A stretch of 64,000 nucleotides of DNA from Cylicocyclus nassatus (taxonomy: Eukaryota > Nematoda > Chromadorea > Rhabditida > Strongylidae): contig CATQJL010000112.1 in assembly GCA_958299035.1 (NCBI GenBank), positions 48,690,941-48,754,940 on the forward strand. Reading direction: 5' to 3'. Positions 1-64,000 of this stretch are shown piece after piece. Under the pieces are notes generated by a model, which did not search any database, had not been told where the DNA came from, and saw only the letters and a list, made by a program, of their open reading frames with translations. The position numbers and the translations under genes were made by a program. Numbering within the stretch: position 1 is the first letter of the stretch; the number at the start of each line of letters is the position of its first letter.

Positions 1-429
1 ACTCCAAACAACGAAAAATGATAATTCTCAATTAAAAAAAAGTAGAACCTTCGTCATTTGCTTGACGTAAACTGTGTGATATTGCACTTCCAGACTTACA
101 GGCACCGGCAGCAAGTGCCAGCACACTTCCGACATTTTGCATAAAGGGGTTCTCAAAATCTCAAACTACATTTAAGCTTTCTCGAGATCACTATGGCACT
201 TTGCACTCAGAAGTTTCCCTTTGAAAAGGGTTTCTTTACGGTTAGGTCGGAGTTTTTGCCAGTCTTACATCAAGTTGACGACAGGCTGATTTCAAGACCT
301 ACCACCGGATTGAGGAGGATTACTACCGGCTCACGTATTGAAGGCCATGTTGTCTATCTGCTCAGCGTACTTTTGTCGACAGTTTCGCTAACGGTCATTG
401 TTATATGTATTGTAGCAGGTTATCATTCA

Positions 430-900
430 TTCAATTTGATTGATTTTTCTATCTCATTTCTATCTCAAAAGTACAACCATTCAGCCACTCATATGCGCAA
501 TCTTTACGTATTCCTAGAGAATTTGACGCAAAGATAGAGCGCTGATTGAGGCGAGACGATTAGCGGAACAAACGCCACTGAGGGCAACAATCGCTAGACT
601 TTTATTAGAATGCTGACACAAACATCAAAATACAGATATGTTTGTATTATTATGTACAACTAAGATCTTATTTAGAAACTTCTGCTTATAATCCATATGA
701 GAAACAACCGAAGCAATTATAGGCTATTGCTACATTGTGACACAGGAATAAAAATTGAGAAGTTCGCTTACATTAACAAAGCATGTGATTTTTTCCTCAA
801 GACTAGTGGGCACACAACTTTAGCAGAAAATCAGGAATAAAAATATTTTTGTTCCAATTTCAAAATGATCAATTTTGAAGCTAGAAAGAAAAACTGTTTG
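430..900. repeat. Duplicated upstream segment, copy 1 (pairs with about 42480-42970)
   Basis: Short conserved blocks occur in the same order in both places: tctatct...cattcagc.actcatatgcgcaa, a gaggcgagacga / gttgagacgagat block, and aaaatcaggaa...aaaata near the right end. Both segments lie upstream of an NRF gene, so this looks like the promoter-side part of the tandem duplication. TE insertions lengthened the gap to the gene in copy 1. The ORF at 193-537 partly overlaps the segment and is not conserved in copy 2. Confidence 0.45.
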
Positions 901-989
901 TAATCAGCTTGAGAAAGCCAAAGCTACCTTTTCAGCATGCTGATAGTCCATATGAGCAGCTTATCTTGACCCCACTGATCCCATATGCT

Positions 990-1095
990 CCAATGTTGCT
1001 CCAGAGCATAGGTGCGATAGGGGGAGCCGGGCTCTCCTCAGGTGAAGGGGGTCTCGGCTGTTCCCGACCTTCCAGGGTGAAGGGGGTATGTGAGT
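990..1095. repeat. 0.1-kb small repeat with GGTGAAGGGGGT units, copy 1
   Basis: The unit reads gctccagagcataggtgcga, taggggg, a spacer, AGGTGAAGGGGGT, a spacer, GGTGAAGGGGGTA. Related copies lie at 3970-4070 and 28335-28437. Class unknown. Confidence 0.5.
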
Positions 1096-1620
1096 TTAGG
1101 AGGGGGGGAGGGGAGGAAGAGAGAAAAGGTAAAAAAGCGTGGTATGAAGAGCTCTAATTTGTACCTTATCTAGGCACAAATTGAAAAAAAAATTTAAAAA
1201 TTTTCAAAAGATATTAAAAAATTTTAAAAAAATTGATTATGAAGATCTGTGCTCCTGTTTCACTGCATCAACAATAACGAAAGCAATAATGTTTATCCCA
1301 AAAGATGTACAAGTTAGGAACAAATTCATTTCCTGCACATCATCATCAATAATATCACTATCGCTAACGTCAGAGACAACAAGTTCGCCGCCTGAAAAAT
1401 CTTCTTCTTCCTCCAAAGGGTCATCGGAGTAGAAGTAGAATTGCGTGCAAAAGCGTTCTGAGTCGAAAATGGATTTGAAACTTTCTTCTTCTTTTGAGCG
1501 CTTTTGTGATTTTTTTCCTAGCCCTCTGGTAGCACCAGGAAGTCAGCAGGTAGGTGACCAGTTTCTTCATACCATCTTTTAGGATATTTCAAAAAGTCGT
1601 ACGGTAACAGCCTGTCTGGA

Positions 1621-2489
1621 CTACTTATACCAATCCTTTAATGAAGTTTTTAGATAACAATATTCTAGTAGAAGGTTACAAGCCTTAAGTAATTGCTTAG
1701 ATGCTCCATCGTTGTACGAATTCCGCGTTGTGTTCTGATAATAGAGTAGATAGAAAATTTCTTTCTCCACCTCTGCCGTGCTAGTCGGAATGGAAACTAG
1801 CTTTGCTAGTAGGTCCATCAGATTTTTGCGGTAAGTAATGAGAGCCAGGTCTCATATGCTTTCGCAACACGGGAAGGAAATAGTGCTTACTTTTTGGGCC
1901 TTGTCGAACTCTGGCTTCACCTCCTCTGGCATACGTCTTGTTAGCTGATGAGAAAGCTACTCAACTTCTTCTTTAACAGCATCTGCGGAATACCCGAAAA
2001 AAGGAGGTACTATGCTGCGCGTTGGTTTATTTTTTCAATATCATAGGTCATATTGTCATATTTTCATATTGTCACAAGGCGAATAACTTCCAAAAGCATA
2101 AAGCACAGAGTTGGGTTCGCACTCCAGCCGGGATCTAAGCGCAGTAACTATGTTTTGTACTAACACCTTCCTTTTGTTCATATCCATGTTTGTGAATTCA
2201 GCAGCCTTGAATTCTTCAGCAACCTGAAGATCAGCAATGGACTTCCTGGACATTCCCTCATTACTAGACAATCTGCTTGGATTCCTTATGCAGGAAATCA
2301 TAGAGTTTCGCTCAATTGCCAACTCTGTATCAATGTCGACAACATTTTCGTCGGCGTAAGATTCTCCTTCTGCTCGCTGTTGAACTGGAACATATGCGAG
2401 TCATCTGCGATTTTGTAAAGTATTTTGCCTGCCGTTTCCTCTTCAAACTGCCAACCTTTCCAAAACATTGAGGGATATTTTAATAACAT
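1621..2489 (-). pseudogene. Decayed hAT-type transposase / hAT-like protein, C-terminal remnant
   Basis: Three broken minus-strand frames line up in order: 2489-2298, 2322-2056 and 1818-1621. The last contains LVSIPTSTAEVEKE, which resembles the hAT C-terminal dimerisation signature (family form roughly SIPtStAeVERgFS...). The upstream piece has TALRSRLE and EEVKPEFD-like stretches between stops. At least two frame changes and several stops separate the parts, so it is not functional. No zinc finger or catalytic core could be assigned. The family call rests on one motif and could be wrong. Confidence 0.45.
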
Positions 2490-2869
2490 GTTATGCTTCT
2501 GAATGTCTTAGAGTTTTTGATTCATTGAAAGCAACCATTCTCTACAAATCAGGTAAGGTGAGTCTAGAGCGTTTTCACGAAAGTGACCTTCTTCAGCACT
2601 AGGTTTACAGAGTTTAGATTCCAGAAATGGGCAAGTTTTTGTGTGAAGTTGTGGAAAATCACCAATCTCCCATAGTTTTTTGAGTGTGTGCTAATAATGA
2701 TGGCATAATTGTCAATCAAAAGCGCATTTTTTACCAAAAAAAAAACATAAACATATAACAACGACAAGCACGCTCAAATAGACGCGTTCGCTCAAGTTCC
2801 CGTTAGTGCTGATAACGATGTCAATCCACAGCACATTTTTTACTATTAACTTGCTCCACCTCGCTCTTA

Positions 2870-3574
2870 TTAGGTCGTCCGGAAAGTTTTTGCACACGAA
2901 TTTCAAAATTCATAACTTCTGATTTTTCCAACCGATTTGACTGCTTTCACTTTTATGTGAAAGGGTATGTCATGCTCTTTATAATGACAGCTCAGCTGCT
3001 TAGTAATGGTCATCTGTTGCATAGATAGGAGCGATAGAAGAAAAATGGTAAAAATTTTAGTTTTTTGAGAAGGGTCATAAAAAATCGGAGACTTGCAACA
3101 AAAATCGGAGCATTCAGTACTGTAAGTTCTTTCACCAGCTCTTTCTAACAGTGCAAAGTTTGCGCCGATTGAGAATCTCCATGAAAAGTTATGATTTCCC
3201 TGAAAAATGCCAAAATAAATCAAATTCGCCTTTTTGTACTGCTTGTTCGGAAATTATAACTTTTCATGGAGACGCTCAATCGGAGCAAAGTTTGCACTGT
3301 TAGAAAGAGCTGGTGAAAGAACCTACAATACCGACTGCTCCGATTTTATTGCAAGTCTGATTTTTTATGACCCTACACAAAAATTCAAATTTTGAGTGAT
3401 TTTGTTTTGAGCTTCTATCTATGCAACAGATGAACATTACTAAGCAGCTGAGCTGTCATTATAAAGAGCATGACTTACCCTTTCACATAAAAGTGAAAGC
3501 AGTCAAATCGGTTGGAAAAATCAGAAGTTATGAATTTTTGAAAATCGTGCGCAAAAACTTTCGGGACGACCTAT
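2870..3574. mobile_element. Palindromic mariner-type non-autonomous element
   Basis: It begins TTAGGTCGTCCGGAAAG and ends ctttcgggacgacctat, with arms of about 330 bases (for example catagataggagcgat paired with ctatctatgcaacag) around a short centre. The TTAGGTYG...CRACCTAA ends recur in several elements of this window and suggest Tc1/mariner. It encodes no transposase; the small ORFs inside are palindrome shadows. Confidence 0.7.
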
Positions 3575-3633
3575 ACAATGTGTTGGCTTTTATGCACAGA
3601 AGCAAATGATTTTTAGAGCCGGAAAGCAAAGAA

Positions 3634-3760
3634 GTCCTAACATGATGTATTCGAAAGCTAAGATCATAGAGAATCGATGTAGACCGTCGACTTTTTTCTA
3701 GGTCTTCTGTGCCGCGAGATATGAGGGATTTCATGTGCTCCAAAAATTAACCGATTTTGT
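3634..3760. repeat. Fragment of the gtagaccgtcgac repeat family
   Basis: It matches 28156-28310 in inverse order (tgtagaccgtcgactttttt, gccgcgag, cataaaatccct / agggatttcatg). Confidence 0.4.
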
Positions 3761-3969
3761 GTCCTCACTCTCTGCTCTCCAAAATGCTACGAGGATGAAT
3801 AAATAACCATAAATAAACATAAATACCTAAACATAATTGGCAGAACATCTATTTCTATTATCACAACATAAATACCGTTTTTTTAGTAAATTTATGAGTG
3901 CACTTGTTGTTTGAGGTACTTAGCCTGCGTTTCGTAACGATTTTTATCATATTCTCAGAGTACAATACC

Positions 3970-4070
3970 AATCTCAGCCCAGGTGAAGGGGGTCATCGGG
4001 AGTTTGGCCTCAAAGTGAAGGGGGTAAGATCCATCACTCCCCCTATCGCAACTATGCTCCAGAGATATCA
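3970..4070. repeat. 0.1-kb small repeat with GGTGAAGGGGGT units, copy 2
   Basis: Orientation is opposite to copy 1 for the tgctccagag end, while the GGTGAAGGGGGT blocks keep the + orientation, so the unit was rearranged. Class unknown. Confidence 0.45.
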
Positions 4071-4463
4071 TGGTCCTCCATCAACAGATTGTTGATTTCA
4101 ATTCTCCTGCATCTTAATTTGAATAATCTGACATTTTAGAGAAGAAGCTTATGAATGAGGTCTTTTACCTCTGCAAAAACTTTTCAGTGAGTCATATTAT
4201 TTAGGCAACATAAGAATTCAAGCACAACCTCAGCAAGTGCTAGTTCTGAAGTAGTGCATGATATTACGAAAGATGAGTTGCAATCTGAAGCTTATGACTT
4301 GCTGTAGATTAGCGATGTAGCGTGAGGGTAAATGAAACAAATTTTGGGTTGTCAATTGTCTAAAACCTCTGAGTTTCCTTTATAATGAAATCTCTATCAT
4401 TTGCTAATGCTTCATATTATGTTCGATAAGAAGATTAGAAACGCGAGTGTTTGTTCTTTGCAG

Positions 4464-4523
4464 CTTAACTTGGGAATGCTAGGTGCTATGATATCGAGAA
4501 AGTACCAACAAGCATAAGACACT
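4464..4523 (+). promoter_or_regulatory. 5' UTR of gene A after a possible trans-splice acceptor
   Basis: A strong nematode-style acceptor (ttctttgcag) ends at 4463. The 60 bases that follow resemble the matching stretch before gene B (43556-43616, also after a tttacag acceptor). This suggests a conserved spliced-leader or 5'-UTR acceptor. In gene A the stretch holds a short upstream ORF (ATGCTAGGTGCT...TAA). Confidence 0.45.
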
Positions 4524-7500
4524 ATGCCAAACGCCATGCTATTATTCGGTATTCTACCTTTCGTTGGACTTATTCAACCGCTTTACGCTGATCCAAGCTG
4601 GGTAAGACCTTTGATTTTCTCATGAAATGGTCACTTTTTGTACTAAGATAATCTTCGAAATGCCCGATCAGAAAGAACTATATAGAAAAATAAAAATATA
4701 AAAGAGACAAAATAAAATAACATACTGAACGTGCGGCATTTGGAAATTGAGTTGAGATAACTTGCAGTTGAATTAATTGGATGAATACCTTTTTCCAGAA
4801 ATATTGCTTATGATGAGACAAAATTTGGAAATGCAACTGATTTGATAACAAGTCTTAAATCTTAGACTATGTAAATAAGTCTTTGTTTACAAAAGAAACG
4901 AATGTATTCCAGCAGACAAAAAAGTAGACTCTAATCTCAACAATTCAGCCATTTCCATTCCCGTTTCCTGGTGGTTTCCCCGTCCCATCAGAAATAGTAA
5001 ACCTAACGGATGTATCGGATCAATGCTTAACGGATGTCAACATGTTCACAACGAGTTTGACCACTTATGCGCAGACCTTCGAGGAGTGTCGACGAGCTGG
5101 AGGATGTACCAAAGAGCAGCAGATAGTGCTCGACGAGCACAAATATGCCGTAAAGCGTCAGTTTCACAAGAAGACACTTACTGAACCAGGGCTCGGCAAA
5201 GATGGCTTTCCGAAAATGCAAAAAACGAAATCCCTCTTGACTTTCGCAAAATTTTTACGAAGTCGTCTTCGAACTTTAGACCCTACAATACCGCTCACAT
5301 TTTTTGAAAAATAGACGCGAATGTATGGACATGTATGGACATGTCCATACATCAGCGTCGCGTGGCCATATCTCGCTTCAGAGTGGACGAATTCTGGATT
5401 CAAAGCCACCATTTGATTCAACTCGGCGCGGAGAATCTTCTGATATATTGGAAGTGGGGGTACGATGTTTTCGATATTCCGTTTTCAGTTTTTTGAGTTT
5501 GTTCTACGGAGGTCCTTTCGCGAATATGTGAAGCGACGCCTTCCCAACATAGAAGACTTTACTAAGTACTATTCCATAATGCTGTTCTTGTAGATTATTG
5601 TGCGCTAAAAAGTAGGCTCAGACTTCTTTTCAAAGGAGATAGAAGCGTTGGAAATTTTGGAAAAATCACGCGTTTCTAAATTCTACTCGCCATAACTTCC
5701 TTCGGAATAAGTATGTTTTGAACCCGAAAGCAGCGCCTTGCTCAGCTCATCAAGGCGATTTTTCTCATATACAGCATGTCCTTGATATTTCGATTTCAGT
5801 ATTCATGAATCTTTCTGAGAACGTCTTTTCGCGAAGGTGTAAAGCAGCGAGCATTGTCCCGAGTACATTCCAGCGAGGATATTTCGATAGCACTTTTTCT
5901 GTAGACTATAATGTGTTAAATAGTAGCCGCAGTTGCCTTTTTAAAGAAAGTAGAATGGCGAGTGAATTGTGGAAAAATCTTGTCGTCCCAAATTCTACTC
6001 GCCATATCCGCAGAATACGAAGCTATCTTGCTAAGCAGATGTGAGTTTCGAAATCAGCAGGTCGCATAACCTCTACGAGCAAGTTTTCCGATATGTTCGG
6101 GTTATTCCACTTTTTCTCGTTTTACGCTCCGGAAGCTCGCCGATGGATTTTGGTCAAAATGTTGATGCTCTTGAATTGTAGGGAAACTTCGCTTATAGAG
6201 GTTTTCGAACACGCTCTTTACGAAAATCGTGGTCTTTGAGGATTACGGGGTCTTTTTGGAGAGATACGGTGAGGTGACTGTAACTGCATCACGAAAGTGC
6301 GTAAATTAACTTATACACTAATGATCCTGTTTCGCCTCTACCCCTAGACAGGTAGCTGTATTAGACCACTCCCGAGGCTCATCAGTAGGGAGGAGTGGGC
6401 TGGAGAAGGAAGAGAGTGATAGCACCGTAACAGGTTTGCCTTTTATACCTGTGGGGTAGGTCAGATAGATCAAAGGCAAGGCCAAGGATTCAAGTCATGC
6501 TATTTACCATTCTGTAAACGAATCTTTTTACATTTTTGAATGTGCTTAGCTGATTGTATTTATATGTAATACATTTGTTAAAAGTAACGCATTTGATTAT
6601 TCCTAGTTGAATTACTTCCTTGTCATAATTTAAGCTAAGCAATAGTCTAATCAAATTTTCAATCCTTTCATAAAAATCCTCAAATTTTGTGCAGGTTCTG
6701 TAAATTCGCAATACTTCTGTATAAATAATAGCACATTTGAGAGTAAGGCTTATATGTGAAGTTCCATGTGAAAACCTTACAACTTCAAAGCCAAAAGCTT
6801 CAGTTTTATTGTATTGCTTAGTGATGATGACATTATTTCTGATAGAAATACTTAGGTCCAGAAAATTACAATCATAAAGAGTAGGATTAGTAGTCTCCAT
6901 ACTCAAAACGTTATTATAAACTTGAGTCAATAAGGATTTTATGTATTCTTGTGTTTGATCGTGAATAATTAAAATGTCATCCATGTATCGATATGCATGG
7001 AAAAGGAATTGATATTTTTGTATCTTACATGCAAATGTGTACTCAAAGTAAGAGAGAGTAAGGTCTGCAATTATAGGGCTAGCATTACCTCCTTGAGGTA
7101 CTCCAACTATCTGATGAAATATTTGGTTGCCGACTCGGCAAAAACTATTACGCAGAATATAGTCTAAAAGATAAATTAGATCTTCTATTGTATAGTACCT
7201 ATAGCCGTCTGTATCGTCCTGTGTAGAGGTGTACATTATTCTTTGATTATTATTGATTTTTATATATCTTTTACAAGCATTTCTGAAACATAGTTTGGTT
7301 ATTTCTTTAAGGTTGTGAATTATGATATCATGCGGTATGTTAGTAAACATATTTGTGAAATCAGCAGAAAAGAGTCTTTTGTTTTTCGCTTCAATGTTTC
7401 CCAGGTCGGCGGATATATTTATATCATTTATAGCCCAGTAAGTTTGTAAGCATTTTTTATTCTTAAGAACAGTGTTTGCATAATTTTTGAAATGAATCCT

Positions 7501-10500
7501 GATGAAGTTTAGAAGATTTAACAGCTTAACCGTTATATGTTTGGTACTGCTGTCATAAGCACCAGTGATAAACCTAAATTTTGTAGGATTCTTATGTAGT
7601 TTGGGTAAGCAATATATGACTGGTATATTACAGGTTACTTTGCTTTTAATGTGCAGATTATTCGTAAAGATAAGATGTCTGGTGATGATGTCATTTATAT
7701 TGGAATTCTCAACCTTTTCATATATGTTATTGACTGTATTATGTACAGTTAAACCCATTTCTTCTAATATTATTTTCAAGTATAGTCTTTTGCAAATAAT
7801 TCCATAATTAGAACTGGCTTTGTCTAGAGGGCAGATTACAAAATAATTATGTATATAGTCGAGCTCGTTTTTATTAATACTAACCAATGCATTGTTATTG
7901 ATACAATAAAACAGTTTGGCCTCAATTTTTCCAAAATTATTGTAAACTATATTAGATATTTTTTCGATTGTACGATTATTTAAGTGGTATTTTTTCTTTA
8001 TTTTGTCAATGTATTCTTTAAGAATATCTATCCAAGTGCTTTTGATTTTTTGTTGCGAAAAATTTAATGGAGGTCGAAATTTTGTACCTTTTTTGAAAAT
8101 TTCGTGAATGTCTAATCTATTAAAAATACTGACATCTCCTGTAACAATGTCTTTGTGATGGCTGGATACGTAAGTGGGGTAATTATCACAGATACAAGGT
8201 ATGAGTTCAGTATTCAAACTTGGGATAGCTTTCAGGAATTTGTTATAGTTGAAAATACGCGTAGAGATTGGACTGTTGTATTCAAAAATGATTCTAAAGT
8301 TTTTAAATTCTGTGTTACCTTCATCAATTAGAGCTCTGACGGCTCTGTTATTGAAAATTTTATTAAGATTAACTCTATCTAATATTGAGTTGTAAAAAGG
8401 GATTTTAATTGAAGGTAGATTTTGAAATACCTTTTTATTTTTGTCAGCGTGTTTATTGAAGTGATAGTGGCAAAGTGTGCTAAGCAGTATAATTTTATTT
8501 GTTCTTGATATATTCAAATAGTTGGTAGGATAAATTAGGTGGTATATAAGCTTAGAAATATATTTATGTGGTTTAGATTTTAGGTATTTGAAAATATCAT
8601 ATGGTTTTTCTGTTTGTTCGAATAGTAAATTAATCTCATTAAAGATTTCTTCTATAGTACTGTTTGGTCTGTTTTTATGTCTATGGTTTCCTCTATTTTT
8701 TCTTTCTTTCAGAATTCTAAGGCTAAAAAACGGATGAGCTTTAGAGGTTGTTAAAGGGTTTTGTATTAGACTGAGATTTCCGTAGCCTTTAATATTGTCA
8801 TTGAAACCAAATGGGAAGGGAGTCATTAACAATTTTATCCAAAAAAGTTCTTTGTTTCTAAGTATTTCTGTGTCTTGATTTTCAGTTAAGTTGTCCAAGA
8901 TAGAAATTGTAATATCACTACTGTTACATCCTTTTTCCATGAAGTGTCTATAAAGTATTTTGTTTTCATTATCCTTCGTTATACCTCTAATATGTTCTTT
9001 GATTCTTTCGCGAAGTTTGCGGGTGGTTATTCCTACATATTGTAAACCACAAGTACCACATCTAATGCAGTATACTACGTTTTTGCTGGTGCAGTTGCTC
9101 ACTGTGCGTTTATAGGTATTTATTTTGAATCCAGTGACTTGTGAAATTACGTAGTCATTGTAATCCATTTTACTACATATGTTACAGGATTGATTACATT
9201 TTGAACCCTTATTTTTATTGCCGAAATTCAGTAGGTTGTACCTGCCGGATACCTTACGCTTATAGAACGTAGAACCCTGAAAATAAGATTGGGAATAACC
9301 ATATGTTTTTGTATTGTTTTTGAGCCTAGATCTAAGGTATAGAAGGGCCCTATCCCATACCAGAGGGAAGGTTACTTAGAGTTTCGGGAGGACTGCTCCC
9401 AGGGGTTGGCGCTCCCTTTGAAAGAATAGCTACCGGAGGCGTAGCACTTACCCTCCCTTGCCAGTGACTACTTGTGTAAACCCCATCGGTAGTACCCGGA
9501 AAAAAGAAAAAGGAAAAAAGGAAAAAGGAAGGGAAGAAAAACTAAACCCACCAACGTAAGGTACACAACCTACCCCCTTATGTGTAGTACAATGTTTTGA
9601 CTGTTTAAGTTTTGAGTACATGAAAGGTTTTTTTAGGATTTTTGATTATGTAATGTAAGGGCAAAGAAATACTATGAATATATTGGTAGTGAAATGTTAT
9701 ATAATGCTTGTTTAGTGTGATATTAATCTTATGTCTTAGTAAATATCAGTTCTTCACTATGGGGCTGAATCAAGTTATTGTCAGTAAACTAACTTCAGTT
9801 TCAATCTACCGTAATCTAGAGGTCCAAGTGATTGTTATAGGAACGTCCTATAATCGAATTACGCTTGGGAAGAGAAGTAAATTGATTAGACCTGGAATGA
9901 TATCCACGAAAGTCCATAATGGAGGAAAATGGGCTTTCAAACCCTATTTTATTCGTTCGCGGTGAAGAGTGGTCGGAATCTGCTTTCGCTCGCGTTATCC
10001 AAAAATTTTCATCCCATTGCAACCACGAGGCAATGCGGTGAAATGAAAATGATACAACCCTACCTGAGCTCTCGCTTGCGAAAGATGACGTCAAAAGTCC
10101 ATTTGGAATGGGGCAAAATGGGATTTACCTCCATTTTAAACGGACTCGAAAGCCCATTTTACTCCCAGCAGCAAGGTGAGCTGGGACTTAGTCCATTTTT
10201 GACCTTTTTGCATATTTTTGATTGCGATTTTTTGAGAATGTGTTCCTCAGCCTATCTTGAGGTAACAAGAGAGTGGAAAAAGTTTCATGTCTTTTATAAA
10301 TTCTGAAATAAGTGTTTTTTTCTAAACTCATATAAATGCTGTTAAACTCATGGAAGGAGGTAAAATTCACCAAAATATTCGTCAACAAACTCAAATGCTT
10401 CCAAGTATTAGGTCGATGCGAATATTCCTATGTAAATCGAATAAAGTTTGTTAACTCTCCAAATCATCAACCAAAACTAGATTTATGACTTGTGTTTAAA

Positions 10501-13500
10501 AGTAAAAAAAGATTTGCGTTTTGAATCAATTACTCAGAAGCTATCTTCTAACTATTCTCGTAAAACCGAACCTCAAAGACGAAATTTCAAACGCGATTTT
10601 AAGTTTGGTCGCAAGAATTAATGAAGTGCTGCTAGCTAGCAAGTAAATTGTGAAAAATTTCTTTAGCAATAGTCCGTACATTTAACTACTTGAGATATAA
10701 ACATTAGTGCTGAAAGACAAAGAAGAGCTAAAGTAGTACATTTGCGAAATCTTTTGCAAATTCATAGTTTTTCCAAATTAAAAAAAACTCTTTGGGTTGT
10801 AGTGTAGTAGGTTTCCTAATAAGCATTTTTATTCACAGATTGCAGTGCAAGTCCAGCCAAAGTTTGCTTTCTGCACAAAGCTCTACTTACGAATTTAATT
10901 CAATGCAGATTCATAGAAGTCTTGAAAAGCGAAGGCCCGGATTTTACATGAATTTCAGTTTTGGGGGTAGTTTAGATGCATAGTCATCGATAATAAATGG
11001 CACATTGAGGGGTGTAACGAAGTGGGAAAGAAAAGAATATCAACGAAACTGATATTGTAATGTTAGGTCAGCCTAGTCAAATATCGACACTTGATGGAAA
11101 TGAGTTTGGAAGAGTGAGCAAACAGGTTGAGACAAGTTGGAGAAAGGCATGCTTAAGCATTTTTGTATAGAACTAGCTGATCTGCCCGGTCCAGCCCGGG
11201 AAATCACTGATCGGGAATGAAGATAAGGTATTCGGTGGCATTGTAGAAACTGTGTAAAGAACAAAAACAAAATGTGAACACTTATTAGTCGGTAGCATAT
11301 CTCTCTTTCTCCAAATCATGTTCAACACGCAAAACCTAAGCAAGTAGCGCGAGTTAATTGATAGCAGCGCTCATTGTTATTATGAGGATCATTTTTTGTG
11401 ACACTTTGCCGTTAACCGGCTACTTCATCTTCATTCACTGCTTGCCGTCAATTTTTGTGGAGTCGGCAGTACTTTGCACTCGCGCACTTTCCTGGTCCCG
11501 GGATCAACTACAGCGAATGTGAGTTGTCGCTTGTCTTGACATTATTTCTGGTATTGACAAATAATTTGTGCGCAATCTCATGAAAAATTTTGACCCCTCA
11601 TTGTTTAAATTGAGCATGTAACGAAGAAAGCTTTGATTATAAGCGTAAATTGAGCACCTTCCGTACAAAACACTCGCTACAAAGCACTCATGGTCTCTTG
11701 CACGCTAAGGTTTCCGCAGCATAAAATACATTTAGTGCATCCATTTAAATGAGCAATTGAGACTCACATCAAGAACACTTTTCACTGCACTTCGTCAACA
11801 GAATTTCACAATGAGACGTGCCAGCCTTGTTTACATACCCCTGTTTTGATAGCAAATGATAAGAATCATTTTTATTGCAAAGTGCTGCAAATCAATAAAT
11901 CGATAGAAGGACCCAACTAATCGCTACAAAAAGTAGCCTATCATCTGCGCAAGGCTCGAAAACATATGTGTGCAAAGTTTCAGCTTAATCGGTTGAGCGG
12001 CGCGCGTTTCTATAACGCACATACCCTCCAAACTGACAATTTTTGAGTTTTATATATATACCAGTGCGTCACCTCCGCTTCGCGGAGGTTCGCACTGGCT
12101 CTGTTATCGGTATGCCTTATTCATGCTCCCAAAATGATGACTTTGAAACTCACCGCGCGAGGCTGTACATCATAAATGAATTGTAAACAACTGTTCATTC
12201 TTGAAGCATCTCCATGTAAGATCGGTAATTTTGAGAAAGAAAACTTTTTTGCCAAAAAATAAATACGAATTCGAACAGATTATTGAATTTATTTTGGCTT
12301 GATAATTGTTATAAAGATAATAGTCATTTTGGGCTACATTTTCATGCAAAAATCTTTTCAGATATTTATGTAAAACCTTGTCAAATCGACTCTCTACGCG
12401 ATCACTACTTTTTGGCGCTGTTTTCGCGGAAAAGCAAGCTTTTAGAGCACTTTTTGAGCTGGAATTCTTGGAGCGCAGATTTTCTTTGTCAGGCAAATCA
12501 GGACTTTGCAAAAAGTTGAATTACCTAGTTTTGCGCAGCAAAAGCCAGGTGGACCCGCTTGAGGCGCAATTTTTGAAGGACCCGCTTATCGAACTGGTTC
12601 GTCTTTGTGCATGGTGAGCCTACACGCTGGCACGGTATGTTGTGCAAAATTGCAGCCCGATAGCTTAGTTGCAGCTTACTCTATGAATTTCGTGACAGAC
12701 AGATTTACAGACAGACACACACACAAAAAAACAGACGGCCTTAGCGCGTTATTATAGTAGGATAGATGAATGGATTCGCGAATGCGATATCTTATCGCAC
12801 CGCATGGACTAAGTCCATTTTATTCGCAAGAAAAGCCCATTTCGCGAGGACTTTAATATCATTCCTGAACTAACGTAATAGCAAGATATGGGTTAGTAAG
12901 ACATTTGAAAGAAAATAATATTAAAAAAACACAAATTGATGGTTGTATTTGGTATGCATTTTGTGGTCGGATAATGTAATCGCACATGACCAGCTATAGC
13001 AATACAGATGACGAATTGGTGCTATTCATTACTCATTCTCAGAATGCCTCAAACGTAAGAGATCAAGTGTGTTGATTCTGCATTCAAAAACATTCGTGCC
13101 TGAGATTGCAAAGTATCTGGAATCTTTTGACATATTGACGACCATGCAGATTTTTAGTTGTCTGCCTTCTGGGACCAAGCCCTTTTACACACCAGCCCAT
13201 ACTTTTTAACTGTAATCACGCATACTGCCATCTACGGTATACCTACAGTAGATCTGAAAGGATGACAAAAAGGTAGAGGTCGTCCCTAGATTCAGTGCAA
13301 AAGAAAGGTCATGGAATTAGTTTATCTCAGGATACCAGTCATTTTAACAAAATTCAAGTCTTGACACATATGGTGTGTCAAGCGGTCCCACGCGGTAGTC
13401 ATTTGAAGCGGTCGTCAATGTGTTAATGTGAATCTTATTGTGTTAGATTTGGTGCTTTGAGCTCTAGCCACGAAATAGCTTTGATATTCAATTGAACAAC

Positions 13501-16500
13501 TGAAGCAGACGCAAGCACCATATACAGTACAGTGGGACGTTCAGCGAAGCGAACATAATATCTGCAACGAGCGTCATACAAGCGCTCACGGAGTAATTTC
13601 GACGAGATATGCGATCTTTACATTTTGGGCAAAATTCATGAGAACGTGTTTTCGTAGGCTCGTAAGTCGGCGAATTTCAAGGAATGGAGCCTGAGTAATA
13701 CACCATTCGATAGCACACTTCCTAGTAACTTTGACTGAGAAAAGCAAGCAGGCAAGGTTTCTGACAGATACGCGAGAAGTGCCGCCAAAATTACGCACTT
13801 TCGTGATGCAGTTACAGTCACCTCACCGTATCTCTCCAAAAAGACCCCGTAATCCTCAAAGACCACGATTTTCGTAAAGAGCGTGTTCGAAAACCTCTAT
13901 AAGCGAAGTTTCCCTACAATTCAAGAGCATCAACATTTTGACCAAAATCCATCGGCGAGCTTCCGGAGCGTAAGAGAAAAAGTGGAATAATCCGAACATA
14001 TCGGAAATGCTCGTAGAGGTTATGCGACCTGCTGATTTCGAAACTCACATCTGCTTAGCAAGATAGCTTCGTATTCTGCGGATATGGCGAGTAGAATTTG
14101 GGACGACAAGATTTTTCCACAATTCACTCGCCATTCTACTTTCTTTAAAAAGGTAACTGCGGCTACTATTTAACACATTATAGTCTACAGAAAAAGTGCT
14201 ATCGAAATATCCTCGCTGGAATGTACTCGGGACAATGCTCGCTGCTTTACACCTTCGCGAAAAGACGTTCTCAGAAAGATTCATGAATACTGAAATCGAA
14301 ATATCAAGGACATGCTGTGTATGAGAAAAATCGCCTTGATGAGCTGAGCAAGGCGCTGCTTTCGGGTTCAAAACATACTTATTCCGAAGGAAGTTATGGC
14401 GAGTAGAATTTAGAAACGCGTGATTTTTTCAAAATTTCCAACGCTTCTATCTCCTTTGAAAAGAAGTCTGAGCTTACTTTTTAGCGCACAATAATCTACA
14501 AGAACAGCTTTATGGAATAGTACTTAGTAAAGTCTTCTATGTTGGGAAGGCGTCGCTTCACATATTCGCGAAAGGACCTCCGTAGAACAAACTGAAAAAA
14601 CTGAAAACGGAATATCGAAAACATCGTACCCCCACTTCCAATATATCAGAAGATTCTCCGCGCCGAGTTGAATCAAATGGTGGCTTTAAATCCAGAATTC
14701 GTCCACTCTGAAGCGAGATATGGCCACGCGACGCTGATGTATGGACATGTCCATACATGTGTGGACATGTATGGACATGTCCATACATGTATGGACATGT
14801 CCGTACATGTCCATACATGTCCATACATTTGCGTCTATTTTTCAAAAAATGTGAGCGGTATTGTAAATGTAAAAAACCCTCAAAAACGAAACGTCGACTA
14901 TAAAAACGGAACATATGTTGCGCTTCTTCGGCCACAAAAAGGATGTACCCTTTGCTTTTTGTCCCAGAAACGATATCCAGCTTATTTGTAAGCCACCTGT
15001 GCCGAGTCCTGTATTGAACTCTCAAACGCGTTTGTTTAGAGACTGATGCTTTTGGCAAGATTCCTGCGGGCTTGATGCAGTATACGATTGTTAATACAGG
15101 ATCGTACTCAGAATGCATGAATATAGTGGCACCATACAAGTTGCAATACTGTTATATGGTCGCCAGTGCAGTAATGGTATGCAACCACTTTTTAAAATGC
15201 ATAACTTAGTTTTCGTGACCCCGTACTGCAGGAAGGACCTTCAATGGGACAAATCGGTCCAAAAATTGCTGTATGTATGCCAAGAAGCTGCACTGAAACG
15301 GTAAAAGATAAAGCGAAGCAAATTATTATTAATATTTAGCTATCATTCAGGACATCACTAAGATTTTGGAGCGCTATAATGTACAACAGTATGTACAACA
15401 GTATGTACAACAGTATGTGCCATTCAACTTCACCTTCACTACTGACACGAATTGTGTACCGTCAAAAAACACATACTCCCCAAATTTTTGGGTGTTCATG
15501 TAAGCTTTACCATTTCTTATGACCTTGTACTGATCAACTTCCAGTCAATTTATTAGAAGATAAAAATTTTTTTACATTGATTAAGAGGGATTGGACTGTT
15601 TACAATCCACTTTATGCACCACTGCATGTTACAAAGACTGCCTTCGCTTAAAAAGAGTACGCTTAATCTGGTTTCAGGCCAGCTTCTCATTAGTAATTGC
15701 GACGCATCCGCAGCACGCTCGTGCTGCCTCCAATGCACTCTTCTCGTTTTGCGATAATTTCTCTCTTCTCTGTATTATTTTGTTGCTATGAAATCTCAAT
15801 GCTACTCACAAGAAAATCAAGTTTAGTCGAAGCGGATGTAGTGTACAACTATACTGAAGAGCATAAAACGCTGGGTATTTATCCGCGAAACACTTGTGGA
15901 CAAAGAGCCAATGAGCGTTTATTGGAGAAAAAAGTGAATACGGATCTAGGAAGTGAGCTGCTGAAATCTTTCTAGCCCTCAAATAGAGCAAACAAGTGTG
16001 ATACATTTTTTACCTAGAAGTATCTATCGTATGTTCTTTAATGATTATCACTGCTCCACTGAAGCGCTAAGGAAAATGTTGCAAGGATTTTCGTACTTCT
16101 TGTACATGCAATTTTTTGCATCAAGAGACGCGCATAACTCCTCGCTCATGAACTTTCCGCAGATAAGGAAGGCAGATTTGAGATCAGCGCTTTATACTCT
16201 TCAATAGGGACACATCACATCTGAAAAAGCCATTCGACTTAACATGGTTCCTTTGTTAGGTGTGAACACCTACGAAATAGCCGGTGAGGAATTAATACGA
16301 ATTCTTTTGTTTCAAATATTCTCGATTATTCCCAGAATAGTGAAGATTTGAGTAATTTCTGAAGATTATATCTTCATAAATTTCTACCATAGAATGAGAG
16401 AGTTTGTTAGATTGATTGTACAGTATACATGCTTTTAAGTCGACGTAAAACTTTCTAAGAAGCCAGTAGTATGCTCACAGGAAAGAAACGCCTCAAAAAT

Positions 16501-19500
16501 GATGCTCGGCTTGTTCTATTACTAAGCATTATTATGAACGGAAAGCAATGAGGCACTTAGAGGATAATCTTAGGTTTCCTAACGAGAAGAAACGACTAGA
16601 TGCTTCAATGTTTGAAAGTTTTCAAAACATATACACCTAGAATGCGAAGTCACTTCGACAAGCTATGGGACCACCCAAAGTACCATTGCTGCAATGGGTG
16701 GACAGTCATCAAATCTACGTTGGCTCGCTGGTGTCAACACTCAAAGCTGTTGTTGTAGTTGTTGTCATTGACAGCATCGACAGCAAAGACGTTGTACCCT
16801 TCTCCGCCATTAAAGGCAGCGTCCGGGCAAAAAGGCGATTTTGAGATTTTGTGCTTACCCGGGCCTATTCGCTATGCTGAATCCGAAAATCACCACTAGA
16901 GAGCGCGAAAACGGCGAAAAATGGGTCTAACGCAGGAGGAAAATCAGCAGGGGGCGGAGCGTCCGAGAAGGTGGATTCTCGCTTCCAGCTTCCGGAGCAA
17001 TCTTATCGGTTCCGATCTCAAATCACTCGTTTGTACTTGGCCGGTAGCGATGTTACGGCGACTAAAGGAACCGAGAAGATAGCTCCGGAAGCTAGGAGCG
17101 AGAATCCACTCTCTCGGACGCTCCGCCCCCTGCTGATTTTCCTCCTGCGTTAGACCACTTTTTCGCCGTTTTCGCGCTCTCTAGTGGTGATTTTCGGATT
17201 CAGCATAGCGAATAGGCCCGGGTAAGCACAAAATCTCAAAATCGACTTTTTGCCCGGATGCTGCCTTTAAGAAGAATTTTTCACCACCGCTTAATTCTGT
17301 GTTCTTATTGTTAGTTCTTTACGCTCTATCCATTCATGTGCAAGACATCCCAACTTTCGCCAGTCTGGGAAAATATAGCGACAACAATCATTCGGTTTCG
17401 TAGCGCCAAAAAATCGCGTTTGTAAAGTTTTTTTGCCTTTTTCTTCGGAAATCAACAAAGCGTTTGCGTAATCAATAAACCTTTGACAGAGCATGAAAGT
17501 CCTTTATTGCGATAGTGTCACAGCAGTTTTCAGCCAAAACTAGCGCAACTTTCTTTTTTTGCAGATGTCCAACATTAGGGTGTCCCACATAATTTTTCTT
17601 ACCATTTCTATTACGATCGTTGTCTTTTTGTATCTTTTCTTCAACTGATGTGGTTTCGGTAATCAATCGACAGGGCAAAGCAAGCTTTACAAAATGGGTA
17701 TCACTAGTCTGCCCAAATCTTACGTACTTCATGTGGAATTTTGAGCTGAAGTCTGAAAGCAGTCAGAAGCGAAGGTTTCCGTGAAAAACGTATCTCCACC
17801 CCAAAAAATCTTATTAATTTCCCATTTATCCTAGCATACGCCTGACATGTCAAACATTCAATTATACGAATTCCATATTTTTTTCGATGGTTAGAAATAG
17901 AATAAGTGGGGTAGTATAGAAAACCCCGCCCCAAAACGCCCTGAGCTCCTCCCAAGCACGTAATCACATTGCTCATACGTACAGAAGTACGACCATGTTT
18001 CTGCAAACTTTGTAGGTGCCCCAATTCTCAGCAAATGTTGACGTTTAGGGTGAAAACGGTAAAAAAAAATTATGGGACACCATAATACCTTCTCATCTTG
18101 AAGCTTTCATACCCATTCCCTTTAGAAAAGAACGACTCAAGCGGATCAGATCCTGCGCTCTTGCCTCACCGGAACTCGAACATTTCCTTACGCTTGTGTT
18201 AAGGAAAAAGGTGTCAAAGTTGCAATCGTCAACAGGCCCAAGCGGGGCGGCCGCGCAGGGTAGAAGCTGCTCGAATTCCTCAGTTCAAGTGACACAGAGA
18301 GTACCACAAATTTACAATTTCTCTATTCGTTGTCGCGATATATTGATGCCGTGCTAAAATGTTCGAATCTGCTATTAAACCCGGAGTTTCCTTGGCTGAA
18401 AAAATATTGAGTTCACCTTCACGATCTATCTCGCATAGGTGGAGCTAATCTACTCCTAATTTTGATACAAAATCAACATACATTTTTTTTTCAAACCATT
18501 AAGTCTCCTTACACTCTATCCAATCGTTTCCTTATTCGGCAAGAAGTGTTTTAGCGTGACTAATAATGCTCTCTAACGTGACCTCCACCGACTCAAAAGA
18601 TGTAAAAGTCTTCTTTATTTTGTCATCAAAACAATATTCATAAGATATCCAACACTCGCAACTTGCTTACTATTAAATTTGCAAGCCCGCGAAATTTGTT
18701 TTTACGGTTGATGTGGTATCGCTAGAATCGCAGGCGACGAATTGTGACGTCTATAGTGCGTATTCAGCTTGAAGAATCTTTGCAAATTACAACTCCCAAG
18801 CTGCGAAGCTTGCGTTTTGTTATTTGATTATTCCTGATGTTGTAACAAAGCTGTCATAATTTTCTTTTACAAATTCGTGTAATTAGTAACAGAAACATCT
18901 ATTACAGAGCATAAATGTGTTCATTAAACTCCAAACAAATAATTTCAGCAGTGTTGTGGCGTTTTTTTCAATCTGGGCAATCTTTGCAACTATTACTGAC
19001 TATATTCTGGATACGTACTACAAAGATAAGGTACATGGTACAGGTAAGAAGAACAAATTTGCATACTTTATTTAGGCGACGTAATTATTGTGCGTTTCGA
19101 ATTAGACACGATAGAGAGCGTTCACGCTCGCAGATTGCAGATTTTGCACACCATAGAATACACTAAATAATTATTTATCAGCTGTCAGATTCAATGTAGG
19201 GGTCTTGCAGATTTATTGAAGCTGACAAATGTCTGCAATGCGCCGCTCTCACCCAGAACCTGCAAGTTGATGTTGCCATTTGTCGTAACTTAGAATCTTC
19301 TTTATAAGTTAGATGCCAATTTAGCTTCTTACATTGGAAGAAAGAAAGTAACCAATTTCACGAAAGTAGGAAATGAGGAAATGCTTGAAAAGATTGAACA
19401 TTTCTGCAAGCATACGTTCCCTTACCTCCACACAGTATTTCCCGGCTCCCCAGCCCATAGGCTAGCAAAGTCGAAAAAACTTGTGTTGGTCATTGATTTG

Positions 19501-22500
19501 GATTAGTCCCACTCACTTACTGCCTAGGCGTCCGAGTTGCTTCGCCAGTACTGTGCTACCGTTGTATTAGATCGTCGATACGGTCATTACGTTGCGTGTC
19601 CGCCTTATATTAGGTTGATTCATGATTAATGCACGTTTTCTATACTTCAACTTTCAGCCGAGGTATTTCTTTTTTTGGAAAGACATTTCCGGCGCCATAA
19701 AAACTACTGTAACCATCAAACCAGTGGTTATGAAACAGATACTTTTGCATGACTGTATCTATCATAAAAAAGATTTTCTTGCCTGGAGATTGCCAACAAC
19801 TTTTTTCGGAAACCTCTACTTTGAGAGAGCATAACCTGTACTTGAATGAAGTAGGATAAAGCAGACTTCGCTCATCATGTAGCCAGGGGTCTCTTTGAGC
19901 AGTAATGCCAAGCTTGAATTTTAAGGAAAAAATTTGAAAGAAATCGCTAAAAAGTCGAAAGTGCTCACTTTTTTTCTGGCATCTCGGCGGGTTCAAAAAT
20001 CGGTCATTTTTGAAATTATTTCATTTATCTCCGCGGGAAAGTGAGAAAACCTTAGCGCTTTTCTACCATCAAATGAACTAGGTCTACCCTTGCATGATAG
20101 TGCAAAAGACCTGCAATCGCCTTTTGCTTCAAAGTTTTATGTGGCACGGAAGGGCCGCGATGATCGTCAAAGTTCGCAATTGAATTTCTCGGCTCAGAAT
20201 TCATGGAGAATTTTGTTCAAACAGCATCTTGTAGCACAAAGTTTTCTAATCCTTAAGCATATTTTTTATAATTGATCCGCTCATTCCTCATGGATTTAGG
20301 GCAAAAAGAGTGAAAAGCAAAAATTTTGGGATTTAGTCTCTTTCATTTGAAGGCTCAGAACTTTGGAATGAACGGAGATGTATGAAAGCGAAGGGGGCCA
20401 CGTAAGAAACTAGAAAAAACGCTCTTAGATGGCGAAAGGTTTTTGAGGGAATTGTTTACACATCAAAGCTATTGGAAGAAGAGGTGAGAAAAACGTGCGT
20501 TAAATATGAATCAACCTAATATTTGGTCACACGATAACTATCCACCAAACCTCAACCCCTATCAATAAATCATAAAATCAATATATGTCAAGGTAGTATG
20601 ACATCCGTCACGAGGTGCATCGTGCAAACATTCTGCTAAATTTTTTGGTGGTATTCATTCCTTTGCTACAAACTGTATTTCTAGCTTTCTCTATGCTACA
20701 GAAAGCTTTCCAGGACGTACCCTACATGTAGTATGTCGATTAGTACTTCCTTTGCGCATATACGAAGCATTTGCAGGCCCTCCCGTGCACCTCTAATCGA
20801 TGTACGTTAATGACAGATGCTTAAGATTAAGCGTAACTTGACTAGCTTCCAGCTTAGTGTTTTGCATCCGCTTTAGACCCCGGACAGACTTCACGCGATT
20901 TGATCGTCGCGACTCAATCGCCGACATTTCCATTCATTTTCATTTCACATTCAAAAATTTCGGGCTGGAAAAGTATCACAACCGAAATCAAAGTTGATCG
21001 GCAGTTGGAATGATGTTGTAACAGTTGTCTCGTCGCGATTCAGTCGCGACGATCAAGTCGCGTGAAGTCTGTCCGAGGCCTTACAATTCATGCTAAACTG
21101 CTTTGACATCGCTCAGCTCTCATCTGAACCTATACCTGTATAGTTTTTGAAAATTGATTGAACTGCTGACTTTGCCAAACCCTAGTTCGCAACTAGCCTG
21201 AAGATCAACCCATTATGCCCGAGAAAGACATTAAGCCTGTGTTTCTTCTATATTTGCACTCAATTCATGGTTGAGAGTTAGCTGGTATGCGACGCAATAA
21301 GACGTAAACGTATTATTCTCACATCGTCATCGTCGTCGCTCCATCTATAACGAAATTTTGTGGGTGGTGATTTTCTTGTTAGTGCTGTGGAAGTATTCGA
21401 AGAGAGATTGACTTAAAGGCAGTGTCCGGGCAAAAACTCGATTTTGAGATTTTGTGCTTACCCGGGCCTATTCGCTATGCTGAATCCGAAAATCCACATT
21501 GGAGAGCGCAAAAATGACGAAGAAAGACTCTAACACTGGAGGGAAATCAGCAAGTGGGCGGGGTCTTCCCCACGTGAATTCACGGTCCCAGTTTCCGGAG
21601 CGATCTTCTCACTTCCGATTTCAGGTCATGCGTTCGCATTTGGTCTGTGGAGATGTCAGGACGGTTAGCGGAATTAAAAAGATCGCTTCGGAAGCTGGGA
21701 CCGTGAATTCACTGTGGGGAGGACCCCGCCCACTTTTGATTTCACTCCTGTGTTAGAGCCCTTTTTTGCCGTTTTCGCACTTTCCAGTGTGGATTTTCGG
21801 ATTCAGCATGGCGAATAGGCCCGGGTAAGCATAAAATCTCAAAATCGACTTTTTGCCCGGACACTGCCTTTAAGTTGACTTGCCTTGACTGCTGCAAATT
21901 CTCAACTTGATTTTTCGACACAATTAATTTTGCACTGCAACGAGGTAATCAAGAGAAGAAGGCCAACAACCGAAACTGCATTGCATTTGCGCAAATGGTC
22001 ATATCGCGGTTTGTCTGTGCAGCAAATTGCATTCTTTAAGCGATACGGATTGTCTTTTTGATGTTAATGCTAGCCCTCGCCGTATTTAAATCCTATAAAA
22101 TAGGTTTTTAAGACACAAACATTTCACAAATTTTGTGGAGCAACGCTAAGAACCGCTAAGACAAGCAACTTAACTAGATATGACAATCATTTACCCAATG
22201 GACAACTAAGTCCATAAGTCCTTTGTTCTGTTGGGAATGAGATGTAGGTGATCGTTTCAAGCTTGTCGTGTTTGCTTCCTTTCATCCGCTAAGTATTTCC
22301 GCAATACAAATTCAAGTTTTAGTACTAAATCTACTAGGCCGTTCCGAAAGTAATGTCGCTTTTTACAAAATGCTTTTTACAATATTCTGCAGCATAAAAA
22401 TCCTCGGAAGCTTTTTAGTGCGTTGGATGCAGTTTTTCACTCTCTTTTGAGTAGTTGTTTTCCCATTCCACTTTGGCAAACGAGCTCTCAGAAAACAAAA

Positions 22501-25500
22501 ACAGGAATCAAAAAACTACGACTCACAGTTTTTGCTCTGGTCAAGTTTCGCTATTTTTGAAAAACTTTATACCGACCTGTCTGGGCAAACCCTACGGGAT
22601 ACAAAGCGATTTTGCTCCTGCTTTTTAGCATTTTCAAAATCATTTCGATGCTATCAAATTCCATACTCGGTCAATTCAGACCTCATAGAACATCAAGTCG
22701 GGTGTTATTCAATGCAGCCTTTTGTACTCTTTTTGATAAGACTTTTTGTTTCCGATTCATAAAGTCGTCGAGGATAAAATCATTATAATCATTTTCTGAT
22801 ACACCTCAGGCGGTATGCCTACAAAATTCGAGACTTGCTTTTCTGAGTCCGTAGACGCTCACTTTTTTATAGTGCTCTTAAGCCCTTTTCGCTAGCTTTT
22901 CTGATGAGCTTGTGGACAGACCTGCTAAAGTCTTGATAAAGGTTTCGCCAAATAATTATGACAAAATATGAAGAAAAAATGCTTTATACTTCTTACGGTT
23001 TACTCAATTGTTTCTTGCCGCGTTATCAGCAAAGGATACCATCGTAGGCTGGCGCTTGAAGACTATACGTATATTACTAGACGCATATTTGAACGCTCAT
23101 TCCACGCCTGCTTTCCTTTTTGCGAATCACCCTCCGAAAAAAGTTATAAGCGTTGAATGTCCAATTTCGCCGAGCATTGCGTGGACTGAAATTAGCGAGT
23201 AGTTATGCAACAACATCTGAGAGTAATCAGGGGTAATCAATTTTATGTCAAGTATTAGGTTGGCCCAAAATTTCTGTCGCACCAATTTCAAAAATTCGTA
23301 ACTTCTGAGTTTCCCAAATTTGCTTGCATTCATTTTCATTTGAAAGAGCAAGTCATCTCTTCATAGCGGTATTTTAGCGGCTTCCTAATGGTCATGCATT
23401 ACATAGATAGAGGCGGTAGAAGCAAATTATCCAAATTCTGAATTTTCTATGTAGGGTCATAAAAAAATCTCTAACTTGCAGTAAAAATCGAAGCCGTCAG
23501 TATTATAGCTTCTATTACCTTCTCTTTCTAATTGTCCAAAGTTTGTGCTGATCTAAAGTCTCCATCAAATGTTACGATTTTCCGAGAAGAATGCCAAGAC
23601 AAATCAAACTCGCCCTTTTGTATTGCTTGCTAAAAATCATAACTTTTTATGAAGACGCTCAACCGGCACAGAATTTGCACAATTAGAGCACGTAATCGGA
23701 CCTATAATACTGACAACTCTGATTTTTACTGCAAGTTTGAGATTTTTTCGGCCCTACGCAAAAAATTCAAAATTTGGGTAGTTTTGTGCCGATGTAATCG
23801 GCACCTCTCTTTGTAGCCTAATTCTTATGCCAGATTGCCATAAAGGTCATGCTATAAGCATGACCTGCTGTGATATGAGTGTGTTGATTGCCCAGATGCA
23901 TGCCAAGTTATTTTGCTCCGCCTGTCATCCTCAGCATTCTACCACTGCTCCCATGAGAGCATGTCGACTGCCTCAATAAATCTGCCAGGCTAGTGTATTG
24001 TCCACACCTGCAGATAATCTACCAAGGCGACAACTACGCCTCAGGCAACGTCGACGTACGTTAGCCTAATAAGTTTTCTTCTACCGCCTCCATCTATGCA
24101 ATGCATGACCGGAAGCCGCTAAGATAAGGCTATAAAGGAAAACGATTTGGTCTTCCAAATAAAATGATGCAAGCAAAACGGTTGGGAAACTCAGAAATTA
24201 TTAATTTTGAAAATAATACGACAGAACTTTCGGGCCAACCTAATTCATTGACTACAAAAAATAAACATAGCCAGTGTAATTTTGCGTAGGTTTGAAGAAC
24301 TTATAGAGCTTTTGTTGTGGAGCTTTTCGCCTATCTGAAGCAACTCGGCAAATTTATACAGTCAAACGCTCATAACTTCTTTCATAGAGATGCTCCGCAA
24401 AAAGGAAAGCAGATCTGGAATAGCGTTTGACAACGCGTCTAGCATTATGCATTTCACGTTGGTATACTTCCTTCATTAGAAGTTTCGGTATGAATCACGA
24501 AAATAGCGAATATTAACCATTCCAAGAATCGTGGGTCGTAGGTTCTGATCGTTTTCTGAGAGCTCGTAGGCCAGACTGGGATTAGAAAACGGTGGTGGCG
24601 CCCAAAAGCCTCCGAGAATCTTTTTAGAAAATGTTACTCTCTTTCTTATAAATAAAGTAGAAGTACTTTCGGAACGACCTAATATACAGGGTGTCCCAAA
24701 AGTAAGTACACCCTTTTCGACCGTTAGTAACTTTCTTTCCACATAGTCTTTTTGCTTAGATTCAAGCATTGAGTAAAGCGGGCTCCAACTCAGGTTTAAA
24801 GTATGAAGCGTCTCATGCCTCGTTACTGTAGGGTTACGGTAGGAATATTGAAAAGGGGGTTTTAAGCCAGCAAAGACCACGTTTTGCCCCAGAATAGATA
24901 CTCAATAAGCTAAAAACTCTATTATGGGGCGAAATTCAGTTGCTGATTATGAATATGAAGTTGCACCTTATCGTAAGACTTTTTTCATGAGTTATGTTTG
25001 GAAAGCGCAATAACGTTTTTTCATTGTTTTACAAAAATGTGAACACATCATTTGAACCGCGTCAGAAAATCGTAAAAACTCGTCTTATGAAATCAGCATG
25101 CATGGAAACACTGATACACGACTTTCCAGATTTTTTTTCGAACTTTGTTTTCTAAAAGGTCTATTTTACAATGCCGCTTATGGTTGAGTTCCTATCGTAA
25201 TCCTACAGTAATGAAGAGCGATGGATTGTAAATTACAAATACATTAGATTAAAATTTACATTCGCTCTGCATGTAAATCTAAGTTGGAGCCTGCTCTACT
25301 GAAAGGTACTCAAAGTTAAGCAAAAGACTTCGTGGGAATGGAGTTGTTAACAATTTAAAACTGTGTGCTTATTTTTGGGACACCCCTTATTTCAAAAAAA
25401 AATGCAAATAGCTGTTTCAAGGAATGCGAGTGTTTCTTGCCTACTCGATATACACTAATGGAGCGGACCTTTTGAACGTAAGCCCCTACAAACAAGGAAC

Positions 25501-28500
25501 CATCAAGTCGTTAGCCTCAATTCGATTTCTCTCAATGACGTGGGTTGTAGCAGGGCATGTGATGATGGATATAGGGATCAGCGGTGCGTTCATTTTTTTT
25601 TCGATTGGTCAGAGAAAGTTTTGACTGCAATATAGACACATTGAGGCCTTCAATGGAGATATTCAATCCTTTTTTATCAACTACAATCCTAAATGCATTC
25701 TTTTCCGTCGATACGTTTTTCGTTCTTTCTGGCATTCTGGTTTCCTACCTGTTCTTCAAACATAAACCTAGTGCTGCTTATGTCAAAAACCTTATGGTGT
25801 GGATCATGTATTATGTGCATCGTTATGTTAGGTAAGAGTATCTCCACTTGCCCTTTGATTCAACAGGATTGGCGGATGGAAGGCAACCGCTTGCACTCGT
25901 GACGCACTCGGCGTCTCTCCTGCCTCCCCGCTCTCTTCGTTCCCTAAGCTCTAACCTCCTCCTTCCAGCCGCCAATGCCGCAGTTGAACCGAAGGGTATT
26001 TGTACAAAGTGCAAATTTGGTATTAGTGGCGTATGCTACAAAACATTTTCAGTTATGACAAACGAATTCAAGATAGTGAAACAGTACTTTACAAATAGGC
26101 TCAAACTTACGTTTTTTGTCACATTTAAGTACTCTATTGAAAGATAATGCACCTCTTTCTAGTATTAGGTTGTCCGGAAATTAATGCAGGTTTTGAATTT
26201 CAACCGCAATAAGTCAGACACTTTTTATTCCAAATTTGGTTGCAAAGTACTATTTGATAGAGCAAAGCAAGCTCTACAAGATGGCAATTTTGCTTTAGCA
26301 ACAGCTCTGATCCACCACGAGTTTCGAGCCAAAAACCAAAAAGATCCAGCGGCGCGAAAAAAATGAGAAAAATCGTAACTCAGTTCATAAAAATCTACAA
26401 AAACTTCAACTTGCTCACGTAATTACTATTCACATAGGACATCTATATACGCCGTTGCCGTATTTTTTCTCTGTTAGAAACCAAGAAAACGGAAATTTTC
26501 GTGCATTTGCCAAAGTGGTGTTGTGCCGTCCTCACATAAGTAGTTGTATACTACAAGCCCGTAGAAGTACAAACGTTAACTTCCTGCTCTCTACAAGCTT
26601 TAGTTCTCGAGAAATATCGAACATAGCGTTCCCTAGTCAGGTGCTCCAAGCCATAGATGAGATAGGTGGAGAAATTTCTCTTAACCCCTGCACTTTAGGG
26701 CCGGCATCTTTCTGATCCCTTTCACCTGAGGTTGAGACTAATCAAGGCAAACAGCTATTACAGCGGAACTTTTTGTTTGGAAAGGAAACGCCAGCTGCTC
26801 TTCTTCTCAGACATCAAGACTGCAAGGGAGTATCGAATCAACAACGTTTCGTTAAAAAACGCATGCTTGAGACCTTCTGCGCGCGCTCAAAGGGCATTGA
26901 TAACGAGACGTAATCAAAAGTAAGAGGATGCTGATTTTTTGAATAACTAACATTGTATCAATGAATGCATACTTTGCAAAAAAGAGTTGAGCAAGAGTAG
27001 AAAAATCTGAACTGACTAGCGATGGATGCATGTTTACTGACAAGAAATCATACCATATCTCTTTTCACTAAAAAGAATAATAACAAACAAAACATCAGTT
27101 AGATTACTCGTTTTTCATGCTTTCGATTCATATAAGTTCAAAAAAGACCTTCTTGGTTTGAAAATATAATTATCCAAAATTGGCTGATATTGTAGCTAGA
27201 TAAAACTGCTCGTATCTCGCTTCACAGAGAAGCTACCAAAGAAGAGACGGTCTACGTCGATTCCTCGTGTTCTTAGCTATCGAATGATATATAAGGTGTT
27301 GGTGCACAAAGCTTTCCCAGTCCAAAAAAGTCTTGCCCCGGCAACCCATAGAAAGCCGGAGCGGGGTGGAGCAAGTTACTATTGAATATCTCCACCTCAT
27401 TTTTGAGAAACCACAAGTTTTTTCATTCGACAACATGTAACCCATTAGAAAGCCCACAAAAAAAGGATTCGACGTAGACCGTCTCTTTTTCTCTAGCTTC
27501 CCTCTACTTAGAGTTACACGGGATTTTAGCCAAAAAGATGTGTGTTTTTGTCGAGAAATTTCTGCTTGAAGAATGGATAAAAGTGCCTGATTTTCTATCA
27601 GCATCACAGCAAGACCTTGCCAGTAAACTTAGAGCGTCTCTTTTTATTAATCTTTGTTCTTTCTTTCAAAAATAAATTACAAAATAATTACACAAAATTA
27701 GCTGGTCTAAAATTGCTCGTATCTCGCTCTACAGATAAGCTATGAAAAAAGACGGTCTACTTCGATTCTCCATAATCTCAGCTTTCGAACGGTGGGAAGC
27801 ATGTTAGGGCTTTTTTGCTTGCCGGCTCTAAAAAGCACTTGCTCTGGTGACCGATAAAAGCCAATAAATTGGGGGAGCTGGATGGAGCAAGCTAATAGTA
27901 AATACCTCCACACCATTTTTAAAAACTGGCAAGTTTTTTCGCTCAGCGTTCTATATACCATTCGGAAGCTCAGGAAAAGCGGACTCGACGTAGACCGTCG
28001 AATTCTTTCTAGCCGCCCTTTACCGAGAGATACACTGCATTTTATCTGAAATCATGTTCATTTTCAACAGCAGATTTCTGCCAAACGAAGACCTAATCAC
28101 TACTGGTTATCTATCTGCGTTACAGAGCAAGTCTTCATTAGCAAACGTAGACCGTCGACTTTCTCGTAGCATTGTTTTGGAGAGCAGAAAGTGAGGGCAC
28201 AAAATTAGTTGATACATGAAGTACATAAAATCCCTCCTCGCGGCACAAATGACCTAGAAAAAAGCCGACAGTATGTCGATTCTATATGACTTCAGCTTTC
28301 GAATGGTATGTAACTTGTTGGGGCATTTTGCTTTCAGGGCTCACTTACCCCCTTCACCTTACAAGGATGGAAGTAGCAGAGACCCCCTTCACCTGGAGAG
28401 GGCCCGGCTCCCCCTATCGCACCTATGCTCCAGGCTAAAATTCAAATTTCTCGCGAACTAAAGCTTTTAGAGGACTGAAAGTTTATTTTGTACTTCTACA

Positions 28501-31500
28501 GGCTTGTAGTATACAACTACTTATGTGAGGACGGCACAGCACCATGTTGGCAAATGCACGAAAATTTCCGTTTTCTTGATTTATAACAGAGAAAAAAATA
28601 CGGCAACAGCGTATATAGATGCCTTATGTGGATAGTGTTTACGTGAGCAAGTTGGAATTTTTGTAGGATTTTTATGAACCGAGTTACGATTTTTCTCAAT
28701 TTTTCGCGCAGTTGAATCTTATTGGTTTTTGGCTCGAAACTCATGGTGGATCAGAACTGTTGCTAAAGCAAAATTGCCATCTTGTAGAGCTTGCTTTGCT
28801 CTATCAAATAGTACTTTGCAACCTAATTAGGAATAAAAAGTGTATGAATTATTGCGGTAGAAATTCAAAACCTGCATTAATTTCCGGACAGCCTAATAAA
28901 AGAGACATTTCCTTACCTCTTACCGATTTGCCGTTTCATCTACCTGTCATAAAAACACGTGAATGTAGACTGAACACTATTTGATGCAGCTTGTCCTTCC
29001 CTTTTAGCGGGGAACGGAATTTACATACACCATAAGGTTGCCGCCGCCTAGTGGAGTTCATGAGAGGTCATGAACTGGTAGCAACGCTAATTTGCACTCA
29101 ATCTGCACCGAAGATAAGCTGATTCTGCTTAGGGCAACTCCGTCATCATCCTGCAGCCTATGAAACCGGAATTTCTCCAAAATTTGAATTCATACTTCAG
29201 TAGCAGAATCGGTGCAATTAGGGCAAAAACGTGTATCTAGGGGTATCCCAACACGCTGATTCCGAATATGTTAATCGTTCTGCTTGAAACCTAGGATTTT
29301 TTCTTTTTTGAATTGAAACTTGTTTTCACAAATAAAAATTTCAAAATTCTATGTAGGGATTTTCTGAAAAGCTGTTTCCTAGAGCTAATGATTTCGCTCG
29401 AAACTTTGAATATTTTTTCCTTCTAAATTTTCTTTATTTCCTACAAATTGTGTAAATTTGGCTAATTTCACAATTAGGATTAAGCTGATGCTTTTGCACG
29501 AAACATCGGAATTTTTCGATCTAAGGTATTACTGGAGCAAAATAGTTTAGTCGAATTCGGATTCATTTTATTTTCTTAAACACAATTATTCCGTTTGTAT
29601 TCCAGCTTTATCAAATTTGCAGTGAAATTTTTGAAAAAGAGTTTGAAATTCAAAATAGAAATATTGAGGTTTCAAGCAAAACCATCTGCTTCTAGGAAAT
29701 TTTTGTTGGAAAATTTGTGAAAACAAGTTTCAATTCGAAAGAAGAAAATCCTAGGTTTCAAGAGCAAAACATTAACATATTCGAAATCAGCGTTAGAATA
29801 CCCCTAAATACAAGTTTTTGTCCTAATTGGACTGATTTTACTACTGAACTGTGATCTCATCAAAGAAATTCCGGTTTCATAGGCTGCAGGATGATGGCGA
29901 AGTGGCCGTGAGCAGAATTAGCTCGTCTTCGGTGCAAAGTGCAAATTAGCGTTGCTGCCAGTTCATGACCTCTCATGAACTCCGCTAACTAGACGGCGGC
30001 AACCTTATGGTGTATGCAAGTTCCCCCAAGCCATTTTAGCAGCTATGATTCTGAACTGCTGCTGTCGTTGAATTAACTTAATGTGGAGCACCTGGTTTTC
30101 ACCATGTCCAACTCCAACGATCCTTCAAAATTCACAGTTCGAAATTTGAGAAGAGCTTTGGAGACAGATGGACAGAATAACCCAGCAGATGGACAAAGTG
30201 AACCGGGTTCTATAATACTAGTATTTTGAACGTCTCTAATTGTTTTCATAGATCACAAAGTGACCGTCCAAAGGCTTCACTTTTGCTAACTTTGCCATAA
30301 ATGAACGCTTTTTTAACACTAATTTTGCACAGCAAACAAGCATCTTCCGCTTCGAAATATGAAATCTCGAAGTACTCGTGTCGTGTTCCATAAACTCATT
30401 TAAAGCTAATCCACGACTGAAGACCAATAAATCGAAAAGTAAAAATGCATGTCAGAAAGTGGAGAAAAACAAAAGCACCTGGGTTTCGGTTGATGTTCTA
30501 TGAAGTGATACTGCCAAATTTGAAATCCAACCAGGTCATGCAACAAATCGATTGCATCGCACTTTCATATATCCATGATGCTACTCCGAAGTTCTAAAAT
30601 GAAAGTGTTGAAATATAACCAAATTTGGACATGCTAACTGGGAAATTTCGTTAATTATCTTAGTGTCCACAATCTTAATCAGCTCGGAAACATGACGCTG
30701 GAGGGAGGAAGAAAAGTTGTATCATTGGTATTCTAAATTTGCCTTCCTTCTACGTGTCTAGAAAGAGTTAAAAAACGACAAGAACTTTCGGGACGACCTA
30801 GTACGTTTGCTACATCTGTTCAGACTAACACCACCTATAATGGTATTCATCTGGCTCTTCGTGACTTTGACTCCACTCATCAACGGGCCTTGGGCTCAGA
30901 CAGCGGTGGACGTGCAAATGTCAATGTACCAACCATGTGAAAAGTACTGGTGGCGTAATCTTCTTTATATCAACAACTTGTTTGACATGACACAGGTATA
31001 TTTTGAAAAATCCAACATGTTAATTACATCCTCGTTTTGAGAGTTGTTACCTCATAACCTGGTATCTGGCAGTCGACACCCAACTCTACGTTGTTGCGCC
31101 GATCTTTCTCATTATATTTTATATCTCGTGGATTGCTGGTACCAAAAATCTCAAGCAAAACTCAAAAAGATTCTTGAAATAAGGTTATCTTTCAGGCTAT
31201 GCATTTATATGCTTGTGTATCGCTGCGAGCATAGGATATGTGTACTATATCACTATCCGTTACGATTTATCTGCAGTCTTGATGGGAGCTTTTGCGCTGA
31301 ATGATTTGAAATTTGGTTTGTGAGTAAAATTCATACCAATGCAATGTAGAGAACATTGTTGATCACTTCAGAAAAATGGTGGACTTCTTCAACCTGTACT
31401 ATCAAGTGCCTTGGAGTCGTTGCACGCCATACTTGATTGGGATTGCAGTTGGATATTTTCTTGCTTCGGGAAAAAAACCAAAATTAAACAATGTGATGCT

Positions 31501-32404
31501 TTTGTTTATGCGTAAAGTCGTTAATCATCATCTTCTAGTTATCTATCATCTCTCTATGGATGTTAGCTGCAGCAATGGCTTTGGGATCTCTCTACGGTCC
31601 ACATCGGTATATGAAAGGGGTGGATTCTTGGAGGTGAACGGTTGCAGATACCTGTAACTCCAAATCTTTTTTACATTTTACGCTCTTCTCCTACAATCTG
31701 AAAGAATTGTAGTTTCGGTAGACTGCTGTGGTAATTTATCCGTCATTCTCTTTTGAATGCCATTTCCCTACTATAACATACACGGTAACGTTTCCATCTT
31801 ACAATTATTCCGTTTTGGCTATGCTTCAGCAATGCGGTGAGTGGAACCTATAATAACTTCTCAAGACTTGGTTGGTCAATAGCAATAGCTTGGGTCGTCA
31901 TTGCAAATCATTTGGGATGGGGAGGTACGCAGACAAAAGCATTGTTGTGCAAATTTACTCTTATATATTATTGTAGGAATTATTGCCGACTTCATGGATC
32001 ATCCGTTGTGGCAACCATTGGGCAGGCTCTCTTACTGCGGTTATATCGCACACTTTTTCTTAATCTCATATATTTTCAACTTAGATGATCGACCATCACA
32101 TTTCATTTCAACCTGGCGCACGGTAGGAGCTGAAGGCAACACGGCTCTTTTCATTCGTTACTTTCAGTATATGCATTGGGGTATACCAACAGTTGTTGTA
32201 TCATATGTGTTCGCTTTCTTTTGGAGCTGCCTTTTCGAAGTGCCTATCATAAAATTGGAAAAGATGCTGACTGCAAATCTGATATCGAAAAAGAAGTCTA
32301 CTCCTCCCAAGCGAATCGTACAGGAAAGCACAAAGGAAGGCATAAGCGAAGAAAGAATGAATAATATGGATGAAAAGATACCCAGTTGTTCTTATAAATT
32401 TTGA
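4524..32404 (+). CDS. NRF-6-like (nose resistant to fluoxetine) acyltransferase-3 family membrane protein, gene A, 15 coding exons
   Basis: Exons (all phases agree): 4524-4601, 4949-5156, 15040-15176, 15232-15300, 15351-15499, 18949-19043, 25431-25583, 25636-25831, 30824-30995, 31042-31138, 31196-31319, 31372-31492, 31539-31633, 31830-31924, 31977-32404. The product is about 738 aa. Exon 1 encodes a signal peptide. Exons 2-5 encode the extracellular Cys-containing NRF domain (motifs YAQTFEECRRAGGCT, GSYSECMNIVAPYKLQYCY, VCMPRSCTET). Exons 6-15 encode the multi-pass acyltransferase-3 domain, with SMTWVVAGH, FFSVDTFFVLSG, NLYYQVPWSRCTPYLIG and a final SYVFAFFWSCLFEVP. In C. elegans, family members nrf-6 and ndg-4 affect drug response and yolk or lipid transport, but the substrate acted on here is unknown. 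The start was chosen as the ATG opening the signal peptide, 60 bases after a possible trans- or cis-splice acceptor. The ORF is intact. Exon 5 carries an extra repeat and the last exon a possible 45-nt intron. I saw no AATAAA in the 300 bases after the stop. The family call is firm; exon edges come from phase and paralogue agreement only. Confidence 0.88.
5286..6304 (+). repeat. Left terminal inverted repeat arm of the 9.6-kb structure
   Basis: About 1019 bases, inverted relative to 13791-14863. The inner limit is the end of CACGAAAGTGCGTAA, after which the two sides differ. Confidence 0.85.
6326..6392 (-). ncRNA. Hammerhead ribozyme core with the substrate strand in the stem II loop (Naiad 3' flank)
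   Basis: Read on the minus strand: arm CUCCCUA (6392-6386), CUGAUGA (6385-6379), stem II GCCUC (6378-6374) with GAGGC (6338-6334), GAA (6333-6331), arm ACAGG (6330-6326). Between the stem II halves lies CCUGUC-UAGGGG (6352-6341), complementary to both arms around a GUC cleavage triplet: 5 bp for stem III and 5-6 bp for stem I. All core residues match the hammerhead consensus. The strand order is not a circular permutation of the standard ribozyme, so activity in cis would need a pseudoknot. Cleavage in trans between copies is the alternative. Confidence 0.5.
6490..9168 (-). CDS. Naiad-type Penelope-like element protein: N-terminal GIY-YIG endonuclease plus C-terminal reverse transcriptase
   Basis: An 892-aa uninterrupted ORF. 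Residues 32-47 carry the GIY-YIG core (VVYCIRC.TCGLQYVGIT) with the Cys pair C34/C37 and the His residues H59 and H75. R104 and E107 (LRNKELFWIKLL) match the catalytic helix. A CxC motif is at C325/C327. RT motifs follow: PVIYCLPKLHKNPTKFRFI at 516-534, motif A SADFTNMFTNIP near 601-612, motif B GVPQGGNASP at 689-698, and the catalytic YRYMDD at 726-731. Endonuclease before RT with a CxC linker is the permuted order described for Naiad elements; canonical Penelope elements have the reverse order. The frame stays open upstream to about 9375 without an ATG and includes a Cys cluster (CNQSCNIC) just before M1, so translation may start earlier or at a non-AUG codon. All key residues are intact, suggesting a young copy. 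Confidence 0.92.
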   Translation of the reverse strand: MDYNDYVISQVTGFKINTYKRTVSNCTSKNVVYCIRCGTCGLQYVGITTRKLRERIKEHIRGITKDNENKILYRHFMEKGCNSSDITISILDNLTENQDTEILRNKELFWIKLLMTPFPFGFNDNIKGYGNLSLIQNPLTTSKAHPFFSLRILKERKNRGNHRHKNRPNSTIEEIFNEINLLFEQTEKPYDIFKYLKSKPHKYISKLIYHLIYPTNYLNISRTNKIILLSTLCHYHFNKHADKNKKVFQNLPSIKIPFYNSILDRVNLNKIFNNRAVRALIDEGNTEFKNFRIIFEYNSPISTRIFNYNKFLKAIPSLNTELIPCICDNYPTYVSSHHKDIVTGDVSIFNRLDIHEIFKKGTKFRPPLNFSQQKIKSTWIDILKEYIDKIKKKYHLNNRTIEKISNIVYNNFGKIEAKLFYCINNNALVSINKNELDYIHNYFVICPLDKASSNYGIICKRLYLKIILEEMGLTVHNTVNNIYEKVENSNINDIITRHLIFTNNLHIKSKVTCNIPVIYCLPKLHKNPTKFRFITGAYDSSTKHITVKLLNLLNFIRIHFKNYANTVLKNKKCLQTYWAINDINISADLGNIEAKNKRLFSADFTNMFTNIPHDIIIHNLKEITKLCFRNACKRYIKINNNQRIMYTSTQDDTDGYRYYTIEDLIYLLDYILRNSFCRVGNQIFHQIVGVPQGGNASPIIADLTLSYFEYTFACKIQKYQFLFHAYRYMDDILIIHDQTQEYIKSLLTQVYNNVLSMETTNPTLYDCNFLDLSISIRNNVIITKQYNKTEAFGFEVVRFSHGTSHISLTLKCAIIYTEVLRIYRTCTKFEDFYERIENLIRLLLSLNYDKEVIQLGIIKCVTFNKCITYKYNQLSTFKNVKRFVYRMVNSMT
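11168..12057 (+). repeat. Interspersed repeat beginning ACTAGCTGATCTGCCCGG
   Basis: It begins ACTAGCTG...CCCGG and ends with gtttctataacgcacatacc, a aactgacaattttt stretch and tatatata. A shorter relative lies in inverse orientation at 62850-63335 (cccgagcggagccgggtaag..ctagt). This end structure is common in animal interspersed repeats. Class not determined. Confidence 0.45.
12058..12765 (+). repeat. Interspersed repeat family (ccagtgcg... with cttcgcggagg hairpin), copy 1
   Basis: It starts ccagtgcgtcacctccgctt (the hairpin cctccgcttcgcggagg follows) and ends ttattatagtaggatag after an acagacag-rich stretch. Copies in inverse orientation lie at about 41015-41640 and 57165-57810. The shared inner block is ctcaccgcgcgag. 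No ORF is conserved between copies. Confidence 0.6.
13791..14863 (-). repeat. Right terminal inverted repeat arm of the 9.6-kb structure
   Basis: About 1073 bases, longer than the left arm because of extra copies of the atgtccatac unit at 14738-14828. Confidence 0.85.
14738..14828. repeat. Self-complementary 10-bp tandem array (atgtccatac)
   Basis: Units of atgtatggac / atgtccatac alternate, so the array can fold on itself. The left arm has only a short version (5321-5352). The array length difference marks recent slippage between the arms. Confidence 0.7.
16814..17266. mobile_element. 453-bp palindromic MITE with TTAA target duplication, copy 1
   Basis: It is almost fully palindromic. The ends read AGGCAGCGTCCGGGCAAAAA and its complement, flanked by TTAA at 16810-16813 and 17267-17270. 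A copy of exactly the same length lies at 21417-21869. The TTAA duplication would fit piggyBac-like mobilisation, but the ends do not look like a typical piggyBac terminus. Confidence 0.75.
17576..18082. mobile_element. Short TIR element (TAGGGTGTCCCA ends)
   Basis: The left end TAGGGTGTCCCACATAATT and the right end aattatgggacacc are inverted. It is related along most of its length to 39677-40125 (shared agagcaaa.taagctctacaa, gagctgaa, ggtacatcgaa-like blocks). Minus-strand ORFs in both copies are similar but match no family I recognise. Confidence 0.55.
20874..21083. mobile_element. 0.2-kb MITE with CGGACAGACTTCACGCGA ends
   Basis: The ends read CGGACAGACTTCACGCGA, followed by a gatcgtcgcgact block, and are repeated inverted at the right side. 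The centre is AT-rich and the element is non-coding. Target duplication unclear. Confidence 0.65.
21417..21869. mobile_element. 453-bp palindromic MITE with TTAA target duplication, copy 2
   Basis: Same ends (AGGCAGTGTCCGGGCAAAAA), flanked by TTAA at 21413-21416 and 21870-21873. The outer 100 bases of each arm match copy 1 closely; the centre has diverged. Confidence 0.75.
22335..24682. mobile_element. Mariner-type non-autonomous element (GTTCCGAAAGTAATGTCGC ends) with nested insertion
   Basis: The left end TAGGCCGTTCCGAAAGTAAT pairs with agtactttcggaacgacctaa. It is the same family as 47225-48239, which is uninterrupted, and a second mariner-type element (23255-24243) is inserted in it. TA follows the right end at 24683-24684. 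Confidence 0.6.
23255..24243. mobile_element. Nested mariner-type element (TTAGGTTGGCCC ends)
   Basis: The left TTAGGTTGGCCCAAAATTTC pairs with aactttcgggccaacctaa. The arms are of about 300 bases and read through ggtcataaaaaaatc-type partners. About 0.25 kb of unrelated sequence (23800-24060) sits in the middle. No transposase ORF. Confidence 0.65.
24687..25387. mobile_element. CAGGGTGTCCCAAAAGTAAG element
   Basis: The left CAGGGTGTCCCAAAAGTAAG pairs with cttatttttgggacacccc, with TA on both sides. Related but truncated copies begin at 57814 and 63693 (shared tactgtaggattacggta-type block). Tc1/mariner-like by ends only; no intact transposase. Confidence 0.6.
27190..28310. repeat. Nested repeat family with gacggtctacgtcga / gtagaccgtcga blocks
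   Basis: Two diverged inverted units (27200-27500 and 27700-28030) and a third partial unit (28150-28310) share ctcgtatctcgct, gtagaccgtc and cattcgaaag-like blocks. A fourth piece lies at 3634-3760. Class unknown. Confidence 0.45.
28335..28437. repeat. 0.1-kb small repeat with GGTGAAGGGGGT units, copy 3
   Basis: It reads on the minus strand (acccccttcacc..., ccctatcgcacctatgctcc). It sits inside the long-TIR element 26165-28896. Confidence 0.45.
29010..30026. mobile_element. 1-kb palindromic element (ACACCATAAGGTTGCCGCCG ends)
   Basis: Both ends read CATACACCATAAGGTTGCCG inward, with arms extending about 300 bases or more (gagttcatgagaggtcatga on both sides). The centre is AT-rich and the element is non-coding. 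Confidence 0.75.
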
Positions 32405-34770
32405 CTTGTTCTCCTTTTGCTCACACATGACATTGGAAATAATGCCGAATCGTCGTTAATGAATGATGTGATTCCAAATTGTCTTTACATATGCACGAAT
32501 GCGTGTAAAAACTACTCTCAAAAATGATGGTGGCTCTTCACTTGGCTTGGCATTTTCAAGAACTCTTGGCAAGAAGGTAATTTGATCATACCCTCGATAC
32601 ATAGATCTATGTACTGGTAACCTTCATTTGAGCGCCATAAGAGGACACAACTTTCACCGAAAAATCACAAGTCATCCGAGGCTCCGCCTTGGATGTTATC
32701 ATCCTGAGATATATCGGAACGAACGTGAATGAAGCAGATATAGGGGAAGCATATTTTACATTATCTTAGCGAAACCGAGAATTCACGTTTTTGTAGCCCT
32801 TTTTACGCTAAAAAGAAGGTCTCTGTGAAATTTTCGCCAGAAATCAGGACAACATTTCTCAGTCAACCTCTTATTTGACCAAAATTGAGTTTCAGAAGTT
32901 TAGAAAAGCTGTTGAAGTTAAATAAGAACGAGAAAGTGTGTTTAAATCTTGCACAGAGAGTTATCTATCTCCTGAATGAGTGATTTTCAGCGTTTGGGAC
33001 GTTGTCGTGCTCCTCGCCGTGTCATGACGATCCGGATGATATATAATGTTGCAGGGTTTCGTTGAGACCTCGCGGTGATCTACGACCAGAGCGAAATGCC
33101 CCATCGGCTTTGGTCTGTCTCCGCTGCTCTTCCTCGTCTCCGCGCTCTGCGCGCTACCTCGCTACCCCTAACGCGGGTCGCGGAGCGTTTGGCTCTGGTA
33201 CCCTTTTCTTCGTTGTTCCGAACCTCATTTAAGCAAGCTACATATCATTTTGAAACTCTTGATCTCTACTTTCACAATGACGTCCCAAAACCACATTTCT
33301 TGATTCGAACGAGGAATCCAGCAAAGACCCTGTTTTTGAAAATTTTTTGCTTTTCCCTAGCTTAACTCTCTTCGCGCGGTTTTTCCCGCGTTCTGTAGAT
33401 CTTGTTTTTGTTCATTATTTAGGCAACGATCCAGTGCTTATCTTTTCGATCATGGCGGAATTTTCTGTGAAAAATCGTAAAGAGTGCGTTTTTCTTCACC
33501 CTGTTCTATTTCAGTGCTTTCGTAGCGATTTTTTCGAGCTTGGGCAATTTTTACTCAGAAAATAAGCGCAACAACCCAGACAAAGTCCCAGGAAACAGGA
33601 ACGCAATGCGGGGGTAAAAATTTAAAGGACGCATTCAAAACTAAGTTTGGCATTGACGTGCATTTCGACTTATTAAAAAAGAAGTTTTGCATTTTCACAA
33701 CTTATTATTTCTTGTTAATTTTCTTCTTGATAGCCACTACTTCCAAAACATGATTTTTTTTGAAACAATCACATAAAAGAAATTTAGCTTTTCCTCGTTT
33801 TCCCCCGTGTTGAGAGTTGCTGGTCCTGGAACGAAAACCTGCACAGCCGCCGAATGAAAGAGTTCAAATTTATCCGGTTTTCAGCAGTTTCCTTTGCTTT
33901 TCATGTTGCGTCTTTTGCATTTTTTTTCTTCTCTGATCTTCTAAACAACCTTCATTTTTTTATGAGAGCAGATGTTTGAACAGCCTTTACTTTTGACGGC
34001 CTTTCTCTAGATCATCGAAGGTATGAATTTGATAAACACTACGGCATGAAGCATTATATTGGATTGAAAAGCAAAGAATGTCATTGGTTTGTGGAAAAGC
34101 AATACGTCAACGCGAGAAAGTATATGAGGAACAGCATTTGATGTATCGAAGTAAGCTCAACAACGCAATCTTTGAGTCATGTCAGTCATGATCTAAAGGT
34201 ATCGTAGTGTGCCACCATTATTCTAATATGAAGCTAAAAGCGAGAGTGGGATAGATCAAAAGTCATATTGCGGGCTCGTACTATTCACGGAGCCTCAAGG
34301 TGGGGTATGTGGATAGCCCTGGATGTCAAATTGCAATGTACGACCGTGTGTATCAGAACTCAACACGAGTTGGCTTCAGCAATGTTTGAAAACGAAGTTT
34401 GCTCTATATTCGCAATACTATTTCGATTTCCTCGTGGCGCTCATTGTAATAAGCAAAAACAAACACAGAAAGAATGCAAAAGCGCTTAAGAAACATGCAA
34501 AAACAACGGCTTTTTCTTCTCGCAAGGTCCTGCTTACATATGATCTGCTTTACTTGTTAGGTAACTTCATAATTTCCTCTCGGTTCATTTGGTGTACACC
34601 AAGCTGGTACCACAACGGGTATAACTGTTTATTAGATAGTAGCGGAGCAGCCGCTGATTATTAACAGTGAATATGCGGAACAGCCGCTGACGAGAGTGGT
34701 ATTAATCGAACCAACACCAGAACTGAGTATTCAGGCCCTTTTATGCCACTATTTTGAGCGTGGATAACCT

Positions 34771-34882
34771 GAAGGCTCACTTCTGGCAAATAAGAGTATC
34801 ATACAGAATCAAGGATTGCCTACATGAAAGTAGGCAATCCTTGATTCTGTATGATACTGTTATTTGCCAGAAGTGAGCCTTC
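34771..34882. repeat. Perfect-looking hairpin, 53-bp arms, 6-base loop
   Basis: Arms 34771-34823 and 34830-34882 are complementary with a single mismatch (aataagagtatc against aataacagtatc). The other LTR has only the first arm. Confidence 0.85.
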
Positions 34883-34898
34883 AATCAACCGCCAAGTA

Positions 34899-35081
34899 CA
34901 TTACCGCTCACAGAATGTGCAAAATTTCCAAAAGTGTCGCGAAATTCCGAAAATTCCGCGAAATTCCGAAAATTCCGCGAACTTTCCGGAATTTCGCGAA
35001 GTTTCGCGAAATTCCAAGAATATCGCAGAATTTTTGGAATTTTGCGATATTCACGGAAATTTGCATATTTTGTGAGCGGTC
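34899..35081. mobile_element. 0.18-kb MITE with CATTACCGCTCACA end
   Basis: It is flanked by TA at 34897-34898 and 35082-35083. The uninterrupted LTR copy reads caagtagactat there, giving a clean empty site. The ends match the outer ends of the 9.6-kb structure (CAATACCGCTCACA). The inside is made of ttccgaaa / tttcgcga units. Confidence 0.75.
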
Positions 35082-35346
35082 TAGACTATCAAGCACAGTG
35101 GAGGGGTGACCTGGCGGCTTAAGTGGTCAGTGAACAGTAATGTCTATCAACGACAAACTAGTGGATAATGAAGATAGCATACAATATGACTCTACAATAG
35201 TAAAGGTCGTAGATTCGCAAATAATCTACGACAGTGGGGCGCGCGACGGAAGGCGCAAAAGCAAGAAAATAAAATTTACACTATTACTGAAGCGTTAACA
35301 AATTCAAATTACATCATCACAACATTAGTTCAATTACATATATCAC

Positions 35347-35982
35347 ATGAGTTCTACAACAGGTTCGTGTCCTCGTCTAAGAATCGTACGGTGGTCGGTC
35401 ATCGTGCCGTGGTCGGCCTTCGGGGCCAGGCGCAACGCTGAAGCGAAATGTCCCAGTAGCATGACCAACGCAGTCAAACGATGTATAGCGCAAGCACAGT
35501 TGGATAATGATGTTATTCTAGTAAATCTACCACAAGACAACATCAAGAAACAACTGGTTCGAAATCGATTATACGATAGAGCTTGCACATCGCAAAACTG
35601 TGTTGTGTGCACAAATGGAAGGCCAGGAGATTGCTCAAAAAGTGGTGTAGTTTACCAGTTGGAATGTCGAACATGCCGGGCCATTTACATCGGCGAGACC
35701 GGTCGACCGCTTTTTGTACGGGTAAATGAACATCTGGCCAGCAAAAGAAGACAGAGCCTTGTGAGCCCATTGGGGAAACATAGAAAGGAAGATCACGGCG
35801 GCGAAGACTTTGAAATAAGCTGCAGCATATTAACAATCGAGGATAACATCTCTGCTCGAAAGGTGTTAGAAGCCGCGTTCATTCTTGCTCGTAACCCGAG
35901 AATGAATAGCAAGAATGAACAGTTGTCTGTGACGAATGATCTGAAGCCGTTCTTATCATTTTGTGATTTCGATAGCCTATAG
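35347..35982 (+). pseudogene. Canonical Penelope-like element, C-terminal GIY-YIG endonuclease fragment
   Basis: A 211-aa frame that matches Penelope-like endonucleases from about residue 39. It shows the paired Cys C85/C88 (CVVC), GIY-YIG as SGVVYQLEC and AIYIGETGRP (112-121), H129 and H145, and the catalytic helix RKVLEAAFI (R171, E175). The reverse transcriptase that normally precedes this domain is absent, so the copy is 5'-truncated, as is common for these elements. It sits inside the BEL/Pao element. A hammerhead-like motif lies about 0.2 kb downstream. The first 38 residues are probably flanking sequence. In nematodes such elements belong mostly to the Nematis group, but I cannot place this one from sequence alone. 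Confidence 0.75.
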
Positions 35983-36196
35983 TTATTTAAACATGTCCAA
36001 ACCAGTTGGACTGTTTATTGCTACCGTACCCTGTAGGCGACCTAAAGAGCCTCTATCGTGCTCTTCTCTGGGACTCTTGGTGAGTTGATCGAGCTTGGAC
36101 GCTGGACTGCGGTTACGTTGGACGAGTCAAACGTACGAGTTGGTCGAAGCGTTTGATGGCATAATGCGTTTGATGAAGATGACTGACTCACTTTCA

Positions 36197-36233
36197 GGCC
36201 TCTGAGGACGGCGTATCCGCCGAAACGTTAGGC
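36197..36233 (+). ncRNA. Minimal hammerhead-like ribozyme motif of the Penelope-like element
   Basis: It reads GGCCU, CUGAGGA, CGGC-GUAUCC-GCC, GAAA, CGUU, AGGC. Stem I pairs GCCU with AGGC and stem II is 3-4 bp. Minimal hammerheads of this kind are known from the terminal repeats of Penelope-like elements; many are weakly active. Confidence 0.55.
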
Positions 36234-36348
36234 AGCACAATAAATCGTTGCTATAAAAACCTGTCGTGGCAAAGAAGAAATTGGATAATATTTACCAATT
36301 ATGCCAAGGTTTAAAGAAAGGAGAACTTTTGAGTTTGTCCCAGTAGCT

Positions 36349-37313
36349 TCAATATTCTTCTTCCATGAGTCCTTGATTTTCGGCGTTTGCGATTGAACTG
36401 CAGTCTATCAAAAGCGTTGTTGCGCTGACGCTTCTGCTTCTCGTTGGTGACTTTACAGGTTGTGCAAGCTTCTTTGCCGGAATCGAACAATCGAGCTTCT
36501 TAACACGGCGTTTGGAACTTGCGTGTTTCGTTTGTTCAATAGTTGTAGTTGGCTTCTGCTTCAATGAGTTCCCTTTACTAACTGGATGATTGTAGGAGGC
36601 GCTGGTGATTGCGGTGTTCTGCGAATAATTCTTCGTTTTGATTCCGTACATACGACTGCTTCCGGAGATTGCATGGCCGAAAACAGTAGGTGTGAGAATA
36701 AGCCCAGACGGAAGAATTGTACATGGTCGATCCCTCAAGATAAATTGATTAACTAGATCTTGACCAATGAGAATGTCCGGTGTGATCCGTCGCGTCTTCA
36801 GATCCGGTTGTGCTACTCGAATCTTTCTTTTTCGAATCAGCCTTCTATCCTCTGTGCTTAGCCAAGCTGTGCTCATGTGGAAGTGAGTGTTGACTTTGCA
36901 TGTATGTTCACAGTTTTGGCAGCGACTCCGGCAGACAATGTTCTCAGAGTAAGCGGGACTTCACTGGATGTGAAATTTGCGGTAGTTCCTCCAAAGCCGC
37001 CAATCTTAGAAGTGGTGTTTTGCAGCATTGGTAAGCCAAGAGCTTGGGTCTTCCTTGTGTTGATGAAGCCCTTTTGTGCACCTCCATCAAAGAAGACAGT
37101 CGCGGGCTTATAGCTGGTCAATGTGTAGTCGTATGCGAATGCAGTCGCCGTCTTCAGTACGTGCTGCATTCCTCCTTCTCGCTTAGTGCCCTTGTTGTAG
37201 AGAATTTCAGAATTTTGTGCAAATTCAGAGTCTCTTAAGAGATGTTGATCGCGAGCGGATCGTTGCTGTGATCTTCTGGCTGGGGTGCCTCTAGATGCTG
37301 AATAGCTACCCAT
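36349..37313 (-). pseudogene. BEL/Pao polyprotein remnant: aspartic protease region
   Basis: Two minus-strand frames overlap by four bases (37313-36873, then 36876-36349), so a frameshift splits one original ORF. The first has a protease active-site-like block FFDGGAQKGFI; the family norm is D-S/T-G-A-Q, so the middle residue is changed to G. The second continues with RITPDILIGQDLVNQFI and LPSGLILTPTVFGHAISG, typical of the BEL/Pao peptidase domain. The frame then ends in basic, Ser-rich sequence with no reverse transcriptase. The copy is inactive. Confidence 0.7.
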
Positions 37314-37654
37314 GCGTACGGCAGTGTGGTGGTTTTCGTGATGCTTGTAACTTGACTGTGAGCCAGTGGCGTACCGATGGGGGGCGGGGGGGGGGGGGAG
37401 CGCCCTCCCCCGAGAATGGGTCGCGAAATTTTTGAAAGTTACTTATAAGGGTTATAAAGATGTGCAAATGATTCCGTTACTGTGTTGGGGAATTCAAATG
37501 CTCTGTCTATGCTCAGGATTCTGCTCTCGAGGCTATTGACTGCAGAACATGCCATTGAGATGGGCGTCTTGAATCCAACCAATTCGGACATAGTTTGTCT
37601 CGTTCGCATGGACTGAATGCAAATGAAGAGCTTGAAGTAGCTTCTTTTGCTGAG

Positions 37655-38215
37655 CTATGGATTGACCTAATAGCTAGTAGCAAGCTTTTGATTTGACTGT
37701 TGTTGGTCAACCGTCAAGGAGCTTGGGAGGGTCGTCTGCTAACTGTGGATTGACCAGGCAGCTAGTTTGACCTCTTTACTAAGCTGCGAATTGGACCTGA
37801 CAGCTTAATAAGGTAACTTTTGTATGTGAAAGTAGATGAACCAGCAATCACAGAGTCTTTTTTGGCTGTTGGAAGCCAAAAAAATTCGAGTTCTTTTACT
37901 AACTGTGGATGAACCAGTCAGCTAGTTAGAAACCTCTGCTAAGCTATGGATAGGACCTGATAGCTTAGCAAGACTCTATTAGTAAAAGTGGATGAACCAA
38001 CAATTACTAGAGTCGAATATTGGCTAATTAGTAGCCTAGAGTGCGAGAAGTTGTCGCTAACTGTGGATGAACCAGTCAGTTAGCTAGAAACCTCTACTAA
38101 GCTGTGGATGGGACCTGACAACTTAGTAAGACTCTTGGTCGCGAAAGTGGATGAACCAGCAATCACGAGAGTCGAATAATCGGCTGTTAGTAGCCTGCCA
38201 CGCGGGACTTTTATC
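37655..38215. repeat. 159-bp tandem repeat in the BEL/Pao leader, about 3.4 copies
   Basis: Units start at about 37741, 37901 and 38059 with aactgtggatgaaccagtca (first unit diverged), each with aagctRtggatNggacctga in its middle. A partial unit precedes at about 37655. Confidence 0.7.
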
Positions 38216-38265
38216 GAATTTCGGTGAGCAGCACCGAAGAGACGATCCGTTGGCCGATACACCAA

Positions 38266-38670
38266 TTTGGTATGCACCAAGCTGGTACCACAACGGGTAT
38301 AACCGTTTATCAGATAGTAGCGGAGCAGCCGCTGACTATTAACAGTGAATATGCGGAACAGCCGACGAGAGTGGTATTAATTGAACCAACACCAGAACTG
38401 AGTATTCAGGCCTTTTATGCCACTATTTTGGGCGTGGATAACCTGAATGCTCACTTCTGGCAAATAACAGTATCATACAGAATCAAGGATTGCCTACATG
38501 AAAGTAGGCGCCGCCAAGTAGACTATTAAGCACAGTGGAGTTGTGACCTGGCGGCTTAAGTGGTCAGTGAACAGTAATGTCTGTCAACGACAAACTAGTG
38601 GATACTGAATATAGCATACAATATGACTCTACAATAGTAAAGGTCGTAGATTCGCAAATAATCTACGACA
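38266..38670 (-). repeat. 5' LTR of the BEL/Pao element
   Basis: 405 bases. It is the intact reference for the rearranged 3' LTR. The ORF visible in it on the plus strand is also partly present in the other LTR and is repeat sequence. Confidence 0.7.
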
Positions 38671-39219
38671 GTTCATCTGTTTCAAGTTTTCGCAAATGGG
38701 CCTCAATCAAGACTCGGTACAAAGTGGGCAAGTTATCGTTTTGGTTGATCAAAGGAATCGTTCTGCGGGGTCCGAGGCAAAGCCCAGAAAAAAATTGGTA
38801 GTTCACGCTATCTGCGTATCTTAAGATGTTATGTGCCTCAACTCAGATAATTGTCGGGAGCAGGCGGTCCGCAAATTCGCGCTTTTCTTCTTGCGGTCAG
38901 CAAAATTTTGGGGCGTGGCCAAACCTCCAGCAGGCGGTACTTCCTTTACTGTTTATATTCTGCCAGCGGGCAGCAATACAGCATTTTCTGCATGCGCTCG
39001 GCAAATAATCTCTTTCAGCGAGCGCTGGCCAAACTTTCAGCAAGCGCTCGGACTCTTTTTACGCAGTTTCGGTCGTGCGCCGAGAAAAGGTGAGACTCTA
39101 TATGGCAGAGGTGTCATCGATGGTTCAGTTACCGAGTTTGGGGTGCCTTCTTTCAGCGGAAGGTACCTACGGGCTGTGCGGTTCTTCAAATGCTAAAATC
39201 TGAAGCGGTGAATGTTGAT

Positions 39220-39676
39220 TTGGTTTGTAAAATTAGTGTCAAACCATAATCCATCTTTGTAAGTTTCGAAATCCGCAGATTTATTGGTGTTTGATGCATT
39301 TGTGCCTGAGGCGAGAATGATAATGTTAATGATAATGTTTGGTGGTTTCATCAAAAAATCTATACAAAAATCATGACGAGCTCTGGAAAGTAGAAAAAGT
39401 TGTGCTGTTTTTTGTAGGGTTTGCTCTATCCATCCATTACTTGCACTTCTTCCAAGGGTTGTTATGAAAATTTAGAAAAATTGTGAAACTTGGCCTTCCC
39501 AAAAAACTTGAGTCGCAGATTTTGATATTTTTCGAGAGGTTATTGAGTCTTTTACAGTGGTTGCATAACCATAAGAAAGAGTACAAAATGCTGCATCAAA
39601 TGCTCTTACACATTTTGTTCCAAGAGATGTGGCGTACTTTGAAAAAAGCGACATTACTTTTGGAACGAGCTAATGT
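39220..39676. mobile_element. Truncated mariner-type element, right half
   Basis: It matches 47780-48239 (gtttgtaaaattagtgt..., gaaaaaagcgacattact) and ends tttggaacgagctaa. The left half is missing. Confidence 0.5.
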
Positions 39677-40125
39677 TAGGGTGTCTTGTAATTTTTTACC
39701 GTTTGTACTGCAACAGTCGCTTTTGTATCTTCACTTCATCTGATGATGTAAAGAAGCTTGAGCAATCATTCGACAGAGCAAAGTAAGCTCTACAATATGG
39801 CTATCAAGAGTCTGCCCAATTCATCCAAGTGAAGTTTTGAGCTGAAAACTCCAGATACTTTTAAATCCCATTGATCCTAACGTATGCTTGGTACATCGAA
39901 CGTTCAATTGTACAGTTTCCATACTTTTTCCATGGCTAAAGTTAGAGAAAATGAATGGAGTAAGTGACAAACTCCGCTCCAGACGTCCTAAGCTTCTCCC
40001 ACGCACGCGATCAAACTGATCATACATAGAGAGCTACGATCATGTTTTTGTACCTTTTGTAGCTGCCCTAGTTCTCGAGGAGTGTTGAAGTCTAGGGTAA
40101 AAGATAAAAAGTAAAAAATTACGAG
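39677..40125. mobile_element. Short TIR element, second copy
   Basis: It begins TAGGGTGTCTTGTAATTTTT and ends agtaaaaaattacgaga. It abuts the right end of a truncated mariner-type element (39220-39676). Confidence 0.5.
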
Positions 40126-41014
40126 AATATTCATAAGAATAAATATTTTTCATGGGAATGCTAGGCCGTCTCGGTAGATAGCAGCAAAAGGAAATACAAT
40201 GAGCAAATTTTAGAGCTAACCGATCCGATCAAACCCCAAAGCTAAAAAGCCGTTTTCCTCGGCAAAAGAAAACTATGCAATTTGCTTTGAGCAGCCTATT
40301 TCTAGCAATTGTACTTTTGGTCCGATTGGTGTGATCCACTTACTACAATACGAACGCACACCGAGGGCAAAGTCTCATTCAGTTGTGCTTTGTAGTCATT
40401 GTAGCAGGTCGCTTATCACTTTTGACAGACTGGAAAATTCTTGGATTTGAACAGGTATGTCTCAAAATAGTTATTTGACATAAACAGTTGCGTCAATTTC
40501 ATTCACATTTTTGGTAGAGACTGAGATCAAAAATGACAACTTTTTGCGAATGAAGCATAGTGAAATTTAAGACAGTGTGGAGAGAGCGCTCTCAGGTTTG
40601 TTTACCCAAATTATCAGGTGAAAAAAAGAACATAGTTGCTTTTTTAAGTTAGTCCTGCTGTTAGGTTTGCATGTTACAATACAGACTTCATACTACTATA
40701 CTTTCGCAAAGGGGCTTATACGTTGCATTTTCGAGATGCAAGCCCAATGAGCATTCTCTATGTTTTGATAAAAGAGAAAAAGTGCTAAAACTATTATTTT
40801 GATAATCCATTTCTTCGATGGGATAGCTATTGCTCCTCGACACTAATACTTTGCTTTGCACAAATAGCTGCACTCACTAAAGATGATAAGAGCAGTTCGA
40901 AGATTCCAAACCTTATTCTTGCATCTTCGCCAAAGGCGCCCTTTGATTTTGGAGATCACTGACCAGAGCGTACTTTTCACATGACCCTTTTTAGATACCA
41001 AAAAATTTAGATAC

Positions 41015-41640
41015 TAAACAATGTTTTGAGCGTGCGTATGTCTATCTGTCATGGAATTCATAGGGGGAACTACAGCCAAGCTATCAGAGCTAAATTTTGC
41101 AGGTCCATGCAGAAGAAAACCGGTTGATGAGCGATCCTATAAAATTTGCGCGGGAACAGGGTCCACGCGGCTTTTGGCACGCAAAACTAATTCGATCATG
41201 CATTTTACTGACAAGTAGATGCGAGGCATGAATTTCATGTCAACAAATGCTCAAGAAATTTGTTTAAGTGCGAAAACAGCGCCAAAAAATGCTCGCAGAC
41301 AGACGATTTCTTCAAGGTTTTACATGAAAACTGAAAAGATTTCTGCACAAAATGTAGCTCAGGGTGATTATTGCCGGCGACTACAAGGCAAAATAAATTT
41401 AGTGACTCGTTTATCTCATTTGTTTCCTCTGCAGAATGGTTTTTTTCTCAAAATCACCAATCTTACATGAAGAAGCTCGCAAAAATAAGCAGTTGCTTAC
41501 GATTCTTTTCTGATGTTCAGCATCGCGCGGTGAGTTTCAGAATCATCATTATGCAAGCACGATCGTGCTCGGGAAAGGCGTATGGATAGGAGAGCCAGTG
41601 CGAACCTCAGTGACGCAGACGTGATGCGCTGGTATAATAT
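41015..41640 (-). repeat. Interspersed repeat family, copy 2
   Basis: On the minus strand it begins accagcgcatcac and shares gaggttcgcactggctct, ctcaccgcgcgatg and gattttgagaaa with copy 1. It is about 10 percent shorter. Confidence 0.55.
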
Positions 41641-41776
41641 GATTTCAATAATGTTGAAAATTGAGTTGCAAAAGAGTTTCCATCAATTTAAAAGCCTCTT
41701 TCAACCACGTTGTGATCTTTCTCTAGTAAAATTTAACTCATTTAGTTAGCATATCGGCCAATTGCTATTTTTCTTA

Positions 41777-42228
41777 TAAGGGAATGATCAGAAGTCGAAG
41801 TGGCCAATCATAAAGCTGCATACCATTAGATGCAGTATAAAATGCTGACTTTAAATCTGTCTTCCTCATCAGCAGAGCGCTTTTGTGGACGAAATTATAG
41901 GCCGTAGAAGGCCATTATCTTGCTAAGAAATTGTGCGTGTAAAGGGCAAACTTGGCTGTACAAAGCCATTCTCGGCTCAGCGTTGGACAAAAAACATGCA
42001 ACTGGTTCAGCTCATATGACCCGTGCCTAAAGGTGAGCTGAAAGAGCAATGATGTGCCTAATTTCGCAATTTTTGTATACGGTTTTTATCGCGGTAAAAC
42101 TGCTCATAACTTTCCCTACAAGGTGCTCTGCAGATATGGAAGAAAGATTTGAAATCAGCGTTCTATGCTGCATCAAATGGTATGCAGCTTGTATAGATTG
42201 GCCACTTCGACTTCTGACCATTCCCTTG
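41777..42228. mobile_element. 0.45-kb palindromic MITE, TTA target duplication (Harbinger-like by duplication)
   Basis: The ends read TAAGGGAATGATCAGAAGTC and, inverted, CAAGGGAATGGTCAGAAGTC, flanked by TTA at 41774-41776 and 42229-42231. It is the same family as 50372-50836 (gtcgaagtggcc block). Confidence 0.7.
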
Positions 42229-42479
42229 TTAGTTATATACAATCAAACCTTGCGGTATCCAGAATTGTTTCTTGAAGTAAGGTTCTCCTCTTCTTAAGTG
42301 TCGTGTGTATATCTAACATCATTTAACGGAAGCGTCAATCTAAACAGCACGTGCTGAGAAAAAAACCATCTTATCTATTTGTTCAACATAGTTCTGTTGT
42401 TTTTGCAACACCTAAAGTTAGATGCGAAATTATGCTTTTATTAATCGTATTATCAATAATATTACCATTTCTGATCGCC

Positions 42480-42970
42480 TACTGATCTCACTCTCTATCT
42501 AAGCATAAAAATTCAGCTATTCATATGCGCAACTAATTCACGTCTTCCTACAGTTGTAGCGGTGGAATTCAGCCAAAATTGCGGGATTTGCGGGATTCGC
42601 GGGATTGTCGGGATTCGCTGGATTTGCGGGATTTAGTTATAACTTCTTTCAAAACAACTTTATTTGGAGTTGAGCAGAGTTGTCGTTAACACACAGATAG
42701 AAGCAAGGTTGAGACGAGATGATTGGGGATAGGATCGTAGTTGGAGCCAACATTCATTCAGGCTTCCATCAGATGGGTGGCACAACCATCCGAATATCAA
42801 AGAAATGTGTTGTGTTATAGCTGAGTTATGAAGATTCATACTTATTCTGACCTCGTGTAAAAATCAGCCGAAACATTCTTAAGTCACATAAACCGCTAGC
42901 TAACAACCGCGACTACATGTTGATTTTTCCATAGGACTAACAGGCAAGTATCTCTAGCACAAAATCAGGA
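42480..42970. repeat. Duplicated upstream segment, copy 2
   Basis: Counterpart of 430-900, about 0.6 kb upstream of gene B. It contains the shared cattcatatgcgcaact-like block and a 9-bp minisatellite (42575-42640) that copy 1 lacks. Confidence 0.45.
42575..42640. repeat. 9-bp minisatellite (gcgggattt / gcgggattc)
   Basis: About six to seven imperfect units in the segment upstream of gene B; absent from the gene A counterpart. Confidence 0.75.
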
Positions 42971-43555
42971 AAACTAAAAATATGGAGATTTCAGTCTTAA
43001 AAGAATGCGGGTTAGGACGAAAAAGTGCTCAACTCGTAGAAACAAAGCTTCCGGCCTAAGTTTAGCCCGTTTCTCACGTCGCTTCACAAATCTTTCCTCT
43101 TCTATTAAAGCAGATTCTTACTTTCAATACTGCGCTCAAAATTTGGGAGATCCGAGCCATAGTGAAGCCATTTTGACACTGCAAAGTTCGCAGTGAAATT
43201 TTATTCTATAATGCGACATAAGGCAATCCAAGCATCTTTTCTACGCATGCTGAATCTAATTTATAAAGAATCGTGACGTCAGTTCAAAACATCAAAAAGC
43301 GGAAAACCGCGGTGTGGTCCCGAAGCGCGCAAATGCAAATCTAGCACCTTTGATTACTGGTCCACTAGTCCGGATACAGCTTAGCGCAGGACTTGCTAAG
43401 ATTAGAGCTGTACAATTTTTGCGTCAAAGAAACAAATTTGGGACTTTCATATCTATCTAAGATGTCTGTGTTTTTATAGTATTCTCTCCCATAGTGTTTT
43501 TTTTTACATTTCAGATTGATAAAGAGATTAAAATGCGAGATTTCGCTATTTACAG

Positions 43556-43616
43556 GTTATCTTTGGAATGCTAGTGCCATGTTATCAAGAAAGTATACAG
43601 TCACTTGTGAAACATT
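43556..43616 (+). promoter_or_regulatory. 5' UTR of gene B after a possible trans-splice acceptor
   Basis: The acceptor gctatttacag ends at 43555. The sequence after it (ctttggaatgctag...) parallels gene A 4464-4523. No transcript evidence is available, so it could equally be a cis-spliced UTR exon. Confidence 0.4.
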
Positions 43617-46600
43617 ATGGCAAACACTATGCTACTATTCCATACTCTAATTTTTGCGGGAATTACGCAACCCTTCTACGCTTTGCTCGGAGTAAGACCT
43701 TTCTTTCATATCTCAGAAAATTTTCTGCAGTTAATTTTTTTTAAAACTGAAATCTCAAGATGCTTGGTGCAATCTTAGGTTGTATCAAGTTCTGTCGTAA
43801 ACTTTCTAAAATTACAGTTAAATTAATTTTCTCCATCACGATATTCTTGCGTACATTTGATTTTATTGAAAAAAGCACCATGCACTTCAATAACATTTTG
43901 AGTAAACTCTATGAAATTGCTACAGAGAGAAATGGAAGAAGGAGAAATTCTAAAGTTGATTTGGGGCAATCCAGTTGAAAATCTAAAAACTGGACAATTC
44001 TGAACCAATCAAGAAGTAAGTTCACCTTCCTCTTTTAGATGAGCAAAGTTTGTTATGATCGACCTTTCCTTTGAGAAATTATGATTTCCGAGAAACCAAC
44101 ACAAATTGGTAAAATCAATTTTTTTAAATTGATTTTCTCGAAATTCATGATTTCAACAAAGATCTCATTCGTCACGAACTTTGCTCAGCTAAAAAGACAA
44201 GGATAGAAAAATCTCCTAAAACTTCCGGATTTCGATGCACACTTCAAGATTAACGGGCTTCCTTATATCATAAAACCTCAAAGTCTTCTTTTTCCATTTT
44301 TAATTCCGCATAGAGGTAAATAGAGGGTAAACAAGACTTCAATAAAATTGGTTGACTTGCTCTGAAAGTCGTAATAGGAAAAAAAGTTACGGTTCCTTGA
44401 TGTGACAGAACTTTCGCTTCAATCCAGTACTAGGTTGGCGCGGTCTTATGATTCGAAAAGATTAAGCATACTTGAATTAAAACTAAACGATTTTGCTTTC
44501 TAAAAATATGTAAGGAAAGCTAGAGCTTTGTGTTAGTTCAAGCTCAATATCTTGCAATTTGACATTGAGAACGAAGCTTTTAAATTTGGGATCTCCAGTT
44601 TTCTGATTCTGAGCTTGGAACTATATCGCTGCTGAAAAGCTGCGAACTAGTCCTGGAAAGTCTATAAAAATTTCCAGCACAGCATTAGTTCATACTTTAG
44701 ACAAACTTCAATCTCGCATGAGAATGCAAAAACCAAAAATACTGAAAAATGTCATTATGCAGAGGGATTGATAAGATCAGGTTTTTCACGAAATTTCTTG
44801 TATAAATGCGAGATCATAGTATGCTACAGTGCTCTGCGATTAACCGCTGTAAATTGCAGATTTTTTGAGCTAGATAACGCTCTCTACAATTTCCTGGCTC
44901 CCCAAAATCTCAAAATTCAAACACCATTCTTAGAAGTTTCCTTCTCAGTGGCTTCCCTATGGAGAGTTTCCCTGAACACCTGACATAGAGCGCGAAGAAT
45001 CTGTTATTTAGAAAGCAAAATGGTGAATCTATCTTTCTGATTCAAAAAGCTAATGCATTTTCTTCGAATTACGTAAGAATTTTCGGGTACTTTTCCATTT
45101 ATCCAGACCTTTCAAAGAAGGATATTTCTCTTGATCTTGTGCCATCTTTGGTCGCAAATTCACAGCAAGGAGTTTCCTCCTTCCATGTGTCAAGGTATAT
45201 GTCTGTATCTATTCAACAGGTTTTATCAGGGTTTTGTTCTGCACTACCTAGCAAATAGTTCAATCTGTATTTTAGTCAATAATGACCCTATTTTCGACTA
45301 AACAATTTCAGAAATGAACACTATCATAATAATAACGTCATTTGTATCATTGAACAGATTAGACTTGCTCAGAATGAAGAATTGCGCTAGGAGTCCATTA
45401 TCCAAGTGGCGAAACAAGCAGCAGCGAGATGCTGTAAACCACCATTTTTAGTCTCTCCTGACTAAATTCGCATGGCGGAACTTTTGAAGAAAAAAAAGAT
45501 GATTTTGAATTATTGCTGAAAGCAATCAAGATAAAGATAGGATAAGTTCTAGATAGTTTTGCTCTTGTAGAAAACAATTGAAAAGCTTTTAAGTGGTCAT
45601 AAACGCTCTTTTACCTCGTCGGAAATGATTTCGAAAGAAAAAAAAACAACTCAAAATGTACTAAAACGTGCCAATTTTTTCCTGACACGTGGCGGGGAGG
45701 CAGTCTCGTAGAATCTACAAATTGTTCTCAGGCTAGAGAACGTAATTTATGAGTGCCTTTTGAAAAAAATGTGCCAGTATAACGGAAAAGTACCAATGTT
45801 CGTCCTAAACCAGTAAAATACAGCGGCCAAAAAGATATGAGACATAAAACCGATTAAATACCGGCTTGACACGAACTCGTTGATAACAACCCTCAGAATA
45901 TGGTTGTTGTTAAAAAGCATGCCTTTGTAAATTATTTTGCTTAAGAAACAAAGAGACTCTGATCTCAACAATTTAGCAATTTCCATTCCCCTTCCCAGTT
46001 CGTCCCATCGATCCGTCAGAGATACTGAACTTAACGGATGTATCGGAGCAATGTCTGACAGACGTCAATGTGTTCACATCGAGTTTGAACACATATGCGC
46101 AGACCTTCGTGGCATGTCAGCGAACTGGAGGATGTACCAAAGTCCAGCAGACAGCACTCGACGAGCACATTTTTGCTGTAAAACGTAAGTTTCATGGACA
46201 TTACGCACAAAATGTGTTAATCGAAAACTTTGAAATAGCGAATTCTTTGTCTAGGTTTTCTAATATAGGTTTCTGTGAAGAAAACCAAATGGCTTACAAA
46301 GCATCCATTGGATTCTCGAGTTTGCTTGTTTAGAAATTGATGCTTTTGGCAAGATTCCGGCAGGAATAATGGACTACACGATAATCAACACCGGATCGTA
46401 CTCGGAATGCATGGATGTAGTGGCACCATACAAGGTGCAGTACTGTTATGTGGCTGCCAGTGTAGTAATGGTATGCAACCAGTTGTCAGAATGCATAACT
46501 GAATCTTCATAAACCCGCACGACAGGAAGGACCTCCAATGGGGCAAATTGGTCCAAAAATTGCTGTATGCATGCCAAGAAGCTGCACTGAAACGGTAAAA

Positions 46601-49600
46601 GATGAAGCGAAGCAAATTATTAATAGTATTTAGCTATCGTTCAGGATATCACTAAGATCTTGGAGCGCTATGATGTACAACAGTATGTGCCAGTCAACTT
46701 TACTATTAACACAAATTGTGTACCATCAAAAAACACATACTCCGCGAATTTTTGGGTATTCATGTAAGCTTTATTGCCTCTTCAATAAGTTTCTTGAATC
46801 CAAATCAAAAAACAATTTATTAGATGTGAAAGCTTTCTTCACAGTATATGACAAGGATCAGCTATATTAGGTAGTTCCGGAAAGTTCTTTCCGTTTTTCG
46901 GTCTGTCATAAAACTCATGAAATAAAGGTAGGCAAACGGTTTAGACACTATCCCACGCAGCTTTCCCTTTCTTTTTAACGATAATGCTTCCGCGCTGGTT
47001 ACTCTGTGATCACTAAGATAATCGCCGAAATTTCTAACCCATAGTTTTTCCCATGTCCAATTTTGACAGTTTTCCCTGCATTTCGAACTTTTGGAAGAGC
47101 TTCGATAGCAGTCACCGTAACTAAAGTGCAATGCAAAGCAATTTTCGGCATTCTCCAGCTGGCTTTTTAGTATTTTTTGAAATAACTTTTCCAAAAGTCT
47201 TCATGTTTGCATACTTGCAAAATATTAGGTCGTTCCGAAAGTAATGTCGCTTTTTTCAAATGAACGCCACAGTTCCTGGAATAAAGGTTTTTGAGAGTTC
47301 CTGGTGGCATTCGATGCAGCATTTCATCCTCTTTCCAACGGTTATAAAATCTTTGCAGCAGTTTCAGTGAACTCTCGGAAAATAACCAAAACCATACTTT
47401 TTGAGATGCTCAAGTTTCGCAAATTTTCTCAGTTTTTGTTTCAGTCCTCCGAAGGAGACAGAGTAACGATTCGATAGAGCAAACCTAACAGAATACAAAA
47501 CAATTTTTTTCTTCTCTCTACAGCTTGTCGTACTCTTCTAAAAGAATTTTAACAGATGCTACCAAATTCCATATTTGGTCAAGTAAAATCTTGCACAACA
47601 TCGAAGGGAGAGCAGCTCGGGTGCTATTCGATGCAGCTTTTTCTTCTCTTTCTAACGGGCGTTTACTGCTTCCGATTAGTAGAGTCTTCGGGTACAAAAT
47701 CATCATAACTCGTGTTTTTGAATGTGCCCAAGGCTGTGCGCGAAAAGTTCGAAATTTGATATTTTGAACCTGCAACTTTTCACTTGCTTTGTAAAATTAG
47801 TGTTAAATTATGGTACCGTTTGGGAAGCTTCAAATTCCGAAAAATTATTGACTTTTGATGTGATTGTGGCTGACGTAGGCCTGCCAAAATCCAATGCCTT
47901 TGTTAAAAAATCGCTTGAAAAATCATGGCGGGATCTGGAAAAGAGAAAAAAGGTGTGTTGTGTCCTCTAAGGTTTGCTCTATCGAATCGTTACACGGACT
48001 CTTTCGGAAGATTGAAATAAAAGGTGAGAAAAGTTGCGAAACTTGGCCATCTCAAAAAGCATGGGTCGCGGATTTTGCTTATTTTCCGAGAGTTCACTAA
48101 AACTGTTGCAAAGATTTTACAATCATTAGAAATAGGATGAAGTGCTGCATCGAATGCAACCAAGAACTCTTAGAAATTTTCATTCCACGAACTGTGGCGT
48201 TCATTTAAAAATAGAGACATTACTTTCGGAATGACCTAATACATAAACGCTCTAAAAACTAACGAAAGTAACAAAGATACGACAAACATGTCAGGTTTTA
48301 TGAGTTGAACGTGTCCCTTCGCGAGCGCGCAAATTTCAAACGCAAGACTCAAACAAACACATGGGTTGTTCACAGCGACACTCAAACACACACATGGCTC
48401 CGAATCTGGGCAGTGTGTATACAATGATGCTTCAAACTATGTTATGTAAAACGTTCCAAAAACTTATGTGTCCAAATATCCATTCCCGAATTTGTTGTTT
48501 TCTAGACCAACACCAAACCAACTGGGTTGGTTCGGAGCATAAATATCAGAAAGTTCACATAAGTTTCAAACCTTTTCGATTTGAACGATTAGAACGGTCA
48601 AAAATCTATCACGCAGTGAAGACAGCGAATCAAACCATTGCCTCTCAACTTTTTTGAGCCAAAAATAGTGTAAACGTACGCATTGGTAGATATCTCGCTC
48701 CAATCACATGCGGTGTCCTTTGAACTATGTGACGAGAAATGCAACTCCAGATGTTGATGCCACAGATTTGGTTGGCTTAGGAGGTTTTCGACATTGTAAG
48801 CACTAAAATGGTGCCATACCCATTGGCAGGGCCTCTAATATAGTCGAAATCTTATCTTTCTGCTTTTTTGTTGTATTAAATTTTTGTTATATTAGATATC
48901 ATCTACTCCACGATTCGCGTAGAGGCGGAGTTTTGCCAACTCAATGCGTGGCGGTTTTTGATATAGGCCGTCCGCGCAGGGCGTGGAGTGTGCGCAAGGT
49001 GTGTGTTGCGCGTCACTCCTCTTTCCCGTGCTCTCTCGCCAACTGTTTTCTCTGCTCTTCTTCCAGCCATAGACCGTCTTCGATGGACGCAACAGCGTTG
49101 CTGTCCGTGCGCAGCGCGGACGGCCTATAGCGAGAGAGTACGAAAAACAATGCTATGACGTGGAGGTTTAATAGGTTCATCCTTAAATCAGGGAATGGGG
49201 TTCCCTGCTGATTTTTATGTCAAGAGAGACTCTCGAAATCATGGGGGACTTCGTTTCCAAAAATGTCCAAGCCAACGCGTGCCGGGCTCTGGGCCGAAAA
49301 CGCAAGCTTTTCGGACAGGTTATCACACGATTGACATGCTCTGTCGTGTACGGCGAAAAGTGCGCGCAATTTGAAAGCAAGGCTAAAATAAACAAATTGT
49401 TTGTTTACAGCGCACACAGAATCATATGACACCAAAATTGGACTGTATACATAGAAATTTTTTTGCAAAAAAATCATGCAAATAGATTCGAAAACTTATT
49501 TGAAGTATTACCTTCTTCAAAATTAGTCCGTCTCCAGAGTCACCAGACGATCTGAGATTGTCCGGAGCATACATTCCTGTCATTTCACATAAGTTTTGAT

Positions 49601-52600
49601 TTTTCTGTCATGGACGGATTCTCCGGTCAAAAGTCTATCCCTGAGCATGAAAATTTTCACATTACTAAATTTACTTGGTTTTTTGCCTTAATTTCTTCAT
49701 AAATCGCCTGTTAAATATCGCGCTCTAATGCCAAACTCTTGTGATGCGTAGTATTCAGCTCCAATTCCACTCTTACCTTACGTTTTTTCTTTCAGACTAG
49801 TAAATTCTTCTTGTTCCCGGTTTCTTCCCCCTGGTCAACTTTTCTGCGTTCTCTCCCTTTTGATTTCATTTTCAGTTCCAGCTTTTTTTCAATATTTTGA
49901 TGGTTTCTTTCATTCTTCTTTCTTCTTTTTTCTGCTCGTGCTAACTTGATCTGTTCTTTGACCATGTAAGGCTTCATGAAGCAAAATTCTGTGGAATTGC
50001 GATTTTTCTTTGAGAGTTTGACCTGAAATCGCGAGATTTTCAGCTCGCAGCAACTAAATGATTTTCTCAAGGACTAAAGGCCGCATGCACTAACATCCCC
50101 GCCGGGGGGGGGGGATCGCAGCTCAGAAGAAAGCTTCATATTCTGAAGCACCAGATATCTAGATTTTACGCTGTCTTCCTATCCGCAAGTATTCCTACTT
50201 TTCTTCACTATGAACGTATTGAACAGGAGCGAGAAGCTGTACAAGCCGCATATCCCAGCTTTTATATAATCCCTGATAATCCCCGGCCCTTTTTTCAAAG
50301 TCATTTTTCTTTTTTCGAAGTTAACGAAAACTTTTCAAAGTTGCACTATCTATCTAACACAACAGTGCTAACAAGGGAGGTGTTTTCGGTCGAAGTGGCC
50401 TTTTCGAATGAAATTGACACGACTATAAAGAGCATCAAACGCTGATTCCAAATCTGTCATCATTATCTGCCGAGCGCCCCTAGACGTCGAGTTATGAGCG
50501 TTTTTTGAGTTGAGAAATTAAATGCATATTTAGGACAATATTCGTGAGAATTGCTCAAATGGTTCAATGTTGATTATCAAAGCACTTTATTTAAGCAATA
50601 TCTTTTATCCGAAGCATTCATACTTAACACTGCTCTATTTGAGCGCTGAGAAGACCGTAAAATTTTATTTTACTTAGACTATGCGTTCATTTTTCGCATC
50701 AAAAAAATATTCATAACTCGACGAATTAAGGCGCTCGGCAGGTAACGAAGACAGATTTGGAATCAGCGTTTGATGCTCTTTATAGTCGTATCAATTTCAT
50801 TTGAAAAGGTCACTTCGGTCAAAAACACCTTCCTTGTAAGCATGTTACTGATGAGAACAAATGAGTTTTTAAAAAATCGAATTTTTCGGTAAACCACAAC
50901 TTTCAACTTGTGGTTCATCGTAAATTTCATGACTCCGATACATCACTTGTTCTTATCAGCAACATGATAAGCAGTGTTGGTTAGATAATCTGCACAGCTT
51001 TGGAAGCTTTTCGTTATCTTTGGGGGAAAATGAATTCAAAGAAAAGCGCCAGGGATCATCAGGGATCATACAAATGCTAACTGCGGCTTGTACAGCTTCT
51101 CGCTGCTGCTCAATGTGTTCATAGTGAAAAATAGTAGGAATACTTACGGTTACGTACACGACGTGAAATCCAGATATCTGGAGCTTCAGAATATGAGGCT
51201 TTCTTTTGAGCTGCAATCCCCTCCCCACGGGCGCATGCACTAACATCTCCGCGGGGAGGGGATCGCAGCTTAAAATAAAGCTTTATATTTTGAAACTCCA
51301 AATACCTGGATTTCACGTAGTGTACCTATCCGTAAGTATTCCTACTACCCTTCACTATGAACATGTTGAAGAGGAGCGAGAAGCTGTACGAACCGCATTT
51401 TCCAGCTCTCGTATGATCCCTGACGATCCCCGGCGCTTTTCTTCAAAGTCATTTTTCTTTTTCCGAAGTTAATGAAAACCTTCCAAAGTTGTACTGAACA
51501 TCTAGCACAATAGTGCTAAGCATGTTGCTGGTGAGAACAAATGATGTTTTGAAGTCATGAAATTTTTGATGATCCGCAAGTCGAAATTTGAGGTTTACCG
51601 AAAAATTCGACTTTTCAAAAACTCATTCGTTCTCATCAGCAACATGCTTAGCACTGTTGTGTTAGATGTTCGGTACAACCTTGGAAGGTTTTCTTTGACT
51701 TTGGAGAAAGAAAAATGACTTTAAAGAAAAGCGCCGGGGATCATCAGGGATCATACATAAGCTGGAAAATGCGGTTCGTACAGCTTCTCGCTCCTCTTCA
51801 ACATGTTCATAGCGAAGGGTAGTAGGAATACTTACGGATAGGTACACAACGTGAAATCCAGGTATCTGGAGTTTCGAACTGCTTTCTTTTTAAGCTACGA
51901 TCCCCTCCCCAGCGGGGAGGTTAGTGCATGCGGCCCTAAGTGGGTATGCGGGGATCCACCAACAATGGAGTGTGGAGGGGAAGGTAGAACAAGGTTCAAA
52001 GGGGACTTCGTGACTTAGTTTTCAAAAAGCCGAGAAACGGACTCGTGCCGGGCCTTGTATGGGCGTGTCTTCCTCGTTTTCACATAGTGATAGCCTTAAA
52101 ACACCGCGCAATGCTTGCCATCAAAAAATGCAAATAACTACCCATCACAAAGTCTTTTCCTTGTACAATGGGTAACTTTACTAGGAGGTTGCTTTGGATG
52201 TCTGATTTATCACGGCTGGATAGTTGCCGTGATGATAATTACGACATTGATGCATCTATAAGCAGAAATCTTTTCATTAAGTAAAATCTTTAGAGATCCG
52301 CAGTTTACGCAACCATACTTTATTACCTCCGTTTTTTGCAAAAAAACTATGGCTTTTGGTTAATTTATAAGGAAAGTCAATGAACTGAAGACGCATATGC
52401 TAGGCAAGTCATCTTTTCAAAAAATCTAGATATAGACCCACTTTCTGTAGGCTAAAAGCCGCATGGTTTCATTCGTTGCAGAGTTTTCGAAAATTCCGCA
52501 TATTGGATCTTTTGTGCCTGGAGTGCTGTAACCAAATTCTATCAAGATCTTGGCTGGAACTTGCCTTACGAAATTCGTAACAGACGGGCACACACAGAGT

Positions 52601-55600
52601 GACATGCATGCACCTTTGATCGGTTATTAGTGCGTTCGTAGAGACTTTGCCTTGCTTCACCAGTAATCGTGCCTTAAAATTTCCCTTATTTCTGAAAATA
52701 TCCGTCATATCTCTTGTTGATGCTAACGCAGATAACTCGCAAAATTTTACTCTGAGAATTAACGATTACGCTGGAGAGATAAACCATCAACATAGTCAGG
52801 TCCTGACGCTCTATCACAAAATCAGCACAGCAAAGTTTTTTCAAAGCTCTTTTCCTGACAGAAATAACTTTGATTGGGTATGGGTGTGCAAGGGAACATC
52901 CACATCGTGGAGCCACAAACCACCTTGACACAAACGATTCTTCAAAAATGTTCAAAATTTTTTCCCAATGGTATTCGCGTAATCAAAACTGTTGACGCCC
53001 CTTTTTCCATAAAAATTTAGATTTGCAGGGTTTTTAGAACTTCTACGTTCAGCAGTTTGAATGTTTTGATACACGATGTTGCAGACAATCTGTACTCTTA
53101 AACACCGAAGAAGTTACAAACGACTGCTCCAGAAATCTTTCCAGGCTGGAACTGCCGAGACGGTTGTTTATGTTCAAAAATCTCGGCATGATGAATATTG
53201 TGTTGATCTAATTGTTGAGCCAGTCCGAGATCGGTAAATATATTTATTAGGCTGACGTTTCGGCTATGTCGCCTTCTTCAGAGCCTGAAATGGGCGACAA
53301 CAATTTATAAACTATCCGACCAAGCATCTCCTCAGCCTCACAAACAAAATCCTAAGCTTTCTTTCGAATCATGGGCAAGCTGCCACACGCAATACTCACC
53401 TTTTCGGTCGCCGGTAAAATTCTCGAGCATGAACGAGCGCTCACTGATAACGTAAGTGAATGATTGAACATGTATTCACCGGATCAGAAAATCTGATCTA
53501 GATATGGTGCGAGCTCGCGTGTGATAGAGAGGCATTCATCTTTTCGATTCATTTTGGGTTGTTTGAAATGAATCCAAAACCCTTCTAAAGTTTTTCGGGT
53601 GGATGTTTGAGGTCCACGCGCGATCTCTACATTTACTTCAAATTCACTCCTTCATGCTCTTGCACTCTATGGGCGCCCAGTAGAGTGGATAAGCGTGATT
53701 TTTCCTTGCCATTGAGATGTTCCTTGATGCGTACGCATAAGGGACGTGCTGTTGCACCGATATACTCGGCTCCGCAGTCCTTGCATGAGATGAGGTAGAC
53801 AACTCCCGCGCTCATGCAGTCGCCGTCCTTTGCTATGGGACATACTAGACAGTTTGACGTAGTGTAATTACGGTCGTACATGCGATTCCGAACAAGAATG
53901 CGTTTCAAATTGTTCGGAGGCATGTCCACTACCAAAACTGAGTTGTTCAACCCTGCTCTCCTCAGACATCGCCGAATGGCGGTGCTCACTTCATCGGAGG
54001 TGGAGGATACAGAAAGGTATCTTCTCTGCTGCGGGTGACTCTCCTTTCTACAAAGCTGCTTTGTTGGGCTCTACAATGCGTCATCCTGTTTTCATAACCG
54101 TTGAATAAAGCTATCTTACGCGCAATGGCCAACGATTCCATCTTCTCCTCTCGTCCACTACACAAATTTGCAGCTGTACGAAACATGTTTTTGATCACTG
54201 CTTTTTTAGTCTGTAGAGGATGCGCTGAGCGGGAGTGGATGGGGATGTTCTTGTTACTGGACTTTCGATACCACTTCGTTTTCTGATTGCCATCATTGAT
54301 ATTGACTTGTACGTTTAAGAAAGGCAACCATCCGTTAGTAGGCTTTTCCCGAGTAAGTCATATATGTTCCGATTGCCTGTTCATCAACTTAAAGCATTCA
54401 TCAACCTCCGCTTTGGCACATATGATGAAACAGTCATCGATGTATCTGCAGTAAAGCAAGGGACGCAACTGCAGCACTTGTCTTTCAGTTTTAGCCATAA
54501 AGCCACCCGTCTTAGAATTGATCTGCCAACCTGCCCAGTACTTACAGAGTCGATGAATTAAAGATTTAAAGATGGAGTCGTTGGCTGTGCACGTAAGATA
54601 GGTTTATCTAACGGTTATGAAAACAGGATGACGCATTGTAGGGCCCAACAAAGCAGCTCTGTAGAAAGGAGAGCGTCACCCGCAGCAGAGAAGATACCTT
54701 TCTGTATCCTTCATTTCCGATGAAGTGCCATTCGGCGATTTCTGAGGAGAGCAGGGTTGAACAACTCAGTTTTGGTAGTGGACATGCCTCCGAACAATTT
54801 GAAACGCATTCTTGTTCGGAATCGCATGTACGACCGTAATTGCACTACGTCAAACTGTCTAGTATGTCCCACAGCAAAGGATGGCGACTGCATGAGTGCG
54901 GGAGTTGTCTACCTCATCTCATGCAAAAACTGCGGAGCCGAGTATATCGGTGAAACAGCACGTCCCTTATGCGTACGCATCAAGGAACATCTCAATGGCA
55001 AGGAAAAATCACGCTTATACACTCCATTGGGCGCCCATAGAGTGCAAGAGCATGAAGGAGTGAATTTTGAAGCAAATGTAGAGAACTTAGCGCGTGAACC
55101 TCAAACATCTACCCGCAAGACTTTAAAAGCGTTTTGGATTCATTTCAAACAACCCAAAATAAATCGCAAAAATGAATGCATCTCTATCACACGCGAGCTC
55201 GCACCATATCTAAATCAGGAAGACATGTTCAATCATTCACTTACGTTATCAGTGAGCGCTCTTTTATACTAGAGAATTTTACCGGCGATCGAAAAGGTGA
55301 GTATTGCGTGTGGCAGCTTGCCTGTGATTCGAAAGAAAGCTTAGAATTTTGTTTGTGAGGCTGAGGAGATACTTGGTCGGATAGTTTATAGATTGTTGTC
55401 GCCCATTTCAGGCTCTGAAGAAGGCGACATAGCCGAAAGTCAGCTTAATAAATATATATACCAATCTCGGACTGGCTCAACAATTGAATCAACACAATCC
55501 TGTTACTGTTCCAATCGTCACGTGCTTTTCTGTCCGCTTTAAACAAGCCTGTTTAGTTTAGCCTTGCACTTAGTTTGCGCGCGCTTTGTGAAAGAACGCA

Positions 55601-58600
55601 GTAGAATGTCAACTGCATATCAGCATGTTTTTGAAGAATGCGTTTGTCTGAATGGTCACTCATATGCTGCATAGCATATCTGCCCTTCTTTGCTTTTTTT
55701 CTTGAAATCCTGCCTCTAAGATTTCCGCGCGGCCTCCTACTACATGGATCTTGCGATAAGTACATAAATGTGTATTTCCTGACGGATTAGACGCCTGTAG
55801 TGCGTTTCTAGCTTGATCATTGCTCCATTTTCGCTTCAATGTACGTTCAGACCGCGGAACTAACATTTTTATTTTTTGAAACATTTGTAATGTTCGCAGT
55901 GGAAATGGTTATAGCTTACACCAAATCACTGACCGAAGGATTTGAAAGTAAATCTACCTTCACAGTCGATTTATTTGAAATGAATGCTTTCAGCTGCGTT
56001 ATAGCCTTTTTTGCGATCTGGGCAGTCCTTGCTAGTGTTACCGACTATATTCTGGATACCTACTACAAAGACAGGGTGCATGGCACAGGTAAGACAAATA
56101 AAATAGTCTTTTACTTACAGGCGACATAACATTGTGCTACCAAATCAAACCGATAGAGATATCACACTAGCTAGTATACTCTTCTTTGATCATTTTCAAA
56201 ATAGCATAATTTGACTCACCATTCTCTTCCACTTCGGCGTATCCTCCCGTTTACACTCCCAAGAATGTAAGTCTGTACGCCAGTCAAACAATCCATGATG
56301 TGTATCGACCCCTTTCGCGAGGGTTGAGACATGGCAGCTTTATCGCTTGACGCTGTGAGTGTTTGAAGGCAATGTTCAGTAAAGGTTCAAAAAGCTCATA
56401 TAGGGCACCTCGGCGCTAACTTGAAGTTAGCTGAAAAAGGCGGCAAATTGTTGTGCAATCAAGAGTAGCTAAGGGAACCTCTCTGGGACCCAGGCAACAC
56501 ATGTAGGCGAGAAAAAGTGCACAAAAAATCTCGTTCATAGGGACAGACGTGAAACATTTGGATCTTCCTGAAAATCCTGCCTCAAGGCTCATTATTTGGA
56601 GACCTGCTAAGAAACGAGTCACGACTCACATACACAACTTTCACCATCTCAGAAGCCAGCTTGCATCCCACTTTTGTTGCAGTCTCACTCATGACATTGG
56701 GTTACACATCCCTCCCTCCCTCCCTCCCCCACCCCCCACCCCCCCTTAGTCTGCCGCCGTGCATCTTTAGCACAGGGATTTTTGTGGGGCATAGAATTCG
56801 AGCGCGACTAACCTGCTGTCGTGCGCTGTGTGAATCCTTGAGGGTGACCCTCATGTTGCGTGAAAGCTCTTGCGCTTACAACTCCTGTATAATGGTAAGG
56901 TAAGTATGGTAGGCGGTACTGGGACGCAACTCATGGAATGTGAGAAGGACATCTGGCAGCTGTGTACTTCAAGTCATCTATGCCGCAGCAGAATCAGGTT
57001 GTGTATATTTCTTTTCTTTTTGCGTGCGAGATCGCTGAGTAGATGGTAATCTCAAACAAAGACGAAATATTCCTAGCTTCACGATGAATTTTGTCTAAAA
57101 AAACAATAATTACAATCATGACCTTACAATAACCCGCTAAGAATTTTTTGCCTGCTTTTGTGTTTGCGTGTCCGTCTGTTACAAAATACGGAGAGCATGT
57201 TTCAAACGTTCTGACCCAATTTTTGCATAGCGCATGCTATCGGCGTGAAAGTCCTCCATGATAAAGCACGAGCGAATCCGATGAATGGATTACTCAGAAA
57301 TTGTGCGTCAAACGGATTTACTCGACTTCTGGTTAGCAAAAATAGGTCCGTAGTATTACTTTTTGCAAAGACATCAATTCGTTTGTCAAGTGAATGTGCA
57401 AGCTACGCCCAAAAAATGGTCGAAAGTCTACTGCTTTATGAAAATGGCAAAAAAGGATTGGTTGCGTAAGTGGTCAATTCGTCAAGGTTTTAGCTTAGCA
57501 TTTGGGAAGATTTTCGCACAGAGACATAGTTCATGGTGGCTGTTATTATAACGACTACATGCCATAAAAAGCTCCAAAACCGATTCAAGTTTGCGTTTGA
57601 TTTTCTGCAAGAAGTTTCATCCCAGTTGCCAATCTCACATGAAAAAGCTCTCTTCTCAAATGAGTAGATGATGTTTACGACTTATTTGTAATAGTCAACA
57701 CTGCGCGGTGAAATTCAGTGTCATTATAGCGAAAGAATGAGTAAGGCGTAAAGATAGTAAAACGTGCGAGCCTCTGCGAAGCAGAGGTGAATTAGTGATT
57801 TATACAGGGGTGCCCAAAAGTAAGTACACACTCTAATCGTCAATATCTCTCTTACCAATGGGTCTTTTTCGTGAGCCAAGTAATATTCGGTAGAGGAGGC
57901 TTCAACTATTTGCAGTGTAGAAGGAATCACCGATCATTCTTTGTTAGTGTAGGATTACGGTAAGAACTTCCAGCATGTGGAACCATTGTGAAATATGCCA
58001 CCTAACAATTTTTTTCAATAAAATTTGAAAATCGTGTACTAGGGTTTTCGCGCACGCTGATTCTACTACACAACTTTTTACGAGTGTTTTCAGTCTTTTG
58101 ATGATGTAATCACATTTCTGACAAGTACCGGGAATTCGGTCATTACGGCTTACCTAGGATAACTTCAAAAAGAAGCATCATAGTAAAGTGGAAATTTCAT
58201 ATTCGAAATCAGCTGCTTCCATAATCATAGGATAAGAGTTTTTGGCTTGTTTGGTTTTGTTCTGAGGCAGAATACGGCTTCCAATGGCCTGAAATCCTTG
58301 TCGAAGTTCCAACACTAATCCTACAGTAATGAAAAGGATCTGTGATTCGCTCAAGAAGACTGAAAATCTAAGGTGAAGCCTCATCTGCAGAACGGTACTT
58401 AAATGGCAGAAAAAGACACAATGGGGAGGACAATTATACAGGGTGCGGCAAAAGTCTGAGAGCCTAACTTTGCAGTATTGCAATTACAAAGGCACTGGTA
58501 TTTTTGATTTCAGTTTTATGCCACATGATGCTGCGGTCATCCTCTACAGAATACAATTTATTTGGCTGGAAATGGCTGCCATATGTTTTTGTAAGAATGG

Positions 58601-61600
58601 AAATTACCAAATTACCCTATTTTCAGGTGTATAAGCCGCACCCTTTTTGCTTTGAACGCGAGCAAACCTAGGCGTGCCGCCGCGCATATGTGCCGCAAAG
58701 CGGTCGCCTTATCGCATGCTGCTCTCACTTAACGCTCTCCATGATGACAGTCAGTCTTTTGGCGTGTTCGCTTTGGAGCGAAAAGGGTGCGGCTTATACA
58801 CCTGAAAATAGGGTAGTACTTTTGCAAAGCGAAAAAACCAGATTTTTTAATATTTACAATTTTTGCTGTCGCTAGAGATGCTGTTAATTTTTTACAGAAC
58901 TTCACAACATAGAATAGGCTCTGCGCTATTGTATCCTAGTTTTGATTTTGCCAGGAGCTGTTCTTGCATAAACGGGAAATAAAATTTGCGAATGTTACGT
59001 GCCAGTGGAAATCCGTCTTCAGAACAAATTTAAAAGCTATAGAATGCTCAACAGGCACTGGAACCAAGGCTGTAATTTTGCATACCTCTTCTAAATTAGA
59101 ATCTGTTGATATTCGGCCATGGGAACACTTTTATTCTTTTTAAAAGATAATTCTGAGTTTTTATTTGCGCAGTTGTAGCCATAATTCCGGCATGTGACGT
59201 ACACATGCTGATAATTAAAAATCCAATATTTTTATTCCTAAGCAATTATTCCATTCTATTATTTTTATTCCAGCAGCAGCAGCAGCACCCCACCTGCACC
59301 TCACCACTGACTTGTACCGCTTTTCAGGCTTGTAACTCGGCCGCCAGACACTATAAGAGTTTGCAGATAGACTCATTCGAAAGAGCTTGAGTTCCTGGAC
59401 ACGATGATATGGAAATGAGTTGTGTTTGAGAAATTTCAGAGATTTGGCGGATGGGGTGAAAAAGTGCAGCCTTAGAAGTGACTGGAGTGAATGCTCTTAT
59501 AAACAGTCTTAGAGCTTCGAAATGGACCTATTACAAGAAAATTTACAGTTTTAAACTTCCACGACGAAATTGGTAGCAAAAGGAGCTCTCTTTATCTTTA
59601 GCTGAAAAGTGCTTAGACTACAATTGAAGCTAGCTGCCCTCTAACACCCCATCCGCCAAATCTCCGGGATAGCTCAAATTGAACCTATTTGCATACTATC
59701 GTGCAGAAGAAGTCTCGTTCTTTCGAACGAGCCTAATTGCAGGCTCAAATATTGACTGCAGGCCGAGTTACAAGTCTGCAAAGCGGTACAAGTTAGTGGT
59801 GAGGTGCAGGTGGGGTCATGTGCAAGAACTGCCAAGGGCCATTTTCAGCCAAGAAACTCATCAGCACACGTCCGATGCATAGAGGATGGCAAAAAGCATT
59901 GATTTTATGCAGACGGCTTTGTTGGGATTGAACAGGTTTCCGTGTGAAGAAATTTGGCTTGGTAAAGGAAATTAGAAGTTGTTTTTGAAAAAAGTAAAAT
60001 AAAACTCAAGCTTGGACTTGTACTTATACCAGGTTTAGTCCCCACGACACTGACTTTCTGACTTTGAAGACAACACTGACGAGCACCTAGTTTAGAGAAT
60101 TACTCTCCTCAATTTCTCTAGGGTGTTGAGCATGTTACAATTTCGTTTCATTACTGTTTTTGTCTGTCGTTGCGTTCGTGTCTTAGTACTGGCGCACTGT
60201 GCACAACAGTGTATCAATAAATAAATAAATAAATAAATAAATAAAACTCAAGCTTGCGTTTTTTGGGGAAGCGACCATAACTAGTGTGTAGCTCTTGACG
60301 AGCTCTGTATAGTAGTATGTTTACCCGTCCGGATAGCTTGTGTTTCCGCTTTAAAATAGGACTCAAAAGAAAATTTTTGCGTTCGTAGAATTCTTGTCCG
60401 CTACATTGTGACGCGGCCATTTTCGGACTTTTTTTAGAAAAAGATTCTTAAAATTTTTAGTGCACATGTTTCTCAAAAAAAAAACTCAAAGTGTAGATTG
60501 TAGATCTTGAAGAGCTCTATCACCTAATGCAATTATTACATTTTTTATCCTTATTTTCCCTCTGGAAAAGAGCGATGAAAAAGGGAGGAGGCTTGTCCGC
60601 AACTTTTTAGCGGTCACGTATGGGTGTCTGGTATCGAATGCTTTGAAGTATGTGATTGGGAGGTCCGTATGAATTATTTGGATAAAGATCTGAGTTTTTT
60701 CGATTTTTTGAGCATTTGGAAGTCTTTAGATTTTGAGTTCAAACTTTTCGTGGATCGAGCTTATCGCAAAATTATGGACGCCATCTTGTAGAGCTAGCTT
60801 TGCTCTATCGAACAATCCCCCTTATCTCTTGTAGGATTGACTCTGTTTGCTTTGTTAAAGCAAGCAAAGTAAAAACGACGACATTATTTTTCTGACCACT
60901 CAATAGATAAAAGTTGCTCTATCGTGCTGCACATTTGCCAAGGTAAAAGAAGCAGTTATTGTGAAGGCGTGGGGCGAATTCCATTACGACTACCTGCGTG
61001 CCATGACAGGTGGACCTGCCAATATTTTGTAGTGCTGCGTGGAAGCCAAAAGAGGCAGTTTTGCAATTCAAGAACTGGGCTGTATCTGCAATGGTTCGAA
61101 TTATGTGTGCGCCAATTTTTTCGTTTCTAGGTACTTCCCTTCTCGTTTTGTACGAGAAAGTACTAGGCTCCCAGACTTTTGCCGCACCCTCTAATTTCGA
61201 CAGTGCCTAACAAACTAGCTAAGCTTGTATCAAATGTGCAGATGATTTGAGGCACTCGAGTGTTTCTTGCCTACTCAATATATACTAATGGGGCGGAGTT
61301 GATGAACGTAAGCCCTTATAAAAAGGGAACTATAAAGTCGTTAGCCTCAATCCGATTTGTCTCAATGACATGGGTCGTGGCAGGACATGTGCTCATGGAT
61401 GTCATGATCAGCGGTGCGTCTTTTTTTTGCGAATTGTAGACAGAAAAGTTTTGACCGCTGCAATTCAGATACATATGGACCTGTACTGGAAGTATTCAAT
61501 CCTTTTCTATCAACTACAATCGTAAATGCGTTCTTTTCCGTAGACACGTTTTTTGTGCTCTCCGGCATATTGGTATCCTACCTGTTTTTCAAATCCAAGC

Positions 61601-61664
61601 CTACTGCTGCATATGTCAAAAATCCTATGGTGTGGATTATGTACTACGTACATCGCTATGTCAG
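43617..61664 (+). CDS. NRF-6-like acyltransferase-3 family membrane protein, gene B, 5' part only (runs off the window)
   Basis: This is a tandem paralogue of gene A. Eight exons are visible: 43617-43691, 45977-46184, 46334-46470, 46526-46594, 46645-46763, 55994-56088, 61261-61413, 61469-61664. Seven of the eight have the same phase and six the same length as their gene A counterparts; exon 1 is one codon shorter, and exon 5 is 30 bases shorter because it lacks two 12-bp repeats. Together they give about 350 aa: signal peptide, Cys-containing NRF domain (CQRTGGCTK, GSYSECMDVVAPYKVQYCY, CMPRSCTET), first membrane segment (FFAIWAVLASVTDYILD) and the start of the acyltransferase-3 domain (SMTWVVAGH, FFSVDTFFVLSG). 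The homologue of gene A exon 9 (30824-30995) is not found before 64000, so the gene should continue to the right. I see no stop or frameshift in these exons. The introns are TE-rich; the largest is about 9.2 kb (46764-55993). Confidence 0.82.
43692..45976 (+). other. Intron 1 of gene B (2.3 kb)
   Basis: It contains a palindromic stretch at about 44035-44190 (gagcaaagtttgttatgatc against gtcacgaactttgctca). I see no other recognisable feature. The matching intron of gene A is 347 bp. Confidence 0.5.
47225..48239. mobile_element. 1.0-kb mariner-type non-autonomous element, complete
   Basis: The ends TTAGGTCGTTCCGAAAGTAA and its complement are flanked by TA on both sides (47223-47224, 48240-48241). 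The arms share gaatgcaacca / ttgcattcga-type blocks. No transposase ORF. It is the reference copy for 22335-24682 and 39220-39676. Confidence 0.7.
48963..49128. mobile_element. 0.17-kb GC-rich MITE (ATAGGCCGTCCGCGC ends)
   Basis: The 15-base ends ATAGGCCGTCCGCGC and gcgcggacggcctat are inverted; the inside is non-coding. Confidence 0.6.
50079..51935. mobile_element. Two abutting palindromic elements (GGCCGCATGCACTAACAT ends)
   Basis: Four arms of the same 0.3-kb sequence alternate in orientation: 50079-50375 (+), 50945-51245 (-), 51228-51545 (+), 51610-51935 (-). The shared outer end is GCATGCACTAACATC...GGGG. Three of the arms keep an open frame with HYEHVEEEREAV-like and MIPDDPRRFS-like stretches. 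A MITE (50372-50836) sits in the first unit. Confidence 0.65.
50372..50836. mobile_element. 0.46-kb palindromic MITE, TAA target duplication (Harbinger-like by duplication)
   Basis: The ends CAAGGGAGGTGTTTTCGGTC and, inverted, CAAGGAAGGTGTTTTTGACC are flanked by TAA at 50369-50371 and 50837-50839. The sister arm at about 51510-51530 shows the uninterrupted site (gtgctaagcatgttgctg). Confidence 0.75.
53195..54606 (-). pseudogene. Penelope-like element, minus copy: RT C-terminal part plus GIY-YIG endonuclease, broken
   Basis: From high to low coordinates: an RT catalytic block CRYIDDCFIICA (about 54470-54420), a TGA stop, then NGWLPFLNVQVNI (RT thumb side, ORF 54327-53986), then the endonuclease ORF 53989-53633 with paired Cys (CLVC), GVVYLISC and AEYIGATARP, H in IKEHL. 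The Glu usual after YIG is Ala here. The C-terminal helix region is frameshifted. It ends in a terminal repeat with a hammerhead-like motif. RT before endonuclease is the canonical Penelope order, opposite to the Naiad at 6490-9168. Confidence 0.75.
53249..53286 (-). ncRNA. Minimal hammerhead-like motif, intact
   Basis: On the minus strand: AGGCU, CUGAAGA, AGGC-GACAUA-GCC, GAAA, CGUC, AGCCU. Stem I is a perfect 5-bp pairing (AGGCU with AGCCU) and the cleavage triplet is GUC. Confidence 0.6.
54607..55495 (+). pseudogene. Penelope-like element, plus copy: GIY-YIG endonuclease, 5'-truncated
   Basis: The ORF 54757-55272 (171 aa) has paired Cys C34/C37, GVVYLISC (49-56), AEYIGETARP (61-70), H78, and the helix RKTLKAFWI. 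The position usually occupied by the catalytic Glu is Lys (K124), so the nuclease is probably dead. The preceding frame (from 54607) is broken. It lies tail-out, head-to-head with the minus copy, and ends in a similar terminal repeat at 55325-55495. Inverted and partial tandem copies are typical of Penelope-like insertions. Confidence 0.75.
55410..55446 (+). ncRNA. Minimal hammerhead-like motif, degraded
   Basis: Same as 53249-53286 but one base is missing between GAAA and GUC, and the 3' stem I strand is changed (AGCTT), so pairing is lost. Confidence 0.5.
57165..57810 (-). repeat. Interspersed repeat family, copy 3
   Basis: On the minus strand it begins attcacctctgcttcgcaga and keeps the caccgcgcag block. 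It is more diverged. Confidence 0.5.
57814..58437. mobile_element. CAGGGGTGCCCAAAAGTAAG element, truncated copy
   Basis: Left end only; the right end is missing or cut by the element starting at 58439. Confidence 0.45.
58613..58815. mobile_element. 0.2-kb MITE (CCCTATTTTCAGGTGTATAA ends)
   Basis: The ends CCCTATTTTCAGGTGTATAA then gccgcaccctttttgc are inverted at the right side, with TA duplication possible at both edges. Confidence 0.7.
59265..59865. repeat. Inverted-repeat unit with cacctgcacctcaccact arms
   Basis: cccacctgcacctcaccact, gtaccgctttt and cttgtaactcggcc at the left are mirrored at the right. A second pair (tttggcggatgggg / ccccatccgccaaa) lies inside. Probably a MITE inserted next to a cag trinucleotide run. 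Confidence 0.55.
60012..60243 (+). mobile_element. Short retro-insertion with (AAAT)n tail and target duplication
   Basis: It is flanked by AAAACTCAAGCTTG on both sides (about 59998-60011 and 60243-60256). The tail is a run of ataa units (60217-60243). The inside shows no ORF. It looks like a SINE or the 3' end of a non-LTR element. Confidence 0.55.
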
Positions 61665-62849
61665 GTACGAATGGCTTTTCCTGTCTATAGTAAGTGCAAA
61701 ATATTGGCATATAAGTAATTACTTACATCTGGTGTTGCTTATGTCTTCCATTATAGCTATATATATATTCTTTTACAGAAAATTCCTTTCTACCTCACAT
61801 ATATTTTCAAAACAAGTTTACTTTGTAGCAGTGATTTGGTCTGAAGCATACCTCATTCATTTGGAAGCCGCGTTTTCACAGGTCATTCATGCTAATAATC
61901 TCATATAATCTTGTCTAGAATTTAGCAGCTGTGAAAGGTGCAGTTGAAGGCCTGAATCAGCTCATTGTAAAAAGCATTACCACTGATTTTTGGCACTATA
62001 ATGCGCTGAACAATCGTAAAGAAAAATATTTGATTGTTTCAATTGTTTTTATTACTAGTAATCGTCATTTGGTTTGCAGGTAAATTTTCCATACTCAGTC
62101 ACTCTAAATGCTTTAGCTCTAGAAACAACAATGAGAAAAAAAGCACAAACATTGACAAACTTTTTTTGAGCACTTTTAACAAGTATACATGGTTTGCTTC
62201 AAAAAATTTTAGGCAACGCAAATTTAATCGTAGTGTAGTCCATGCTCAGTTGCAAGCTCAATCTATTTTTTTTGCTAGATTACTTGCTCTCAAGCTGGGA
62301 AAGGACAGCTTTTTTGGCGCAGAGTCTGAATGTTCTTTTAAAGTTATCTAGAACGCAAATGAATACGCAGTTTAATGCCTCTGAGACTTTTATGGAGAGA
62401 AAACCGCTAAGGATCGCGCTCTCTCTAATAGCATAGAAAGAAAGCACACAAGATAATAGCAATAAGAGGGGCTGGCATGACGGTAGTAAATGTTGAAAAT
62501 CGTCTTATGGGTATTCTAAACGGGGTCTGCATTTTGCATTTTCCCGTAAAACAATTACTAGCTCAACGTTTTGAACGCTCATATGCACTAATATTTTCGA
62601 ATGTGTGCACTTTCGTGGCGAACGTGCTTGAGTGCTCGAGCACAATTGCTCAAGGCTTCACTGAAGTCATTTTTCTGCAGTTTATTGTAAAAAACCTCGA
62701 TGGCAGGGACAAAACTAGTGCAACAAGTTGTGAAAAATTATGTGCTGGAGGGTGTGACAGATTTTCTTCTCAAAACTTACTTTTAAAAACTGAAAAGGAC
62801 TTATTTTGGCTTTCAAGCAACGACTTTGCTATGGTATATGCACAATCTT

Positions 62850-63335
62850 ATATATAAAGCTGAATGTGTGTATGTATGTATGTATGTATGTATGTACGTA
62901 TGTGCGGAAAAGAAATTTTTATTTCTGAATCGATACGAACCAAACTTGGCACACATACACTTCGGGACAGAGAGGGTGTCATAGGCTACTTTTCGTTATC
63001 GATCGATATCGATTTTATCGGTTTTTATCGGTTTTTTACAAAGTTTGAGCTACGGGGCTGGGAGTTGGCACAGGGGGATAATCGAGCATGCTGATTACGA
63101 ATACAACATTAGTTTTCAAAATCGTCCATTACTTTTATCGATTTTATCGATTTTTTGCAAAGTTTGAGCTACAGGGCTGGGGGCACAGGGGGTAAGTGGG
63201 CATGCTGATTTCGAAAACAACACAGGGAACGGGAAATAGGCACAGGGAAAGGCTGTGCAGGGATAGGGATGGGACCTTTATTACAGTGTTTTGACAGGCC
63301 CGAGCGGAGCCGGGTAAGCAAGCTAGTGATTGATA
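62850..63335 (-). repeat. Interspersed repeat with tatg microsatellite and ACTAGCTT..CCCGG end
   Basis: It starts (plus strand) tatatataaagctgaatgtg, then (tatg)n, then contains two diverged tatcgattttatcg blocks, and ends gagcggagccgggtaagc..ctagt. It is related to 11168-12057 in inverse orientation. Confidence 0.45.
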
Positions 63336-63692
63336 AAACGATGTGTGATGTATGGGAAGGCTCATGTGAAGAGTGTATACTTATTGTTAGCTTTTTCCCC
63401 AACCCTGGCACTTGCACTCTAATGATGCCAGCGTGAGTATCAAAACCTCCTCTCTCCCAGTGGAACTCAAAACAACAACAACAGCTAACGATTGTAAGTT
63501 AGCTGTCTAATTCATGGTAGATTACTGTAAACACCATTTGCAATAAGTTTAGTTCCGGGATTTTGCCGTCTCTTGCTTGCTATCTTCCTTTTTTATCTAT
63601 GTGCCAAAGCTAAATATTTGTGATGACTTTCCCATACCGCACGCTGGAACGAGAAAAGCTTAAAATGGTTTATATTTTGTTGTGAATGCATA

Positions 63693-64000
63693 TACAGGGT
63701 TCCGTAAAGTATGTATACACTGTTTGATCGTTAATATCTCTTTTCCCAAAAAGTCTTACGCCTTGCTTCAGGCACCATTTTGTAGAGCTGGCTTCAATTT
63801 AGATTTGCAGTATAGAACGAATCACCCTCCCTCTTCATTACTGTAGGATTACGGTAGAAACTTGAAACATATGGTGTCAATGTGGAAAGAGCTGCCGTTT
63901 CAAAATTTTTCAAAAAAATGTGAAAACTTGTGCAATAGTGTTTTTATGGACGCTGAGTTCAACACTCAATTATTCACAAGATTGCGAGGCTTTCTAAACG
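63693..64000. mobile_element. CAGGGTTCCGTAAAGTATG element, partial at window edge
   Basis: It shares the order of blocks with 24687-25387 (atcgttaatatctc, gtaggattacggtagaaact) and runs off the window. Confidence 0.4.

Follow-up and report, generated by a model that had tools for sequence, protein, structure and literature searches.

The 3′ untranslated region (UTR) of a Naiad-type Penelope-like element (PLE) in the nematode Cylicocyclus nassatus carries what we read as a type-CSG hammerhead ribozyme, assembled by kissing hairpins and processing read-through transcripts of the element, and comparative sequence analysis leads us to give this reading a probability of a little over 0.8. That the motif is a working ribozyme is very likely, and, given a working ribozyme, a role in tandem processing is fairly probable. 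The copy described here lies in a 64,000-nucleotide stretch of contig CATQJL010000112.1 (positions 48,690,941 to 48,754,940 of the forward strand), referred to below as the window.

Copy comparison places the 5′ ends of four other copies at window position 9864 or 9862 and the 3′ ends of several at 6301-6304, with full-length copies running from 9864 to about 6303. Window positions 5501-6307 belong to another repeat family, which hosts the inserted element and whose copies recur at L047 and L021. In the element's ORF, a GIY-YIG endonuclease domain (PF01541, residues 30-76) is N-terminal to the reverse transcriptase (PF00078, residues 525-750), and between the two lies a CxC motif (C325/C327) found in all 16 aligned proteins. 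The endonuclease CCHH residues are similarly conserved, with C37 and C40 present in 14 of 16 proteins and H59 and H75 in 15, the remainder being gaps. The CxC motif and the CCHH residues are criteria for Naiads, and domain order together with these motif criteria classifies the window element as a Naiad-type PLE. A canonical Penelope/Poseidon PLE was rejected, as it would need a GIY-YIG domain C-terminal to the reverse transcriptase. Pseudo-LTR or tandem organization is present in related families and absent from the window copy itself.

The motif is on the minus strand, in the same sense as the ORF and 3′ of it; it begins 91 nt past the stop codon, with about 44 nt of the element left beyond the predicted cut (Table 1). 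An earlier note on this DNA had described a CUGAUGA box, a stem II of GCCUC/GAGGC, a GAA, and an ACAGG arm, all of which are present on the minus strand from 6392 to 6326, and the CCUGU-C-UAGGGG strand that it placed within the stem II loop lies at 6352-6341. Its stems I, II, and III stood, and a fourth helix, P4 (CCACUCC/GGAGUGG), had been overlooked. Read 5′ to 3′, CUGAUGA comes first, then the cleavage site, and then GAA, giving the block order C-S-G. Stems I and II each cross the remaining helices, and P4 and stem III are mutually nested, forming side-by-side hairpins. A second CCUGUU, proposed in the same note as a competitor for the ACAGG arm, does exist (6434-6429), nearer to the motif than the claimed distance of about 50 nt. 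We rejected it as a competitor and regard it as probably nonfunctional because it is not conserved between subfamilies, which show, for example, CCCGCU, CUCGUU, or CCUGCU.

Table 1. Features of the Naiad-type element and its predicted ribozyme in the window
Feature	Position	Strand	Basis or remark
Whole Naiad-type element	6303..9864	−	5′ end 9864, 3′ end ~6301-6304
892-aa ORF, intact	6490..9168	−	N-terminal GIY-YIG endonuclease, then CxC motif, then reverse transcriptase
P4 5′ arm CCACUCC	6392..6398	−	Anatomy of representatives and covariation
Stem I 5′ arm UCCCUA	6386..6391	−	Anatomy of representatives and covariation
Catalytic box CUGAUGA (block C)	6379..6385	−	Sequence match
Stem II 5′ arm GCCUC	6374..6378	−	Anatomy of representatives and covariation
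P4 3′ arm GGAGUGG	6366..6372	−	Anatomy of representatives and covariation
Stem III 3′ arm CCUGU (block S)	6348..6352	−	Anatomy of representatives and covariation
Predicted cleavage site, between C6347 (H17) and U6346	6346..6347	−	Analogy with hammerheads
Stem I 3′ arm UAGGGG	6341..6346	−	Anatomy of representatives and covariation
Stem II 3′ arm GAGGC (block G)	6334..6338	−	Anatomy of representatives and covariation
Catalytic GAA	6331..6333	−	Sequence match
Stem III 5′ arm ACAGG	6326..6330	−	Anatomy of representatives and covariation

A descriptor scan of both strands of the window, covering all six block orders with a minimum of 4 bp for each of the three stems I, II, and III, returned this motif as its single site (score, 41); 40 dinucleotide-shuffled windows gave four matches in any order, one of them CSG, with a best score of 29. 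In the fetched loci (293,195 bases), the same descriptor found 63 CSG matches and one weak SCG match (score, 28), which was the sole candidate for a canonical strand order and was taken for chance; since 4 bp or more are demanded of stem III, minimal PLE hammerheads lacking helix III escape this descriptor. Rfam gave no match at gathering score anywhere in the window, and its Hammerhead_3 model scored the motif at 12.8 bits (E of 6.1) against a gathering score of 48.5. A classic hammerhead of type I, II, or III was rejected on this score and on the CSG order, which is not a nested three-way junction. Nested folding yielded both the P4 and the stem III hairpins in five of the seven members tried; for the window copy and L059 it gave the P4 hairpin without the stem III hairpin. 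Fold z-scores of the seven members ranged from −4.83 to +0.67, the worst being that of the window copy (z of 0.67), which folds no better than shuffles.

The earlier note had proposed a check of other copies for compensatory changes in the three stems, and such changes were found in stems I, II, and III and also in P4. In 20 hand-picked representatives, from which near-duplicates were left out, 96.3% of cells were paired, compared with 80.5% in shuffles, and 18 pairs and 102 cells had changed on both sides, compared with 10.2 and 34.6. The covariation score was 0.526, against 0.237 for shuffles and at most 0.156 for slid partners. For four of five measures, none of 500 shuffles reached the value of the representatives; by "further pair types" in this set, the structure does not beat shuffles, 182 of 500 reaching its value. 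Both-sided changes affected 5 of 6 pairs in stem I, 3 of 5 in stem II, 5 of 7 in stem III, and 5 of 7 in P4. An alignment of 45 of the 46 distinct copies (the rearranged L036 was left out) gave similar figures, with 90.8% of cells pairing, 16 pairs and 125 cells changed on both sides, and a score of 0.330, against 0.186 for shuffles (none of the 500 reached it) and no more than 0.136 for slid partners. In this larger set the number of both-sided pairs was reached by 18 of 500 shuffles, and the pair-type count was equaled or exceeded by all 500.

Because related sequences can beat shuffles without structure, the slid controls and an arm-swap test matter here. Distinct arm pairs were fully paired with their own partners in 6 of 7 cases for stem I, 6 of 6 for stem II, and 3 of 4 for stem III, and with swapped partners in 8 of 42, 3 of 30, and 2 of 12, respectively. 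P4, which played no part in the descriptor that found the motif, is 7 to 12 bp long in all 20 representatives and reached at least 7 bp in 72 of 354 combinations with swapped arms and 34 of 4,000 with shuffled arms. A few families (L048, L060, and L064) have P4 in a register one nucleotide off, and the P4 of L093 is misaligned in the 20-representative alignment.

The core sequences CUGANGA and GAA, the A15.1-U16.1 pair, and an H17 other than G are present in all 20 representatives, a result partly required by the descriptor, which demanded CUGANGA, GAA, a U before H17, and an H17 other than G; L093 was instead found by eye. The independent measure of core conservation is the 36 of 39 ORF-chosen copies described below. 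Position N7 is U in 11 representatives, A in 5, C in 2, and G in 2, and H17 is C in 13, A in 7, and never U; this freedom at N7 and restriction at H17 fit what hammerhead chemistry allows. Among near copies (37 rows), identity is 0.948 in the stem and P4 arms and 0.975 in the core, whereas the upstream 3′ UTR reaches 0.805, the inner loop 0.812, and the tail 0.595. These identities exclude L019 and L024, which have insertions inside the motif, L019 also being absent from the 38-row near-copy alignment. Core letters are lost in some near copies (e.g., L013, L026, L028, and L040), and many families retain the whole motif though their flanks cannot be aligned.

Searched at the protein level, the window's genome returned 53 matches; setting aside the window itself and previously fetched copies (14 matches) left 39, all of which were examined. 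These 39 were picked by protein similarity alone (42 to 82% amino acid identity to the window ORF), and their 3′ flanks were fetched without regard to the ribozyme. The motif lies downstream in 36 of these 39 diverged ORF copies, several of them mutually near-duplicate; all stems are intact in 35, and in L074 the motif is present with a broken stem III. The descriptor itself called a sense-strand type CSG in 30 of the 39 flanks and in 0 of 800 shuffled flanks. In L086/L099, a pattern match located a complete CSG motif about 1.4 kb 3′ of the ORF match and on its strand, the assignment being by position across a stretch that was partly read. Five flanks (L067/L087, L077/L088, L079/L089, L080/L090, and L083/L091) enter long microsatellite-like repeats, and the motif was found further downstream in four of them. 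The motif was not found in L083, even after extended reading, or in L084 and L085, in whose flanks unrelated sequence begins early. Genome-wide, the 17-base core pattern TACTGANGAGNNYCSGG has 685 sites, to be read as C-block sites rather than proven whole ribozymes, versus 4 for the reversed control, and the S plus G block pattern of one family group has 319 versus 0. The long microsatellite-like tracts between ORF end and ribozyme in the five Naiad copies are of the TACA, CACA, and GCAACAT types.

Beyond this genome, scanning genome contigs of bacteria and archaea with the protein profile gave three contigs filed as bacterial metagenome bins, which we infer to be eukaryote contamination. L092 clearly bears the motif, its four helices all built from different sequence, and its ORF region has just six short matches, none close, in the window's genome. 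Weak matches to the C terminus of the protein at the start of L092 (E of about 1e−4) suggest a preceding tandem copy. In L093 (4352-4440), about 600 nt 3′ of the ORF, stems I and III are present together with an AU-rich P4 of 12 bp, and stem II is offset by an extra U after A9 (CUGAAGA-U-GGCCU/AGGCC). An extra nucleotide has been described in the core of a viroid hammerhead, reportedly at the position seen in L093. No motif was found in L094 (genome_contigs) or in L095 (viral_contigs), a single weak protein-profile locus, and a scan of viral_contigs with the CSG pattern gave 0 matches.

According to Eckert, Friedrich, Weinberg and Weinberg 2023 (PMC10085705), hammerheads can be split into blocks C, S, and G, and natural noncircular orders of these blocks were found. 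One such noncircular permutation, type CSG, comprised two similar sequences with modest covariation and has a helix joining stems I and II. In vitro, both examples self-cleave (rates, 0.004 and 0.026 per minute), and they do so during transcription as single short transcripts; no function was described for them. The window motif shares with this type the C-S-G order, the conserved core, stems I to III, and a helix bridging stems I and II, here P4. Because block order, core, and bridging helix match, we assign the window motif to type CSG: judged from its sequence, it is a type-CSG hammerhead ribozyme, with cleavage predicted. In contrast to the two published sequences, the present members are many, covary in all four helices, and have a defined retrotransposon carrier. 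The pseudoknotted hammerhead of unusual strand order that the earlier note envisaged in a Naiad-type element thus finds support in the sequence evidence, the order itself being the known type CSG. In a literature search that left out most subscription journals, "type-CSG" and "hammerhead" occurred together in Eckert et al. 2023 only, and hammerhead, Penelope, and Naiad occurred together in no paper. Within the literature so covered, the permutation is already known, and what is new is its Naiad-type home, its numbers, and the four-helix covariation.

Tandem units are found on contig C112, where two head-to-tail units have ribozymes 4,922 nt apart and the homology of the unit tail stops about 54 nt past the cut, at the start of the next unit. 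Same-strand ribozyme-site pairs 4.9 to 7.7 kb apart also occur at C112:13961463/13968925, 26980743/26988421, and 56197296/56202217; they are probably more tandem units. Two C1 ORFs have ribozyme regions on both sides, 99.2% and 99.6% identical, and so show the pseudo-LTR arrangement described for Penelope-like elements. We propose that the RNA would fold as two adjacent hairpins, the first, on stem P4, presenting CUGAUGA in its loop and the second, on stem III, presenting the cleavage site and GAA. The two loops would kiss via stems I and II, forming the hammerhead core, and the RNA would be cut after C6347. Read-through transcripts might in this way be cut between units, in tandem arrays or in ribozyme-flanked ORF copies, and cuts in both regions would free an RNA of unit length for reverse transcription, its ends being a 5′ hydroxyl and a 2′,3′-cyclic phosphate. 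Later ligation of the unit RNA into a circle is conceivable; retrozyme RNA becomes circular, according to PMC6155905. The window copy has a lone ribozyme at its 3′ end, and a cut there would take off no more than the final ~44 nt and whatever follows.

Insertions end about 44 to 54 nt past the predicted cut, implying a template that was left uncut at its 3′ ribozyme, derived from the next unit, or had been rejoined. In the anole PLE, insertion in vitro did not need ribozyme cleavage, and the main template was unprocessed RNA. The whole motif is kept in insertions, close to their 3′ end, where retrotransposon enzymes often bind; together with the anole template, this is what would be expected if the fold had lost cleavage and been retained because the element's reverse transcriptase binds it or uses it to recognize the template. 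We consider that improbable, since nothing about a binding site would call for a hammerhead core with N7 free and H17 restricted to C or A, and many families keep everything while their flanks cannot be aligned. Chance resemblance within one repeat family might be suggested by the shortness of the core motifs and by the one CSG-order match in 40 shuffled windows at a loose threshold. We nevertheless hold it to be extremely improbable, given the both-sided changes in four helices, the recurrence beside diverged ORFs, the 685 versus 4 sites, and the second lineage, and the shuffled flanks and the covariation in the 20 representatives rule it out.

A further alternative concerns where cleavage takes place, the CUGAUGA hairpin of one unit attacking the substrate hairpin of another, so that cutting would occur mainly between molecules or tandem copies. 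The hairpins are separate modules that meet only via the loop-loop stems I and II, tandem copies exist, and minimal PLE hammerheads are said to cleave as dimers. Against this, the published CSG examples cleave cotranscriptionally as single short transcripts, as described in PMC10085705. The two hairpins are also always adjacent, with an inner linker of 3 to 15 nt that favors cis cleavage, and we regard predominantly intermolecular cutting as unlikely. Cutting of read-through transcripts in cis would suffice without trans cleavage, because tandem or both-side ribozyme copies occur.

The Naiads of Craig et al. 2021 reportedly have an N-terminal GIY-YIG domain, CxC and CCHH residues, pseudo-LTRs, tandem copies, and a microsatellite association, all features of the present family as well, and reportedly lack canonical hammerhead motifs, whereas the present family bears a noncanonical one. 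That reported lack fits a motif invisible to canonical searches and to Rfam. It is somewhat more probable than its converse that Naiads in general kept the PLE hammerhead in a pseudoknotted CSG order unseen by canonical-motif searches. If so, the CSG order would explain the Naiads' seeming want of hammerheads, type CSG would belong naturally to Naiads, and the noncircular permutation would be an ancient trait under selection, serving to process tandem transcripts via kissing hairpins. CSG hammerheads in Naiads would also restore a ribozyme feature common to endonuclease-bearing Penelope-like elements. For type CSG itself, the present family supplies numerous natural examples in which all helices covary, a defined element that carries them, and a plausible role.

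The minimal hammerheads of canonical PLEs, as described in PMC6155905 and PMC11167929, are likewise PLE borne and located in a repeated pseudo-LTR region, with tandem or partly tandem copies. They are nested, usually lack helix III, and belong to elements with a C-terminal endonuclease; the Naiad-type motif, in contrast, is pseudoknotted, with a full stem III and a P4 bridge, in an element whose endonuclease is N-terminal. Retrozymes (PMC6155905) similarly have ribozymes flanking the unit on both sides, which could free unit-length RNA, but they are nonautonomous and use type I or III hammerheads, and circular RNA, conceivable here, has been shown for them. A rearrangement within the motif is seen in L036 (about 1462-1564, minus strand), where the P4/stem II segment of this copy recurs as a reverse complement inserted into the substrate region, as though templates had been switched inside the hairpin.
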